Shown here piece after piece: positions 1-64,000 of a stretch of DNA of 64,000 nucleotides. The translations under genes were made by a program, and so were the position numbers. Location of the stretch: NCBI RefSeq assembly GCF_040362765.1, contig NZ_BAABWK010000001.1:1651501-1715500 (forward strand), written 5' to 3'. A model generated the notes under the pieces. It ran no database searches, was not told the origin of the DNA, and saw only the letters and a program-made list of their open reading frames with translations. Position 1 is the stretch's first letter. Every line of letters begins with the position of its first letter. This DNA is from Pyruvatibacter sp. HU-CL02332. Its GTDB lineage: Bacteria; Pseudomonadota; Alphaproteobacteria; CGMCC-115125.

Positions 1-441
1 TGCGAACCGTTTCTCAATGGTGTTGCCAAGACCCTGGCCGCCATTGAAGAACAAGAGCTGCCCAACATCCGCCTGCACCATGGGGATGCCCGCGACGTGC
101 TGGACGCGCTCAAGCCCGATACGCTGGACCGGGTCTATCTGCTCTATCCAGATCCTTGGCCCAAATCGCGCCAGAACAAGCGGCGCTTCGTCGGCGGTGA
201 CACGCTCACAAGCCTCGCCCGCGTGATCCGCCCCGGCAAGATCCTGCAGGTCGCAAGCGACATCCCCGACTACATCCAGTGGACCCTGCGCGAAATTGCC
301 GACAACGGGCAATTCACCCAGACCGCTCAAAGCCTGGCGGACCACGACACGCCACCCCCCGGCTGGCCCGGCACCCGCTACGAGGCCAAAGCCATCCGCG
401 AAGGCCGCACGCCCTGCTATCTGGAGTTTGAGCGGCTATAA
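1..441 (+). CDS. trmB: tRNA (guanine-N7-)-methyltransferase TrmB, 5' truncated by window edge
   Basis: The reading frame is open from base 1 and stops at 439-441, so only the C-terminal 146 residues are present. The first visible residues, CEPFLNGVAK, and the later YPDPWPKSRQNKRRF block are hallmarks of TrmB, which transfers a methyl group from SAM to N7 of G46 in the tRNA variable loop. The SAM-binding N-terminus lies outside the window. The stop codon overlaps a short palindrome (438-452). The identity is secure from the motifs; the start cannot be given. Confidence 0.93.
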   Translation, partial: CEPFLNGVAKTLAAIEEQELPNIRLHHGDARDVLDALKPDTLDRVYLLYPDPWPKSRQNKRRFVGGDTLTSLARVIRPGKILQVASDIPDYIQWTLREIADNGQFTQTAQSLADHDTPPPGWPGTRYEAKAIREGRTPCYLEFERL

Positions 442-452
442 CCTCAGGTTAT
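438..452. promoter_or_regulatory. Perfect palindrome over the trmB stop, possible operator
   Basis: ATAACCT and AGGTTAT are 7-base arms around a single C. The symmetry is exact and operator-like. It sits about 85 bases upstream of the next start codon (537), so it could control that gene, or simply be the first hairpin of its leader. No binding protein can be assigned. Confidence 0.35.
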
Positions 453-454
453 GT

Positions 455-516
455 GCGTTATCTCCAAATGCCATTTCTTCAATCCGTCGGCAGTCCCTAG
501 CTACAGGGCATAACGC
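455..516 (+). other. Structured leader upstream of the gene at 537
   Basis: GCGTTAT (455-461) and ATAACGC (510-516) are perfectly complementary and enclose an inner CCCT/AGGG hairpin (495-508). The helix ends 6 bases before the Shine-Dalgarno region (522-533), so folding could influence translation of the following gene. This is only a sequence-level pairing; no known riboswitch motif was recognised. Confidence 0.3.
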
Positions 517-536
517 TCTGGAGGCAGGAGGGATTC

Positions 537-1010
537 ATGGCATCCACTCAAGAAGAAAAGACCATCACGTTTTACAAGCGCGTCAACGGCACGACCGGAC
601 CGATCGCGCTGACCCGTGCCCATTGGCTGACCCGTCGCATCGCGCGGTTCCTGGCAGCCTTCACCTGGCGAAAGAAGAATGGCTCCCCGCAGGACACCGT
701 GGCAGCCATGGCTAAGGAGTGGCGGCGGCTGTTTGGTCTGGAGCGGTTCTGGAAAATCGACCGGGTGGAGGACGAGACCGCCTACGCGGAAATTCATTTC
801 CCCTGTTCGCTGGAAGGCACAGGCGATGTGGCTGCATGCCACCGGCTGATGGAGTATGACCGCGCGTTGTTGAAAAAGATGGGTGGTGACTTGATCGTGC
901 TGGAAAGCCGGGCTGACCCGCGCGTCAAAGGCTGCTGCAAGGTCGCCATCAGAAAGCATGGAGATGCCCGCACCGATCTTGTGCCTGCCCATGAGACGGC
1001 GGCCTCCTGA
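537..1010 (+). CDS. Uncharacterised protein with conserved-looking Cys/His pattern (157 aa)
   Basis: The start ATG follows a good GGCAGGAGGG ribosome site. The product is soluble, with no signal peptide or membrane segment. A basic N-terminal half (RRIARF, WRKK) is followed by HFPC90, C101HRLMEYD and C133-C134 within a segment reading KGCCKVAIR. This Cys arrangement faintly recalls the L-2-amino-thiazoline-4-carboxylic acid hydrolase/V4R-like group of small proteins, but I cannot assign it. It stands alone between trmB and a LysR gene on the same strand. Coding is supported by the ribosome site and composition; function is unknown. Confidence 0.7.
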   Translation: MASTQEEKTITFYKRVNGTTGPIALTRAHWLTRRIARFLAAFTWRKKNGSPQDTVAAMAKEWRRLFGLERFWKIDRVEDETAYAEIHFPCSLEGTGDVAACHRLMEYDRALLKKMGGDLIVLESRADPRVKGCCKVAIRKHGDARTDLVPAHETAAS

Positions 1011-1054
1011 ACAACAGTCTGGATATTCCCGGCCATGCGGCGGACACTTGCTCA

Positions 1055-1963
1055 ATGATCCGACTGGACCGAAAACATCTCGCACTGGTGTGTGCCATTG
1101 CCCGCGAGGGCACTATGACCGCTGCCGCAAATGCGCTCGCCGTCTCGCAACCTGCCCTCAGCAAGCAGCTGACGCAGCTGGAGGAGATGCTCGGCACGCC
1201 CCTGTTTGAGCGCACCGGCAAGAGCACATCCACCGGCCAGACGACAATGCGCCTGACCCGTCCCGGCCGCGCGTTCGAACAACGTGCCCGCAGCTTGCTG
1301 GAAGAGTTTCAGGCCTTCGAGACCACGCTCAATACCCGGGTGGGCGGCGCATCGGGCCGCCTGCGCATTGCCACGGACGTCATTCACAACGATGCAGCCC
1401 TTGCCCGCGCCATGCGTGCCTTTGCCAGCGACCACCCCGGCATCGAACTTGATGCAGGCCCCGAAATCGCGCCTCTGGATGCGCTGACGGCGGAGAAGGT
1501 GGACGTGGCCATCGTCGGTGAGGCGCCGACACTGTCCGGCGTCGCGTACACCCAGCTGGAGCCCGATGAGCTGGTAGCGGTCATGCGCGCAGACCATGGC
1601 CTGGCCGCAAAGGCACATGTCGCGCCTGACGACCTCGAAGGTCAGGAAGTCATCTATCACCTGGAACTCGAACGCTCGATCCTCCACAGACGGTATCTCA
1701 AGCCCGCGGGCATCCGCATCGCGGGCTTCCATCGCATCGAGAGCCCCGCAGGCATCCTGGCGGCCGTGGCAGATAGTGACGCCGTCAGTGTGTTGCCAAG
1801 GCGGGTGGCAGCAGCCTCGCCCCAGGCCGCGTCGCTGGCGCTGCGGCCCATTGGGGAGGACGGATACTGGTTCCACTGGCATGCAGCCCGCCGGCGGACC
1901 GATAGCCGGGCGGAGATCGCGAGTCTGATTGCCCGGCTGGCAGCTTCGGGTGCGGCCGGTTAG
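1055..1963 (+). CDS. LysR-family transcriptional regulator
   Basis: A 302-residue protein of normal LysR length. The N-terminal winged helix-turn-helix occupies about residues 5-65, with the TAAANALAVSQPALSKQL segment (about 22-39) as the recognition region. The rest is a periplasmic-binding-like effector domain beginning near GRLRIATDVI. It resembles the MetR-like branch in its N-terminus, but the effector cannot be read from the sequence. No divergent partner gene is present (the upstream gene is on the same strand), so the target is not obvious. The ATG lies 44 bases after the previous stop and has only a weak ribosome site. Confidence 0.9.
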   Translation: MIRLDRKHLALVCAIAREGTMTAAANALAVSQPALSKQLTQLEEMLGTPLFERTGKSTSTGQTTMRLTRPGRAFEQRARSLLEEFQAFETTLNTRVGGASGRLRIATDVIHNDAALARAMRAFASDHPGIELDAGPEIAPLDALTAEKVDVAIVGEAPTLSGVAYTQLEPDELVAVMRADHGLAAKAHVAPDDLEGQEVIYHLELERSILHRRYLKPAGIRIAGFHRIESPAGILAAVADSDAVSVLPRRVAAASPQAASLALRPIGEDGYWFHWHAARRRTDSRAEIASLIARLAASGAAG

Positions 1964-2098
1964 GCCGGCGGGATATGCGTTAAAATCCGCTTCAAGACAG
2001 CCCTTTGCAAATTCCAGCCGTTGGGCGTATGGTCCGCCCAAGTTGAGACCCCGGTTATTTTGCTAACTTGGCAGAATGACTGCGACGGTAGGTTCATG

Positions 2099-2123
2099 GG
2101 GGCGCTTCGGCAGCCCCTTTTTT
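2099..2123 (+). terminator. Hairpin plus T6 just before rimP: attenuator or terminator
   Basis: GGGGC-GC, a TTCG tetraloop, GC-A-GCCCC (one bulged A), then six T residues at 2118-2123. It has the form of an intrinsic terminator. It ends only 19 bases before the chosen rimP start (2143), so it probably acts in the leader of the rimP-nusA-infB operon, as an attenuator, rather than ending the LysR gene 135 bases upstream. Attenuators in rimP leaders are known in other proteobacteria. Confidence 0.6.
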
Positions 2124-2142
2124 GTTTCTGGAGACAACGTTT

Positions 2143-2730
2143 TTGAGCCTGAAGGCCAAGACACCCGCGGAAGAACGCATCGAAGGCATCATCGCCCCTC
2201 TCGTTGAGAGCCTGGGCTATGAAATCGTGCGCATTCGCGTCATCGGCTCCGGTACACCGACCTTGCAGATCATGGCGGAAAAGGCCGACGGCACCATGCC
2301 GATTGAAGGCTGCGAGGAAGTCTCCCGCGCCGTTTCAGCGGCTTTGGACGTGGATGACCCGATTTCCGGCAAATACACGCTGGAAGTGTCGTCCGCCGGA
2401 ATTGACCGCCCGCTGACCCGCGAGAAGGACTTTGAGACTTGGGCAGGACATCTCGCCAAGGTCGAGCTGCAGGTGCCGATTGATGGCCGCAAACGCTTTC
2501 GCGGCCTGCTGGACGGGTTTGCGACAGACGAAAACGAAATCCGCATTGCGGTTGAGATTGAAGGTTTTTCCGAACCACAGGTCGTGGGCCTGCCGTTCGG
2601 CGATGTGCATGACGCAAAGCTGGTGCTGACCGACGCGCTCATCAAACAAAGTCAGAAATCGGGAGGGGCATCACCAAAACCGTCTGCCCCCACCGAACTT
2701 GAAACACTAGAAGAAGACATCACGGAGTAA
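2143..2730 (+). CDS. rimP: Ribosome maturation factor RimP
   Basis: RimP binds the 30S subunit and assists late 16S/S12-region assembly. The 195-residue product shows the family start (ERIEGIIAPLVESLGYEIVRIRV), the central VSSAGIDRPL signature near residue 88, and a C-terminal Sm-like barrel. I place the start at TTG 2143, preceded by GGAGA at proper spacing; an in-frame TTG at 2122 lies inside the T-tract of the upstream hairpin and is unlikely. It is followed after 6 bases by nusA, the usual first pair of this operon. The Lys/Ser/Pro-containing tail after residue 170 is not conserved in the family. Confidence 0.93.
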   Translation: MSLKAKTPAEERIEGIIAPLVESLGYEIVRIRVIGSGTPTLQIMAEKADGTMPIEGCEEVSRAVSAALDVDDPISGKYTLEVSSAGIDRPLTREKDFETWAGHLAKVELQVPIDGRKRFRGLLDGFATDENEIRIAVEIEGFSEPQVVGLPFGDVHDAKLVLTDALIKQSQKSGGASPKPSAPTELETLEEDITE

Positions 2731-2736
2731 GTTTCC

Positions 2737-4380
2737 ATGGCACAGGCTATTAGCGCCAACCGGCTCGAGCTTCTGCAGATTGCTGACGCGGTCGCCCGCG
2801 AAAAGTCCATCGACAAGGCAATCGTCATCGAGGCGCTGGAAGACGCAATCCAGAAGGCCGCCCGCTCTCGCTACGGCGCGGAAAATGAAATCCGCGCGCA
2901 GATCGATCCCAAGACCGGTGAGATCAAACTCAACCGGCTGCAGGAAGTGGTCGAGGAAGTTGAGAATGATGCGACCGAACTCTCTTTGGAAGAAGCCCGT
3001 GTCCGCAACCCGGCCGCTGTGGTTGGCGACTTTCTGACCGAGCCGCTGCCACCCATCGATTTTGGCCGCATTGCCGCCCAGACCGCCAAGCAGGTGATTG
3101 TGCAGAAGGTCCGCGACGCTGAGCGCGACCGTCAGTTTGATGAATACAAGGATCGCGTCGGCGAGATCATTCATGGTCTGGTCAAGCGTGTGGAATATGG
3201 CCACGTCATCGTCGACATGGGCCGTGCCGAAGCCATTGTGCGCCGTGACGAGCAGATCCCGCGCGAAGCCTTCCGCACCGGCGACCGCATCCGCGCCTAT
3301 GTGTTTGATGTGCGCCGCGAGCAGCGTGGCCCGCAGATCTTCCTGTCGCGCACGCATCCCCAGTTCATGGCGAAGCTGTTTGAACAGGAAGTGCCCGAAA
3401 TCTACGACGGCATCATCGAAATCCGCTCTGTGGCGCGTGATCCCGGCAGCCGTGCCAAGATCGCCGTCATCTCGAATGACGGCTCCATTGATCCTGTCGG
3501 TGCCTGCGTTGGTATGCGCGGCAGCCGTGTGCAGGCCGTTGTGAACGAGCTGCAGGGCGAAAAGATCGACATCATCCAGTGGTCGCCAGACCCCGCGACC
3601 TTCATCGTAAACGGCCTTGCCCCTGCTGAAGTGGTGAAGGTGGTGCTCGACGAAGACGCAGAGCGCATTGAAGTCGTTGTGCCTGACGATCAGTTGTCGC
3701 TGGCCATTGGCCGCCGTGGCCAGAATGTGCGTCTTGCCTCACAGCTGTCCGGCTGGACCATCGACATTCTGACCGAAGCTGAAGAAAGCGAACGCCGCCA
3801 GGCTGAATTCGCTGAACGCTCCAAGCTCTTTGAAGAAGCGCTGGATGTGGACGAAGTGATTGCCCAGCTGCTGGCCTCTGAAGGCTTCGCAACGGTCGAA
3901 GAAATCGCTTACGTTGAATCTGAAGAAGTCTCCGACATCGAAGGCTTTGATGAGGACACGGCTGCGGAAATTCAGGCCCGTGCAACCGAGTATCTTGAAA
4001 AGCTCGATGCCGCCCGCGATGCCAAGCGCAAGGAGCTGGGCGTTGAGGATGAAGTCGGTGAAGTGCCGGGCATCACATCAGCCATGATGGTGTCCCTGGG
4101 CGAGAACGACGTGAAGAACGTTGAAGATCTTGCCGGCTGCGCCACCGACGACCTGACGGGCTACTACGAGAGCGTTGAAGGCGAACGCCGCCGTGAGCCG
4201 GGCTTCCTGGACGGACATGATGTGTCCCCGCAGGAAGCAGAAGAGATTATTATGGCCGCCCGCGTAAAAGCAGGCTGGATCACCGAAGAAGACCTCGAAG
4301 CCATGCGGGCCGAAGCAGAAGCTGCTGAAGCCGGTGAAGAGGGCGAAGAAGGTGAAGCAGAAGAGGTGCCTGCTGAGTGA
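2737..4380 (+). CDS. nusA: Transcription termination/antitermination factor NusA
   Basis: NusA binds RNA polymerase and nascent RNA and modulates pausing, termination and antitermination. In the 547 residues: N-terminal polymerase-binding domain (1-130), S1 domain (about 140-205), KH1 with GMRGSR (259-264), KH2 with GRRGQN (325-330), then two C-terminal helix-hairpin-helix/acidic repeats (about 365-430 and 440-530), the second ending in a Glu/Gly-rich tail. Two C-terminal repeats are seen in E. coli and alphaproteobacterial NusA. The stop overlaps the start of the YlxR gene, indicating translational coupling within the rimP-pnp operon. Confidence 0.98.
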   Translation: MAQAISANRLELLQIADAVAREKSIDKAIVIEALEDAIQKAARSRYGAENEIRAQIDPKTGEIKLNRLQEVVEEVENDATELSLEEARVRNPAAVVGDFLTEPLPPIDFGRIAAQTAKQVIVQKVRDAERDRQFDEYKDRVGEIIHGLVKRVEYGHVIVDMGRAEAIVRRDEQIPREAFRTGDRIRAYVFDVRREQRGPQIFLSRTHPQFMAKLFEQEVPEIYDGIIEIRSVARDPGSRAKIAVISNDGSIDPVGACVGMRGSRVQAVVNELQGEKIDIIQWSPDPATFIVNGLAPAEVVKVVLDEDAERIEVVVPDDQLSLAIGRRGQNVRLASQLSGWTIDILTEAEESERRQAEFAERSKLFEEALDVDEVIAQLLASEGFATVEEIAYVESEEVSDIEGFDEDTAAEIQARATEYLEKLDAARDAKRKELGVEDEVGEVPGITSAMMVSLGENDVKNVEDLAGCATDDLTGYYESVEGERRREPGFLDGHDVSPQEAEEIIMAARVKAGWITEEDLEAMRAEAEAAEAGEEGEEGEAEEVPAE

Positions 4381-5117
4381 TGAGCCAGGCACCAGTGGGG
4401 GAGCCTTCGGCGGAAACGTCTGAAACGCCCTCGCCTGAAAAGGGATCTGGCCGCAAGAAAACCCCGGAACGCCGCTGCATTGTCAGCGGTGAGACGGGGA
4501 CAACGGCCACGCTGGTGCGGTTTGCCATCGGGCCTGACGATCAGGTGGTGCCGGATATCGAGGGCAAATTGCCCGGACGCGGTATCTGGGTGACCTCAAA
4601 CCGCGATGCGGTGGAAAAAGCGGCCCAAAAGGGCCTTTTTGCCCGTGCCGCGAAACAAAATGCCAAGGCCCCCGCTGATCTGGCAGATCAGGTGGAAGCG
4701 GGGCTGAGGCGGCGGGTTCTGGCGTTGCTGGGGCTCGCGCGCAAGGCAGGCCAGGTGATGGCAGGCCATGCAAAGGTTGAAGAAGCGGCCATGAAGGCCC
4801 AAGTGGTGGCGCTGTTTTTGGCGTCCGACGCGGGCAAGGAAGGCCAGAAGAATGCGAAGGCCATTGCGGCCGGCGTCGATGCTCCGATTGTGGCTGAATT
4901 TTCGGCAGAACAATTGGGTTTGGCATTGGGGCGGCCAAATGTGGTACATGCTGCCCTGACTGCAAGCGGCGCTGCCTCAAAAGGGCGAGCGCGGCACATG
5001 GAGGCACCAGAAGTACACGCGGGCGACTTGGCCCGAAATGTACTGCCTGCCGACAAGCTCTCCGGCCTCATTATGTGTGAGGTTGGACGGTTGCAGGGGT
5101 TCCAGGGCGGAGCTTGA
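4377..5117 (+). CDS. YlxR (DUF448) RNA-binding protein with L7Ae-like C-terminal domain
   Basis: A 246-residue two-domain protein. The YlxR domain lies at about 30-100, with RRCIVSG and the GRGIWV signature. It is followed by an L7Ae/L30e-like segment beginning ALLGLARKAGQVMAG (about 122-215) and a charged tail. YlxR proteins are nucleoid- or RNA-associated factors encoded between nusA and infB; fusion to an L7Ae-like domain is common in alphaproteobacteria. The GTG at 4377 overlaps the nusA stop (GTGA); an in-frame ATG at 4380 is an equally possible start. The AAGAGG at 4361 serves either. Confidence 0.9.
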   Translation: MMSQAPVGEPSAETSETPSPEKGSGRKKTPERRCIVSGETGTTATLVRFAIGPDDQVVPDIEGKLPGRGIWVTSNRDAVEKAAQKGLFARAAKQNAKAPADLADQVEAGLRRRVLALLGLARKAGQVMAGHAKVEEAAMKAQVVALFLASDAGKEGQKNAKAIAAGVDAPIVAEFSAEQLGLALGRPNVVHAALTASGAASKGRARHMEAPEVHAGDLARNVLPADKLSGLIMCEVGRLQGFQGGA

Positions 5118-5242
5118 GTGGGGGGTGGCCCCCGTTGCGGGGTTGGCGCGTGATTTGCGGCCAGCCGGACTGACAGGTTTTTTGAAACCCTGTAGCGGCA
5201 TAATCAGCCGGCTTTGCAGGGTTTGGTAGTTGAAGGGGTCTC

Positions 5243-8086
5243 ATGAGCGAGACAAAGGACACAGACGCACAAGACGGCGAAACCGGCGGCACAGGTGCCA
5301 CCCGGACACCGCGTGCGTCCGGCGGCAAGCTGACACTCGGCCGGACGGTTGAGACAGGTCATGTGCGGCAGAACTTCTCCCACGGTCGCTCCAAGGCGGT
5401 TCTGGTTGAGAAGAAGCGTCGCCGTGTGGCGCCCAAGGACAAGGCGGAAGCCCCTGCAGCAAAGAAAGCTGAAGCAGCAGCACCTGCCGCTGAAGCCAAG
5501 CCAGCTGCCGCAAAGGCGCCCGCGCCTGCAGCACCGGTCGCTGAAGCGCCTGCGCCAGCCGCAGAAGCAAAGCCTGCTGCAGCCAAAGCAGCGCCAGCCG
5601 CTGAAGCTAAGGCTGAAGCGACACCCGCCGCTGAGCCAGCTGCAAAGCCTGCTGCCAAAACAGCGACAAAAACCGCTGCCAAGACAACAACCAAGACAGC
5701 TGCAAAAACGGCCACCAAGACGGCGGCCAAAAAAGCAGCGCCCGCCGCTGATGCCGGCAAGCCTGCCCGCGCGTCTCGCCCTGAGCGTGATGCCCGCGCC
5801 CGCGGCAACATGGTGCTGCGCACCCTGACGGAAGAAGAAAAAGGCGCCCGCGGTCGCGCGCTCATTGAAGCGCGTGAGCGCGAAAAGCTTGAGCGCCAGA
5901 AGGCCATTGAAGACGCCGAGAAGCGCAAGATTGCTGAAGAGGCTGCGCGCGTTGCAGCCATCGAAGAAGCAGCTCGCCTCGCCAAGGAAGAAGAAATTGC
6001 GCGCCGTGAGGCAGAAGCCAAGGCAAAAGCCGATAAGGCTGCAGCCCTGCTTGCCAAGGAAGAAGCCGAAGCTGATGGCACGCCTGCCCAGGTTCTGCCT
6101 GGCGAGCCGAAGCCTGGCGCCAAGGCCATTCCAACACCCGTTGCGAAGAAGCGCGAAGACGAAAACAAGCCTGCACCCAAGCGCACGACCGGCAATGAAC
6201 GCCGTCGTGGTCGCCTGACCATTTCAAACGCTCTGGACGACGAACCGCGCCAGCGGTCTCTCGCCGCCATGCGTCGCCGCCAGCAGCGCGAAAAGCGCGC
6301 CCGCGGTGGCAAGCAGGAGCAGGTGAAGGTCCATCGCGAAGTGACCATTCCTGACACCATCAGTGTGCAGGAACTTGCCGCGCGTATGACCGAACGTGCC
6401 GTGGACGTGATCAAGCTGCTGATGGCCCAGGGCCAGATGCTGCAGATCAACGATGTGATCGACGCGGATACTGCACAGCTCATCGCCGAAGAAATGGGCC
6501 ACACGGTCAAGCGTGTGTCTGAATCCGACGTGGAAGAAGGCCTCACAGGTGAGGTGGACGACGAAGCGGATCTGCAGCCACGTGCGCCGGTCGTGACCGT
6601 CATGGGCCACGTTGACCACGGCAAGACATCGCTTCTCGATGCTCTGCGTCAGACCGATGTTGCAGCCGGTGAAGCCGGTGGCATCACCCAGCATATTGGT
6701 GCCTATCAGGTGCGTATGCCTGCCGGTCAGCGCATTACCTTCCTTGATACGCCGGGCCACGCCGCCTTTACCACCATGCGTGCGCGTGGTGCTCAGGCAA
6801 CGGATATCGTGGTGCTTGTTGTGGCTGGTGATGACGGTGTGATGCCGCAGACCATCGAAGCCATCAACCACGCCAAGGCTGCAGAAGTGCCGCTGATCAT
6901 TGCCATCAACAAGATGGACAAGCCCGACATCGACCCCAATCGCGTGCGCACGGATTTGCTGCAGCATGAAGTGATTGTGGAAAGCATGTCTGGTGATGTG
7001 CAGGAAGTGGAAGTCTCCGCCACGGCGAAGATGAACCTCGACAAGCTCGAAGAAGCCATTTTGCTGCAGTCCGAACTCCTTGAACTCAAGGCCAACCCGG
7101 ATCGCGCTGCAGACGGCCTCGTCATTGAAGCCCAGCTGGACAAGGGCCGGGGTCCTGTGGCGACGGTTCTTGTTCAGCGCGGCACGTTGCGCCTGGGCGA
7201 TGTTCTGGTTGCCGGCGGCGAATGGGGCAAGGTTCGTGCACTGATCAATGATCGTGGCGAGCAGGTCAGCGAAGCCGGTCCGTCCGAGCCTGTTGAGGTG
7301 CTCGGCCTTGGCGGCACACCGGAAGCTGGCGACATGATTTCCGTTGTGGAAGACGAATCCCGTGCCCGCGAAATTACCGAGTATCGCCAGCGCGTCCAGC
7401 GCGACAAGCGTGCGGCAGGCTCTGCCCGCGGCTCGCTGGAGCAGATGTTCACGCAGCTGCAGGAAAGCGACAAGAAGGAAGTGCCGCTCGTCGTCAAGGG
7501 TGACGTGCAGGGCTCAGTGGAAGCCATCGTCGGCACCCTCGATAAGACGGGTACGGACGATATCATGGCGCGCGTACTTCATGCAGGCGTTGGCGGCATC
7601 ACCGAAAGTGATGTGACGCTGGCGGCAGCCTCTGGTGCCGCGATTCTCGGCTTCAACGTACGTGCCAATGCACCGGCCCGTGATGCGGCCCGTCAGCAGG
7701 GTGTGGATATCCGCTACTACGCGGTGATCTATGACCTCATCGACGACGTGAAGGCTGCCATGGCCGGCGTGCTTGGACCGGAACTTCGTGAGGCGTTCCT
7801 CGGCAACGCGGAAATCCTCGAAGTCTTCAATGTGTCGAAGGTCGGCAAGGTTGCCGGGTGTCGCATTACCGAAGGCACGGTCAAGCGTGGCTCGAAAGTG
7901 CGTTTGCTGCGTGATGACGTCGTGATCCACGAAGGCACATTGTCCACCCTCCAGCGCTTCAAGGACGAAGTGAAGGAAGTGGGCAACGGCCAGGAATGTG
8001 GCATGTCGTTCGAAAACTATCAGGACATCCGCAAGGGTGACGTGATCGAGTGCTTCGACGTGACGGAAGTGGAGCGGGTGATTTAA
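5243..8086 (+). CDS. infB: Translation initiation factor IF-2
   Basis: IF-2 is the GTPase that brings initiator tRNA to the 30S subunit and promotes subunit joining. The 947-residue protein has an N-terminal IF2 segment, a low-complexity Ala/Lys/Thr/Pro-rich region (about 60-190, with KTA-type repeats), a charged coiled-coil-like helix (about 200-285), then the G domain: G1 GHVDHGKT (455-462), G3 DTPGH (502-506), G4 NKMD (556-559), followed by domains II-IV ending in the fMet-tRNA-binding barrel. ATG 5243 is preceded by GAAGGGG. A 125-base spacer separates it from the YlxR gene. rbfA follows after 38 bases. Confidence 0.98.
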
Positions 8087-8124
8087 GCGCCTCGCTTGTT
8101 CTTGCCCTTAGGTCCGGATAGCTC

Positions 8125-8538
8125 ATGAGCAGATCAGATCATGTGTCCAACGCCAGCAGGCGTGGGCCATCGCAACGGCAGTTGCGGGTGGGTGAACTCA
8201 TTCGCCATGTGCTCAGTGAATTGCTGGCGCGCGGCGAAGTACACGACCCGGTGCTTGAATCGACCATTGTGACCGTCACCGAAGTGCGGGCCTCCAACGA
8301 CCTGCGCAATGCGAGCGTCGCCATCGAGCCGCTGGGCGGTGTGGGCGAACAGGAAGTGCTCGAAGCCCTAAAGCGCAACCGCAAATATCTGCGCGGTGAG
8401 CTTGGCAAGCGGATGACCACCAAGTTCACACCCGATCTGACCTTCGAAATCGACAAAAGCTTTGCCGAAGGTGCCCGTATTGACGGAATCTTGCGGTCAG
8501 CGGATGTGGCACGCGACATCGAAGAAGACGAGAAATAG
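8125..8538 (+). CDS. rbfA: 30S ribosome-binding factor RbfA
   Basis: RbfA assists processing and maturation of the 5' end of 16S rRNA during cold-sensitive 30S assembly. The 137 residues form one KH-like domain with the family features RQLRVGELIRHVLSELL near the N-terminus, VTVTEVRASNDLRNASV in the middle and a closing TPDLTFEIDKSFAEGARID helix-strand. The length is normal. It lies between infB and truB, 3 bases before truB, which is the standard order. Confidence 0.96.
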   Translation: MSRSDHVSNASRRGPSQRQLRVGELIRHVLSELLARGEVHDPVLESTIVTVTEVRASNDLRNASVAIEPLGGVGEQEVLEALKRNRKYLRGELGKRMTTKFTPDLTFEIDKSFAEGARIDGILRSADVARDIEEDEK

Positions 8539-8541
8539 CCC

Positions 8542-9504
8542 ATGGGCCGTCGCAAAAAGGGCCTGCCCGTCTCTGGATGGGTGGTGGTGGACAAGCCGCT
8601 CGGGCCGACCTCAACCCATGTGGTGTCAAAGGTCCGTCGCGCGTTCAATGCTCAAAAGGCGGGCCATGCTGGCACGCTGGACCCCCTGGGCTCGGGCATT
8701 CTGCCGGTCGCACTGGGTGAGGCGACCAAAACCGTTCCCTATCTGGTGGACGCCACCAAGGACTACCGCTTTGCCGTCCATTGGGGCGAGCAGCGCGATA
8801 CCGACGACCGCGAGGGCGACGTGACCGCCACAAGCGATGTGCGCCCCACCAAAGACGCTATTCTGGCTGCCTTGCCCAAATATGTGGGAGAAATCAGCCA
8901 GATTCCGCCCAAATACTCCGCCATCAAGGTCAATGGCGAGCGCGCCTACGACCTGGCCCGCGACGGCGAGGATGTGGAGCTCAAGGCCCGCACCGTTGAA
9001 ATTCACGACCTCAAGCTGATCGATCAGCCGTCCAACGACGAGGCTGTGTTTGAAATGACCTGCGGAAAAGGCACCTATGTGCGGTCGCTGGCGCGCGATC
9101 TGGCGCAGGATTTAGGCACTTTTGGCCATGTGGCCATGCTGCGCCGCCTGCGGGTCGGTCCGTTCAGCGAAGAAGACGCCGTAGCCCTTGATACTATTAC
9201 CGAATTTCCGACTCAAATAGCGGTGGAAACTGCGCCCGATATGGGCAATAGTCCGCCCGCGCCAGACCCCAAGGCGCCTTTTTTATTGCCACTTGAGACC
9301 GCGCTGGACGACATCCCGGCTCTGGCCGTGAGTGGCAATGATGCGGCGCGATTAAAGCAAGGTCAGGCGGTTCTGTCGCGTGGACGGGACGCTCCCATCG
9401 TCAAAGGCACAATATGCGCCATGCTTCACGGGCAACCAATTGCCCTGTGTGAAGCACGACAAGGTGAGCTTCACCCCACGCGCGTTTTCAATCTTCCCGC
9501 ATAG
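8542..9504 (+). CDS. truB: tRNA pseudouridine(55) synthase TruB
   Basis: TruB isomerises U55 in the T-loop of tRNAs. The catalytic Asp is D47 in GTLDPLGSG (44-52). The WVVVDKPLGPTST block near residue 13, KYVGEISQIPPKYSAIKVNG around 113 and GTYVRSLARDL around 178 are all family motifs. Length is 320 residues, with the usual C-terminal PUA-like tail beyond 240. It starts 3 bases after rbfA. A 7-base hairpin (9492-9510) spans its stop codon. Confidence 0.97.
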   Translation: MGRRKKGLPVSGWVVVDKPLGPTSTHVVSKVRRAFNAQKAGHAGTLDPLGSGILPVALGEATKTVPYLVDATKDYRFAVHWGEQRDTDDREGDVTATSDVRPTKDAILAALPKYVGEISQIPPKYSAIKVNGERAYDLARDGEDVELKARTVEIHDLKLIDQPSNDEAVFEMTCGKGTYVRSLARDLAQDLGTFGHVAMLRRLRVGPFSEEDAVALDTITEFPTQIAVETAPDMGNSPPAPDPKAPFLLPLETALDDIPALAVSGNDAARLKQGQAVLSRGRDAPIVKGTICAMLHGQPIALCEARQGELHPTRVFNLPA

Positions 9505-9510
9505 GGAAGA
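9492..9510 (+). other. Small hairpin at the truB/rpsO junction
   Basis: TCTTCCC and GGGAAGA pair perfectly around a 5-base loop, straddling the truB stop. It has no T-run, so it is not a typical terminator. It lies 49 bases upstream of rpsO and could be part of the S15 leader, where autoregulatory RNA structures are known in other bacteria. Function here is inference. Confidence 0.3.
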
Positions 9511-9558
9511 CCCCAAACAGCGCCCCGTTTAGTCGCGGCGCAGAAGAAAGGAAGCCCG

Positions 9559-9828
9559 ATGTCGATTACACCTGAGCGCAAATCTGAGCTCATCAAAGAA
9601 TACGGCACAAAAGAGGGTGACACAGGTTCACCCGAAGTGCAGGTCGCTATCCTCACCGAGCGGATTTCAAATCTGACGGGTCACTTCAAAGGTCACGGCA
9701 AGGACAATCACTCCCGCCGCGGACTGCTGAAGATGGTCAGCCAGCGCCGCCGGTTGCTGGACTATGTGAAGGCAAAGAACGAGCCGCGGTACAAGGATCT
9801 GATCCAGCGCCTCGGCATTCGTCGCTAG
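9559..9828 (+). CDS. rpsO: 30S ribosomal protein S15
   Basis: S15 binds the central domain of 16S rRNA and forms a bridge to the 50S subunit. The 89 residues match the canonical size and sequence, with the family blocks [34 protein letters not shown] and [17 protein letters not shown] precedes the ATG at good spacing. rpsO is followed by a strong stem-loop and then pnp, the same arrangement as in enteric bacteria. Confidence 0.98.
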
Positions 9829-9836
9829 CACGCAAA

Positions 9837-9878
9837 AACAAGCGCCCGCCCTTGGATAATCCAAAGGCGGGCGTTGTT
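9837..9878 (+). other. Long stem-loop between rpsO and pnp (processing site or terminator)
   Basis: AACAA/TTGTT, CGCCCGCC/GGCGGGCG and TTGGA/TCCAA stack into a stem of about 18 pairs with one bulge, one mismatch and a TAA loop. No clean T-run follows. In E. coli the rpsO-pnp spacer holds a terminator and an RNase III cut site that governs PNPase autoregulation; the position and shape here suit a similar role. A second compact hairpin (CCGGG/CCCGG with inner GGAG/CTCC) lies at 9932-9960 in the same leader. Confidence 0.6.
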
Positions 9879-10034
9879 GCTCAAAATCCGTATGCGGATC
9901 ATCGGGAAGGCTCGATTGATGCACATGCGGTCCGGGTGTTGGAGAAGGCTCCGCTCCCGGCATCTTGGCGGCCCAAGGCAAACGAATGCCCCCGCCAGTG
10001 CCACATGACGGCACACGATTAGGAAACTGAAACT

Positions 10035-12149
10035 ATGTTTGATATCCACAAGCAAGAAATTGAATGGGGCGGGCGTACGCTCACCCTCGAAACCGGCCGC
10101 ATCGCCCGTCAGGCTGACGGTGCCGTGCTGGCAACCTATGGTGAGACATCGGTTCTCGCCACAGTCGTCGCGGATCGCCAGCCCAAGCCGGGCCTGGACT
10201 TCTTCCCGCTGACAGTGAACTACCAGGAGAAGTACTACGCAGCGGGCAAGATCCCCGGCGGCTTCTTCAAGCGTGAAGCACGTCCGACTGAAAAAGAAAC
10301 ACTGACATCGCGCCTGATCGACCGTCCGATCCGCCCGCTGTTCGTCAAGGGCTTCAAGAACGAAACGCAGGTTATCGCGACTGTTCTCAGCCACGACCTT
10401 GAAAACGATCCTGACATTGTCGCTCTTGTTGCCGTGTCTGCTGCTCTCACCATTTCCGGTGTGCCGTTCCTCGGCCCAATCGGTGGTGCGCGCGTTGGCT
10501 ACAAGGACGGTGCCTACTCCCTGAACCCAACCGTTGACGAGCTTGCTGAAAGCGATCTCGACCTCGTGGTTGCCGGTACGGGCGACGCTGTGCTGATGGT
10601 TGAATCAGAAGCCAACGAGCTGGACGAAGACGTCATGCTCGGCGCTGTGATGTACGGCCACAAGGAAATGCAGCCGGTGCTTGATATGATCATCAAGCTG
10701 GCTGAAGGCGCTGCCAAAGAGCCGCGCGATTTCACAGCCCCTGACAACTCAGCCCTTGAAGGTAAGGTGCGTGAGATTGTTGAAGGTGACCTGCGCGCCG
10801 CCTATCAGATTGCTGACAAGGCAGACCGTCAGGAAGCCATTGCCCAGGCCAAGGACAAGGCTGTTGCAGCTCTTGCCGATGGTACTGAAGGTGCCCCCGA
10901 CGCACAGGCTGTTGGTGGCTCGTTCAAGGGCATCGAGTCCGACATCGTGCGTAACTCGATCCTCGACACCAAGAAGCGCATCGACGGCCGCGGCCTTGCC
11001 GATGTGCGTCCGATCGTGTCTGAAGTGTCTGTTCTGCCGCGTACCCATGGTTCCTCCCTGTTCACCCGTGGTGAAACGCAGGCGCTGGTTGTGGCAACTC
11101 TGGGCACCGGTGACGACGAGCAGATGATTGATGCTCTGTCCGGCACCTACAAAGAAAACTTCATGCTGCACTACAACTTCCCGCCTTACTCTGTGGGTGA
11201 GACGGGTCGTACGGGCTTCACCGGTCGCCGCGAAATTGGCCACGGTAAGCTTGCATGGCGTGCTCTGAAGGCGCTTCTGCCAGCCAAGGACGAATTCCCC
11301 TACACCATTCGTCTGGTGTCGGAAATCACCGAGTCCAACGGCTCGTCCTCCATGGCAACCGTTTGCGGCGCATCACTCTCCATGATGGATGCGGGTGTTC
11401 CGCTCAAGCGTCCGTGCTCCGGCATCGCCATGGGCCTAATCAAGGAAGGCGACAAGTTCGCTGTCCTGTCAGACATCCTGGGCGACGAAGATCACCTCGG
11501 CGACATGGACTTCAAGGTGGCTGGTTCCGAAGCGGGCATCACGTCCCTGCAGATGGACATCAAGATCACCGGCATCACCGAAGAGATCATGCGCACAGCG
11601 CTCGATCAGGCAAAGGGTGGGCGTATGCACATCCTCGGCGAAATGTCGAAGGCCCTGACATCCGGTCGCGAAGAAGTGGGCGAGTTCGCTCCCCGCATCG
11701 AAGTGATCACCGTACCAAAAGACAAGATCCGCGACGTGATCGGCACCGGCGGTAAGGTCGTGCGTCAGATCGTTGAAGAAACAGGCGCCAAGGTGAACAT
11801 CGAAGACGATGGCACCATTTCTGTTGCCTCCAGCGACGCAGCTTCCATCAAGGCTGCCCTCGACTGGATCAAGGGCATCACGGCAGAACCTGAAGTGGGT
11901 GAAATCTATGACGGCAAGATCGTCAAGGTCATGGACTTCGGTGCCTTCGTGAACTTCTTTGGTCCCAAGGACGGCCTCGTGCACATTTCCCAGCTTGCTC
12001 CAGAGCGCGTTGAGAAAGTGTCCGACGTGGTCAAGGAAGGCGACACTGTGAAAGTGAAGCTGCTGGGCTTTGATGATCGCGGCAAGGTTCGCCTGTCCAT
12101 GAAGGTTGTGGATCAGGAAACCGGCAAGGACCTGGAAGCTGCTGAATAA
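10035..12149 (+). CDS. pnp: Polyribonucleotide nucleotidyltransferase (PNPase)
   Basis: PNPase is a phosphorolytic 3'-5' exoribonuclease and RNA-degradosome component. The 704 residues contain two RNase PH domains (about 10-230 and 325-545; the second holds the [13 protein letters not shown] and [17 protein letters not shown] active-site blocks), a KH domain with GTGG near residue 571 and a C-terminal S1 domain (about 618-690). Start ATG 10035 follows TTAGGAAA. It ends the rimP-pnp operon and is followed by a strong terminator. Confidence 0.98.
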
Positions 12150-12176
12150 GCTTCTTTCAAGCTGAACAAATTGAAA

Positions 12177-12208
12177 CGGGCGCTGGTCATGAACCAGCGC
12201 CCGTTTTT
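12177..12208 (+). terminator. Intrinsic terminator after pnp
   Basis: CGGGCGCTGGT and ACCAGCGCCCG form a perfect 11-pair stem around a CATGA loop, followed by five T residues. It lies 27 bases after the pnp stop and ends the rimP-pnp transcription unit. Confidence 0.9.
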
Positions 12209-12245
12209 CGTTATGGTGGGGCCAGATCAGCGAAGGGATACCCGC

Positions 12246-12851
12246 ATGCGACTTCTGACAGCCATCATCACCATGCTTGCGTTTGCCGCGCCGGCATATG
12301 CAGCCGACGACTGGCGCAGCGTCGCCCATTCCTACGATGTTGAACGCATCGACACGGTGGCCGCTGCCATTGCCCAGGGCAACGCAGAAGCCAAAGGCAA
12401 TGGCTCTGGATATGAACAGGCCGTCGCCAAGTTGCTGATGGCCGCCCCCGCCGGCGATATCGACACCAAGGCCATGGTCGGCAAATGGCAGTGCCGCACC
12501 ATCAAGGTGGGAGGACCCTTTGTGGGGCTGGTCGCTTATGACTGGTTCAAATGCCGCATCGACGAACGCACCGGCGCCCTGACCGTAACGAAGGTCACAG
12601 GCTCGCAGAACTTTGCAGGCACTCTTTATGCAGATGGCCCCCGACGCATGGTGTTGCTGGGCGGCGGCTACTATGGCTATGAGGCCCCGCGGGCGTATCA
12701 GGCCGCCGACAGTGTTGACGGCAAGTCGCCGGACAACCGCGACAAGGTCGCCACGGTAGAGATGCTCGGGCCTGACTGGATGCGGTTCGTATTTCCGTAT
12801 CCCGCGCGCGAAAGCACCTACGACATCATCGAATTCCGCCGTGATGGATAA
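12246..12851 (+). CDS. DUF4893 family periplasmic protein
   Basis: A 201-residue protein with a clear Sec signal peptide (MRLLTAIITMLAFAAPAYA, cut before ADDW). The mature part begins DWRSVAHSYDVERID, the typical DUF4893 opening, and has the central GKWQCRTIKVGG strand. The family has no known function; proteins are periplasmic or outer-membrane associated. The start was set at ATG 12246 because upstream in-frame codons lie inside the pnp terminator and would bury the signal peptide. The GAAGGG about 10 bases upstream is a fair ribosome site. Confidence 0.85.
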   Translation: MRLLTAIITMLAFAAPAYAADDWRSVAHSYDVERIDTVAAAIAQGNAEAKGNGSGYEQAVAKLLMAAPAGDIDTKAMVGKWQCRTIKVGGPFVGLVAYDWFKCRIDERTGALTVTKVTGSQNFAGTLYADGPRRMVLLGGGYYGYEAPRAYQAADSVDGKSPDNRDKVATVEMLGPDWMRFVFPYPARESTYDIIEFRRDG

Positions 12852-12866
12852 GGGCGACAGGTAGCC

Positions 12867-13595
12867 ATGCCGGACGCTCACTACGATGATCCGCGCCTTG
12901 CCGCCATTTATGATCTTGGCAATGGCTGGAGCGAGGACAGCGATTATTATCTGGCGCTCGCGGGAACCACACCCTGCCGCGTTCTGGATATTGGCTGCGG
13001 CACCGGCATCATCACCGACGCCATAGCTGCTCGCGGTCATGTGGTCGTCGGCGCGGACCCGTCACCGGGCATGCTGGCCGTGGCCAGAACCAAGCCCCGG
13101 CGAGACGCTATTCGCTGGGTGGAGAGTGACGCGCAGTCGCTGGACCTCGACGAGACATTTGATCTCATCATCATGACCGGTCATGCGTTCCAGACACTTG
13201 CCACGGATGCGGACATTGCCACGGCGGCTGCGTCCATCAAGCAGCACCTGGCGCCTGATGGCCGTGCAGTATTTGAAAGCCGCAATCCCCTCATCGACTG
13301 GCCATCCAGATGGGCTTACGGAGTTGATCTTGAAGCTCCACAGGGAACGATCCGTGAGACACGGGAGTTTCTTGGCCATGACGCAGGATGCATGACATTT
13401 GACCTGCGCTACAGATTTCCTGACGGGGCAGAGCTTGTGTCCCGCAGCGTCCTGCGCTTTGCGGACCGCGACACGATTGAAACCCTGTTCCGCGCGGCAG
13501 GGCTCGTGGCCGAGCACGTCGACGGCGACTGGGACGGATCACCCTTCGACGCGGCGTCGTCGCCCGAAATGATTTTCCACATGCGTCACGGCTAG
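12867..13595 (+). CDS. Class I SAM-dependent methyltransferase
   Basis: The 242 residues show a Rossmann-type SAM fold: motif I VLDIGCGTGIIT (about 38-49), motif II with the acidic residue GADPSPGML (about 61-69), and motif IV FDLIIMTGHAF (about 95-105). The substrate is not recognisable; the family includes small-molecule methylases. It lies 15 bases after the DUF4893 gene and may be co-transcribed. A gap of 604 bases follows. Confidence 0.85.
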   Translation: MPDAHYDDPRLAAIYDLGNGWSEDSDYYLALAGTTPCRVLDIGCGTGIITDAIAARGHVVVGADPSPGMLAVARTKPRRDAIRWVESDAQSLDLDETFDLIIMTGHAFQTLATDADIATAAASIKQHLAPDGRAVFESRNPLIDWPSRWAYGVDLEAPQGTIRETREFLGHDAGCMTFDLRYRFPDGAELVSRSVLRFADRDTIETLFRAAGLVAEHVDGDWDGSPFDAASSPEMIFHMRHG

Positions 13596-13632
13596 GTCAC
13601 GAAACGACTGCCTGTACACTTCACTCCCGCAT

Positions 13633-13712
13633 CCCCGGACTTGATCCGGGGTCCACTCTCGGTCGCTGTACAGGTGATGGTTTGCGAGTAGGCCCCGGAT
13701 CAAGTCCGGGGC
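13633..13712. repeat. Inverted pair of alphaproteobacterial palindromic units
   Basis: CCCCGGACTTGATCCGGGG at 13633-13651 is answered by its exact reverse complement at 13693-13711, and each unit is itself nearly palindromic. The 41-base spacer contains no clear signal. GGAC-TTGATCC units of this kind are dispersed in many alphaproteobacterial genomes between genes. It lies 38 bases after the methyltransferase stop and could act as a transcript-end structure. Confidence 0.7.
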
Positions 13713-14156
13713 TACGTAATTTTTTGTGTTCTCTATCCCCGGTCCTTTGAGCGGCCTCATACTGGGTGCGCCTCGTGCTTGAGGGCATCCCGGACCGTCC
13801 GGGCTTGGGCATGGGGGCGGATGGCCTTGTGGGGTGCTTGCGGGTAACGAACGCAAACGACCACAAGGCGGCGAAGGCTCGGCCCGGCGCGTAAAGTAAG
13901 ATCGCCCCGGTGGACGTGCATGCGGACGCGACACATGGCCAGACCGGTGTCGGAATGCATGTGTGACCGGTAGCAGGGCTGCGGTGGAACACTGCGAGGT
14001 AACGCCTTGCCCCATCGCTTGTGCAAAAGCCGAAGACCATTCGTAACGGGAGCGCTGCTTACGAGCGGCACTCGAACCATTTTTTGATCACAACGGCCGG
14101 GCTGCCACGGCGGCGCTCCCGTTCTCCCTTGCCAGAGATGCCTCTTGAAAGCAGCT
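13713..14156. other. Unassigned 440-base intergenic region, possible structured or repeated element
   Basis: No convincing gene: several overlapping frames are open on the minus strand, but none has a ribosome site or a recognisable product. The right end carries a perfect 11-base inverted repeat, AACGGGAGCGC (14045-14055) and GCGCTCCCGTT (14113-14123), enclosing 57 bases that include a T6 run. The block 13800-14040 is GC-rich and full of short self-complementary segments. I see no match to tmRNA, RNase P RNA, 6S or SRP RNA motifs. Confidence 0.35.
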
Positions 14157-14160
14157 TTTA

Positions 14161-14178
14161 AATATGCATATACATATT
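14161..14178. promoter_or_regulatory. Candidate MarR operator upstream of the MarR gene
   Basis: AATATG-CATATA-CATATT: the outer hexamers are reverse complements, and the inner ATATGCATAT is also palindromic. It ends 21 bases before the MarR start codon. A closely related sequence lies before the next gene (14686-14703), sharing 13 of the first 14 positions. Autoregulation by the MarR protein is the simplest explanation. Confidence 0.6.
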
Positions 14179-14199
14179 ACAGGTGATCAGGAGACAGCC

Positions 14200-14649
14200 A
14201 TGCCGACAAAGACCGACAGAAAAGAGCTGCTGGACATCGGCCAGAACTGTGCCGCGTTGCGCACGCGCATGGCGGCGCGCGGTGTGACCCGCGCCTATGA
14301 CGCGGCCCTGCGGCCGCTGGGCATCAAGATCACCCAGTTCACATTGCTGGTGACAGCGAAATACGAGGCGGAATTGTCCATAGGTGACATGGCGGATTTT
14401 CTGGCCATGGAGCGCTCGACCCTGACCCGTAACCTAAAGCTGCTGGCGGAGATGGGCCTGATTGAGATGCGTAAAGGCTCAGCCCCGCGCACCAAGGTGC
14501 CGATCATCACACCCAAGGGCGATGCGCTGCTCACAAAGGCCATTCCCGTCTGGAGAGATGCGCAGGCGCGGCTGACCGCCCATATGGGCAAGACCAGATG
14601 GAAAGAAGCGCGCACCCTTCTGACGGATCTGTCGCTGGTCCCCGGCTAA
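14200..14649 (+). CDS. MarR-family transcriptional regulator
   Basis: A 149-residue winged-helix regulator. The HTH spans about residues 50-95, with LSIGDMADFLAMERSTLTRNLKLL as helices, and the wing reads RKGSAPRTKVPIITPKG. A C-terminal dimerisation helix follows. ATG 14200 was chosen because CAGGAGA precedes it at proper spacing; an upstream in-frame start at 14164 would lie inside the operator palindrome. It probably represses itself and the Fe-S protein downstream, since both promoters carry the same motif. The ligand is unknown. Confidence 0.9.
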   Translation: MPTKTDRKELLDIGQNCAALRTRMAARGVTRAYDAALRPLGIKITQFTLLVTAKYEAELSIGDMADFLAMERSTLTRNLKLLAEMGLIEMRKGSAPRTKVPIITPKGDALLTKAIPVWRDAQARLTAHMGKTRWKEARTLLTDLSLVPG

Positions 14650-14685
14650 GCCGGTCACACTATTGTTCTGAACATCACACATTCA

Positions 14686-14703
14686 AATATGTATATACAC
14701 TAA
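14686..14703. promoter_or_regulatory. Second copy of the MarR operator motif, before the Fe-S protein gene
   Basis: AATATGTATATACACTAA matches the upstream site AATATGCATATACATATT at 13 of the first 14 positions. It lies 12 bases before the start codon at 14716, overlapping the likely promoter or leader, so bound repressor would block expression. Confidence 0.55.
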
Positions 14704-14715
14704 TAGGAGTGCCTC

Positions 14716-16107
14716 ATGGCTCTCGAAGATCAACAGGCCGTCATTCGCTATCGCCAGAGCGCGGCTGCGCAAACCGCCAGCCGGAAGGGCGCCTCGCTCG
14801 ATTCCGAATGGCTCAAGGCGTTGGTGCTGGAGTGCGGTGCGGACGATGCAGGTTTCGTCGCCATCACCCGCGAAGAGCTGCAACCGCAGCTTGGCAAACT
14901 CACCAAACTGATGCCGCAGGTCAAAACCCTGGTCAGCATCTGCTGCCGCATGAATCGCACAGCCGTTCAAAGCACCACGCGCTCGATTGCCAATCATGAG
15001 TTTCACGAAACCTATGACGAGGTAAACCATGTGGCCCGAAAGCTGGTGCGGCGCCTGACCGACGAAGGCTATGACGCCATGAACGCGGTCGCAGCCTTTC
15101 CCATGGAAATGCAGAACGCGCCCGGCGACACCATCCCCATTCACCACAAACCCATCGCGGAAGCTGCGGGCATCGGCAAGATGGGCCTGCACCGCAATGT
15201 CATTCACCCCAGGTTTGGCAATTTCATTCTGCTGGACACGGTGCTGATCGCCCATGAGGTCAGCGAACAGAGCGCAGCGCTGGACTACAGCCCCTGCATC
15301 GACTGCAAACTGTGCGTATCAGCCTGTCCGGTGGAAGCCATCGGCATGGACGGCTCGTTCAATTTTTCGGCCTGCTATGCCCACAACTACCGCGACTTCA
15401 TGGCCGGGTGGGCAGACTGGGTGGACCAGGTCGTCGAGGCCAAGGACCGCGATGACTTCCGCACCCGCGTGACACCGGGCGAGACGGCATCGGTCTGGCA
15501 AAGCCTGTCCTTCAAGCCCAACTACAAGGCGGCCTATTGTGTCGCCGTCTGCCCGGCGGGGGAAAACGTGCTGGGTTCGTTTCTGGAAGACCGGGTCGCC
15601 TACAATCGTGACCACGTGCAGCCCTACAAAGAGCTGACGGAAACGGTCTATGTGCTGCCGGGGTCAGACGCAGAAGACTCAGTGCCCCGCCGCTACCCCC
15701 ATAAGACGGCAACCCGCGTCGGCTGGGCCATGGATGCCACCGAGATCTTCAGCTTCCTGTTCAACCTGACGCTCACCTTCCAGCGCCGTCAGGCACGCGG
15801 CGTGTCGCAGATCATCAATCTGGTGCTGCCGGGCAGAGAAGGGGACGAAAATCCACTGGAAGCCAGCCTTCGCATCCATGACCAGCGTCTGGAAATCCTC
15901 TACTGGCATGCGCCTGAAGCAGATCATCACATTACGTGTTCGCAGGACACATTCATCGCCATGTTCCGTCATGACTTTGATCTGGACACTGCGCTGGAGG
16001 CAGGAGATATCGCAGGCGACATGAACGCGCAGGCGATCCGTAAACTGATCAAGTGTTTTCCAAAATATGGCTATCTGCCGCCACAGATTTTGCAGGCAGC
16101 AGACTAG
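14716..16107 (+). CDS. QueG/reductive-dehalogenase-like 4Fe-4S protein with SCP2-like C-terminal domain
   Basis: A 463-residue cytoplasmic protein. The central part carries a ferredoxin motif, C194IDCKLCVSAC204P, and a second cysteine set C220, C275, C279 in AYCVAVCPAGE. This is the layout of the double-cluster module in epoxyqueuosine reductase and reductive dehalogenases, although the usual corrinoid-binding N-terminus is not evident. Residues about 345-448 look like an SCP2 sterol-carrier fold (LTFQRRQARGVSQIINLVL). The ATG follows TAGGAG. The gene is preceded by a MarR gene and shares its operator. Its stop overlaps that of the convergent GST gene by 3 bases. The substrate is unknown, possibly a hydrophobic xenobiotic or lipid. 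Confidence 0.8.
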   Translation: MALEDQQAVIRYRQSAAAQTASRKGASLDSEWLKALVLECGADDAGFVAITREELQPQLGKLTKLMPQVKTLVSICCRMNRTAVQSTTRSIANHEFHETYDEVNHVARKLVRRLTDEGYDAMNAVAAFPMEMQNAPGDTIPIHHKPIAEAAGIGKMGLHRNVIHPRFGNFILLDTVLIAHEVSEQSAALDYSPCIDCKLCVSACPVEAIGMDGSFNFSACYAHNYRDFMAGWADWVDQVVEAKDRDDFRTRVTPGETASVWQSLSFKPNYKAAYCVAVCPAGENVLGSFLEDRVAYNRDHVQPYKELTETVYVLPGSDAEDSVPRRYPHKTATRVGWAMDATEIFSFLFNLTLTFQRRQARGVSQIINLVLPGREGDENPLEASLRIHDQRLEILYWHAPEADHHITCSQDTFIAMFRHDFDLDTALEAGDIAGDMNAQAIRKLIKCFPKYGYLPPQILQAAD

Positions 16108-16748
16108 TAGTCCATCCGCCCGAACAGATCGTCATAGGGCACCATCACATGAGCGCGGTACGCCTCGCGCTCGCTCAGCCGCCCATAGAGCGCTTCCACA
16201 TGAGGCAGGCTCGGACGGTCAATCGGCATGGTGAGATAGCGAAACAGCGTGCCACCCGCAGGGATGTCCGCAAGGGTGAGAGTGTCACCGGCGATGTAGG
16301 GCGTGTTTTCAAGGTGCGCGTTCAGCGCGGTAAAGCCCGCATGGCAGCGCTTGAAGGCACCCTTGAGAAAAGCCGCATTCCGCTTGTCTTCAGGGGTTCG
16401 GTAGTAGGCCCAGAAGATTTCCAGCAGGCTGACCTGGAGGGTCGTTGTGGCCCATTCGATCCATCGATCCTGCTGGGAACGCTGGAAGGGATCAGCAGGC
16501 CACCATGCGTCGCCGCCATGCTTGGCAGCGAGATAGCGCAGAATGGTGTGGGATTCCCACACGGCCCCGTTCTCGTCCTCGATGACCGGAATCCTGCCGT
16601 GCGGATTGCGCGCCAGAAACTCCGGCGTATCCAGACCGCCAAACGTGCTGCCGGCATCTATGTGCGTATGTTCGAGGCCAAGCTCGCCAATGAGCCACAT
16701 GACCTTCTGGACATTCTGAGAATTGCGACGCCCCCAGACTGTCAGCAT
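16104..16748 (-). CDS. Glutathione S-transferase family protein
   Basis: The 214 residues form an N-terminal thioredoxin-like domain (1-80; NSQNVQKV near the start, GRIPVIEDENG with the cis-Pro, and WESHTILRYLA for the gamma-Glu contact) and an all-helical C-terminal domain with the N-capping segment TLTLADIPAG. The class cannot be named. The NSQNV segment occupies the position of the catalytic Ser/Cys. It lies 12 bases downstream of fabI on the same strand, so it may be read through from the fab operon. Confidence 0.88.
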   Translation of the reverse strand: MLTVWGRRNSQNVQKVMWLIGELGLEHTHIDAGSTFGGLDTPEFLARNPHGRIPVIEDENGAVWESHTILRYLAAKHGGDAWWPADPFQRSQQDRWIEWATTTLQVSLLEIFWAYYRTPEDKRNAAFLKGAFKRCHAGFTALNAHLENTPYIAGDTLTLADIPAGGTLFRYLTMPIDRPSLPHVEALYGRLSEREAYRAHVMVPYDDLFGRMDY

Positions 16749-16760
16749 GGTGCGGAAGCC

Positions 16761-17681
16761 TTATTCAGCAGCGTCTGTAGCAGCGGACGTGCCGGACGCA
16801 TCGTTGTCAGCATTGGCGCCATTGCTGCGGCCGCCATTGCGGGCCTTGGCAACCTTGGCGTAGCCCTTGCCGACAAGATCCTTGTCGAGGTCACGCGCCT
16901 GCGGCATGCCAACCACATTGTAGCCCGCATCCACGTGATGCACTTCACCGGTGACGCTGCGCGACAGGTCGGACAGCAGATAGAGCCCGGCACCGCCTAC
17001 GTCTTCCAGCTCAATTGGCTGCTTCAGCGGCGCGTGAGTGAGGTTCCAGTTCAGCACGGTCTTGGCGTCAGAAATCGCAGAGCCAGCGAGCGTGCGCATG
17101 GGACCTGCAGAAATCGCGTTGACGCGAATACCGTCACGGCCAAGGTCAACGGACATGTAGCGGACGGACGCTTCAAGCGCTGCCTTCGCCACACCCATGA
17201 CATTGTAGTTGGGCATGACGCGTTCAGCGCCGGCATAGGTCAGTGTGATCATGGAGCCGCCTGCGCGCATCATCGGGGCCGCGCGGCGCGCGATATCCAC
17301 GAAGGAGAAGCAGGAGATGTCCATGGTCTGATGGAAGTTTTTGCGCGTCGTATCGAGGTAACGGCCCTTGAGCTCGTTCTTGTCCGAATACGCAATGGCA
17401 TGGACCAGGAAGTCGAGCTGGCCCCATTCTTTCTCAAGCTCTGCAAAGACCGCATCAAGAGACGCCTCGTCAGCCACATCAGCTGGCAGAACGAGCTTGG
17501 AGCCGACACTTTCCGCAAGCGGTGTCACCCGCCGGCCAAACGCATCGCCCTGATAGGTAAAGGCCAATTCTGCTCCCTGATCAGCGCATGCTTTCGCAAT
17601 GCCCCAGGCAATGGAGTGATCATTGGCGACGCCCATAATGAGGCCGCGCTTGCCTTGCATAAGATTGCCAGTAGCTGACAT
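16761..17681 (-). CDS. fabI: Enoyl-[acyl-carrier-protein] reductase (NADH) FabI
   Basis: FabI reduces trans-2-enoyl-ACP in the last step of each type II fatty acid elongation cycle and is the usual triclosan target. The Rossmann start GLIMGVANDHSIAWGIA, the HAIAYSDKNELKG block and the catalytic Tyr and Lys in YNVMGVAKAALEA (Y-x6-K) are clear. The 306 residues exceed the usual 260-270 because of a C-terminal tail after VGMPQARDLDKD, rich in Lys, Asn, Gly, Ala and Asp. The gene follows fabB after 96 bases. Confidence 0.96.
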   Translation of the reverse strand: MSATGNLMQGKRGLIMGVANDHSIAWGIAKACADQGAELAFTYQGDAFGRRVTPLAESVGSKLVLPADVADEASLDAVFAELEKEWGQLDFLVHAIAYSDKNELKGRYLDTTRKNFHQTMDISCFSFVDIARRAAPMMRAGGSMITLTYAGAERVMPNYNVMGVAKAALEASVRYMSVDLGRDGIRVNAISAGPMRTLAGSAISDAKTVLNWNLTHAPLKQPIELEDVGGAGLYLLSDLSRSVTGEVHHVDAGYNVVGMPQARDLDKDLVGKGYAKVAKARNGGRSNGANADNDASGTSAATDAAE

Positions 17682-17777
17682 TAGTGGGTTTCCCCCGTCC
17701 CCGAACGCAGGCCGAACCGGCCCTGAACCCCAGAGGGGCTGTTAACCAAAATCAAGATGCTCATCCCCCGCGCTGCC

Positions 17778-18998
17778 TTACCCATTGTAGCGCTTGAACA
17801 CGAGCGAACCATTTGTGCCGCCAAAACCAAAGCTGTTTGAGAGGACACAGTTAAGCTCCGCATTATCCACCCGTTTCCTGACGATGTTGGCGTCAGCCAG
17901 AACCGGGTCGATCTCCTCAATATTTGCACTTTCACAGATGAACCCCTGATCCATCATGAGCAGTGAGTAGATAGCTTCATGCACACCGGCTGCGCCCTGG
18001 GCATGGCCCGAGAGTGACTTGGTGGCCGAAATCGGCGGCATGTCCGCCCCGAAGACCTCGCGAATGGCGTTAACTTCCGGGATGTCGCCGACGGGCGTCG
18101 AGGTGGCGTGCGGGTTGATGTAATCAACCTTCTCGCCAACGCCATCAAGCGCAATGCGCATGCAGCGTGCAGCGCCTTCGCCGGACGGGGCCACCATATC
18201 GGCACCGTCAGAGGTGGCGCCGTATCCGGCAACTTCCGCATAAATTTTCGCGCCGCGTGCCTTGGCAACTTCAAGCTCTTCAAGCACCACCACACCGCCA
18301 CCACCGGTGATGACAAAGCCATCGCGGTTGGCGTCATAGGCACGCGATGCCATGGCCGGATTGTCATTGTACTTGGAGGACATGGCCCCCATCGCATCAA
18401 ACAGCGATGACAGCGACCATGCGAGCTCTTCGCCGCCGCCTGCAAACATGCGGTCCTGCTTGCCCCACTGGATCTGTTCCGTGGCATTGCCGATGCAGTG
18501 CGTGGACGTGGTGCAGGCCGACGCGATCGAATAGCTCGGGCCTTTGATCTTGAACAGGGTCGAGATGTTGGCGGAGATGGTCGACGACATGGCCTTGGGC
18601 ACACTCGTTGGACCAATCTTGCGCGGACCTTTTTCACGGGTGATGTCGGCAGCAGCCACAATGGCTTTCGTCGACGGCCCGCCGGACCCCAGAATGGCAC
18701 CGGTGCGCTCGTTGGAAATCTCGCTGTCCTCAAGGCCGGCGTCACGCACGGCCTGCTGCATGGCGAGATAGGTGTAAGCAGCACCGTCGCCCATGAAGCG
18801 GCGCGTCTTGCGATCAAGCGCTTCCTCAAGGTCGATCTTGAGGGTGCCAGCCACCTGGCTGCGGAAACCCATATCCGTGTAGGTCTGCTCGGCCACAATC
18901 CCGGATTTGGCTTCGCGCAGGGACGCGACCACTTCCTGAGTGTTGTTTCCGATCGACGACACGATGCCCATGCCCGTTACGACAACTCGCCTCATCAA
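17778..18998 (-). CDS. fabB: Beta-ketoacyl-ACP synthase I FabB
   Basis: FabB condenses malonyl-ACP with acyl-ACP and, together with FabA, makes unsaturated fatty acids. The 406 residues begin [15 protein letters not shown]. The active-site Cys is in [14 protein letters not shown], and the two catalytic histidines are in [11 protein letters not shown] and [15 protein letters not shown]. It is encoded 62 bases after fabA, in the FabA-FabB order that marks the anaerobic unsaturated fatty acid pathway. Confidence 0.97.
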
Positions 18999-19060
18999 GA
19001 TACCTCTTCAACCCAAATGTCAGTCTGCGCGATTGCGCCCGAAGTCCGTGCCGTCAGCGC

Positions 19061-19588
19061 TTACGCTGTGGACAGGCCGACGCGCAGATCTTTCGCCTCA
19101 AAAATGTCTTCGCCGTCGGCGCGTACAATGCCGTCTGCAATGCCAAGCACCAGACGTCGATTGACCACCCGCTTGAACGTCACGTGATAGGTCACAAGCT
19201 TGGTCTCAGGCACGATCTTGCCGCGGAACTTCACTTCACCCACACCCAGCGCAAACCCGGCGCCCTTGGCACCGGTCCAGCCCAGATAGAAGCCCACCAT
19301 CTGCCAAAGGGCATCAAGGCCCAGGCAGCCGGGCATCACCGGGTTGTCTTCAAAGTGGCAGGGGAAGAACCAGAGGTCCGGCTTGATGTCGAGCTCGGCG
19401 ATCATTTCGCCTTTGCCATTCTCACCGCCTTCAGCGTTGATCTCAGTAACGCGATCAAACATCAGCATCGGCGGCAGCGGAAGCTGGGCATTGCCCGGCC
19501 CGAACAGGCGTGAGTGACCGCATTCGATGAGGTCATCATAGGTGTAACTGGACTTCTGGGGGCCTGAGGCGTGCTGAATCGTTGTCAT
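19061..19588 (-). CDS. fabA: 3-hydroxydecanoyl-ACP dehydratase/isomerase FabA
   Basis: FabA dehydrates 3-hydroxydecanoyl-ACP and isomerises the trans-2 to the cis-3 double bond, the entry point to unsaturated fatty acids. The 175-residue hot-dog protein has the catalytic His in [24 protein letters not shown] and the matching Asp in the CLGLDALWQ helix. It heads the minus-strand operon fabA-fabB-fabI. A promoter-like sequence and an inverted repeat lie upstream (19641-19693). Confidence 0.97.
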
Positions 19589-19640
19589 GAGGTCGGTATC
19601 GGTCCTGGCGCGTTTTGTATTCTTGATATTCGTTGCTTAG

Positions 19641-19663
19641 CTCGCGTTGGTAGCACACGCGAG
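19641..19663. promoter_or_regulatory. Inverted repeat at the fabA transcription start region
   Basis: CTCGCGT and ACGCGAG are perfect 7-base arms around 9 bases. On the minus strand the repeat lies directly downstream of the candidate -10, about 53 bases before fabA, where a repressor would block initiation. The repressor is unidentified. Confidence 0.4.
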
Positions 19664-19693
19664 GGATTAGCAAAAGCGAGCAAAATCAAGCAA
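19664..19693 (-). promoter_or_regulatory. Candidate fabA promoter
   Basis: Read on the minus strand, TTGCTT is followed after 16 bases by GCTAATCC. The second element resembles the alphaproteobacterial -10 form (GCTA-rich) described in Caulobacter. It is well placed before fabA and next to an inverted repeat. Confidence 0.4.
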
Positions 19694-19788
19694 AACTAAG
19701 GCCGAAAATCCTTGCATCTGCACGCCAGTGGGGGCCTGTGTGGTGTGAAATCTATCCCCGCCCCTGCATTTGACCGGAGAATGTCCCG

Positions 19789-20427
19789 ATGATCACAGTT
19801 CACCACCTCAACAATTCGCGCTCGCAGCGCATTTTGTGGCTGCTCGAAGAGCTTGGCGTTGAGTATGAAATCAAGTTCTACAAGCGCAACGAGATCAACC
19901 GTGCGCCGCCGGAACTCAAGGAAGCCCATCCCCTGGGCAAGTCACCCATCATCGAAGACGGCGACAACATGATTGCCGAATCCGGCGCAGCCGTTGATTA
20001 CCTGATCCGCACCTATGGCGGCGGCAAGTACATGCCAGCGCCTGGGAGCGCCACCTTTGAGAAGTACAATGAGTGGATGCACTACGCGGAAGGTTCCGCC
20101 ATGGTGCCGCTTTTGATGAAGCTTTTCACCTCTATGCTGGGCGAGGGTGGCGAACCGCTACAGCCTGTCATCGACGCGGAAATCACCCTGCATCTAGGCT
20201 ACATGAATGATGCCCTGGGCTCGAACCTGTTCTTCATGGGCGATGAGCTGACAGGTGCCGACATCATGCTGACCTTCATCTGTGAAGCAGCGGACAGCCG
20301 CATTGGCCTTGATGGCTATGACAACCTGATTGCCTACACCCAGCGGATCCACGACCGCCCCGCCTATCAGCGCGGACTTGAAAAAGGCGGACCCTATGAG
20401 CTGATCCGCACCCGTGCAGACGACTAG
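19789..20427 (+). CDS. Glutathione S-transferase family protein
   Basis: A 212-residue GST: N-terminal thioredoxin-like domain beginning MITVHHLNNSRSQRILWLLEELG, cis-Pro in LGKSPIIEDGD, and AESGAAVDYLI for glutathione contact; the C-terminal helical domain carries ELTGADIMLTF. The SRSQRI segment suggests Ser-type chemistry. It differs from the other GST in this window (16104-16748), so the two are not a recent duplication. It is divergent from fabA and 25 bases before the NUDIX gene. Confidence 0.9.
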   Translation: MITVHHLNNSRSQRILWLLEELGVEYEIKFYKRNEINRAPPELKEAHPLGKSPIIEDGDNMIAESGAAVDYLIRTYGGGKYMPAPGSATFEKYNEWMHYAEGSAMVPLLMKLFTSMLGEGGEPLQPVIDAEITLHLGYMNDALGSNLFFMGDELTGADIMLTFICEAADSRIGLDGYDNLIAYTQRIHDRPAYQRGLEKGGPYELIRTRADD

Positions 20428-20452
20428 GGCGTAAGCCGCAAGGACCAAAGCA

Positions 20453-20902
20453 ATGGCAGCACCCGCTCTGCGCCGGACCGGCAGGGTGATCCTGATGGAC
20501 CCGACCTATCGGGTGCTGCTGTTGCGCTTTGCCGTCACCAAAAACAACGAGCCGTTCGAGTTCTGGGCCACGCCAGGTGGGCGTGCAGAGGACGACGAGA
20601 GCGATCTGGAAGCCGCGATCCGTGAGCTGGATGAGGAACTCCGGCTCACCGTCACCCTTGAAGGCCCCGTGCACGTCCACGAAAGCACCTTTGAAGTGAA
20701 CGGCAATAAGTGGCGTGGCCGGGATGTTTTCTTCCATGGCACCTGCGCGGCCTGCGACCCGGTTTTCACCGGCGGAACCGAAGAAAGCGAGCGCCAGGCG
20801 CTCCAGGAAATGCGCTGGTGGACGCTGGATGAACTTGAAAAAACCGCAGAAACAGTGTTTCCGCCGGATCTGGGCCCGGTTTCGCGCACCCTCGTGTCTT
20901 GA
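20453..20902 (+). CDS. NUDIX hydrolase
   Basis: A 149-residue NUDIX-fold protein that should cleave a nucleoside diphosphate-X substrate. The NUDIX box runs GRAEDDESDLEAAIRELDEE, with all the acidic metal ligands (REL-DEE) kept, but the usual Gly near the end of the box (REUXEEXGU) is replaced by Arg (EELRL). The substrate is not predictable. It lies 25 bases after the GST gene and ends just before the irr promoter region. Confidence 0.88.
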   Translation: MAAPALRRTGRVILMDPTYRVLLLRFAVTKNNEPFEFWATPGGRAEDDESDLEAAIRELDEELRLTVTLEGPVHVHESTFEVNGNKWRGRDVFFHGTCAACDPVFTGGTEESERQALQEMRWWTLDELEKTAETVFPPDLGPVSRTLVS

Positions 20903-20935
20903 CAAGTCATTGAGGCACACCACATTTTGGGTGTT

Positions 20936-20952
20936 GTTGTAATCATTCCAAA
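20936..20952. promoter_or_regulatory. Candidate Irr box (iron control element) before irr
   Basis: GTTGTAATCATTCCAAA agrees at 15 of 17 positions with the Irr-binding consensus TTTRGAAYNRTTCYAAA as I recall it. A consensus TTGACA (20899-20904) lies upstream and could be the -35, which would put this box near the transcription start. Autoregulation of irr would fit. The -10 element is poor. Confidence 0.45.
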
Positions 20953-20999
20953 GAGGGATGGGCCCATCTGGCTCGCCCCGATCTCAGGGCCGCGAAGCC

Positions 21000-21488
21000 A
21001 TGACGAACCCAGTTTCCACAGCTCCAGCATCAGCCCCGGCCTCATCTAGCGATGCCGCCATGAGCGGTGACCGGCCCTACGCCCAGACGCTTCAGGCGCT
21101 GCGCGACAAAGGCCTGCGCCCCACACGTCAGCGGCTTGCTCTTGGGCGGCTGCTGTTTGATGGCGGCGACCGGCATGTGACCGCTGAGGCGCTGCACGCA
21201 GAGGCCTCCAAGGGCGGCGTGCGGGTGTCTCTGGCGACGGTTTACAACACCCTGCACCAGTTCACCGACGCGGGTCTGCTGCGCCAGGTCGTGGTCGATG
21301 GCGGCTGCACCTATTTTGATACCAACCTCAGCGATCATCATCACTTCTATCATGTGGACGATGCGCGCCTTGAAGACATTCCCGGTGACGGCATCACCGT
21401 GACGGGGCTTCCACAGGTGCCTGACGGGGCTGCTCTGGAGCGTGTCGAGGTGATCGTGCGTGTTCATAACGCAAAAACCGGCGGCTGA
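21000..21488 (+). CDS. irr: Iron response regulator Irr (Fur family)
   Basis: Irr is the heme/iron-responsive Fur-family regulator of alphaproteobacteria. The winged helix contains RDKGLRPTRQRLALGRLLF and VSLATVYNTLHQFTDAGLL. The diagnostic His-rich motif SDHHHFYHVDD (His113-115, His118) replaces the Fur metal site, and the protein ends without the Fur C-terminal zinc cysteines. The Bradyrhizobium-type N-terminal heme motif (GCPWHD) is absent. ATG 21000 gives 162 residues; an ATG at 20958 lies almost on the candidate Irr box and is less likely, and 21060 is also possible. Its position near fabA and rubrerythrin is typical. Confidence 0.93.
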   Translation: MTNPVSTAPASAPASSSDAAMSGDRPYAQTLQALRDKGLRPTRQRLALGRLLFDGGDRHVTAEALHAEASKGGVRVSLATVYNTLHQFTDAGLLRQVVVDGGCTYFDTNLSDHHHFYHVDDARLEDIPGDGITVTGLPQVPDGAALERVEVIVRVHNAKTGG

Positions 21489-21617
21489 CGCCGATAGGTC
21501 TTTGGCTTCAAAGACTTGGCGTCAAAGCGCTGAAACCGGCCTTTTGTAGCTGCGAATTGATCGCAAAAATACTTTCTAAAACAAAGCGTTTGGGCACTGT
21601 TTAGACCTGTTCCAGTC

Positions 21618-21642
21618 TTGACAGGGCAGGGCCTGCTACTAC
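21618..21642 (+). promoter_or_regulatory. Candidate rubrerythrin promoter
   Basis: A perfect TTGACA (21618-21623) is followed 11 bases later by GCTACTAC (21635-21642), close to the Caulobacter-type form TTGAC-N10-14-GCTANAWC. It lies 94 bases before the rubrerythrin start. A TTCTAAAA half-site (21574-21581), like one arm of an Irr box, lies upstream. Confidence 0.45.
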
Positions 21643-21735
21643 GTTTGCAGGGTATGGCGATGGCCCGCGCCTGCCTGTTCGCAGACACCTGCGCGGCCAG
21701 TTTCGCCCGAGTTTCGATGAGGAGGATCCCCTAAA

Positions 21736-22155
21736 ATGTCACTCGCAGATTCCAAGACCCTGGACAATTTGAAAGAAGCTTTTGCCGGCGAAAGCCAGGC
21801 AAACCGTCGCTACCTCTACTTCGCGCAGAAGGCGGACGTTGAAGGCTACAACGATGTTGCAGCCGTGTTCCGGTCCACCGCGGAAGGTGAAACCGGCCAC
21901 GCCCACGGCCACCTCGAGTTCATGGAAGAAGTCGGTGACCCGGCAACGGGCGAGCCAATTGGCGCGACCGACAAGAACCTCAAGGCCGCGATTGCCGGTG
22001 AAACCCACGAGTACACAGACATGTACCCGGGTATGGCCCGCACAGCGCGCGAAGAAGGCTTCGACGAAATTGCTGACTGGTTCGAAACGCTTGCCAAGGC
22101 CGAAAAGAGCCACGCCGGTCGTTTCCAGAAAGCCCTCGACGGCATGGACGCCTAA
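21736..22155 (+). CDS. Rubrerythrin-like di-iron protein without rubredoxin domain
   Basis: The 139 residues form a four-helix ferritin-like bundle with the rubrerythrin ligand pattern: [16 protein letters not shown] (Glu20 region), a central [15 protein letters not shown] with Exx[16 protein letters not shown] and a final [11 protein letters not shown] with ExxH. The C-terminal rubredoxin Cys4 domain of classical rubrerythrin is missing, as in erythrin-type proteins. The family reduces H2O2 or handles iron. GAGGAGG precedes the ATG. It follows irr and precedes an Fe-S protein and DUF3501, with which it probably works. Confidence 0.93.
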
Positions 22156-22175
22156 GTCACGTCCGACAGACAAAA

Positions 22176-22198
22176 GGGCCGGGACATGTTCCCGGCCC
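22176..22198 (+). terminator. GC hairpin after rubrerythrin
   Basis: GGGCCGGGA and TCCCGGCCC form a perfect 9-pair stem around a 5-base loop, 20 bases after the rubrerythrin stop. The downstream sequence (TCGCTTGTTC) is only weakly T-rich, so termination may be partial and allow readthrough into the Fe-S gene at 22249, or the stem may stabilise the upstream mRNA. Confidence 0.55.
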
Positions 22199-22248
22199 TC
22201 GCTTGTTCAAGTCTCACGACCATTCAAAAAACACAGGCATGAAGACTC

Positions 22249-23607
22249 ATGGCAGAAGGCAGCCTAGAAGCACCCACCCGGCATCCCATCGAGTGGAAGA
22301 GCGACGAGTTTTACGACGAAGCCAAGCTCGATGAAGAGCTGCGCCGCGTCTTTGATATCTGCCACGGCTGCCGACGCTGCTTCAATCTGTGTGACTCCTT
22401 CCCGCGGCTGTTCGATATGATCGACGACAGCGAGAGCGGCGAACTCGATAGCGTCACCTCAGACCAGTTTGGCCCCGTCGAAGAAGCTTGCACCCTGTGT
22501 GACATGTGCTTCATGACGAAGTGCCCTTATGTGCCGCCTCACGAATTCAATCTCGATTTTCCCCATCTCATGCTGCGGTACCGAAAGGTCCGTACACAGA
22601 ATGGCGACGCCGGCAACGTCACCGCCCGCCAGCTCGCCGAGATGGACCGCAACGGCAAGATGATCCGGCCCATCGCAGGCCTTGCCAATTGGGGATCGAA
22701 GAAAGACAACAAGCTCACACGCCCGGTGATGGAAAAAGTCGCAGGCATTGATGCCAAGGCCGAGCTGCCAACATTCGCCGGCAAGACGCTGATGATGCGT
22801 GCCAAGGCACATGAAAAAGTGGGCACGCTTGCGCCTGCTGCCGACGGCAAAGCGACCGGCCGCAAGGCGGCGCTGTTTGCCACCTGCAACGGCAACTACA
22901 ACAATCCGCAGATGGGTGAAGCGGCACTCAAAGTGCTCGCGCGCCAGGGCGTGACCGCCAAGCCGGTCTATCCCGGCTGCTGCGGCATGCCGTTCCTGGA
23001 ACAGGCCGACCTTGAGCGTGTCGCCGAGCAGGCCAAGAAGGTATCTGCTGAGCTGCGCCCACTGGTCGATGAAGGCTGGGACATCGTTACTCTCATCGCG
23101 TCGTGTGGCCTGATGATGAAGTTCGAGTGGCCGTTGATCGTGCCAGACGACGACAACGTCATTGCGCTGTCAAAGGCCGTCAAAGACATCGATGAGTACA
23201 TCGTGGACATAGCCAAGAAGGAAGGCATTGCCGATGGCATGAAGCCTCTGGACGGTGGTGTTGCGGTCCATCTGGCGTGCCACGCTCGTGCGCAGAACAT
23301 GGGCGCTAAGGCCGTTGAGATGCTCAAGCTCATTCCTGACGCCAAAGTAACACCGGTTGAGCGGTGCGCAGGGCATGGCGGCACGTTTGGTGTGCTTAAA
23401 GAGACCCACGATGTGGCGATGAAGGTTGGCAAAACGACCGCGCGCAATATCTCTAAGACCAGCGCTGAACATGTGGTGAGTGAATGCCCTCTGGCCCTGA
23501 AGCACATCATGCAGGAAATGGATGAGCTTGGTCTCATAGACGAGAGCAAGCCGAAGCCATCATCAGCGCATCCGATTGAGTTGATTGCCCAGGCATACGG
23601 ACTTTAG
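22249..23607 (+). CDS. Double-4Fe-4S, CCG-domain oxidoreductase (GlpC/HdrD-like)
   Basis: A 452-residue soluble protein. The N-terminus carries two ferredoxin-type motifs, C38HGCRRCFNLC48 and C81TLCDMC87 with C92P. The rest resembles CCG (DUF3483-like) heterodisulfide-reductase domains: YPGCCGMPF (C244-C245) and a second, altered copy near CHARAQ and RCAGHGG. GlpC, LutA and HdrB/D proteins share this layout and pass electrons or bind a noncubane cluster. Here it sits between a rubrerythrin and DUF3501, an association seen in several proteobacteria, suggesting it supplies electrons to the rubrerythrin. The partner and substrate are unproven. Confidence 0.88.
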   Translation: MAEGSLEAPTRHPIEWKSDEFYDEAKLDEELRRVFDICHGCRRCFNLCDSFPRLFDMIDDSESGELDSVTSDQFGPVEEACTLCDMCFMTKCPYVPPHEFNLDFPHLMLRYRKVRTQNGDAGNVTARQLAEMDRNGKMIRPIAGLANWGSKKDNKLTRPVMEKVAGIDAKAELPTFAGKTLMMRAKAHEKVGTLAPAADGKATGRKAALFATCNGNYNNPQMGEAALKVLARQGVTAKPVYPGCCGMPFLEQADLERVAEQAKKVSAELRPLVDEGWDIVTLIASCGLMMKFEWPLIVPDDDNVIALSKAVKDIDEYIVDIAKKEGIADGMKPLDGGVAVHLACHARAQNMGAKAVEMLKLIPDAKVTPVERCAGHGGTFGVLKETHDVAMKVGKTTARNISKTSAEHVVSECPLALKHIMQEMDELGLIDESKPKPSSAHPIELIAQAYGL

Positions 23608-23658
23608 GCCAGACCCTGGTCCGCAGACTGCCGGCACACGTTTGAGTAAAGGACGGAA

Positions 23659-24258
23659 ATGACCGCAATGCCCAACCCCAGCGAAATCACCCGCGCCGAC
23701 ATCATGTCCATCGAGGACTATGCAAAGGAACGTGCGGAGCGCCGCAAGGCCATGATGCCCGTCAAGCGCGAGCGCCGCATCGAAGTGGGTCCGCACGCGA
23801 CTTTCTACTTCGAGAGCTACGACACCATGTGGCACCAGATCCACGAAATGCTCTACATCGAAAAAGGTGGCGACGAGCAGATCGAGGACGAACTGACCGC
23901 GTACAATCCGCTCATCCCCAAGGGCAAAGAGCTTGTGGCAACGGTCATGTTCGAGATCGATGACCCGATCCGCCGCAAGAACGTGCTCTACAAGCTGGCC
24001 GGCATCGAAGAAACGGCGTTCATCGACATTGACGGCGACCGTGTGATGTCTGACCCCGAGCACGACATCGACCGTACCTCTGAAGACGGCAAATCCTCAT
24101 CCGTGCACTTCCTGCACTTTCCGTTCACGAATGAACAGATTGCAGCCTTCAAGAAGCCCGGTGCCAAGGTCATGATCGGGTTCTCTCATGAGAACTACCA
24201 GCACCTCGCCGTCGTATCCGATGCAATGATTGCCCGTTTGGGCGGTGATTTCGCGTAA
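23659..24258 (+). CDS. DUF3501 family protein
   Basis: A 199-residue soluble acidic protein recognised as DUF3501 from ITRADIMSIEDYAKERAERRKAM, VGPHATFYFESYDTMWHQIHEML and the closing IGFSHENYQHLAVVSD. No cofactor motif is obvious, though the conserved His residues in MWHQIHEML and FSHENYQH could be ligands. Its function is unknown; it is the third gene of the rubrerythrin/CCG/DUF3501 set, 51 bases after the Fe-S gene, and most likely a subunit or accessory factor. Confidence 0.88.
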   Translation: MTAMPNPSEITRADIMSIEDYAKERAERRKAMMPVKRERRIEVGPHATFYFESYDTMWHQIHEMLYIEKGGDEQIEDELTAYNPLIPKGKELVATVMFEIDDPIRRKNVLYKLAGIEETAFIDIDGDRVMSDPEHDIDRTSEDGKSSSVHFLHFPFTNEQIAAFKKPGAKVMIGFSHENYQHLAVVSDAMIARLGGDFA

Positions 24259-24264
24259 CGCGGA

Positions 24265-24867
24265 TCAGCCTGCTTCGCGGGCGTAAATACCAAACAACGC
24301 TGTGGCCCGCATGAAACCCTCGTGCGGGCCCATGCGTACGGCGCACCACGTCTGGCTGCAATTGACCAGCGCGCCGACGACACCCGGCTCCACAAGAGCG
24401 ACTTCGTCGCTTGCTGAGTCTGGCGCAAAGTGAAGCGGCACAAGGTCGCCCGTGCGCGGCTCCTGCTTGTCGGGCCCAACCACCATGACAGTCCGTTCAC
24501 CGTCGATGAGGGTGTGGAACACCCAGCCCTGGTCCCCATCCACGTCACGGATACGGCGCCAGTTTTCAAACTCGGCGGTCACTTCAACCGGCACATCTTT
24601 GCGCACGAACACCCACGCCACCTGGTGGTTGGTGGAGGGCCCTCCGCGCACATTGACCGGGCTGGATTTGATCGACACGAAGCGGGGCATCGGCAGCCCC
24701 GTCACCGGCCCGATCTGAACGCCGCCGCTCAGGGTGCTTGCAGCACTTGGCTGCGCCATGCTGGCTGGCCCTGTCGCGGCACCGGCCAGAATGACCGCAG
24801 CCATAAACGCTACACCGCGCAAAAGCGCGCGAAGCGCGTGGAGAAGGTTATGGAGCGATAAAAACAT
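24265..24867 (-). CDS. Exported SH3-domain protein
   Basis: A 200-residue protein with an N-terminal hydrophobic signal (about 14-38, ending SMAQ) followed by a bacterial SH3 fold: VNVRGGPSTNHQVAWVFVRKDVPVEV, WRRIRDVDGDQGWVFHTLI, and a second repeat-like part (APDSASDEVALVEPGVVGAL, CSQTWCAVRMGPHEGFM). Such domains bind peptidoglycan or other envelope partners. I chose ATG 24867; a TTG at 24888 would add seven residues. It is divergent from the 2-hydroxyacid dehydrogenase, a pairing often seen in alphaproteobacteria. Confidence 0.85.
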   Translation of the reverse strand: MFLSLHNLLHALRALLRGVAFMAAVILAGAATGPASMAQPSAASTLSGGVQIGPVTGLPMPRFVSIKSSPVNVRGGPSTNHQVAWVFVRKDVPVEVTAEFENWRRIRDVDGDQGWVFHTLIDGERTVMVVGPDKQEPRTGDLVPLHFAPDSASDEVALVEPGVVGALVNCSQTWCAVRMGPHEGFMRATALFGIYAREAG

Positions 24868-24888
24868 GTCGGCTGAGATGCGGGGCAA

Positions 24889-25124
24889 ACCGGTATTCTT
24901 GTTCTACTGCCATGCTGGCAATTGGGGGGTACCCCTTATTGCAAGCACGTTTGCCGACGGTCAAGCAGCCTGTAAGTCCCTTGGGCGGTTCATGCCGAGC
25001 CGGAGCATCAATGCGCTTTGATGCTGACGCGATGGGGTGGTAGGAATGAGCCAAGCATTGCGCCGCGCCGGACAGCCCTTGGCTGCGCTGGCACAAGGCG
25101 TCCATCTGTAAAAGGTCGCGTCCC
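24889..25124. other. Divergent intergenic region with a small hairpin
   Basis: No gene seen. AGCATCAA (25004-25011) and TTGATGCT (25018-25025) form a perfect 8-pair hairpin. It is a possible operator or leader element for the dehydrogenase at 25125. No clear promoter was recognised. Confidence 0.3.
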
Positions 25125-26114
25125 GTGCCGCATTCAAAACCCATTGTCACCGTCACCCGCAAACTGCCTGACATTGTGGAAACGCGCATGCGCGAGCTGT
25201 TCAACACGCATTTGAACATTGAAGACGTGGCCATGACCCGCGAAGCGCTGGAACAGGCGGTGGCAGACAGTCATGTGCTTGTCCCAACCGTGACGGACCG
25301 CATTGACGCCGACCTCATTGCCAAGGCGGGCGACGATCTCAAGCTGATCGCCAACTTTGGGGCCGGGGTGGACAACATTGACGTTGAGGCCGCCCACGCC
25401 AAAGGCATCACGGTCACCAACACGCCGAATGTGTTGACGGAAGACACCGCCGATCTGACCATGGCGCTGATTCTGGCCGTGCCGCGGCGCGTGACCGAAG
25501 GCGCACAGATCATCACTGAAGACAATCAGTGGCAGGGCTGGGCCCCCACCTGGATGATGGGGCACCGCATTCATGGCAAGCGTCTGGGCATCATCGGCAT
25601 GGGCCGCATTGGCCAGGCTGTCGCCCGACGCGCCAAGGCGTTTGGTCTGTCGATCCACTACCACAACCGCAACCCGGCCAACCCCGCCATCGAGGAAGAG
25701 CTGGAAGCGACCTACTGGGATTCGCTGGATCAGATGCTGGCACGCATGGATATCGTGTCGGTCAATTGCCCGCATACGCCCGCGACATATCACCTGCTCA
25801 ACGCGCGGCGGCTGCAGTTGATGAAGCCGGAGGCCTACGTCGTTAACACCGCTCGCGGCGAGATCATTGACGAAGTGGCCCTATGCAAGGCAATTGATGA
25901 TGGTGCGATCGCCGGTGCCGGGCTCGACGTGTTTGAAAACGAACCCGCCGTGAACCCCAAGCTGCTGGGGCGTCCCAACGTGGTCCTGTTGCCGCATATG
26001 GGGTCCGCCACCATCGAGAGCCGCACGGAGATGGGCGAAAAAGTCGTCATCAACATTCGTAGCTTCGTCGATGGCAATGCGCCGCCTGACAGGGTGTTGC
26101 CCACAGACGTCTAG
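25125..26114 (+). CDS. D-isomer 2-hydroxyacid dehydrogenase (glyoxylate/hydroxypyruvate reductase type)
   Basis: A 329-residue NAD(P)-dependent dehydrogenase. The nucleotide-binding motif is GKRLGIIGMGRIGQAVARRA; the catalytic Arg is in NTARGEIIDE, the Glu in DVFENEPAVNPKL and the His in LLPHMGSATIES (H-x-G-S/x). The substrate is probably glyoxylate or hydroxypyruvate. The start is GTG 25125, followed by PHSKPIVTVTRKLP, the natural N-terminus. Its stop lies 6 bases from the convergent PAS gene. Confidence 0.9.
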   Translation: MPHSKPIVTVTRKLPDIVETRMRELFNTHLNIEDVAMTREALEQAVADSHVLVPTVTDRIDADLIAKAGDDLKLIANFGAGVDNIDVEAAHAKGITVTNTPNVLTEDTADLTMALILAVPRRVTEGAQIITEDNQWQGWAPTWMMGHRIHGKRLGIIGMGRIGQAVARRAKAFGLSIHYHNRNPANPAIEEELEATYWDSLDQMLARMDIVSVNCPHTPATYHLLNARRLQLMKPEAYVVNTARGEIIDEVALCKAIDDGAIAGAGLDVFENEPAVNPKLLGRPNVVLLPHMGSATIESRTEMGEKVVINIRSFVDGNAPPDRVLPTDV

Positions 26115-26120
26115 ACCCTT

Positions 26121-26687
26121 CTACTCGGCAGCACAGGGCCGTGCCGGGCACGTCAGACAGGGGTCTTCGGCGTATTCAAGATCATTCAGGGTCAGGAACC
26201 GCTGGACGCTGCCATCGTCGCCCGCATAGGGCAGGACAAGTGTCCGTTGTGCCAGCAAGTCCTGGCCGGTCCACCGTGCCTGAGCGCCCAAGCAGTAAGG
26301 CTTACGGTTCGCTACAGCCCACTTCATGCGTCCAAAAAACGCTTCTGCACCCACGAGGTCGGCTGGCTCCGACTTGTCCTGGTCCACTTCCCAGCCGGTC
26401 ATCTCCAGATTGGTGATTTCGCGGATGGCGCTGCCGGCCAACCGGAAGACAAACCGGGTCCCTTCGTTCTCCACGCCAATAATGGTGATGTAGGGCAGAA
26501 ATCTTGGTGGAATAGTCGATGGTCGCAGATGCGACATGTGTGGCAGATCAGCGCCGTCGCGCGCCTCATCCCAATGCTTGTAAAAAGCTGCAAAGCTAGG
26601 AGACGCAAGCGGGCTGCCTGCCTCAATAGGACAAAACTGGTCCTTGCCCTGTGGAATGTTACGCCCCTCGCAACCACGCAACGGCAC
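26121..26687 (-). CDS. PAS-domain protein with C-terminal Cys cluster
   Basis: A 188-residue soluble protein. Residues about 35-165 resemble the alphaproteobacterial PAS_5-type single-domain proteins (WDEARDGADLPHMSHLRP, FVFRLAGSAIREI, LPYAGDDGSVQRFLTLND). The C-terminus CLTCPARPC is a Cx2Cx4C pattern that could bind metal or a cluster, which is not a standard part of the PAS fold. No output domain exists. It ends the minus-strand run behind the ThiF/MoeB gene. The role is unknown. Confidence 0.75.
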   Translation of the reverse strand: MPLRGCEGRNIPQGKDQFCPIEAGSPLASPSFAAFYKHWDEARDGADLPHMSHLRPSTIPPRFLPYITIIGVENEGTRFVFRLAGSAIREITNLEMTGWEVDQDKSEPADLVGAEAFFGRMKWAVANRKPYCLGAQARWTGQDLLAQRTLVLPYAGDDGSVQRFLTLNDLEYAEDPCLTCPARPCAAE

Positions 26688-26756
26688 CCAATTGAATGCC
26701 GGACAGCCACTATCTGTGGTAAGTGTAAAAATAGGGTTTGCAACTGTGGGTGGGTG

Positions 26757-27518
26757 TCACGAGTTGTTCTCAGGGTCCCGCCGCAGCTTCACCCGCCGCA
26801 CCCGTGTGTCCAGCGCATCATACAAAAGCAGGCTTCCTGCCAGACTTGTCCCTGCACCGGTTATCTCCTTGATGGCCTCCATTGCCATCATCGAGCCGAT
26901 GACGCCCGTGAGCGCGCCGACGACACCAGCCTCTTCGCAGGTGGGAACGCTTCCAGGCGGCGGCAGGTCTGGGACCAGGTCACGATAACTGGGGGAGGGC
27001 GAACCATCTGCCAGTGTTTCCCAGGCCCGAAACACTGCAAGTTGCCCGTCAAACCGACCGACCGCTCCTGAAACAAGCGGCACGTGGGCTGACTGGCAGG
27101 CAGCGTCCACAAGAAAACGGGTTTCAAAATTGTCGCAGCCATCAAGAACAAGGTCATAACCTGCCACGAGTGCCGAGGCATTTGCGTCGGTGAGCCGCTC
27201 CGTATGCGGAACGATGACCGTGTCCGGATTCAGGGCGTTGATGGTGCGGGCAGCGCTGGATGTCTTGGCTTCGCCAATGGCCTCAGTTGTGTGCGCGATC
27301 TGCCGCTGCAGATTGGACAAAGAGACGATGTCGTCATCCACCAACCCTATGGTGCCGACGCCGGCCGCTGCGAGGTAGAGCGCTGCCGGCGAGCCAAGCC
27401 CGCCGGCACCGATGATCAGCACACGTGCTTTGAGAAGTGCCTGCTGGCCCGGCCCGCCGATCTCCTTGAGCAGAATATGTCGCGCATAGCGCTCAAGTTG
27501 ATCGCCGGTCAGAGCCAC
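26757..27518 (-). CDS. HesA/MoeB/ThiF-type adenylyltransferase
   Basis: An E1-like enzyme that adenylates the C-terminal Gly of a small sulfur-carrier protein (MoaD or ThiS). The 253 residues include ERYARHILLKEIGGPGQQ, the ATP loop VLIIGAGGLGSPAALYLAAAG, the DDDIVSLSNLQRQ block with the ATP-contacting Asp/Arg, and DLVLDGCDNFETRF. The zinc-binding Cys pairs typical of MoeB are not evident, and there is no rhodanese domain. I set the start at GTG 27518, behind AGGACA, 10 bases after the cysK stop; longer versions would overlap cysK. Cotranscription with cysK fits sulfur transfer. Confidence 0.9.
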   Translation of the reverse strand: MALTGDQLERYARHILLKEIGGPGQQALLKARVLIIGAGGLGSPAALYLAAAGVGTIGLVDDDIVSLSNLQRQIAHTTEAIGEAKTSSAARTINALNPDTVIVPHTERLTDANASALVAGYDLVLDGCDNFETRFLVDAACQSAHVPLVSGAVGRFDGQLAVFRAWETLADGSPSPSYRDLVPDLPPPGSVPTCEEAGVVGALTGVIGSMMAMEAIKEITGAGTSLAGSLLLYDALDTRVRRVKLRRDPENNS

Positions 27519-27528
27519 AGGATTTGTC

Positions 27529-28476
27529 CTAGATACCGTCAAAGAGGGCGGTGGAGAGGTACCGCTCGGCAAAGCTTGGGATGATTGCGACGATCGTCTT
27601 TCCCGCCATGTCATCGCGCTCGGATACTTCAAGCGCCGCAGCAATGGCCGCGCCCGATGAGATACCGCCGGCAATGCCTTCTTCGCGGGCAGCCTGACGA
27701 GATGTTTCAAAGGCTGTCTCGTTGCCGATGGTGATCACTTCGTCGATCAGATCCTTGTCCAGATTACCCGGCACAAAGCCCGCGCCGATACCCTGAATCT
27801 TGTGGGGGCCCGGCTGGCCGCCAGACAGGATGGGAGAATCTTCCGGCTCGATGGCGATCATCTTCATGCCTGGCTTCTTGGCCTTCAGCACAGAGCCTAC
27901 GCCGGTGAACGTACCCGCCGTGCCGATGCCGGAAATCACCACATCAACCTTGCCGTCAGTGTCATTCCAGATTTCTTCCGCCGTGGTCTGGCGATGGATT
28001 TCAGGGTTGGCCGGATTGTCGAACTGCTGTGGCATCACGGCGTTCGGCGTGGACTGAAGCATCTCTTCAGCGCGGGCAACCGCGCCCTTCATGCCCTTGG
28101 CAGCTTCTGTCAGCTCAAGCTCGGCGCCAAGCAGCGCCAGCATCTTGCGGCGCTCCATGGACATGCTTTCCGGCATGACCAGAATGAGCTTGTAGCCTTT
28201 CGCAGCAGCCACGAAAGCCAGCGCAATGCCGGTGTTGCCGGAAGTGGGCTCAATCAGAACCGTGTTCTCGTTGATCTTGCCCTGCGCTTCCAGCGCTTCA
28301 ATCATCGCAACGCCGATGCGGTCCTTGACGCTGGACAGCGGGTTGAAGAATTCGAGCTTCAACAGCACGTCGGCTTTGCCGTTCTTGTTCATGCGCTTGA
28401 GGCGCACCAGCGGGGTGTCACCAATGGTCTGCGTGATGCAGTCGTAAATGCGGCCGCGGCCTGGCTTGTCGGTCAT
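27529..28476 (-). CDS. cysK: Cysteine synthase A (O-acetylserine sulfhydrylase)
   Basis: A PLP enzyme that makes cysteine from O-acetylserine and sulfide. The 315 residues carry the PLP Lys in [11 protein letters not shown], the substrate loop [12 protein letters not shown] and the phosphate-binding [12 protein letters not shown]. The length is normal. It lies 51 bases downstream of an Rrf2 regulator on the same strand and 10 bases before the ThiF/MoeB gene. Rrf2 regulators linked to cysK recall CymR in Gram-positives. Confidence 0.96.
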
Positions 28477-28527
28477 GGGGTTGCCTCCTGTATTGCGCGC
28501 TTTTTGTTCGCGGAGCGCGCTATTGAT

Positions 28528-29064
28528 CTAGATTGTGAAATCCATGCCTGCTTGTGATGCAGGCTTGATGTCTTTGGTCTCTGCCTCTCGGCACAGGTCA
28601 TCAATGGTGATGGCGTTGAGCTTATCCATCATATCGGCCTGAAACGAATCCCACATGGGACGGACCACCTGCTCGCCCAAAGGTGAACCGCCATTGGTGT
28701 TCTCTTCAGCAGGCGCAGTCATGGCCTCGCCTGTACCGTTCAGGGATCCGCGTGTCTCGCGCGCGGCTGCCTTTGCCTCGTCGCGCGCATCGTCGGCGGC
28801 TTCCATGGCGCCAACCACGCGGACGATTTCGCCAACAGTGATGCGTCGCCGCTCCCGCGCCAGCCGGTAGCCGCCACGCGGACCGCGTACACCCTTGAGC
28901 ACGCCTTCACGCACAAGCTGCTGCATCACCTGCTCAAGATAGCGCTGGGGAATGCCCTGCCGCTTGGTGATCTCTTTTGACTGCACCGGGTCAGGCCGCG
29001 CGTTGTACGCAACGTCCACAACGGCCTCCAGCGCCAGCAATGTCTTTTTCGATAGCCGCAACAT
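28528..29064 (-). CDS. Rrf2-family transcriptional regulator
   Basis: The 178-residue product starts MLRLSKKTLLALEAVVDVAYNARP and has the Rrf2 winged helix with GIPQRYLEQVMQQLVREGVLKGVRGPRGGYRLAR (in parts). The three Cys ligands of IscR's 2Fe-2S cluster are missing: the corresponding stretch is an Ala/Glu/Asp-rich linker, and the only Cys lies near the C-terminus (DDLCREAE). It is thus CymR-like rather than IscR-like. The start 29064 lies 4 bases after the dut stop; longer starts would run inside dut. cysK follows, the likely target. Confidence 0.9.
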   Translation of the reverse strand: MLRLSKKTLLALEAVVDVAYNARPDPVQSKEITKRQGIPQRYLEQVMQQLVREGVLKGVRGPRGGYRLARERRRITVGEIVRVVGAMEAADDARDEAKAAARETRGSLNGTGEAMTAPAEENTNGGSPLGEQVVRPMWDSFQADMMDKLNAITIDDLCREAETKDIKPASQAGMDFTI

Positions 29065-29068
29065 GCCG

Positions 29069-29545
29069 TTACCCGGCCTTTCTCGTTGTGTCCGTTCCCG
29101 TAGATCCAAACCCGCCCGCGCCGCGTTCGGTTTCATCCAGTGTATCAACGGCGGCAAAAACACCGCGCGTCACCGGCGCGAACAGCATCTGCGCAATGCG
29201 CATGCCACGGTCGATGACAACAGGTTCGTTGCCGTGATTGATCAGGATGACTTTCACTTCGCCGCGATAGTCCGCATCCACCGTACCCGGACTATTCAGC
29301 ACGGTGACGCCCTGCTTGGCGGCCAGGCCGGAGCGCGGACGCACCTGCGCCTCAAAGCCTGCGGGCAGAGCAATGGCAAGACCTGTTGGCACCATGGCGC
29401 GGGCGCCGGGTGCCAGTGTCACCTCTTCGCCTTCAGCCAGGGCGGCCCGCAGATCCATGCCCGCGGCCTGATCGGTTTCATAGGCCGGCAGATCAAGTCC
29501 CTGCCCGTGCGGCAGTTGCATGACCTTGACGTCAATCGAACTCAT
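29069..29545 (-). CDS. dut: dUTP diphosphatase (dUTPase)
   Basis: Hydrolyses dUTP to dUMP and pyrophosphate, keeping uracil out of DNA. The 158 residues contain the trimeric dUTPase motifs: AAGMDLRA (1), [21 protein letters not shown] (2 and 3, with the catalytic Asp in VDADYRGE), RIAQMLFAP (4) and the C-terminal [11 protein letters not shown] (5). It sits 14 bases after coaBC, a common pairing. Confidence 0.97.
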
Positions 29546-29559
29546 TGGAAGCGTTCCCC

Positions 29560-30762
29560 TCAGGAAGTCAGAGCCAGCGCCACGCGCTCGGCAAGTTTCG
29601 TTGCGACCTGTGCCTTGGGCATCGGGTCCCAGTGCTCTGCGGCACCGTCGGTAATGATGTGAACCGTGTTGTTGTCACCGCCCATGATGCCGGTACCCGG
29701 CGACACGTCGTTGGCCACAATCCAGTCGCAGCCTTTGCGCACGCGCTTGGCAGTGGCGTGGTCAATCACGTCATCGGTTTCAGCGGCAAATCCCACGACC
29801 AGTTGCGGACGCTTGGGACCAGCAGCAGACAGTGTCGCCAGAATGTCCGGGTTTTCCACCAGCGACAGCGGCGGCACAGCACCGGAGCCATCTTTCTTGA
29901 GTTTGGAATTGGTGGATGTGTCCGCCCGCCAGTCAGCAACGGCGGCGGCACAAATCGCAATGTCAGCGGGCAGGGCGGCCTCGGTAGCGGCCAGCATTTC
30001 GCGTGCTGTTTCCACGCGCGTGATCTTGACGCCGCGCGGGTCGCCAAGCGCGGTTGGTCCGGAGACAAGATGCGTGTCTGCACCAAGCAGCGCCAGAGCT
30101 TCAGCGATGGCGTAGCCCTGCTTACCCGATGACCGGTTGGCGATGTAGCGCACAGGGTCAATCGGTTCATGGGTTGGCCCGGCGGTGACTATCGCCTTGC
30201 GCCCGGCCAGCAATTGCGTGCCGCCCAGCTTCGCTTCAATGGCTTCAACAATCTCGTCCGGCTCGACGAGGCGCCCGGGCCCGAATTCACCGCAAGCCAT
30301 GGAGCCTTCGGTGGGGCCAACAACACTGACGCCGTCAGCAATAAGCTGCGCGAGGTTCCGCTGCGTGGCAGCGTGTTCCCACATGCGCACATTCATGGCG
30401 GGCACAATCATCACCGGCTTGTCCGTCGCCAGAAGAGCAGTCGAGGCCATGTCGTCGGCGCGGCCATGGGCAATCTTGGCCATGAGGTCCGCAGTGGCCG
30501 GGCACACGACCAGAAGATCAGCATCGCGCGACAGCTGGATGTGGCCCATGTCGGCTTCAGCCGTCAGGTCGAACAGATCCGTGTAGACCTTGTCATGCGT
30601 GAGCCCGCCAACGGACAGCGGCGTGACAAATTCCTGGCCCGCCTTGGTCAGGATCGCTCGCACTTCGCCGCCCCGGCGACGGATTAACCGTGCCAGCTCA
30701 AGCGACTTGTAGGCAGCGATACCGCCACCGATGATCAGAAGTATGCGTTTGCCGTCGAGCAC
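29560..30762 (-). CDS. coaBC: Bifunctional CoaBC (PPC decarboxylase / PPC synthetase)
   Basis: Joins cysteine to 4'-phosphopantothenate and decarboxylates the product, two steps of CoA synthesis. The N-terminal flavoprotein (CoaC) half has [14 protein letters not shown], the [10 protein letters not shown] block and the [10 protein letters not shown] loop with the active-site Cys. The CoaB half begins [29 protein letters not shown] chose GTG 30762 giving 400 residues; an ATG at 30786 would add eight residues that encode the ribosome site. It lies between ubiB and dut. Confidence 0.95.
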
Positions 30763-30892
30763 GTGATCCCGCCTTCCACACCACAAAAGCCGCAGAAACC
30801 CAATAATTCCCGCGAGTGTTGCGGTGAATATAGGTATTTACGGCTGCAATGTGTAGATAGCTCGCAAAATCATTCGTGGGGGCGCTTTGGCG

Positions 30893-32506
30893 CTAGAGCA
30901 GCGTTGTGACCGCAATCACCACCAACGCGGCTGCCCCGACCCACAGTGCAATGCGATTGGGACGTTCCTGCTTGGCCTGCGCGTCTGCGATGGCCCGCGC
31001 AGTGTCCGGGTGCAGTTTGAGGCCCTCAACGGCTCCTGTGCCGTCCGGTCCGGCAATGCTGCGGGCGGCACGTTCTGCTGTTTCCAGTAGGTCCGGCAGG
31101 TCGCTCATCAGGCGGCCCATGCGCTCAGCACCTTTGACGGCATCCTGTAGCCGGCCTTCCGGGCCGACTTTGCTTTCCAGCCATTGCCGCAGCACCGGCT
31201 CGGATGTCACCCACATGTTGAATTGCGGGTCGAGGTCGCGGGCCACGCCTTCCACCACCACCATGGTCTTTTGCAGCATGATGAGTTCAGGCCGCGTCTC
31301 CATGTCGAACTGGTCTGTGACCTCAAAAAGCTGACCCAGCAGGCGTGCCATGGAGATTTCGTGCGCCTCGCGGTCAAACAGAGGTTCGCCGATGGCACGC
31401 AAGGCCTGTGCGAACGCATCCACGGATTTGCTTTCAGGCACATAGCCTGCCTCAAAATGCACTTCCGCGACGCGACGATAGTCCCGCATCACAAAGCCAA
31501 AGAGGATCTCCGCCAGGAAACGGCTTTCCTTGGCACTGAGGCGTCCCATGATACCGTAATCGACAGCCACCAACGTGCCCGCCGGTGTGCCGTCCGCTTC
31601 CACGAACAGATTGCCGGGATGCATGTCAGCGTGGAAATAACCCTCGCGCACTGCATGCGTCAAAAAGCTGTTGATGACGTTTGCAGCCACTTCCTTGAGG
31701 TCGAGGCCGGCGGCTTCAAGGGCCTTGATGTCGGCAATGGGGATGCCGTCGATCCACTCAAGGGTCATTACCCTTTTTGAGGTGCGTTCCCAGTCAATGG
31801 ACGGTGTGCGGAACCCGGCGTCGCCGCGTGTGCGCTCTTCCATCTCTGACATGGCGGCTGCTTCAAGACGCAAATCCATTTCAAGCGCCACAGAGTCTGC
31901 AAGTGTCTGCACCACATCAACCGGTTTCAGGCGCCGCGCCGACGGCACCATCCGGTCAATAAGACGCGCCGCCCAGAAGAAGGCCTCCAGATCAGCCGCA
32001 AACCGCTTTTCGACGTCCGGGCGCAGAACCTTCACAGCCACCGGTTGGGTCCCACCGTCCGCAGCGGGCACAGTGGCCTTGTGCACCTGGGCAATGGACG
32101 CGGCCGCCACCGCGTCACCCATATTCTGAAAAATCGTGTCCGCAGGTGTGTCGAACTCGTCCGCAATGATCTGTCGGGCAGTGGCAGTCTCAAAGGGCGG
32201 CAGACGGTCCTGAAGTTTTGCGAGGTCACGCGCGAGGGCTGGATCAATCACATCAGGCCGGGTCGCCAGAAACTGGCCAAGCTTGATGTAGCTGGGGCCA
32301 AGCTCTGTCAGGGCAGCGGCAAGCCGGTCCCCTTCCGACCCCTTGGCGCTGCTGCTACCAAACTTCTGCCTCAGCTTTGCAATGCTGCGCGCGGCCTTGA
32401 CGGGGGCCGGAGGCTCGCCTGCATCAAGGGCAAACAGCGCGTCATAGCGCGACAGCACCCAGGCTGTGCGGACGAGCCGACCAAAATTGCGCACATGGCG
32501 GATCAT
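30893..32506 (-). CDS. ubiB: UbiB, ADCK-type protein kinase-like ubiquinone biosynthesis factor
   Basis: UbiB is an atypical kinase/ATPase required for ubiquinone synthesis at the membrane. In 537 residues: the KxGQ signature YIKLGQFLATRPDVI (about 73-87), the Ala-rich nucleotide loop AAASIAQVHKA, catalytic HADMHPGNLFV and VAVDYGIMGR (DFG-like), and a C-terminal transmembrane helix RIALWVGAAALVVIAVTTLL at the very end. It is 12 bases after ubiE and would be cotranscribed with it. Confidence 0.96.
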   Translation of the reverse strand: MIRHVRNFGRLVRTAWVLSRYDALFALDAGEPPAPVKAARSIAKLRQKFGSSSAKGSEGDRLAAALTELGPSYIKLGQFLATRPDVIDPALARDLAKLQDRLPPFETATARQIIADEFDTPADTIFQNMGDAVAAASIAQVHKATVPAADGGTQPVAVKVLRPDVEKRFAADLEAFFWAARLIDRMVPSARRLKPVDVVQTLADSVALEMDLRLEAAAMSEMEERTRGDAGFRTPSIDWERTSKRVMTLEWIDGIPIADIKALEAAGLDLKEVAANVINSFLTHAVREGYFHADMHPGNLFVEADGTPAGTLVAVDYGIMGRLSAKESRFLAEILFGFVMRDYRRVAEVHFEAGYVPESKSVDAFAQALRAIGEPLFDREAHEISMARLLGQLFEVTDQFDMETRPELIMLQKTMVVVEGVARDLDPQFNMWVTSEPVLRQWLESKVGPEGRLQDAVKGAERMGRLMSDLPDLLETAERAARSIAGPDGTGAVEGLKLHPDTARAIADAQAKQERPNRIALWVGAAALVVIAVTTLL

Positions 32507-32518
32507 CGTGATGCGGCC

Positions 32519-33322
32519 CTAGATCTTGTAGCCGGAATGGATGGCCGCAATGCCACCGGTCAGGTTGCGATGGGTGACACGTGAAAAACCGGCCTTGCGG
32601 ATACGGTCTTCAAACGCTTTTTGCTGCGGGAACTTGCGAATGCTCTCCACCAGATATTGGTAGGAGTCCCGGTCACCGGTCACGATCTGCCCGATGCGGG
32701 GGATCGCCTCGAAGGACCACGTCTCATAAAACTCATCGAGTAGCGGCACGACCACATGGCTGAATTCAAGGCACATGAAACGGCCGCCGGGTTTCAGTAC
32801 ACGGAACGCTTCACTCAGTGCCGCGTCTAAGTCCGGCACGTTGCGTATGCCAAAGGCAATTGTGTAGGCGTCGAACCGATTGGCTTCGAGCGGCAGATTT
32901 TCAGCATTCATGCATGCAAAAGACAGCCGGTCGCCCATCGGGTCCGTCTGCGCCCGCACCTTGCCTTCACCCAGCATGGCATCATTGATGTCAGCCACCA
33001 GCACCTTGGCGTGTCCGTTTGAGCGGTGAGCAATGCGCGAGGCGATGTCGCCTGTGCCGCCTGCCATATCCAGTGTCTCGTAGGCCGCGCCTGTTTTGCG
33101 TGGCGCGAGCCATGAGACCATGCCGTCTTTCCAGAGCCGGTGAACGCCCACCGACATCAGGTCGTTCATCAGGTCATAGCGGCCAGCCACGTTGCGGAAA
33201 ACGCCATTGACCAGGCCCTGCTTTTCAGTCGGGTCCACATCACGAAACCCGAAATGGGTTGCGTTGCTGGGAGCCGCAGCAGTTGCATCGGCGGCATCAT
33301 TCTTGGTTGGTGCATCACTCAT
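32519..33322 (-). CDS. ubiE: Ubiquinone/menaquinone C-methyltransferase UbiE
   Basis: A SAM-dependent methylase of the quinone ring. The 267 residues include the [19 protein letters not shown] loop, the [18 protein letters not shown] segment, the [27 protein letters not shown] family signature (in parts) and the C-terminal [14 protein letters not shown]. An N-terminal Asp/Ala-rich stretch precedes the core. It is divergent from mutM, the common alphaproteobacterial order. Confidence 0.97.
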
Positions 33323-33415
33323 GGGCGCGGACCATAGCGCATCCCCGTTGCTTTGCGCTATGAGACCGCCTCACACTGGTAAAAATGTCGCTGCCCGAGA
33401 ATTGGCCCCCAATCC

Positions 33416-34306
33416 ATGCCTGAATTGCCCGAAGTAGAGACTGTCCGCCGGGGCCTGGCGCCCGCCATGGAGGGGCAGCGGTTTGAGCATGTGGAGGCGA
33501 AGCGGCCTGATCTGCGCTTTCCCCTGCCGAATGACTTTGCAGGCCGCCTGACCGGCACCCGCCTTGAGACGCTAAATCGCCGCGGTAAATATCTCGTTGG
33601 CCGTCTGGACGATGGTGCGCTCCTCATCATGCATCTGGGCATGTCCGGCCGCTTTGTGGTGGAAATGCCCGGCGATGACCAAAACCGTCCCGGTTCGTTT
33701 CACCTCGACACCGGGGCAAACGCCCATGCCATGCACGAGCACATCGTGTTCCGCATGGAGGGCGGTGGTGTCGTCCGCTATTCAGACCCGCGCCGTTTCG
33801 GCTTCATGACCATCGAGGAAACCGGCAACGAAGCGCAAAACAGCTTCCTGCAGCAACTGGGTCCCGAGCCGCTGGAGAAGGGCTTCAATTCAAATGTGCT
33901 GGCCGCGGGTCTTGCAGGCCGCAAGTCGCCCATCAAATCGGCGCTCCTGGATCAGGCGGTGGTGGCAGGCCTGGGCAATATATATGTGTGCGAAGCGTTG
34001 TTCCGCTCTGGCATCTCCCCCAAGCGCATTGCGGCTTCGCTTGTGAAACAGTCCGGCGAGCCAACAGATCGCCTGAAGAAGCTCTCGACCACCATTCGCC
34101 AGGTCCTGCGTGAAGCCATTGAAGCCGGCGGCAGTTCTCTGCGCGATCATGCCCAGGCGGATGGCTCGCTTGGTTATTTCCAGCACACCTTCAAAGTATA
34201 TGACCGCGAAGGCAGCCCCTGCGTCACACGGGGGTGCGACAAGGACATTCGCCGGATTGTTCAATCTGGACGCTCGACATTCTATTGCGGGCAATGTCAA
34301 AGATAG
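33416..34306 (+). CDS. mutM: Formamidopyrimidine-DNA glycosylase (Fpg)
   Basis: Excises 8-oxoguanine and ring-opened purines and cuts the resulting AP site. The mature N-terminus [13 protein letters not shown] provides catalytic Pro2 and Glu3; Lys58 in RRGKYL is also present, as are the H2TH region ([14 protein letters not shown]) and the C-terminal zinc finger [10 protein letters not shown]...[11 protein letters not shown]. The length of 296 is slightly above the norm. There is no strong ribosome site, but the N-terminus fixes the start. Confidence 0.97.
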
Positions 34307-34348
34307 AGCCGATACAAAATCGCCGACCCATCAAGGAAGCTGACCTCC

Positions 34349-35122
34349 ATGGCCTACGACACCATCAAGACCGAAAAGCGCGGCGCTGTTGCGCTCATCA
34401 CGCTCAACCGCCCCGACGCGTTGAACGCTTTGAACTCGCAGCTGGTGGATGAACTGATTGATGCGGTTCAGGGCTTTGACGGTGACGACGCAATCGGCTG
34501 CATGGTCATCACCGGATCAGAAAAGGCATTCGCCGCTGGCGCTGACATCAAGGAGATGCAGCCCAAGACCTATATGGATGTCTACAAGGAAGACCTGTTT
34601 GAAAAAGCCAACCGCATAGCAGAAGCACGCAAGCCTGTTGTGGCGGCTGTGTCCGGCTATGCGCTTGGCGGTGGCTGTGAACTGGCCATGCTGTGTGATT
34701 TCATTCTGGCATCTGACACAGCCAAGTTCGGTCAGCCGGAAATTTCGCTCGGCGTGATGCCGGGCATCGGTGGGTCGCAGCGCCTCACGCGTTTTGTGGG
34801 CAAGTCCAAGTCCATGGAAATGTGCCTGACCGGCCGCATGATGGATGCAGAAGAAGCAGAGCGCGCAGGCCTTGTCAGCCGCGTTGTTCCCGCAGCAGAC
34901 CTTGTGGAAGAAGCAGTCAAGACAGCTGAAAAGATCGCGGGCATGTCACGGCCGGTGACAGCTCTCACCAAGGAAGCGGTCAACCGCTCCTATGAGACCA
35001 CTCTGGCAGAAGGCATCCGCTTTGAGCGGCGCTTGTTCCACTCGCTCTTCGCGCTGGAAGACCAGAAGGAGGGCATGGCTGCCTTCATCGACAAGCGCAA
35101 ACCCTCCTTCAAGCACAAATAG
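34349..35122 (+). CDS. Enoyl-CoA hydratase
   Basis: A 257-residue crotonase-fold enzyme that hydrates trans-2-enoyl-CoA in beta-oxidation. The oxyanion-hole segments AAGADIKEM and [10 protein letters not shown] are clear, and the second catalytic Glu region reads [22 protein letters not shown]. This combination is typical of short-chain (crotonyl-type) hydratases rather than isomerases. It lies 42 bases after mutM and stops 3 bases before the convergent flavodoxin-fold gene. Confidence 0.93.
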
Positions 35123-35125
35123 CCT

Positions 35126-35869
35126 TTAGCGATATTCAGGATTGGGGAAATCAGGCTTGCAGCCTGCGTCCCATGCTGAGCGCTGATTGCCATGGGCTGG
35201 AATGCCGCCTGCGTCTTTCAGCATCCGCGCCATATGCATCAGGTTCCATGTCATGAACGTGGTGTTGCGGTTGGTGAAATCGTTGGTCGGCCCACCTGAC
35301 CCTTCGTCCAGATAGGACGGTCCGGGTCCCGCTTCACCCAGCCAGCCCGCATCCGCCTGTGGCGGGATCGTGTAGCCCAGATGCTGCAGCGAATAGAGAA
35401 TGTTCATGGAGCAATGCTTGGCGCCGTCTTCATTGCCGGTCACAAGGCACCCGCCGACGCGGCCATAATAGGCATATTGCCCGGCCTCATTCAGCTGGCC
35501 AGAAGCAGAATAAAGCCGTTCGATCGCCTGCGTGCAGACAGATGACTTTTCACCCAGCCAAATCGGCGTGGTCACGACAAGAATGTCGGCTGCCATGACT
35601 TTTTCTAGGATCTGCGGCCAGTCGTCCTTGTCCCAGCCCTGCGTTGTCATGTCGGGATAGACGCCGAAGGCCAGATCATAATCCACCGGGCGCAGTTCCT
35701 CGGTCTTCATACCGTTCTTGTCCATGATCGCCCGCGCAATATCGATCAGACCCTTGGTGTGCGACAGCTCCGGTGACTTCTTCAGCGTGCAATTGAGAAA
35801 GAGCGCAGAGAGATCGGAAAAATCGGTCGTGCTTTCCTCGCACCATTTTGTCTGTTGGTCGTTGAGCAT
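35126..35869 (-). CDS. Flavodoxin-fold NAD(P)H:FMN reductase family protein
   Basis: A 247-residue protein with a flavodoxin-like core: SALFLNCTLKKSPELSHTKGLIDIA matches the FMN phosphate loop region, and ADILVVTTPIWLGEKSSVCTQAIERL is the second FMN contact in NADPH-dependent FMN reductase-like proteins. The C-terminal 80 residues (from GNEDGAKHCSMN) are longer than in minimal members and rich in Asn, Gly and Trp. The physiological substrate is unknown, perhaps a quinone. It stands alone on the minus strand. Confidence 0.85.
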   Translation of the reverse strand: MLNDQQTKWCEESTTDFSDLSALFLNCTLKKSPELSHTKGLIDIARAIMDKNGMKTEELRPVDYDLAFGVYPDMTTQGWDKDDWPQILEKVMAADILVVTTPIWLGEKSSVCTQAIERLYSASGQLNEAGQYAYYGRVGGCLVTGNEDGAKHCSMNILYSLQHLGYTIPPQADAGWLGEAGPGPSYLDEGSGGPTNDFTNRNTTFMTWNLMHMARMLKDAGGIPAHGNQRSAWDAGCKPDFPNPEYR

Positions 35870-35909
35870 GAGAGTGTCCCCTTGATTCTAGATGCTTCTG
35901 GTCGGCTGC

Positions 35910-37223
35910 TTAATCTGCGGATGGCATGTGTGTGCTGGGCCTTTGAGGCGCGGCCTGCGCGCGCGTGGGCATTTCGCTGACCGGCATCATCTCCTCGCGA
36001 CTTTTTTCACGGGCGATGTAGTCCCCATAAAGTCGTGCAAGTGGGGCAGCGGTAACGCCGTGGGCGAAGATGCTGATTGCAACCGTCATGACCGTGATCG
36101 ACAGGATCATATGACCAAGCCCCATGGTCACCTGTTCCAGGATGAAAAGCGCAAACAGGATTGAGGCCAGCCCGCGCGGGCCGAACCATCCCAAGAACAA
36201 AACGCTCTGCCAGCGCAGTCTCGTGCCCGCGAGTGCGATAGCCACCGGCACCATGCGCACCACTGTGAGTGCAAGGACGGCAAAGCCGACCGCGACCCAC
36301 CCGTGGGAATTGAGAACACCAATAGCCTCCGGCAGCAGGGCCGCGCCAAAGACCATAAAGACGAGCAACACCAGCAATTGGCCCTCGGCTTCGGCAAACT
36401 CGAAGACAAACCGGCACCGGTCGCGCAGGAAATTGCCGAACACAAGCCCGGCCACAAAGGCGGCGATAAAGCCGTTACCACCGACAAGTTCCGCGCCAGC
36501 GAAACTCAAAAAGGCAATGGCAAGCATGGCCAGACCTTCATAGGTCTCTGAAATCCAGCCCCTGAGCGCCGCATTGTCGAGCGCCCAGGCCCCCGCCCCG
36601 CCAATAACGATGCCTGCCAGCGGGCCAAAGCCGAGCTGGGCTCCGGCAAAGGTCGCCCAGTTGATGTCATCAACCGAATGGGCAGCGCCTGCGAGGCAAG
36701 CAAACAAAAACACCAGTGGCAGCGCAATCCCGTCATTGAGGCCGCTTTCCACATTTAGGGCCTGGCGGATGCGTGCCGGCACCTTGGGGTTGGAAACGAC
36801 GGCCTGCCCAAGGGCGGCATCGGTCGGGGCCATCAGGGTGGCAAGCAGAGCGGCTTCCCAAAGGCTCAGGCCGAGTGGCAGCAGCAACGCGACGGCTGTT
36901 CCGGCAATGATCGCGAGCGGCATGCCGATGACCAGCATCCGCACCGGCAGATTGTGGTCCGCCTTCAAGGCGCGAAGGTCGATGCGCGCAGCATCTGAGA
37001 AAAGCACCAGAATAAGGGTGATCTCGGCGAGCCCGTGCACAAAACCATGGCCGCTTTCCATGTCGTCACCCACATTGAGCCAGCCAAGTCCGGCACCGCC
37101 AATCGCCAGCCCGAAAACGGCAAACACCATGGGTGGCGTAACAGCGCTGGATTCCAGCCGTCTGGACACAAGCGCAAAAAGCACCACGCCAACGGCGACC
37201 GCTACGAATCCAAGAGATTCCAT
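35910..37223 (-). CDS. Cation:proton antiporter (CPA1/NhaP type)
   Basis: A 437-residue integral membrane protein with about 12 hydrophobic segments. NhaP/CPA1 features are visible: LILVLFSDAARIDL, LLATLMAPTDAALGQAVVSNPKVP (the TDA-x motif with likely ion-binding residues), NVESGLNDGIALPLVF (the conserved ND) and GWFGPRGLASILFAL. It exchanges Na+ or K+ for H+ across the inner membrane. The 60 C-terminal residues are cytoplasmic and polar. The ion is not predictable. Confidence 0.92.
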   Translation of the reverse strand: MESLGFVAVAVGVVLFALVSRRLESSAVTPPMVFAVFGLAIGGAGLGWLNVGDDMESGHGFVHGLAEITLILVLFSDAARIDLRALKADHNLPVRMLVIGMPLAIIAGTAVALLLPLGLSLWEAALLATLMAPTDAALGQAVVSNPKVPARIRQALNVESGLNDGIALPLVFLFACLAGAAHSVDDINWATFAGAQLGFGPLAGIVIGGAGAWALDNAALRGWISETYEGLAMLAIAFLSFAGAELVGGNGFIAAFVAGLVFGNFLRDRCRFVFEFAEAEGQLLVLLVFMVFGAALLPEAIGVLNSHGWVAVGFAVLALTVVRMVPVAIALAGTRLRWQSVLFLGWFGPRGLASILFALFILEQVTMGLGHMILSITVMTVAISIFAHGVTAAPLARLYGDYIAREKSREEMMPVSEMPTRAQAAPQRPSTHMPSAD

Positions 37224-37384
37224 CGTTTTCCCCCCTGAACGGCAGGGTCAGCGCGGTGCCGGGCCTTGTTTGTCCGCTCAATACATGCAGTCTGCGCGCA
37301 AGCTGGGGTGATCGCCAAAACACATTCTTGGCAAGGCCGTGTGAAAGCATTGTGATTGCAGGGATTTTGCGCCCCAAAGCCTGC

Positions 37385-37413
37385 TTGACCGGGCGCAGGC
37401 GCGCGGTTATAAC
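37385..37413 (+). promoter_or_regulatory. Sigma-70-type promoter for rpsT
   Basis: TTGACC (37385-37390), a 17-base GC-rich spacer and TATAAC (37408-37413) form a near-consensus promoter. The predicted start leaves a leader of about 100 bases before the rpsT ATG. Confidence 0.7.
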
Positions 37414-37518
37414 GCCGCCTCTTAAATTCCTTACGTTCAAGCGCTGTTTGAGCTTGCCTCCGACGTGAAATCGGGCCGGGCACATACGAGCCGCTGACAA
37501 GAAATGGTTTGAAGCCCG

Positions 37519-37788
37519 ATGGCTAATACACGCTCCGCCAAGAAGATGGTTCGCAAGATCGCGCGCCGCACAGAAGTAAACCGCGCACGCACGAGCCGCA
37601 TGCGGACATTCATCCGTAAGGTTGAAGAAGCAATCGCCAGCGGCGACCAGAAAGCATCAAGGGATGCCCTGAACGTTGCTGAGTCCGAGATCATGCGTGC
37701 CTCAAACCGCGGCATTCTTCATAAGAACACAGCATCCCGGAAGGTTTCGCGCCTTTCCAGCCGGATCAAGGCACTCGGCCAGGCTTAA
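37519..37788 (+). CDS. rpsT: 30S ribosomal protein S20
   Basis: S20 binds the 5' domain and helix 44 of 16S rRNA. The 89 residues are Lys/Arg-rich and fully match the family: [26 protein letters not shown], and later [19 protein letters not shown]. It is monocistronic, with its own promoter at 37385 and a terminator at 37816, and marks the start of the replication block. Confidence 0.97.
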
Positions 37789-37815
37789 GCGCCACACGGG
37801 AAAAAGAATTTTAAA

Positions 37816-37849
37816 AGGGCGTCTCTGCCAAGTCGGAGGCGCCCTTTTT
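37816..37849 (+). terminator. Intrinsic terminator after rpsT
   Basis: AGGGCG-T-CTC pairs with GAG-G-CGCCCT (one G-T pair) around a 10-base loop, followed by TTTTT. It is 27 bases after the rpsT stop. Confidence 0.85.
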
Positions 37850-38545
37850 CGTGTCTGCTGTGTGGTTCGATGCCGTCCTAATGACAAGCTGCCAGGCCCG
37901 TCAGTGAAACGCGGGTCGCTTTCGGATGAGGAACGGTTTTATTTAAGCTTGACTTGAGCCCTCGGGAGGAGTCCGGCTGGCCTTGAAGGCGAGTTATTCA
38001 CACGCGCTATGTGCGCATTTGGCAACGATGGTTAATTTTTCCAGCCTGTGGACGAATCACCCTTGCGCCGCCGCCAATGCCTTTCATACACTGGATTTTC
38101 TGCGGTTGAGCTCACACTCTCTTGCGAGTGAAAAAGGCGGTCCGTCGGTGACAGTTCGGTAAAAGATTCGCGACGTTCACCAAATGGTCCGCTTGATGTT
38201 TCAGCCGCGCAGGCGTTAGTATTGGTTCCTCAGGCGGCGGCAGTAAGTACTTGATTTACAAGCATAGATTTAGAGCTAGTTTGTCTAGTTGTGTGCAGTT
38301 GGGATTTCGATCTCGGCCATTTAAGTCAAATGCATCTGCTCTGTTTGATAGTATCGTGGCGAGTAGGTAGTACTCACCCCTCTTAAAATCGAAGTTGTAG
38401 CTAAACGTGTGGCGCAGGGACCCTGCTTCACAGCGATGGGAAACTGCTTGTTTTGCATTTCTCTTGAGCCGGTCTTGACCGCGGCTGCCTGGATTGACGG
38501 ACAGGGGTGTTGGGGCGGCGTGCAAAGTTGGGGGCGATCCGGAAG
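37850..38545. other. AT-richer gap before the dnaA region; candidate replication origin
   Basis: About 700 bases without a convincing gene. TTATTCACA at 37994-38002 fits the DnaA-box form TTWTNCACA; TGTGGACGA at 38047-38055 is a weaker reverse-strand match. My hand count gives 78 G+C in the 180 bases of 38221-38400 (43 percent), well below the surrounding genes. An imperfect hairpin joins GCGGTCC-GGTGA (38137-38151) with TCACC-GGTCCGC (38177-38192). This suits an origin, but one clear box is thin evidence; in several alphaproteobacteria oriC lies near hemE instead. Confidence 0.35.
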
Positions 38546-38980
38546 ATGAGCGGTGGATATGCAGGAGACATCGATGTGTCCGAGGCGTGGCGGCTGCTCA
38601 ATGAGGATGACCGCAGCATTCTGATCGATGTGCGCACACAGGCTGAGTGGAATTTCGTCGGGCTGCCGGACATCGAGACGACTGGTCGTCCCATGCTGAC
38701 CGAGGAATGGCAGGCCTTCCCCGGTGGTGCTCAGAACACGACATTCGCTGACGATGTGGCGAGCAAGCTCAATGCGGCAGGCGTTCCCAAAGACGCGCCC
38801 ATTTTGTGCCTGTGCCGCTCTGGTCAGCGAAGTGCATCCGCAGCGGCGGCGCTGACGGCGCAGGGCTTTTCGTCCTGCTTCAATGTGGCCGGTGGATTTG
38901 AAGGCGGACTTGATGGCAATGGTCATCGCGGAACAACGGGGGGCTGGAAGGCGGCAGGTCTTCCATGGCGGCAAGGCTGA
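38546..38980 (+). CDS. Rhodanese-domain protein
   Basis: A 144-residue single-domain rhodanese. The active-site loop CRSGQRS (with the persulfide Cys) follows APILCL, and ILIDVRTQAEWNFVGLPD is the CH2A-type motif. It has no signal peptide or second domain. It probably transfers sulfane sulfur in the cytoplasm. ATG 38546 begins the natural N-terminus; a GTG at 38507 would add 13 residues. It is 126 bases upstream of dnaA on the same strand. Confidence 0.88.
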   Translation: MSGGYAGDIDVSEAWRLLNEDDRSILIDVRTQAEWNFVGLPDIETTGRPMLTEEWQAFPGGAQNTTFADDVASKLNAAGVPKDAPILCLCRSGQRSASAAAALTAQGFSSCFNVAGGFEGGLDGNGHRGTTGGWKAAGLPWRQG

Positions 38981-39106
38981 CAAGCCGAAACTGTCAATGC
39001 GCATACGCGTGACGAAATAGAATTTTGCGCAGGCTAACGCCGCGCAGTACCTGACAGACGAACAAGAACAGGTCCCCGGCGCGGCAGGCGGGGGCCAGGG
39101 GGCAAA

Positions 39107-40666
39107 ATGATAAACAGCAAAACCGGTTCCCAAACCGAACAAGACCCGGCTCTGGAAGAGGCGACCCAGCCATCGTTCAATGGCCTTGATGTTGGCGCGG
39201 GGCAGACGGGTGTTGCCGAGCAGTGGGCAAGCGTGCAGCAGAAGCTGCGCACCAGCCTTGGCGAAGCCCGCTTCAAGAGCTGGTTCGGCCAGGTGGCCCT
39301 GATCGGTGTCGGCGATGGCGCGGTGAGCTACTCAGTGCCCACGTCTTTTGCCCGCGACTACATCCAGCGGGAGTTTGGCGATCAGCTTCTGGGCCTGTGG
39401 CGCGCAGAAGATTCGTCCGTTCGTAAGGTGACATTGATTGCCGAAGGGTCCGCGACAGCTGCAGAGGCTGCGCGCGCGATCGCTGCAGACACGATGGCAT
39501 CACGCGCACCAGCGGCAGCTCCGGCACCTTCCAAACCTGCACCTGCAGCAGCCCCGCCGCGCGCAGCGACAAGCAATCCGTTTCAGACCAACGCACATGC
39601 CGGAGCGGCAGGTGAAGAAGCGCCTCTCGGCGCACCGCTTCTGCCCCATCTTACATTCGACAATTTCATTGTCGGCAAATCCAACCAGCTGGCCTATGCC
39701 GCTGCACGCCGCGTTGCCGAAGCGGAAGGCACAGTGCCCTTCAATCCGCTTTATCTGTATGGCCCTGTTGGCCTTGGCAAAACCCATCTGATGCATGCCA
39801 TTGGTACGGAAATCCGCCGCCGCGACCCAAGCAAGCGCGTTGTCTATCTGTCTGCCGAGCGCTTCATGTATCACTTCGTCAATGCGCTTCGGCACAAGGA
39901 CACCGTGGCGTTTAAGCACGCCTACCGCTCCGTTGATGTGCTGATGGTTGACGACGTGCAGTTCATCGGCGGCAAGGATTCAACGCAGGAAGAGTTCTTC
40001 CACACCTTCAACGCGTTGGTGGATCACAACCGTCAGATCATCATTTCGGCCGACCGGTCTCCGTCTGACCTCGAAGGGATCGAGGAGCGCATTCGCTCAC
40101 GCCTCGGCCACGGTCTTGCCTGCGATATTCTGCCGACAGACTACGAGCTTCGTCTCGGCATCCTGCAGGCCAAAGCTGAAACCATGCTGCCCAACCATCC
40201 AGGTGTGCAGCTTAGTGATGACGTCATCGACTTCCTCGCAAGCTCCATTTCTTCGTCCATTCGTGAGCTTGAAGGTGCGCTGACCACACTCATTGCGCAT
40301 GCGGAATTGATTGGCAGCACCCTCACGATTGAGCATGCTCAGGACATTCTGCGGCATCTGGTGCGCGCAAACGAAAAGCGCATCACCATCGATGACATTC
40401 AGCGCAAGGTGGCAGACCACTACAATCTGCGTCTGGTTGATATGTCGTCTCCGCGCCGGTCACGCTCCGTCGCGCGCCCACGTCAGGTGGCCATGTATTT
40501 GTGCAAACACCTGACAACGCGCTCGCTGCCGGAAATCGGTCGCAAGTTCGGTGGCCGTGATCACACCACAGTGCTGCATGGCGTCAACAAGATCGAGCAG
40601 CTGCGCGCCGAGGACAAAACACTGGACGAGGACATCAACCTCATCCGCCGAAAAATTGAAGAGTAA
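39107..40666 (+). CDS. dnaA: Chromosomal replication initiator protein DnaA
   Basis: The AAA+ initiator that opens oriC. The 519 residues have domain I (about 40-110, WFGQVALIGVGDG), an Ala/Pro-rich linker (about 125-170), an AAA+ core beginning LTFDNFIVGKSNQLAYAAA with Walker A GPVGLGKTHLMHAIG and Walker B VLMVDDVQFIGGK, and the C-terminal DNA-binding domain with the signature GGRDHTTVLHGVNKI. An N-terminal extension of about 35 Gln/Glu/Thr-rich residues precedes domain I. It is followed by a strong terminator, so dnaN is not in the same transcript. Confidence 0.98.
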   Translation: MINSKTGSQTEQDPALEEATQPSFNGLDVGAGQTGVAEQWASVQQKLRTSLGEARFKSWFGQVALIGVGDGAVSYSVPTSFARDYIQREFGDQLLGLWRAEDSSVRKVTLIAEGSATAAEAARAIAADTMASRAPAAAPAPSKPAPAAAPPRAATSNPFQTNAHAGAAGEEAPLGAPLLPHLTFDNFIVGKSNQLAYAAARRVAEAEGTVPFNPLYLYGPVGLGKTHLMHAIGTEIRRRDPSKRVVYLSAERFMYHFVNALRHKDTVAFKHAYRSVDVLMVDDVQFIGGKDSTQEEFFHTFNALVDHNRQIIISADRSPSDLEGIEERIRSRLGHGLACDILPTDYELRLGILQAKAETMLPNHPGVQLSDDVIDFLASSISSSIRELEGALTTLIAHAELIGSTLTIEHAQDILRHLVRANEKRITIDDIQRKVADHYNLRLVDMSSPRRSRSVARPRQVAMYLCKHLTTRSLPEIGRKFGGRDHTTVLHGVNKIEQLRAEDKTLDEDINLIRRKIEE

Positions 40667-40695
40667 GATCTGACCACACGGGTTTGGCTCAAACG

Positions 40696-40733
40696 AAAAA
40701 GGCCGGGATGACAAACGTCATCCCGGCCTTTTT
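40696..40733 (+). terminator. Strong terminator after dnaA
   Basis: GGCCGGGATGAC and GTCATCCCGGCC make a perfect 12-pair stem with an AAAC loop, preceded by AAAAA and followed by TTTTT. The symmetry means it can also end the convergent gene on the minus strand. Confidence 0.92.
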
Positions 40734-40751
40734 GTATTCTGACTTCAAGTT

Positions 40752-41216
40752 CTAAAGCCGATGTTCAATCCGCATATGCGGTGTCCCGTCTGACAATTTG
40801 GTTGGTGCCACCAAATCCTCATCGAGCGTGCACGACACCCGCTGACGGAAAGACGAGAAGCTGTCGAACGTCACAACGTCCACCGGCTCGTCAAAGTGAA
40901 GCGTCAGGCGAGTGTGCCCGGCGCCCATGGAACGGATGCCCACCACCTGGCCAACGAACTTGTTGCCAAGATAGGTGCCCGCAACTTCGTCACCGACCTG
41001 CAAGGGTCGCTGGGACAGGTTGCGCGCCCGGTCCTGTTCACACCGTTTGGAAACAGCACACAGGGTGTTCCAGTCGGCATAGCCATACTGGCGCGCCACA
41101 AGCTCCAGCGCGCGGGCATGGGTGATCGGGTTCTGGGGTGTATCCAGCTGAACGCGCAGGCGTTTTGCCTGGGCTTTCAGGTCTTCAATGGTTGGTACGT
41201 CTGTTTTCGTGACCAT
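40752..41216 (-). CDS. Glyoxalase-superfamily (Glyoxalase_8-like) protein
   Basis: A 154-residue protein of a family common in alphaproteobacteria. The N-terminal helical part (TIEDLKAQAKRLRVQL, HARALELVARQYGYADWNTL) precedes a small beta domain (VGDEVAGTYLGNKFVGQVVGIR, RLTLHFDEPVDVV). Database naming as glyoxalase-like rests on distant fold similarity; there is no complete set of metal ligands, and the real function is unknown. ATG 41216 was chosen because GAGG precedes it; earlier in-frame starts exist at 41228 and 41309. It is convergent with dnaA. Confidence 0.75.
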   Translation of the reverse strand: MVTKTDVPTIEDLKAQAKRLRVQLDTPQNPITHARALELVARQYGYADWNTLCAVSKRCEQDRARNLSQRPLQVGDEVAGTYLGNKFVGQVVGIRSMGAGHTRLTLHFDEPVDVVTFDSFSSFRQRVSCTLDEDLVAPTKLSDGTPHMRIEHRL

Positions 41217-41309
41217 TTTGAGCCTCATATCAGGTGAAATGCTGCTGTTGGTCTGATGGAGCCCGCATTGCCACCAGGCAGCAGATGCTGACATGGCTGG
41301 CGTCGCCAT

Positions 41310-41729
41310 TTCTGGCGGGTCGGCACAGTTTCAGGACTTCACCGGGGCAAAAAGCCAGCGGGCGGCGGGGGCCTGAACCCCTTCGTCTAGTAGGAGCGAT
41401 AGTTAGGCGTGCGCACCGGGAATGTCAAAACCTCAAACTCACATGGCTGGTGTGTGGAATTGCAGGAATTCTGAGCATGAATCCCAGTCCCGCAAGCCGG
41501 ATTTTGTACATCTGCACCCTGAAACTGCTATAAGTTTAGGGCTGATTCTGGCCCCTTAGGCGAGGGGTTGCTTGGGGAGTCAAGCAGGCTTTGCAGACCA
41601 AAGCCAAAATGCCGCCCCAGCGTGAAATCAGCCAGCCTCAGATCACCGCGACTTGGTTCAGGTGCATGGGGGCTGCGACCCCGCCAGACCTGCCGTTCCC
41701 GGCCCGCAAATACGGAAAAACCCAGTCCC
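41310..41729. other. Intergenic region upstream of dnaN
   Basis: About 420 bases with no gene that I can support. It contains the candidate dnaN promoter at 41504-41534. The left half is GC-rich, with no clear signal. Confidence 0.4.
41504..41534 (+). promoter_or_regulatory. Candidate dnaN promoter (extended -10)
   Basis: TTGTAC and TATAAG are separated by 19 bases, longer than ideal, but TGC precedes the -10 as in extended -10 promoters. The leader to the dnaN ATG would be about 190 bases. Confidence 0.4.
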
Positions 41730-42836
41730 ATGAAGATCACGATTGAACGCGGCGCTCTCCTTAAGGCCCTCAATCACGTGCAAAGCGTGGTGGAACGGCG
41801 CAATACGATCCCCATTCTGGCCAATGTGCTGCTCTCAGCGGATGATGGACAGCTAAGCCTCACAGCCACCGATCTGGATATCGAGATCGTTGAAGGCGTG
41901 CCGGCTGATGTGGCATCCGGCGGTGGCACGACGGCACCAGCCCACACCATGTACGACATCGTACGCAAGCTGCCTGACGGGGCGCAGGTCGAAGTCAATC
42001 ATGATGCAGAAACAGGCAAGGTGACGGTCGTTGCTGGCCGCTCCCGCTTTGCCCTGCAGAGCCTGCCGCGCGAGGATTTCCCCGCCGCCGCCGCAGGCGA
42101 CATGCCCTACAGCTTTGAGATTTCCACCAAGGACCTGTTCCGCCTGGTTGAAAAAACCCGCTTCGCCATCTCAACCGAAGAAACCCGGTATTACCTCAAC
42201 GGCATCTACCTCCACACTGTTGAGGGCAAGTTGCGCGCCGTCGCAACCGATGGCCACCGTCTGGCCCGGGTCGACATGCCCATGCCCAGCGGTGCCGACG
42301 GCATGCCGGGCATCATCGTGCCCCGCAAGACAGTCACTGAGCTGCTCAAGCTCCTGGAGACTGGCGACGACACTGTGAAGATCGCCGTCTCGGAAACCAA
42401 GATCCGCTTTGACCTTGGCGGTGTGACGCTGACCTCCAAACTCATCGACGGCACCTTCCCTGATTACGGTCGGGTCATCCCGTCTGAGAATGACAAGTCC
42501 ATGGAAGTCGATGGCAAGCTCTTCGCATCTGCCGTGGATCGCGTATCCACCATTTCCACCGAGCGCAGCCGCGCCGTGAAGCTGGACCTCGACGATGGCA
42601 AGGTCACACTGGCAGTCAACAATCCGGACTCAGGATCTGCGACTGAAGAACTGGGCGTCGACTACAAGGGTGATGCGCTGGAGATCGGTTTCAACGCCCG
42701 CTACCTGCTCGACATCACCCAGCAGCTGGATGGACCTACAGCCCATTTCGAACTGTCCGATGCGGGCTCGCCTACGGTTGTCCGCGACACGGATGACCCC
42801 GAGGCCCTGTATGTGCTGATGCCGATGCGTGTTTAG
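41730..42836 (+). CDS. dnaN: DNA polymerase III beta subunit (sliding clamp)
   Basis: The clamp that tethers polymerase III to DNA. From ATG 41730 the product is 368 residues, the standard length, beginning MKITIERGALLKALNHVQSVVERRNTIPIL and ending in YVLMPMRV, the conserved hydrophobic-pocket C-terminus. ISTEETRYYLNGIYLH and ATDGHRLARVD are clamp signatures. An upstream in-frame start would add 54 unrelated residues and is rejected. The order dnaN-recF-gyrB is ancestral, with dnaA nearby. Confidence 0.98.
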   Translation: MKITIERGALLKALNHVQSVVERRNTIPILANVLLSADDGQLSLTATDLDIEIVEGVPADVASGGGTTAPAHTMYDIVRKLPDGAQVEVNHDAETGKVTVVAGRSRFALQSLPREDFPAAAAGDMPYSFEISTKDLFRLVEKTRFAISTEETRYYLNGIYLHTVEGKLRAVATDGHRLARVDMPMPSGADGMPGIIVPRKTVTELLKLLETGDDTVKIAVSETKIRFDLGGVTLTSKLIDGTFPDYGRVIPSENDKSMEVDGKLFASAVDRVSTISTERSRAVKLDLDDGKVTLAVNNPDSGSATEELGVDYKGDALEIGFNARYLLDITQQLDGPTAHFELSDAGSPTVVRDTDDPEALYVLMPMRV

Positions 42837-42892
42837 GGGCGTGTTTAGGCGCGCGTCTGACCCGGCATTCCATCAATCACGAAAGGTACTGA

Positions 42893-44131
42893 TTGACCCT
42901 TGTTGAAACCAACCCACCCGTGACGACAATGACACCTGAATCTCAGGGGTCTGTTGCGTCTGCACGGCTGGCGGTACTTCGACTGGTGGTCACAGGCTTT
43001 CGCAACCACGCCCGTACAGCGCTCGCCCTTGATGCACGATGCGTCGTGCTGGTGGGCGAGAACGGTGCCGGCAAGACCAATATCCTCGAAGCTGTTTCGT
43101 TCCTGACCCCGGGCCGCGGTCTGCGCGGTGTCCGTCTGTCTGATGTATCCACCCGCGACATGTCTTTGGGCGACGACGCGCCCGCAGAACAGCCATGGGG
43201 TGTTGCGGCGACCATGCTGACCCCGGAAGGCACCGTTGATCTTGGCACCGGCATTGGTCGCACAAATGATGGCGACAAGCGCATCGTCAAAGTAGATGGG
43301 GCAGCAAAACCCAGCTCCGGTGTTCTGGGCCATTATGTGCGCGCCCTCTGGCTCACCCCACACATGGACCGCCTGTTCATGGAAGGCGCAGGCGGTCGCC
43401 GCCGCTTCCTTGATCGCATGGTCCTTGGATTTGATGCGGGGCATTCTTCGCGCGTGACGTCCTACGAAAAAGCCATGCGCGAGCGCACCCGTCTCCTGAG
43501 CGAAGACAATTGGGACGCATCCTGGCTATCAGCCCTTGAGGCTCAGATGGCGGAACACGGCATCGCAATTGCGCTCGCCCGTTCCCATATCATTGGTCAG
43601 TTGGCCGCCGCCATTGCCGAGCATGACGGCCCAAGCGACACCGCCTTTCCCAAGGCTGACGTGGCGCTGGCATCAGGCTTTACCGATGGCGTGGATGACA
43701 CGCTCAATTCAGCGCCGTCGGTTGATATCGAGGATGCGTTCGCCAAGCGGCTGGCGTCTTCGCGCGGCAGAGACGCTGCAGCAGGACGCGCCCTCGAAGG
43801 GCCGCATCGTGCAGACATGCTGGTGCGCCATGCGCCCAAAAACATGGATGCGCAGGCCTGCTCGACAGGGGAGCAAAAGGCGCTGCTGATTGGCCTTGTG
43901 CTCGCAAATGCACGACTGCACTGCGCCAGCTTTGGTGCGCCTCCCTTGCTGTTGCTGGACGAGGTGGCAGCCCATCTGGATGCCCGCCGCCGCGCGGCCC
44001 TCTTTGATGAGCTTGAACGCCTCGGCGCACAGGCATGGATGACGGGAACAGATGCAAGCCTGTTTGAAAATCTGGGCGACCGCGCACAGCTTTTTAACGT
44101 GGCTCATGGAGAAATCACGCCTCACGCCTGA
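42893..44131 (+). CDS. recF: DNA replication and repair protein RecF
   Basis: RecF is an SMC-like ATPase that helps load RecA at gaps. Walker A is VLVGENGAGKTNILEAVSFL (about 53-72), the ABC-type signature lies in CSTGEQKALLIGLVLAN, and Walker B is LLLLDEVAAHLD. The start is TTG 42893, with AAAGG 7 bases upstream; internal starts such as 42929 would give an N-terminus nearer the family norm, since about 25 residues precede the LRLVVTGFRNH strand. Length is 412. It lies 56 bases after dnaN. Confidence 0.95.
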   Translation: MTLVETNPPVTTMTPESQGSVASARLAVLRLVVTGFRNHARTALALDARCVVLVGENGAGKTNILEAVSFLTPGRGLRGVRLSDVSTRDMSLGDDAPAEQPWGVAATMLTPEGTVDLGTGIGRTNDGDKRIVKVDGAAKPSSGVLGHYVRALWLTPHMDRLFMEGAGGRRRFLDRMVLGFDAGHSSRVTSYEKAMRERTRLLSEDNWDASWLSALEAQMAEHGIAIALARSHIIGQLAAAIAEHDGPSDTAFPKADVALASGFTDGVDDTLNSAPSVDIEDAFAKRLASSRGRDAAAGRALEGPHRADMLVRHAPKNMDAQACSTGEQKALLIGLVLANARLHCASFGAPPLLLLDEVAAHLDARRRAALFDELERLGAQAWMTGTDASLFENLGDRAQLFNVAHGEITPHA

Positions 44132-44178
44132 CATCAGGTGATGCGGCCAACAGATGAAGACCTTTTCGGAGACAAGAG

Positions 44179-47275
<3,097 letters not shown>

Positions 47276-47283
47276 GAAACGGC

Positions 47284-47871
47284 ATGCGTCCGCCAAGTGA
47301 CTGGAACATTGAAGGTGCAACGTCTGGTGTTGTGGCCTTCATGCGTAATTTCTCTGGCAATCGCCGCACGCGAATGGAGCGGCGTGTTGCATTGGCCGTT
47401 TCCGCAGCTGCGCCGGCGGTGGCACTTGCAGCTCTTCTAATTGAAGGCCGTGCTCTAGCCACATGGCAGATCATTGTCCTGATGGTGCTCGCGGTTGATC
47501 TGGGAGGCGGTGTGTTTGTGAATGCCACCGCCGCGGCCAAGCGCTGGTATCACCGCGCGGGGGCCCGGGACTGGCATCATCTTGTTTTTGTGCTCCTGCA
47601 TATCCACCCGCTGTTGATTGCCTGGGCATTCCCGGAATCAGGCTGGATGTGGGCTGCATTCCTGTATGCGGCAACAGTCGGTTCAACCGTCATTGTTCTT
47701 GCCTGTCCGCACTATCTCCGGCGCCCGGTCGCGCTCACTGCGGCAGCATTTGTTCTGGCGATTGCTCCGCTGGTGGCATCAACGCCCCTGCTGCTTGCAT
47801 GGATTGCCCCGTTCTACGTGGTCAAACTGCTGGTGGCACACATTGTCCACGAGGAACCCTACGCCGCCTAA
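47284..47871 (+). CDS. Uncharacterised integral membrane protein
   Basis: A 195-residue protein with about five hydrophobic segments: VALAVSAAAPAVALAALL, ATWQIIVLMVLAVDLGGG, HHLVFVLLHIHPLLIAWAF, MWAAFLYAATVGSTVIVLA, and a C-terminal pair around AAAFVLAIAPLVA. A basic cytoplasmic N-terminus fits the positive-inside rule. It contains His-rich helices (HHLVFVLLHIHP). I do not recognise the family. It starts 8 bases after the gyrB stop and is followed by PBP1A, so it may be read with gyrB. Confidence 0.7.
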   Translation: MRPPSDWNIEGATSGVVAFMRNFSGNRRTRMERRVALAVSAAAPAVALAALLIEGRALATWQIIVLMVLAVDLGGGVFVNATAAAKRWYHRAGARDWHHLVFVLLHIHPLLIAWAFPESGWMWAAFLYAATVGSTVIVLACPHYLRRPVALTAAAFVLAIAPLVASTPLLLAWIAPFYVVKLLVAHIVHEEPYAA

Positions 47872-47980
47872 AAACGGTCACAGGACGGCCCAACCCACGC
47901 CTTCACCTCTCGTTAAGAGTTGGGATCAGACAATAACGTCTGGTTAACCATTTGGCGCGGACGGCTGGTTCGCAGGGCGT

Positions 47981-50539
47981 ATGACAGCGCGAAAAACCGC
48001 AGGAAACTGGCGTTCCCCAGACAATGGGGACAGTCAAGACGAGAGCACGCCCGAGGAGGGCGTGATCCCGTCTGCGCGTCTTGCGCGTGTTTTGTCTGAC
48101 CGGTCCTCTGACCGCGCGGTGGCACCCCGCAAACAATCAGCCTCCCCACGCGAGATGCTCGCGCAGGTGGAGCGGCGGCGACAGTCCGATGTCCGTGATC
48201 CAGAGCCCGCGCCCATTCCGGCCCCGACTTCTGCATCGCCGAAGAGATCCGGTCCCAGAATCATCCGCCCTCGGAGCAATGAGGCCTACGCGGCCAGCGA
48301 AGAACAGGCAAACCTCGAACCTGCGCCGCGCCCGCGCCAAAAGCCCAAGAACAATGCGCGTCCCCAATCGCGCAAGCCCAAGCAGGCCCAAAAACAGGCC
48401 ATGCGACCTCGCCCTGCGCGCCGCAAAGGTGCAGGTGGCGGACGCGGCTCTGGCGGTTCAGGGGGCGGTTCAGCCGGCGGATCGGGGAGTGGATCGGGCG
48501 GTTGGTTTGGTGGCTGGTCCGCCGCCCTGTCTGAAAAAGTCTCTGCACGCCGTGTCGGCTACTGGGCGGCTGTTACCTGCCTGTGGCTGAGTGTTGGCGT
48601 TGTTGGCCTTGCCTTCAGTTGGGCAATGGAACTGCCTGAAACGCAGGACCTTGCAGTCCCAAGTCGCGCCCCGACGGTCACCATTCTCGCAAACGACGGC
48701 TCAGTCCTTGCGCGGCGGGGTTCCGGGTTTGCTGGGGCGATCAACGTCCCCGACCTTCCGCCACACGTGGCCCACGCCTTCATCGCCATCGAAGACCGTC
48801 GCTTCTATGACCACGCAGGCATCGACCCCGTCGGCATTGCCCGCGCCATGGTGGAAAATTTCAAAGCCATGAGCGTGGTGCAGGGTGGCTCGACGATTAC
48901 CCAGCAGCTGGCAAAAAACCTGTTCCTCAAGCCCGACCGCACGCTCAAACGCAAAGTGCAGGAGACCATGCTCGCCATGTGGCTGGAGAGCGAGTACTCC
49001 AAGGACGAGCTGCTGACGCTGTACCTCAATCGCGTTTACTTCGGCGCCGGGGCCTATGGTCTTGAGGCAGCGTCACAACGCTTCTTCGACAAGCCATCAA
49101 CACAGCTCACCGTGCCTGAAGCCGCCATGCTGGCAGGCCTTGTGAAAGCGCCGTCGCGCCTGGCCCCGACCAACAATCCTGAAGGCGCGCAAGCCCGCGC
49201 CAATATCGTGATCGACGCCATGCGCCGCTATGGCTATCTGGCTGACCCCGACGCGGACACAGCATCTGCCTTCCCAGCTGAACTGGCCCAGCGCGCCACC
49301 ACCGAAACCGGCTACGCCGTCGACTGGATCGAAGAACAACTGGCTGATTTCGTCGGCCGCGCGGAACGCGACATTACAGTCGAAACAACAATAGACCCGG
49401 ACCTTCAGGTCGCAGCTGTTGGTGCCATCAAGAGTGGCCTGGCGCTCGTGGGCGAAGCGGCCAATGTGAGCCAGGGTGCGCTCGTCGCCATGTCGCCAAA
49501 CGGCGCTGTGCGCGCATTGGTTGGCGGTCGCGAATACCGTAAGAGCCAGTTCAACCGGGCAACGACCGCCAAGCGCCAGCCGGGCTCCGCCTTCAAGACA
49601 TTCGTCTATCTGACAGCGCTTGAGCGCGGCATGACGCCCCTGACCATCCGCCGCGATGCGCCAATACGCGTGGCCAACTACACGCCCTCCAATTTCTCGG
49701 ACAAGTACGAGGGCGACGTTACCCTCATGCGGGCCCTGTCAAAGAGCATCAACACCGTCGCCGTGCGCCTGACTCATGAAGCGGGGCCCGGCTCGGTTGC
49801 CCGCACAGCGCGGCGCATGGGCATCACGTCAGATCTTCGGGCCGATCTGTCGCTGGCGCTGGGATCATCCGAGGTAACCCTTGCTGAGCTCACCGGCGCG
49901 TACGCACCGCTGGCCAATGGCGGGCAGGGCGTCTTCACCCACATCATCAATCGCGTCAGCATGGTCAATGAAGAAGGCCAGACTGAAGTACTGTTTGAAC
50001 GTACGGGCGATGGTCCGGGTCGCGTTGTTGCGCGTGCCAATGTGGCGCGCATGAATGCCATGCTGGGCGAAACCATTGCCACCGGCACCGGCCGCCGTGC
50101 ACAGATCGGCCGCCCGGCTGCTGGCAAGACCGGCACCAGTCAGGACAATCGCGACGCCTGGTTCATTGGGTACACGGCAGACATCGTTGCAGGTGTCTGG
50201 GTCGGCAATGATGATGGTGCCTCCATGGTGAAGGTCACAGGCGGCAAGCTGCCGACGCAGATCTGGGCCAACTTCATGACTGCTGCCCATACCGGCAAAC
50301 CCATCCGCAACCTGCCGGGCAACTGGCAGCCGCCAGTGACAATTGCCGCTGTGCCCGCACAACCGGAATATGATCGTACGGCACCTGCCTATGATCCGCG
50401 TTTTGGCCCACCTGGCTATACACCGGAGGGCTATCAGCGCCGCACGCCACGCGACCCGGACGCAGGCTTCTTCGCGCGCCTGTTTGGTGGCGGAGATGAC
50501 GAGTATGACGATGGCAGCAATCGCGGCTGGGCAGACTAG
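47981..50539 (+). CDS. Penicillin-binding protein 1A-type bifunctional transglycosylase/transpeptidase
   Basis: A class A PBP of 852 residues that polymerises and cross-links peptidoglycan. A long cytoplasmic N-terminus (about 185 residues) is Lys/Pro/Arg-rich and ends in a Gly/Ser linker (residues about 148-180). Then a transmembrane helix (about 192-214), the GT51 domain with catalytic Glu271 in IEDRRFYDH and QGGSTITQQLAKN, and the transpeptidase with S536AFK, S589IN and K716TGTS. The C-terminal tail is Pro/Tyr-rich. It is convergent with the aldo/keto reductase gene, 3 bases apart. Confidence 0.95.
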   Translation: MTARKTAGNWRSPDNGDSQDESTPEEGVIPSARLARVLSDRSSDRAVAPRKQSASPREMLAQVERRRQSDVRDPEPAPIPAPTSASPKRSGPRIIRPRSNEAYAASEEQANLEPAPRPRQKPKNNARPQSRKPKQAQKQAMRPRPARRKGAGGGRGSGGSGGGSAGGSGSGSGGWFGGWSAALSEKVSARRVGYWAAVTCLWLSVGVVGLAFSWAMELPETQDLAVPSRAPTVTILANDGSVLARRGSGFAGAINVPDLPPHVAHAFIAIEDRRFYDHAGIDPVGIARAMVENFKAMSVVQGGSTITQQLAKNLFLKPDRTLKRKVQETMLAMWLESEYSKDELLTLYLNRVYFGAGAYGLEAASQRFFDKPSTQLTVPEAAMLAGLVKAPSRLAPTNNPEGAQARANIVIDAMRRYGYLADPDADTASAFPAELAQRATTETGYAVDWIEEQLADFVGRAERDITVETTIDPDLQVAAVGAIKSGLALVGEAANVSQGALVAMSPNGAVRALVGGREYRKSQFNRATTAKRQPGSAFKTFVYLTALERGMTPLTIRRDAPIRVANYTPSNFSDKYEGDVTLMRALSKSINTVAVRLTHEAGPGSVARTARRMGITSDLRADLSLALGSSEVTLAELTGAYAPLANGGQGVFTHIINRVSMVNEEGQTEVLFERTGDGPGRVVARANVARMNAMLGETIATGTGRRAQIGRPAAGKTGTSQDNRDAWFIGYTADIVAGVWVGNDDGASMVKVTGGKLPTQIWANFMTAAHTGKPIRNLPGNWQPPVTIAAVPAQPEYDRTAPAYDPRFGPPGYTPEGYQRRTPRDPDAGFFARLFGGGDDEYDDGSNRGWAD

Positions 50540-50542
50540 GCG

Positions 50543-51526
<984 letters not shown>

Positions 51527-51563
51527 GAGCCCCATCCCGATAAAGTGACCGTAGGTCAGTTGA

Positions 51564-52361
51564 CTAAGAAATAGGGTCTGCGCCGTATCGATGCAAGGCC
51601 GCACCGTTCTCGGTCAGCCAGATTTTTGCTCGCTCGATGTTATCGATACGGGTTTGGACCAGCTTCCAGAAGTTAGGCCCGTGATTGTGCTCAATCAGAT
51701 GGGCCGCTTCATGGGCGGCTACATAATCCAGCGCATAGGGCGGTGCAAAAATCAGCCGCCAGGAATAGTTGATGACGCGACTGGTGGAACATGACCCCCA
51801 CCGGCTGGCCGTATCTCGCAAGGTGATACGCGCCGGCGATGTGCCGTAGGCGGCTGCATGGGCCAGCGTGGCGTCTTCCAGATCGCGTCGCGCCTCACGT
51901 TTCAGCCAGTCGGTCACACGTCGGTTGATGTGAGCGGTGTCTCCAGAGACAAGCAGTCGCGCCGGACCGTCACTGTTGGCAAAAAGCGGCAAGTCTGAAT
52001 CGGTGTTGATTTGTGGCCCTTCAATACGGACAGGCGCGCGCGCGCGCCCCTCGCGGTCATGCACAATCACATGCGGATCACCGCGCACAGGAATAACCGC
52101 CCCGTCCGCAAAAGGCACAGGCTCAGGCAAATCCTCCAGCCGTTCAGCGACCCATGCTTCGTGCTTTTGTGCAAAGGCCAGGGCTTTGGAAAAACCACGA
52201 ATGGAGGGGCTCGTAATAGTGACTTCCCGCCGGACCGGGTCGACCTTGAGGATCATGCGCCGTGCTCGCTTGTTGGCCTTGAGCACAACGCCAACCTCAC
52301 GGCCCGCCACCATCATGGTGGCCCGCTGGGTCGTATCGCTTTTGGTCACGGGCTTGTTCAC
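51564..52361 (-). CDS. YgjP/SprT-like zinc metallopeptidase (DUF45)
   Basis: A 265-residue protein of the YgjP (PF01863-type) family. The zinc site is H217EAAH with a further His in [11 protein letters not shown]; the family marker RWGSCS lies upstream, before the helix. The core should be M48-like, but no substrate is known for the family; a role in protein quality control is speculative. The start is GTG 52361 with AGGAC at 5-base spacing. It is divergent from the VOC gene. Confidence 0.9.
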
Positions 52362-52426
52362 GGGTGTCCTGCCGGGGTGTGCTGCGGGTATGGTCAGGTC
52401 GAATCGCCCCAGTTTAAGAGATCGCC

Positions 52427-52846
52427 ATGACCATGCCACGCTTTCACCTTGCCTTCCCGGTTGATGATCTGGCGCGCGCCCGCGCGTTTTACGGGGGCCT
52501 ACTAGGCTGCGCCGAGGGCAGATCCTCAGAAAGTTGGGTGGATTTCGATTTTCACGGCCATCAGATCGTCGCGCATCTGGCGCCTGTTGAAGCAGGCCGT
52601 GCGGCCACCAATGCCGTGGACGGTGACAACGTACCGGTACGTCATTTCGGTCTGATCCTCGCCTGGGATCAATGGGAAGCGCTGTCTGACAGACTTAAGC
52701 AGGCCAACACTGACTTCATCATTGAGCCGCATATCCGCTTCAAAGATCAGCCTGGCGAGCAGGCGACCATGTTCTTCCTCGACCCCGCGGGAAACGCTCT
52801 GGAGTTCAAAGCCTTCCGCGATGACGCTGATATTTTTGCGAAATAG
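52427..52846 (+). CDS. VOC-family (glyoxalase/bleomycin-resistance fold) protein
   Basis: A 139-residue vicinal oxygen chelate protein. PRFHLAFPVDDLARARAFYGGLLGC opens the first beta-alpha-beta-beta-beta module, and FFLDPAGNALEFKAF closes the second. Candidate metal ligands are His7, the His in VRHFGLIL and the Glu in ALEFK. The Gly-Asn-Ala-Leu-Glu motif is typical of single-chain dioxygenase-like members. The substrate is unknown. Confidence 0.88.
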   Translation: MTMPRFHLAFPVDDLARARAFYGGLLGCAEGRSSESWVDFDFHGHQIVAHLAPVEAGRAATNAVDGDNVPVRHFGLILAWDQWEALSDRLKQANTDFIIEPHIRFKDQPGEQATMFFLDPAGNALEFKAFRDDADIFAK

Positions 52847-52872
52847 GCAGCCGGTCTGGAGGCCCCACGCCT

Positions 52873-53496
52873 CTAGAGATATTGGCGCAGCCGTGCCGCC
52901 ATCCGGTCCGGCAGTGTTTCGTGAGTGAAGTTGGCCAGGAACGTGTTGTCTTCACTCATCAGATACACAACGGATGAGTGGTCCATGGTGTATCCCGCAG
53001 TTGAAGAGGCATCCTCCACCTTGCGGAAATACACCTTGTAGGCCTTTGCCGCCGCTTCAATCTGTTCCGGTGTGCCCGTGAGGCCGACGAAATTCTCGCC
53101 GAAATGCTCAACATAGGCGGCCATGGTTTCCGGGTCGTCACGCTCCGGGTCCACCGTCACGAAAATCGGCGTAAACGCGTCTGCATCGTCGCCCAGCTCT
53201 TCCAGGGCCACCGACATCACCTGAAGCGCGGTCGGACAGACGTCCGGGCAGTAGGTAAAGCCAAAATAGATGAGCGTTTTCTTGCCGGCAAAATCAGCAT
53301 CCGTTACCGGCTCACCCGCCTGATTAACCAATTCGAAGGGCCCGCCGATATTGGGCACCCCTGATGACCGGACCGGTGCAGAGGCTGAAATATCCACCAC
53401 CTGCGGTGACCGAAGGCCGCCAGTCATCAAAAGTCCAATGGCCGTGAGAGCCACAACAGCGGTGGCGGCTGTGGCTACAAGCAGAAGTCGGTTCAT
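52873..53496 (-). CDS. SCO1/SenC-type copper chaperone
   Basis: A 207-residue membrane-anchored thioredoxin-fold protein that inserts copper into the CuA site of cytochrome c oxidase. The N-terminal anchor (MNRLLLVATAATAVVALTAIG) leads to a periplasmic domain with the copper ligands C-x3-C in YFGFTYCPDVCPTALQ and His in GYTMDHSSVVYLM. ATG 53496 makes the anchor start at once; a start at 53529 is possible. It lies near regB/regA, as senC does in Rhodobacter, but here four other genes intervene. Confidence 0.93.
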   Translation of the reverse strand: MNRLLLVATAATAVVALTAIGLLMTGGLRSPQVVDISASAPVRSSGVPNIGGPFELVNQAGEPVTDADFAGKKTLIYFGFTYCPDVCPTALQVMSVALEELGDDADAFTPIFVTVDPERDDPETMAAYVEHFGENFVGLTGTPEQIEAAAKAYKVYFRKVEDASSTAGYTMDHSSVVYLMSEDNTFLANFTHETLPDRMAARLRQYL

Positions 53497-53646
53497 GGTC
53501 GGTTCAGCCTTTGTTACGCACTCTGCCATCCATCAGGACGCTTGACGTCCCAGGAGCGGCGTGGCTTTTAACACCTATGCAGGCACCCCGAATGGTGTGT
53601 CTGTCGCTCGAATATCACGAGATTAGTACGTTCAGGACCCAGGATC

Positions 53647-54249
53647 ATGCAGACCAAGCGTCGCACACGCGATTGTGTTTCCGCCAAAACCCCGGTGACA
53701 ATACTCGCAACACTTGTCCTTTCCGTTTTTGTGGCTCTTGCGGCAACACCTGCATCCGCCCAGCTCGTGGATGAGAACGAAATGGTTGTAGCCATCCGAT
53801 CTGGTGATCTGGCGCAGGTTGAAGAAGCGTTTCTTGCCGGCCTGAGCGCCAATGAGCGCAGCATCAGAGGTCTTCCAGCCCTCATCGAAGCCGTTCGTAC
53901 CGGCAAGCGTGAGATCGTGGAGTTGATGCTCGAACGCAAAGCACGGGTGAATGTTCCAGGACGTCGTGAGGGTGTGACGGCTTTGGAGGAGTCTGTTCGT
54001 ATCAACCGCCCCGACCTCGCGCAGATATTGATTGATGCCGGTGCAGACGTCGATAAGACGGGCAAGAATGGCCAGACCCCGCTGATGCTCGCTGCCAAAT
54101 TGGGCCATGCCAATGTGGTGCAAGTCTTGATCGATGCAGACGCCTATCTCAATGACACAGACCCCACCGGTCGCACGCCGCTTGAGCTGGCTCAGGAACG
54201 CCGTCACCGGCACACGGTCGAGCTGTTGATTGCAGCTGGCGCTGAATAA
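53647..54249 (+). CDS. Exported ankyrin-repeat protein
   Basis: A 200-residue protein with a Sec signal (LATLVLSVFVALAATPASAQ) and about four ankyrin repeats in the mature part, for example RGLPALIEAVRTGKREIVELML, GQTPLMLAAKLGHANVVQVLI and RTPLELAQERRHRHTVELLI (in parts). It likely acts in the periplasm through protein-protein contacts. It lies between SCO1 and the metallo-beta-lactamase-fold gene, with 59 bases to the latter. The partner is unknown. Confidence 0.9.
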   Translation: MQTKRRTRDCVSAKTPVTILATLVLSVFVALAATPASAQLVDENEMVVAIRSGDLAQVEEAFLAGLSANERSIRGLPALIEAVRTGKREIVELMLERKARVNVPGRREGVTALEESVRINRPDLAQILIDAGADVDKTGKNGQTPLMLAAKLGHANVVQVLIDADAYLNDTDPTGRTPLELAQERRHRHTVELLIAAGAE

Positions 54250-54308
54250 TCCGCCCAGATCCGACCATCAGGCTTGCCAGCTCATGGTGAGTGCGTATAT
54301 CGCAAAGC

Positions 54309-55364
54309 ATGGCCTCAAAACTGCCCAAGCGCGGAACACTCCCTCCTCCTGCTGAAAACAAGCCATGGCATCATCTGCCAGATGGCCGTTTTCGCAATCC
54401 GCCCGGTAGCCCCAATCGCACCGCGGGCCTCAAGGACATGCTGCCATTCATGGAGCGCATGTTCCGTCACAGTTTTCGCGACATTGATGTGCCCGATCAC
54501 CATGTGGTGCCGCGCCCACAGGCACTTGCTGCTCTCAAGAAAGCACGCGATCCCGCAAATGCTGATCGCGGTGTGGTGACCTGGCTTGGACACGCCTCGT
54601 TCATGTTGCGGATCGCCGGCAAAACCATACTGACCGATCCCTACCTCACGACCTATGCGGGCCCGGTTGGCTTTGGGCCCAAGCGCTATGTGCCATCCGG
54701 TATCGCCATCCGCGACCTGCCACCCATTGATGTGCTGGCGATCAGTCACAATCACTATGACCATCTGGACGAAACCGCCCTGCACAGACTGCCGGGCAAG
54801 GACACGATGACTGTGGTAGCTCCCTTGGGGTTGGGAGACTTTTTCCGGGAGCGTGGCTTTAAATTCGTGGTCGATATGGATTGGTATCAGTCTTTGACCA
54901 TGAACGACCTCACCATCAAGGCACTGCCATGCGTGCACTGGTCTCGGCGGTCGGGCCTCGACACCAACAAGTCCCTATGGGCTGCGTTCTCTTTTGAGGG
55001 CCCCGAAGGCCGCGTCTTCTTTGGGGGTGACACAGCCTATGGTCCTGTCTTTGAGGAGATTGGCACCCGAGAAGGGCCGTTCGATCTTGGGCTTATCGGC
55101 ATCGGTGCCTATGAGCCGCGCAAGATCATGAAAGCCAGTCACGCCAACCCGGAAGAGGCTGTGCAGATCGGCATCGACATTGGCGCACGCACGCTTGTGG
55201 GCATGCATTGGGGCACTGTCGTGCTGACAGAGGAGCCGCCCTTCGAACCGCCGGTGAGGTTTGAAGCAGCGGGACGCGAGCGCGGTTTTGCTGACGACGA
55301 CATCTGGATCATGCGCATTGGCGAAACACGGTTCCTGCCGGTTCGCCGTCCCGGAAATATCTAG
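54309..55364 (+). CDS. Metallo-beta-lactamase-fold hydrolase (NAPE-PLD/UlaG-like)
   Basis: A 351-residue MBL-fold protein. The metal motif is H147NHYDH152LD, with other ligands in GGDTAYGPVFEEIG (Asp) and GMHWGTVVL (His). VTWLGHASFMLRIAGKTILTDPYL is the typical opening of NAPE-phospholipase D and UlaG-like members, and the long N-terminal region (about 80 residues) suits NAPE-PLD. The substrate could be a phospholipid, but this is inference. There is no signal peptide. A GTG at 54291 would add six residues. Confidence 0.88.
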   Translation: MASKLPKRGTLPPPAENKPWHHLPDGRFRNPPGSPNRTAGLKDMLPFMERMFRHSFRDIDVPDHHVVPRPQALAALKKARDPANADRGVVTWLGHASFMLRIAGKTILTDPYLTTYAGPVGFGPKRYVPSGIAIRDLPPIDVLAISHNHYDHLDETALHRLPGKDTMTVVAPLGLGDFFRERGFKFVVDMDWYQSLTMNDLTIKALPCVHWSRRSGLDTNKSLWAAFSFEGPEGRVFFGGDTAYGPVFEEIGTREGPFDLGLIGIGAYEPRKIMKASHANPEEAVQIGIDIGARTLVGMHWGTVVLTEEPPFEPPVRFEAAGRERGFADDDIWIMRIGETRFLPVRRPGNI

Positions 55365-55372
55365 CGGCCGCG

Positions 55373-56215
55373 CTACTCGCCAATCGAGAGCAACATGCCG
55401 CGCTCTTTTGCAGAGCGCAGAAACGCCATGAAAATGATGTAGCCGCCTGCAAAGAAACCGGCATTGAGCACGGCTGCAAAAGCCAAGCGCTGCCAGTCAA
55501 TCACCTGATCAAACAAAATGCTCCGCATACCCTCAAACACATAGGTCGGCGGAAGGCAAAGCGCGATGGCCTCAAGCCATCCCGGCATAACGCTCACCGG
55601 ATAGTAGATGCCGCACAAGGGCACGAAGATAAACGGCACTGCCCAGGCCAGGCTTTCTGCTCCCATGCCATTCCGCAGAATGATGCCGGTCACCACCAGT
55701 GCAATCGCCCAGCCGAACACGACGAGATTTGCAAAGAACGCGACCAGCGCGATCCCAAGCTCAAACAGGTTGAAGCCAAAAAACCAGACCGCAATGAGCA
55801 GGGCAGGGGCCATGCCGATGATGGTGCGGATAATGCTCATGCCGACAAGCGCCGCCACAAACTCCACCGGCCGCAACGGCGACACCATCAGATGTCCGAA
55901 ATTTCGGCTCCACATTTCTTCGAAGAACGAGATCGTGAAGCCAAGCTGTCCGCGAAACATCAGCTCCCACAACAGGACCGAACCAACCAGCACGCCACCC
56001 GCCATGGCAAACACATCGGTCGTCTGGGCAAGGAAGGTTTGCAGAAACCCCCACATCACGAGGTTCATGGACGGCCAGTAGCCAAGTTCCAGGATACGCG
56101 GCCAGGAACCTTTGAGCAGATACCAGTAACGCAATACCATCGCGCCGACCCGATTGAACGAGAACGCGGGGTTGTGGCGTTCAATGGGCGGGAGAGAATT
56201 CATGCGATCACTCAT
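55373..56215 (-). CDS. ABC-2 type transporter permease
   Basis: A 280-residue membrane protein with six hydrophobic segments and a cytoplasmic N-terminus. SRNFGHLMVSPLRPVEFVAAL and PLCGIYYPVSVMPGWLEAIALCLPPTYVFEGMR (in parts) are ABC-2/NodJ-like signatures. It pairs with the ATPase upstream (ATGA overlap at 56212-56215), forming an exporter. The substrate is unknown; related systems export polysaccharides, drugs or lipids. Confidence 0.9.
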   Translation of the reverse strand: MSDRMNSLPPIERHNPAFSFNRVGAMVLRYWYLLKGSWPRILELGYWPSMNLVMWGFLQTFLAQTTDVFAMAGGVLVGSVLLWELMFRGQLGFTISFFEEMWSRNFGHLMVSPLRPVEFVAALVGMSIIRTIIGMAPALLIAVWFFGFNLFELGIALVAFFANLVVFGWAIALVVTGIILRNGMGAESLAWAVPFIFVPLCGIYYPVSVMPGWLEAIALCLPPTYVFEGMRSILFDQVIDWQRLAFAAVLNAGFFAGGYIIFMAFLRSAKERGMLLSIGE

Positions 56216-57006
56216 GAGGGCGCTCCTTCCATGAAGGCCTCTTCCGCGCGAATGCCCGTACCGCGTGCCACATCCAGAAAAACGTCTTCCATGTTGGTAC
56301 GTCCATAGCGGGCCAGAAGGTCCGCCGGCGTGCCGCGATCAACGATACGCCCCTGGGTCATCATCAGCACATTGTCCGCGAGCCGTTCCACCTCGCCCAT
56401 GTTGTGAGACGCCAGAAGAATGGTCGCGCCCGTACGCGCCTTATAGGTTTCAAAATAGCTGCGCACCCAGTCCGCTGTATCCGGATCCAGCGATGCCGTC
56501 GGCTCATCCAGCAGCAACAGCTCAGGCTCATTGATCAAAGCCTTTGCAAGGCCAACGCGCGTTTTTTGCCCGGCAGAGAGTTTGCCGGACGGCCGGTCCA
56601 GAAACTCAGTCAATGCCAGATCATCCGCAATCGCGAGCACCCGATCGCGCACATGATTGAGGCCGTAAAGGCGCGCATAGACGGTGAGGTTTTCGCGAAC
56701 CGTCAGCCGCATGGGCATGTCCACATAGGGGCTTTCGAAATTCATAAGCGCATTCGCCTGACGCCTGTCGCGCAGCAGGTCAAACCCCAGGCCGTGCAGG
56801 GTGCCTCGGGTCGGCGTAACCAGACCCAGAACCATGGCAATGGTCGTCGTCTTGCCCGCCCCGTTGCCGCCCAGCAATGCCATCGTGCTCCCGCACGCAA
56901 CGCTGAAACTGATGCCGTCTACAGCAGTCACATCGCCATATGTCTTTGCCAGATCAACCACATCCAGGGCTGGTGCGGGCGTGTCTGGCGTATCATGCGG
57001 CGACAT
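56212..57006 (-). CDS. ABC transporter ATP-binding protein (ABC-2 partner)
   Basis: A 264-residue ABC ATPase. Walker A is LLGGNGAGKTTTIAMVLG, the signature is KLSAGQKTRVGLAKAL (SAGQ rather than SGGQ), Walker B is LLLLDEPTASLDP and the switch His is in ASHNMGEVERLADN. It overlaps the permease start by 4 bases, so the two are translated together. It is divergent from regB: the intergenic spacer is only 110 bases and would hold both promoters. Confidence 0.95.
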   Translation of the reverse strand: MSPHDTPDTPAPALDVVDLAKTYGDVTAVDGISFSVACGSTMALLGGNGAGKTTTIAMVLGLVTPTRGTLHGLGFDLLRDRRQANALMNFESPYVDMPMRLTVRENLTVYARLYGLNHVRDRVLAIADDLALTEFLDRPSGKLSAGQKTRVGLAKALINEPELLLLDEPTASLDPDTADWVRSYFETYKARTGATILLASHNMGEVERLADNVLMMTQGRIVDRGTPADLLARYGRTNMEDVFLDVARGTGIRAEEAFMEGAPS

Positions 57007-57116
57007 TGTGCGCTCCTTTGAGGCCGGAGTGGTCTATAGAAGGGTCGATAAAGTATTCTGACCGGTCCGCGTCAGAACATAGTTACCTTTGTAGAAAATA
57101 CCTACGGCACATCCAC

Positions 57117-58517
57117 ATGACTGCTGACACTTCGCCCGAAGACGCCATTCTCAATCCCACTGATCCCGGACAGGGCCCAACCCTGACCCGTGCCGTATCG
57201 GATATTTTTGAGGCGGGACGTCTGCGGCTCCAGACGCTTGTCCTGCTGCGCTGGCTGGCCGTTGGGGGGCAGGCCACAGCTGTCGTGTTCACAGCTTTCA
57301 TTATGGACTTTGAGTTGCCCCTCGAATGGTGCCTGGGGGCGATTGCAGCTTCAGCTTGGCTGAACGTCATTCTGGCAGTTCGCTACCCCGCCCCGCGGCG
57401 TCTTGGGGAGCGTGAGGCTGCTGCCTATCTGGCCTATGACATTCTCCAGCTTGGCGTTCTGCTCTATCTGACCGGCGGCCTTGAAAATCCGTTCGCGTTC
57501 CTGTTCCTCGTTCCCGTGACGATTTCAGCAACCACTTTGTCGCTACGCGCCACAATTGCCCTGGCCGCACTGGCGTTCATGTTGGTGACGATTCTCGGGC
57601 CGTACCACCTTCCATTGCCATGGTTTGCTGGAGAAGAAGTCCGGTTGCCGCCCTTGTGGCTGCTGGGCATGTGGGTGGCGCTCGTACTTGGTCTGGCCTT
57701 CATGACTGCCTACGCCTTTCGGGTGGCGCGCGAAGGGCGGCGCATGTCGGCCGCATTGTCAGCAACCCAGCTGGTGCTCGCCCGCGAGCAACGCTTGTCA
57801 GCGCTCGATGGTCTTGCTGCCGCCGCCGCACATGAGTTGGGCACGCCACTCGCCACAATTTCGCTGGTTACCAAGGAACTGAAACAGGAAGCCGGCAGCT
57901 CGCTTGACCCAGCGCTCGTCGAAGATCTGGAGCTTCTGCACAGTCAGGCAGAACGGTGTCGTGACATCCTGGGCAATCTCAGCCTGCGGGGACAGGCAGG
58001 GGATGTGGTCCATTCACGCATGTCTCTAGCCGTGTTGCTTGATGAAGCAGCCGACCCGTTCCGCGACCGAGGCCGTGAGATTGCCATTGAGCTATCGCCG
58101 GACAGCGAGGCCAGTGCCGGCGAGCCGCCTGACTTCGTCCGCCGCACGGAAATCATGTATGCCCTGCGCAACCTCATTGAAAATGCAGTTGCGTTCTCCC
58201 GCACCAAGGTCGTGGTTGCTGCCAGATGGTCCGCAGACACAGTCGAGATATCGATCAGCGACGACGGACCTGGCTTTTCAGCCAATGTGATTGATCAACT
58301 GGGCGAGCCCTATGTGTCGACGCGCCGGACCGTCCCCGGCAGCAAATCCCCAGACGCAGACATTGATGGGGGCGGCATGGGACTGGGCTTCTTTATCGCC
58401 AAAACACTGATCGAGCGGACCGGTGCCCGTCTTGCAGCAGCCAATGCATCCCGGGGGCAGACGGGGGCGATCATCCGCCTCATCTGGCCGCGAAATGTGG
58501 TGGAACCGCGCGACTGA
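57117..58517 (+). CDS. regB: Redox-sensing histidine kinase RegB (PrrB/ActS)
   Basis: A 466-residue membrane kinase that monitors quinone redox state. There are six transmembrane segments (about 40-205). The quinone-binding loop GGLENPF is at 120-126. The dimerisation/phosphoacceptor motif H239ELGTPLATI is the family's exact form, and Cys281 in AERCRDIL corresponds to the redox-active Cys of Rhodobacter RegB. The ATP-binding domain has NLIENAVAFS and GGGMGLGFFIAKTLIERTG. The start at ATG 57117 avoids the neighbouring ABC gene. It is divergent from the ABC ATPase. Confidence 0.95.
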   Translation: MTADTSPEDAILNPTDPGQGPTLTRAVSDIFEAGRLRLQTLVLLRWLAVGGQATAVVFTAFIMDFELPLEWCLGAIAASAWLNVILAVRYPAPRRLGEREAAAYLAYDILQLGVLLYLTGGLENPFAFLFLVPVTISATTLSLRATIALAALAFMLVTILGPYHLPLPWFAGEEVRLPPLWLLGMWVALVLGLAFMTAYAFRVAREGRRMSAALSATQLVLAREQRLSALDGLAAAAAHELGTPLATISLVTKELKQEAGSSLDPALVEDLELLHSQAERCRDILGNLSLRGQAGDVVHSRMSLAVLLDEAADPFRDRGREIAIELSPDSEASAGEPPDFVRRTEIMYALRNLIENAVAFSRTKVVVAARWSADTVEISISDDGPGFSANVIDQLGEPYVSTRRTVPGSKSPDADIDGGGMGLGFFIAKTLIERTGARLAAANASRGQTGAIIRLIWPRNVVEPRD

Positions 58518-58645
58518 GGCCTTGTGCAAATGCATGGGTGGCATGCTCGAAATCCCAAAGTGCGCGCTTTTGGCCCACCTGATGGTAAATCCAATAAACC
58601 ATTGAAAAATAAGGGAATACCAGAAAAGCGTATTGCGAAAGTACG

Positions 58646-58675
58646 TTGATTTGGAGTGGATTTCCGCCATATAAA
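58646..58675 (+). promoter_or_regulatory. Candidate regA promoter
   Basis: TTGATT (58646-58651) and TATAAA (58670-58675) are 18 bases apart, in an AT-richer stretch of the 217-base regB-regA spacer. It lies about 60 bases before the regA ATG and implies that regA can be transcribed independently of regB. Confidence 0.5.
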
Positions 58676-58734
58676 GAAGACAAGAAGAAGCGTGGGCAGA
58701 ACTCGCGCGCCAACCCAAAAAGGTGGCTCCTCAC

Positions 58735-59316
58735 ATGACCATGCAGGACTCAACAGATCTTCCCCGCGACACGTCTCGTGTGGATTCCCTCGAAGACAAA
58801 TCACTGCTTCTGGTGGATGACGACCAGCCCTTCCTGAACCGTCTTGGACGGGCGATGGAACGGCGCGGGTTTGAGGTGCGCACGGCATCCAGTGTTGGTG
58901 AAGGTCTGGCAGAAGTGCGTCGCGCAGCACCGGCATTCGCTGTGGTTGATCTGCGACTGGAGGACGGCACCGGTCTTGATGTTGTTCAGGCACTGCATGG
59001 CGCCCGCGAAGACGCCCGCGCGGTCATGCTGACAGGCTATGGCAACATCACCACTGCAGTGGCTGCTGTAAAACTTGGTGCTGTTGATTATCTCGCCAAG
59101 CCCGCCGACGCTGACGATGTGGAAGCAGCGCTTCTGGCGCGGCCGGACGCCTTGCCCGAGCCGCCTGAAAATCCCATGTCAGCGGACCGGGTTCGTTGGG
59201 AACACATCCAGCGCGTCTATGAGCTGTGTGGCCGCAACGTGTCCGAGACAGCACGCCGTCTCAACATGCACCGCCGTACACTCCAGCGCATTCTGGCCAA
59301 GCGCTCACCGCGTTAG
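58735..59316 (+). CDS. regA: Response regulator RegA (PrrA/ActR)
   Basis: A 193-residue two-domain regulator. The receiver has LLLVDDDQPFLNRLGRAMERRG and the phosphoacceptor Asp72 in FAVVDLRLEDGTG, with Lys in YLAKPAD. The Fis-like C-terminal HTH is SETARRLNMHRRTLQRILAKR, almost invariant in this family; WEHIQRVYELCGRNV precedes it. It controls respiratory, carbon- and nitrogen-fixation genes in relatives. ATG 58735 follows AAAGGTGG; a GTG at 58723 is an alternative. Confidence 0.97.
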   Translation: MTMQDSTDLPRDTSRVDSLEDKSLLLVDDDQPFLNRLGRAMERRGFEVRTASSVGEGLAEVRRAAPAFAVVDLRLEDGTGLDVVQALHGAREDARAVMLTGYGNITTAVAAVKLGAVDYLAKPADADDVEAALLARPDALPEPPENPMSADRVRWEHIQRVYELCGRNVSETARRLNMHRRTLQRILAKRSPR

Positions 59317-59343
59317 GATACTGTTGAAGGTCCAACGGTCGGA

Positions 59344-60330
59344 CTAGCGGTAAGAGTCGTCTGCCTCGAGATATGTGCGGACATAATCCGCCACACCGTC
59401 TTCAAGGGACGTGAATGGCTGCGTGTATCCAGCCTGCCGCAAGCGGTCCATCTGTGCCTGCGTGAAGTACTGATACTTGTCGCGGATCTGTTCCGGCGTA
59501 TCCACATACTCGATGTTGGCCTGCCGGTTGAGCGCTGAGAATGTCGCATGCGCGAGATCTTTGAAACTACGCGCTGCCCCCGTCCCAAGATTAAACAATC
59601 CGCTGACGGACGGTGTTTCAAGCAGCCACGACACAACGCGCGCGCAGTCTTTGACATACACAAAGTCACGTAACTGCCCGCCATCCTCGTAGTTGGGATT
59701 GTGCGACTTGAACAACCTCACCGGGCCGCCGCTGCGTGCATCTGGATGAATGTGCGCAACAACGCTCTTCTGCCCGCCCTTGTGATACTCGTTGGGGCCA
59801 TAGACGTTGAAGAATTTCAGACCGGCCCATTGCGGTGGCTTGGCGCCACCCGCTGACAGATGCCGGGCAATCCGCCGATCCACCATGTGCTTGGACCAGC
59901 CATAGGCATTGAGCGGCTTGAGCTGTGCCAGCGCCTCAAGGCCCATGTCATCATCAAAGCCTGCGTCTCCATCACCATAGGTGGCAGCCGACGACGCATA
60001 GATAAGCCGCGTGCCCGTGGCAGTCGCCCAGTCCCATAGATCATTGGTCAACCGGATGTTGGAGCGCACGATCAGATCAACATCGGTTTCTGTCGTGGAT
60101 GAAATGGCACCCATGTGAATGACGGCATCGATCTGGCCCGCATTCTTGTGCAGGAAATCAAACAGCGCTTCTGGCGCAATAACATCCTCGAGTTCGCAGT
60201 TGGCAATGTTGCGCCACTTGTCGCCATTTTCCAGCCAGTCGCAAACCACAAGCCCAGTTCGTCCGTCTTCGGACAATTGTGCCAGAATGTTGGAACCAAT
60301 AAATCCAGCGCCGCCGGTAACAACAATCAT
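59344..60330 (-). CDS. hldD: ADP-L-glycero-D-manno-heptose-6-epimerase
   Basis: Converts ADP-D,D-heptose to the L,D form for inner-core LPS. The 328-residue SDR protein has the NAD loop VVTGGAGFIGSNIL, the catalytic Tyr/Lys in NAYGWSKHMVD, SSAATYGDGD, and FFNVYGPNEYHKG (substrate-specific). It is transcribed with hldE, 41 bases downstream of it. Confidence 0.96.
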   Translation of the reverse strand: MIVVTGGAGFIGSNILAQLSEDGRTGLVVCDWLENGDKWRNIANCELEDVIAPEALFDFLHKNAGQIDAVIHMGAISSTTETDVDLIVRSNIRLTNDLWDWATATGTRLIYASSAATYGDGDAGFDDDMGLEALAQLKPLNAYGWSKHMVDRRIARHLSAGGAKPPQWAGLKFFNVYGPNEYHKGGQKSVVAHIHPDARSGGPVRLFKSHNPNYEDGGQLRDFVYVKDCARVVSWLLETPSVSGLFNLGTGAARSFKDLAHATFSALNRQANIEYVDTPEQIRDKYQYFTQAQMDRLRQAGYTQPFTSLEDGVADYVRTYLEADDSYR

Positions 60331-60371
60331 GGGTATGTCGATCCTGGAGTGAGTGTCATCAGGGTGCGCAT

Positions 60372-61868
60372 CTAGGCTTTCAGCCGTTCAATGGTTCGTG
60401 TCGTGCTTTCATCAGGTACGAGTTCTGCAAGAACAACGCGCCCACCGGTTGCCTGGACAATATCTGCACCCACAACGGTTTCCACTGTGTAGTCGGCGCC
60501 CTTGACCAGAACATCAGGCGTCAACGCCTTGATGAGTTCCACAGGTGTTTCGTCGGAGAAGATAATCACCATGTCCACGTCCTCGAGTGACGCCAGCACG
60601 AGCGCTCGCGCCATCTCGCCTTGAAGCGGACGTGTCTCTCCCTTGAGGATTTTTACCGAGCTGTCGGAGTTGAGACCGACAACCAGCCGGTCACACTCCG
60701 CGCGCGCCTGGCGCAGCAACGACAGATGCCCGGGGTGGATCAGGTCAAAACATCCATTGGTAAATCCGATGCTTTGCCCCTGAGCACGCCATCGTGCGGT
60801 GATGTCTGACGCCTCCGACACCGAGCAGACCTTCTGGTCGGCCTTCGTCACGTCAGCTGTATGCAATGCGCGTGTAAGTTCGTTGGGGTAAACAACTGCG
60901 GTGCCAACCTTGGCGACAACCAGCCCCGCGGTGGCGTTGGCAATGGACGAGGCCTGCACCAGATCCGCACCGGACGCGATGGCCAGTCCGAGTGTCGCAA
61001 GCACCGTGTCGCCCGCGCCTGACACGTCAAACACTTCCAGTGCCTGCGCCGGGAAGTGAGTGGCCTCAAGTCCATTCTCACCTCGTGTAACCAGCGTCAT
61101 GCCAGCTTGTGAGCGCGTGACAAGAATGGCATCTGCATTTGCGCTCTTGAGCGCTTCATGAGCTGCATCCATGACTTCTGCATCCGTCTCACACGGCATG
61201 CCGGTGGCGAGTGCCAGCTCTTTGAGGTTGGGCTTGATAAGCGTCGCGCCGCTATAGCGTGAAAAGTCTGCAGACTTGGGGTCAACAATCACCGGCAGGC
61301 CCATGGCCCGCGCCGCGCCGATAATGGCCTGCAGCACATTGTCGGACAGGCAGCCCTTGGCATAATCCGAAAGGACGATCGCCCCGGCGCCTTCCATCTC
61401 CGCGCGTGCGGCATCAACAATGCCATCAACAGATTCTTGTGACAGTGGCAGCGCCACCTCCTGATCCGCCCGCAACAGCTGCTGCGATCCAGCGATGAAG
61501 CGCGTCTTGACGGTGGTTGCCCGACCGATGTCAGTAATCAGATCCGGGTCGATGCGGTCTTCCTGTGAGATCAGGCGAACCACCTCTCGGCCAGGTTCAT
61601 CATCACCAATGGTGGCAAGCAGGCTGGCAGCGCCGCCCAGCGCGGCCACATTACGTGCGACGTTGCCTACACCACCCAGCATGGCCGCTTCGCGTTCCAC
61701 AGCAATCACCGGGATGGGTGCTTCAGGAGAAATGCGATCCACACTCCCATAGACATACCGGTCCAGCATGATGTCACCGAGGCACACCACGCGCGCCTCA
61801 CTGAAACGGCCAATGACGTCCAGCTCGGCGGGAACATCCAGTACAGGATCGGAAGATGAAACAGTCAT
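60372..61868 (-). CDS. hldE: Bifunctional heptose kinase/adenylyltransferase HldE
   Basis: A 498-residue fusion. The N-terminal ribokinase-like kinase (1-335; ARVVCLGDIMLDRYVYG, GGVGNVARNVAALGG, the catalytic Asp in DVSGAGDTVLA) phosphorylates heptose-7-phosphate. The C-terminal nucleotidyltransferase (from 360) has the HxGH motif in FTNGCFDLIHPGHLSLLRQA and makes ADP-heptose. It precedes hldD on the minus strand, and the pair implies a heptose-containing LPS core. Confidence 0.96.
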   Translation of the reverse strand: MTVSSSDPVLDVPAELDVIGRFSEARVVCLGDIMLDRYVYGSVDRISPEAPIPVIAVEREAAMLGGVGNVARNVAALGGAASLLATIGDDEPGREVVRLISQEDRIDPDLITDIGRATTVKTRFIAGSQQLLRADQEVALPLSQESVDGIVDAARAEMEGAGAIVLSDYAKGCLSDNVLQAIIGAARAMGLPVIVDPKSADFSRYSGATLIKPNLKELALATGMPCETDAEVMDAAHEALKSANADAILVTRSQAGMTLVTRGENGLEATHFPAQALEVFDVSGAGDTVLATLGLAIASGADLVQASSIANATAGLVVAKVGTAVVYPNELTRALHTADVTKADQKVCSVSEASDITARWRAQGQSIGFTNGCFDLIHPGHLSLLRQARAECDRLVVGLNSDSSVKILKGETRPLQGEMARALVLASLEDVDMVIIFSDETPVELIKALTPDVLVKGADYTVETVVGADIVQATGGRVVLAELVPDESTTRTIERLKA

Positions 61869-61991
61869 CGGTGCCTTAGGGTCTGCCCGTAGCGGGCTCT
61901 AACGGGTCAATATGAGTCGCGATCATAGGGATCGCAAAGCTCGCCCGAAAGGCCAAGCTATGTCTTGCAGTTAATGGGGCAAAAGACCGTT

Positions 61992-62489
61992 TTAGCCAAG
62001 CCCCGCATCGGGATCAGCAAGGCGCGATAGCCGGAGTGAGCCCGCCCGCGCAATGCGCAGTGTCACCGCCTTGCGGCGGGCCGCAGCAATCTTGTCCAGA
62101 GGCGCATCCCGCAGCATTTCTGCTCCATACCGGTCGGCGATCAAAAGTCCTGTTTCTGATGGCAGCTCACCCACCGGAAAGTCTTCAGGAACGGCGAAGA
62201 AGAGCCGGTCGCAAAAGTCGTTATACTCCGGCCATTTATTGTCCGCGCGCAGGTCAGCAAGGCTGGTCTTGATCTCGATAATCAGAATTTCACCTGCCGA
62301 ACCCAGCGCAATGACATCGGCGCGGCGGCCGGTCGCCAGTGTGAATTCCGTCAGTGGTGCCAAGCCAAGCCCCATCAAGTGGCGGCACACACCCCGCTGC
62401 ACATCAAGTGCGCGCGCCGACTGGCGGCCATCCTCCGGCAGCGACAGATCCCGCCAGCTTTCACGTTGCTCATGCCCTTGTGTGCTCAT
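61992..62489 (-). CDS. mmcB: MmcB-type DNA repair endonuclease
   Basis: A 165-residue protein of the Caulobacter MmcB family, a DNA-damage-induced putative nuclease. The PD-(D/E)xK core is visible: ADVIALGSAGEILIIEIKTSLADLRADNKW, with the Asp and the E-x-K pair. CDRLFFAVPEDFP and GLLIADRYGAEML complete the fold. It lies 123 bases upstream of hldE on the same strand. I found no LexA box of the alphaproteobacterial type upstream. Confidence 0.88.
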   Translation of the reverse strand: MSTQGHEQRESWRDLSLPEDGRQSARALDVQRGVCRHLMGLGLAPLTEFTLATGRRADVIALGSAGEILIIEIKTSLADLRADNKWPEYNDFCDRLFFAVPEDFPVGELPSETGLLIADRYGAEMLRDAPLDKIAAARRKAVTLRIARAGSLRLSRLADPDAGLG

Positions 62490-62580
62490 GCCGGAACGCT
62501 AGTGCCAGCGTGAGAACAAAACAAGTCCATGCAGTGCCGGTGTTTGAGGGTTAACGGCCCACGCAAAGGATGGCAGGCAA

Positions 62581-62616
62581 AAGAAAAGCGGCCCGCTGAA
62601 CAACAGCGGGCCGCTT
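62581..62616 (-). terminator. Strong intrinsic terminator after the di-iron protein gene
   Basis: On the minus strand, AAGCGGCCCGCTG, a TTGTT loop and CAGCGGGCCGCTT form a perfect 13-pair stem followed by TTCTT. It lies 30 bases beyond the stop of the di-iron gene and separates it from mmcB. Confidence 0.9.
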
Positions 62617-62646
62617 CAAATGCTCGACACTTAGGTCAGGGTCGTC

Positions 62647-63771
62647 TTACTCAGCAGCTGAAACCTGCTGCAGAGCGTCTGTCCGGGTACCAAAGTTGAT
62701 GGTCTGAAGGTACTTGATGCCTTCTTCCGCAATGTCGTCACCAATCATGTGATCGCCTTCGGACTTCAGCTCATCCATGTCCACGTAAGTGGCATAGAAG
62801 GGCTTCGTGCGATCTGTGATGATGCCGGCCTTGAGGAGCGTCTTGATCAGGACACGGAAGATATCGGTACCTGACTTCATGCGTTCCTTGCGATCTTCGT
62901 CGGTGAAGGCTTCAAGCATCTCTGCCTGAACCTGCTGCCAGTCGAGACCGAACTCTTCGTAGATGACTTTCTTCTGTTCCGGGTTCACCAGATTGAACAG
63001 CAGGGTCTGGAAGCACTCAGCGGCCCAGTCCTCGATGATGTGCTGTTCTTCTTCTGACAAGTTGGGAACCGTACGATCCGCCCAGATCTTGCCGAACTTG
63101 TGGTGGAACGCTTCGTCGGTCATCACCAGTTGTGTCAGGCGAACAAGAAGCGGGTCCTTCGAGTTCGTGTAGAGCGCAGCAAAAGCACCCATGGCGAGGC
63201 CTTCCACCAGCATCTGCATGCCGACGACCTTCTTGTAGACTTCCTTCGCGTTGACGATGTCGACGAGAAGGTTCTTCAGGGTGTCGCCGCAGGGCAGCGG
63301 TGTGCCCCAGCGTGCTTTCACATAGGCTGAAAAGCCGGTGACGTGGCGCGCTTCTTCGCGTGTCTGGTTGGCGGCGTATTCCTGTGCACCGGGGTCGCGC
63401 AGGATGTGGCAGAGCGAAGCGGACAGGCCAAGGGCGCCGGCTTCACCGTGCAGAATGGCAGACAGCATCCAGCGGGCATTCTGGCTTACAAAGCGAACGC
63501 GCTCTTTCTGGGTGAGCTTCTGGAAGCAGGGCAGCTGCAGCTCAGGAACCATGTCCTCAGGCAGCATCATTTCATTCTCCATATCGAACGGCTCGGAGAA
63601 ATCGATGTATTTTGTGTCCAGCGGATCCCAGAAATGGTCGTGGGTCGCGGAAATGATCTTGTCGAATGCGTCAGAGCGGGCACCGTAGCGGTCCACTTCA
63701 ATCATCGCGGCAAAATCGTCAGGGGCAACCGCATCATAGGCGGCGTCATGGGTAATCTGGCGCGTGGTCAT
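62647..63771 (-). CDS. Ferritin-like di-iron carboxylate protein
   Basis: A 374-residue soluble protein. The full di-iron ligand set is visible on four helices: E110 (HGEAGAL), E140-A-R-H143 (TREEARHVTG), E190 (MLVEGLAM) and E220-A-F-H223 (TDEAFHHKF). The length and the pattern resemble AurF-type N-oxygenases, ribonucleotide-reductase-like or fatty-acyl di-iron hydroxylases, but no subfamily motif settles the activity. GGAGGAG precedes the ATG. The gene is monocistronic, with its own promoter (63866-63896) and strong terminator, suggesting independent, perhaps high, expression. Confidence 0.8.
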   Translation of the reverse strand: MTTRQITHDAAYDAVAPDDFAAMIEVDRYGARSDAFDKIISATHDHFWDPLDTKYIDFSEPFDMENEMMLPEDMVPELQLPCFQKLTQKERVRFVSQNARWMLSAILHGEAGALGLSASLCHILRDPGAQEYAANQTREEARHVTGFSAYVKARWGTPLPCGDTLKNLLVDIVNAKEVYKKVVGMQMLVEGLAMGAFAALYTNSKDPLLVRLTQLVMTDEAFHHKFGKIWADRTVPNLSEEEQHIIEDWAAECFQTLLFNLVNPEQKKVIYEEFGLDWQQVQAEMLEAFTDEDRKERMKSGTDIFRVLIKTLLKAGIITDRTKPFYATYVDMDELKSEGDHMIGDDIAEEGIKYLQTINFGTRTDALQQVSAAE

Positions 63772-63865
63772 TGGTGAGTTGTCTCCTCCAAGAAACCTGA
63801 AAAGACCCCCTCACGAGCAGGGCCCAGGTCAAACAGCTCCAAAAGCAAATGTCGTATGCCGGTTT

Positions 63866-63896
63866 GCTCTAGCCCGAGCGTTGGCGGCACGTGCAA
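63866..63896 (-). promoter_or_regulatory. Candidate promoter of the di-iron protein gene
   Basis: On the minus strand TTGCAC is followed after 17 bases by GCTAGAGC, close to the Caulobacter-type -10 GCTANAWC. It lies about 95 bases before the start codon. Confidence 0.4.
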
Positions 63897-63972
63897 CCGG
63901 GATGCGCGTATGAGCGCGCAATTTCAGCTACTGACAAAAAGGTAGGTGGCCGATCTGCTTGCGGCAAGGAAA

Positions 63973-63992
63973 AAGTGACACAGGCGTCACTT
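63973..63992. promoter_or_regulatory. Inverted repeat near the right edge
   Basis: AAGTGAC and GTCACTT are perfect 7-base arms around 6 bases, flanked by GGAAA and TTCC that extend the symmetry imperfectly. It is about 80 bases upstream of the candidate promoter and could be an operator for this gene or for one beyond the window. Confidence 0.35.
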
Positions 63993-64000
63993 TCCTGGTT

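Follow-up and report, generated by a model that had tools for sequence, protein, structure and literature searches.

A QueG/RdhA-like protein fused to an SCP2 domain and linked to a MarR regulator: a candidate further family of class III cobalamin enzymes

In the literature that we searched, the described class III cobalamin enzymes fall into just two families, the reductive dehalogenases (RdhA) and the epoxyqueuosine reductase QueG; others may exist but are difficult to recognise, as no sequence motif marks them (PMC4646009). The distal cluster of S. thermophilus QueG has C184, C187, C190 and C243 as ligands, and the B12-proximal cluster has C194, C210, C236 and C239 (PMC4646009). A third system of relevance here, the M. 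tuberculosis regulator MosR, senses oxidation via a Cys10–Cys12 disulphide (PMC5823404). A literature search for SCP2 together with either QueG or a reductive dehalogenase brought up no relevant description, in keeping with a sequence-only reading of the present locus that had proposed an undescribed enzyme; one paper, in which an SCP2 gene of Pseudomonas fragi was changed by linalool, could not be linked to the enzyme family.

The window analysed here is a stretch of 64,000 nucleotides from Pyruvatibacter sp. HU-CL02332, in which the following features were assigned:

14160–14179, no strand: palindromic operator AAATATGCATATACATATTA before marR (from the sequence)
14164–14649, + strand: MosR-like MarR regulator (Pfam MarR; PDB match 4fx0; conserved neighbour in 11 loci)
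14685–14699, no strand: second operator AAATATGTATATACA, separated from the enzyme ATG by 16 bp (from the sequence)
14716–16107, + strand: QueG/RdhA-like double-cluster protein with a C-terminal SCP2 domain, 463 aa (ORF; full-length homologues)
14794–15282, + strand: N-terminal domain, residues 27–189, homologous to the class III cobalamin-binding domain (hhalign; PDB profile matches)
15283–15561, + strand: ferredoxin-like module, residues 190–282, with C194, C197, C200, C204, C220, C275 and C279, and A272 (invariant columns; QueG ligand assignment, PMC4646009)
15733–16062, + strand: SCP2-like lipid-binding domain, residues 340–449, with invariant C447 (Pfam SCP2 in 17 of 19 members; PDB profile matches)

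A homologue search was made for full-length relatives of the protein encoded at 14716–16107 (36–95% identity). Of 385 genomes sampled from the class, 12 encode one, counting the genome of origin; a second genome sample gave four more, and a search of genome contigs gave a further relative on one Zavarzinia MAG contig. Plasmids of Nostoc and Priestia megaterium also encode full-length homologues, annotated solely as 'SCP2 sterol-binding domain-containing protein'. The search for the same architecture elsewhere, which the sequence-only reading had suggested, located it in ~3% of the sampled Alphaproteobacteria as well as on these plasmids; no relatives of the enzyme were present in the viral contigs searched. 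Nineteen members were aligned (family alignment A1), and the counts of invariance given below refer to these. Besides the Fe–S cysteines, E95, F96, K145, R160, H164, W261–L264 and C447 were invariant. The homologue on the Nostoc sp. C052 plasmid (L022, 8001–9344) is interrupted by an in-frame TAG at about residue 34, which places its annotated start further downstream, and this copy is possibly decaying or restarted.

When residues 27–190 of the family, without the Fe–S motif, were compared with QueG using hhalign, a probability of 98.6 and a score of 100 were obtained. The N-terminal domain gave 96.4 and 64 against RdhA, while QueG compared in the same way with RdhA gave 95.5 and 59, so the family is no further from either than they are from each other; the highest score among 40 column-shuffled controls was 21. 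A search of the PDB with the N-terminal profile returned tetrachloroethene reductive dehalogenase first (E 0.0045) and QueG second (E 0.012), both with modest E-values, and an AGxGxxGxxRxxxHPxFG stretch that is nearly invariant in the family has a counterpart conserved in QueG and RdhA alike. On these comparisons, the family has the class III superfamily architecture, a cobalamin-binding-type domain followed by a ferredoxin-like module, and since the N-terminal domain is that of a class III cobalamin enzyme, the kinship goes beyond the common ferredoxin motif; QueG and the reductive dehalogenases appear to be relatives at comparable distance. Cobalamin riboswitches were found in 16 of 16 carrier genomes versus 8 of 14 control genomes, a weak test because most relatives may use B12 regardless. 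Together, the homology and the presence of riboswitches in all 16 carriers suggest that the enzyme uses B12.

Within the ferredoxin-like module, C194-x2-C197-x2-C200-x3-C204 is followed by C220, C275 and C279, all of them invariant in the 19 homologues, which bears out both the ferredoxin motif and the second cysteine set that had been noticed in this ORF. The counterparts of the QueG distal-cluster ligands are C194, C197, C200 and C279, and those of the B12-proximal ligands are C204, C220, A272 and C275, where the placement of C220 is taken from the pairwise alignment, as the whole-superfamily MAFFT alignment misplaces this residue. The proposed QueG-like Fe–S module is thus present with seven of the eight QueG cluster cysteines. 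At the position of QueG C236, 18 of 19 members have Ala (A272), Cys being kept only by the most divergent member, L006. The proximal cluster would therefore be held by three cysteines, or else by a fourth ligand other than Cys.

The C-terminal domain is an SCP2 domain by profile comparison, weak in this protein alone (12.2 bits, E 0.24, below the Pfam SCP2 cut-off of 21.3) but solid for the family. Pfam SCP2 matched 17 of the 19 members (best E 7.8e-11), and the C-terminal family profile searched against the PDB retrieved SCP2 (2c0l; E 5e-6), the SCP2-like C-terminal domain of Pisa1 alkylsulfatase (E 1e-5) and, as a weak match among the SCP2 relatives, UbiJ. AlphaFold2 models built from two sequences had a pLDDT of ~53 for the C-terminal domain and 37 for the full-length protein, values too low for the folds to be confirmed from them. 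Nearly all top Foldseek matches of the low-pLDDT C-terminal model were SCP2-type, with none significant (best E 0.065), while in VIA-align unrelated chains led at Z below 6 and the SCP2 rows had values of 3.3 to 3.8. By family profile, then, the domain resembles those of SCP2 proteins (PF02036: SCP2, alkylsulfatase C-terminal domain, UbiJ); unlike these, the window protein joins SCP2 to an Fe–S/cobalamin-type core and has the invariant Cys447. The alignments and profiles indicate that the predicted QueG-like/SCP2 fusion is real, comprising a class III-like N-terminal domain, a ferredoxin-like module and an SCP2 domain.

The best NCBIfam match of the window protein was TIGR00276 (QueG), at 50.4 bits against a cut-off of 200; at a quarter of this cut-off, it was also the sole TIGR00276 match in its own genome, which is without QueG. 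Like QueG (TIGR00276; 5D6S, 5D08), the protein has a homologous N-terminal domain, the first ferredoxin motif and all but one of the cluster ligands. Unlike QueG, it lacks the DYH catalytic motif (TYD here, varying in relatives), has A272 in place of a proximal-cluster Cys and an insert of ~26 residues between C220 and A272, carries SCP2 where QueG has its C-terminal helical-repeat domain, and is MarR-linked. The position matching the proposed proton donor is Tyr (Y100) in only 13 of 19 members, and the acid–base residues of QueG and RdhA are not conserved. With RdhA (TIGR02486; PceA) it shares a homologous core at comparable distance, for which a corrinoid and two clusters are expected; the RDH model matched all 19 members (best E 1.3e-12). 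By contrast with RdhA, it falls in a separate clade, scores far below the cut-off (18.5 bits versus 160 for TIGR02486), has an SCP2 domain and is short of one cluster ligand. In the tree, the members clustered together with a support of 0.87, separately from both QueG and RdhA.

A separate QueG above the cut-off was found in 13 of the 16 carrier genomes. The own genome encodes QueA together with QueH, which is non-homologous to QueG, and a role of the enzyme as this genome's substitute for QueG was rejected because QueH is present. QueH replaces QueG here (G000 C1:1952156-1952680, within L069), while QueG is retained by the other carriers examined that do not belong to the genus.

The control by MarR that had been proposed for the enzyme was supported both by neighbourhood and by operators. 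A marR gene adjoins the enzyme gene in 11 loci, whether upstream, downstream or divergent, while the remaining neighbourhood varies. The 15-bp operator form AAATATGYATATACA, with up to one mismatch, occurs at just two sites in the 3.45-Mb genome, one in front of marR and the other in front of the enzyme. A GYATATRC core was found 15–60 bp before the enzyme in 9 of the 11 MarR-linked promoters (shuffle mean 0.1, maximum 2), whereas all seven promoters from members lacking a MarR neighbour were without it; partner and core are conserved across distant genera. In the interval 14164–14200, the first ATG of the marR ORF as listed falls within the operator, so the true start is probably ATG 14200, giving 149 aa. 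The best PDB match of this MarR was 4fx0, M. tuberculosis MosR (E 2.8e-22). As in MosR (4FX0/4FX4), the closest structural-database match, the first sensing Cys is present, being invariant in 11 of 11 linked MarRs (C29 in ORF numbering, or C17 when counted from the probable start). Unlike MosR, where a CxC redox pair lies at the start of helix 1, the second Cys is found in only 5 of 11 and is missing in this MarR and five others, and a different enzyme is controlled. In other carriers, TetR or HxlR genes adjoin the enzyme, which is the pattern of ligand-inducible accessory genes. Upstream of marR lies an inverted repeat of 14 nt, AACGGGAGCGCTGC, whose arms are 51 nt apart (14045–14123), and the window also contains a 31-nt imperfect inverted repeat of the CCCCGGACTTGATCCGGGG type (13628–13716) with DPGSSPG-like translations, from which it looks like a dispersed repeat of alphaproteobacteria.

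The explanation that we favour, while placing it somewhat short of an even chance, is that the family adds a third branch, so far undescribed, to the class III cobalamin/4Fe-4S reductases. Its members would be inducible enzymes dedicated to detoxification or repair, with a hydrophobic electrophile as their target. What the sequences themselves show is the three-domain architecture, homology to both class III families, a set of invariant cysteines, a marR gene beside the enzyme and an operator common to the two. A self-contained, inducible one-enzyme module that combines a hydrophobic-ligand domain with a low-potential redox core fits such a function, and the apparent induction via the enzyme's own stress-sensing repressor makes detoxification of a greasy reactive chemical probable. 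In the proposed mechanism, an oxidant or electrophile would modify the cysteine that is invariant among the MarRs (C29 in ORF numbering), and the modified repressor would release both operators, allowing the enzyme to be made. The SCP2 domain would position the hydrophobic substrate beside the corrinoid, a donor would feed electrons by way of the distal and then the proximal cluster into Co(II), and the resulting Co(I) would attack the substrate, cleaving a C–O or C–X bond. Candidate substrates may include an epoxide, a halogenated compound or another reductively cleavable lipid-like molecule, with dehalogenation being one option among several; the sequence-only reading, which had suggested reduction or dehalogenation of a hydrophobic compound, is partly supported as a whole. 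The family is a concrete candidate for a further class III family, and since it comes with an SCP2 clue to substrate type, a regulator and an operator, the inducer, and via the inducer the substrate, could be sought with a simple reporter. If true, B12-dependent reduction would be extended to hydrophobic molecules within an inducible stress response.

Supporting this explanation are the N-terminal homology above shuffled controls, SCP2 across the family, the invariant cluster cysteines, the riboswitches in every carrier, an operator at exactly two promoters of the genome, the regulators and operator kept in distant genera (with TetR/HxlR elsewhere), the similarity to an oxidation sensor, and a patchy distribution that includes plasmids. 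Against it stand the missing DYH and inconstant Y100, the lost Cys ligand of the B12-nearest cluster in 18 of 19 members, the single Cys of the MosR pair in 6 of 11 MarRs, this one included, the weakness of the riboswitch test and the poor quality of the structure models. The lost ligand and the unconserved acid–base residues would be accommodated by a cobalamin-independent enzyme, in which the N-terminal domain has lost its corrinoid and the open iron of a three-cysteine (C204, C220, C275) proximal [4Fe-4S] cluster binds and reduces the substrate, as is known for IspG/IspH and proposed for QueH. We consider this unlikely, although it is a serious contender: the AGxGxxGxxRxxxHPxFG stretch is still nearly invariant, the domain is as near to QueG and RdhA as those two are to each other, all carriers have B12 riboswitches, and the fourth cluster ligand may be another residue. 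A more speculative reading, which we regard as doubtful, would pair a corrinoid with a site-differentiated [4Fe-4S] cluster held by three cysteines, with lipid-like substrates delivered by SCP2 and Cys447 serving in catalysis or cluster ligation, as a third cobalamin/Fe-S reductase class with new chemistry.

The matches of the RDH model to every member, and the tetrachloroethene enzyme at the top of the N-terminal PDB search, would be expected of a reductive dehalogenase proper that removes halogen from a hydrophobic organohalide, but the low TIGR02486 score, the position outside the RDH clade and the lack of noticed dehalogenation genes among the neighbours examined make this distinctly improbable. 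A similarly low probability is assigned to a biosynthetic or membrane-lipid enzyme whose substrate is a lipid, quinone or fatty-acyl group of the cell itself and whose SCP2 domain acts as in UbiJ. The weak UbiJ match is consistent with such a role, as are the Priestia copies, which have SDR, FabF and MaoC genes nearby. The fab genes of the window, however, are not kept beside distant homologues, and an operator at two sites, a patchy distribution and regulators that can be exchanged speak for an inducible function of the accessory kind. Finally, an ordinary epoxyqueuosine reductase with an appended domain, which the sequence-only reading had named as the outcome that would count against it, is highly improbable: TIGR00276 is the best NCBIfam match and the own genome is without QueG, but that match lies far below the cut-off, DYH and the helical repeats are missing, QueH and QueA are encoded in the same genome, and most carriers have a separate true QueG.

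The class-wide RDH search also revealed many alphaproteobacteria with RdhA-like proteins of ~330–380 aa that score below the RDH cut-off (e.g. L066, L067), which are possibly another undescribed branch.
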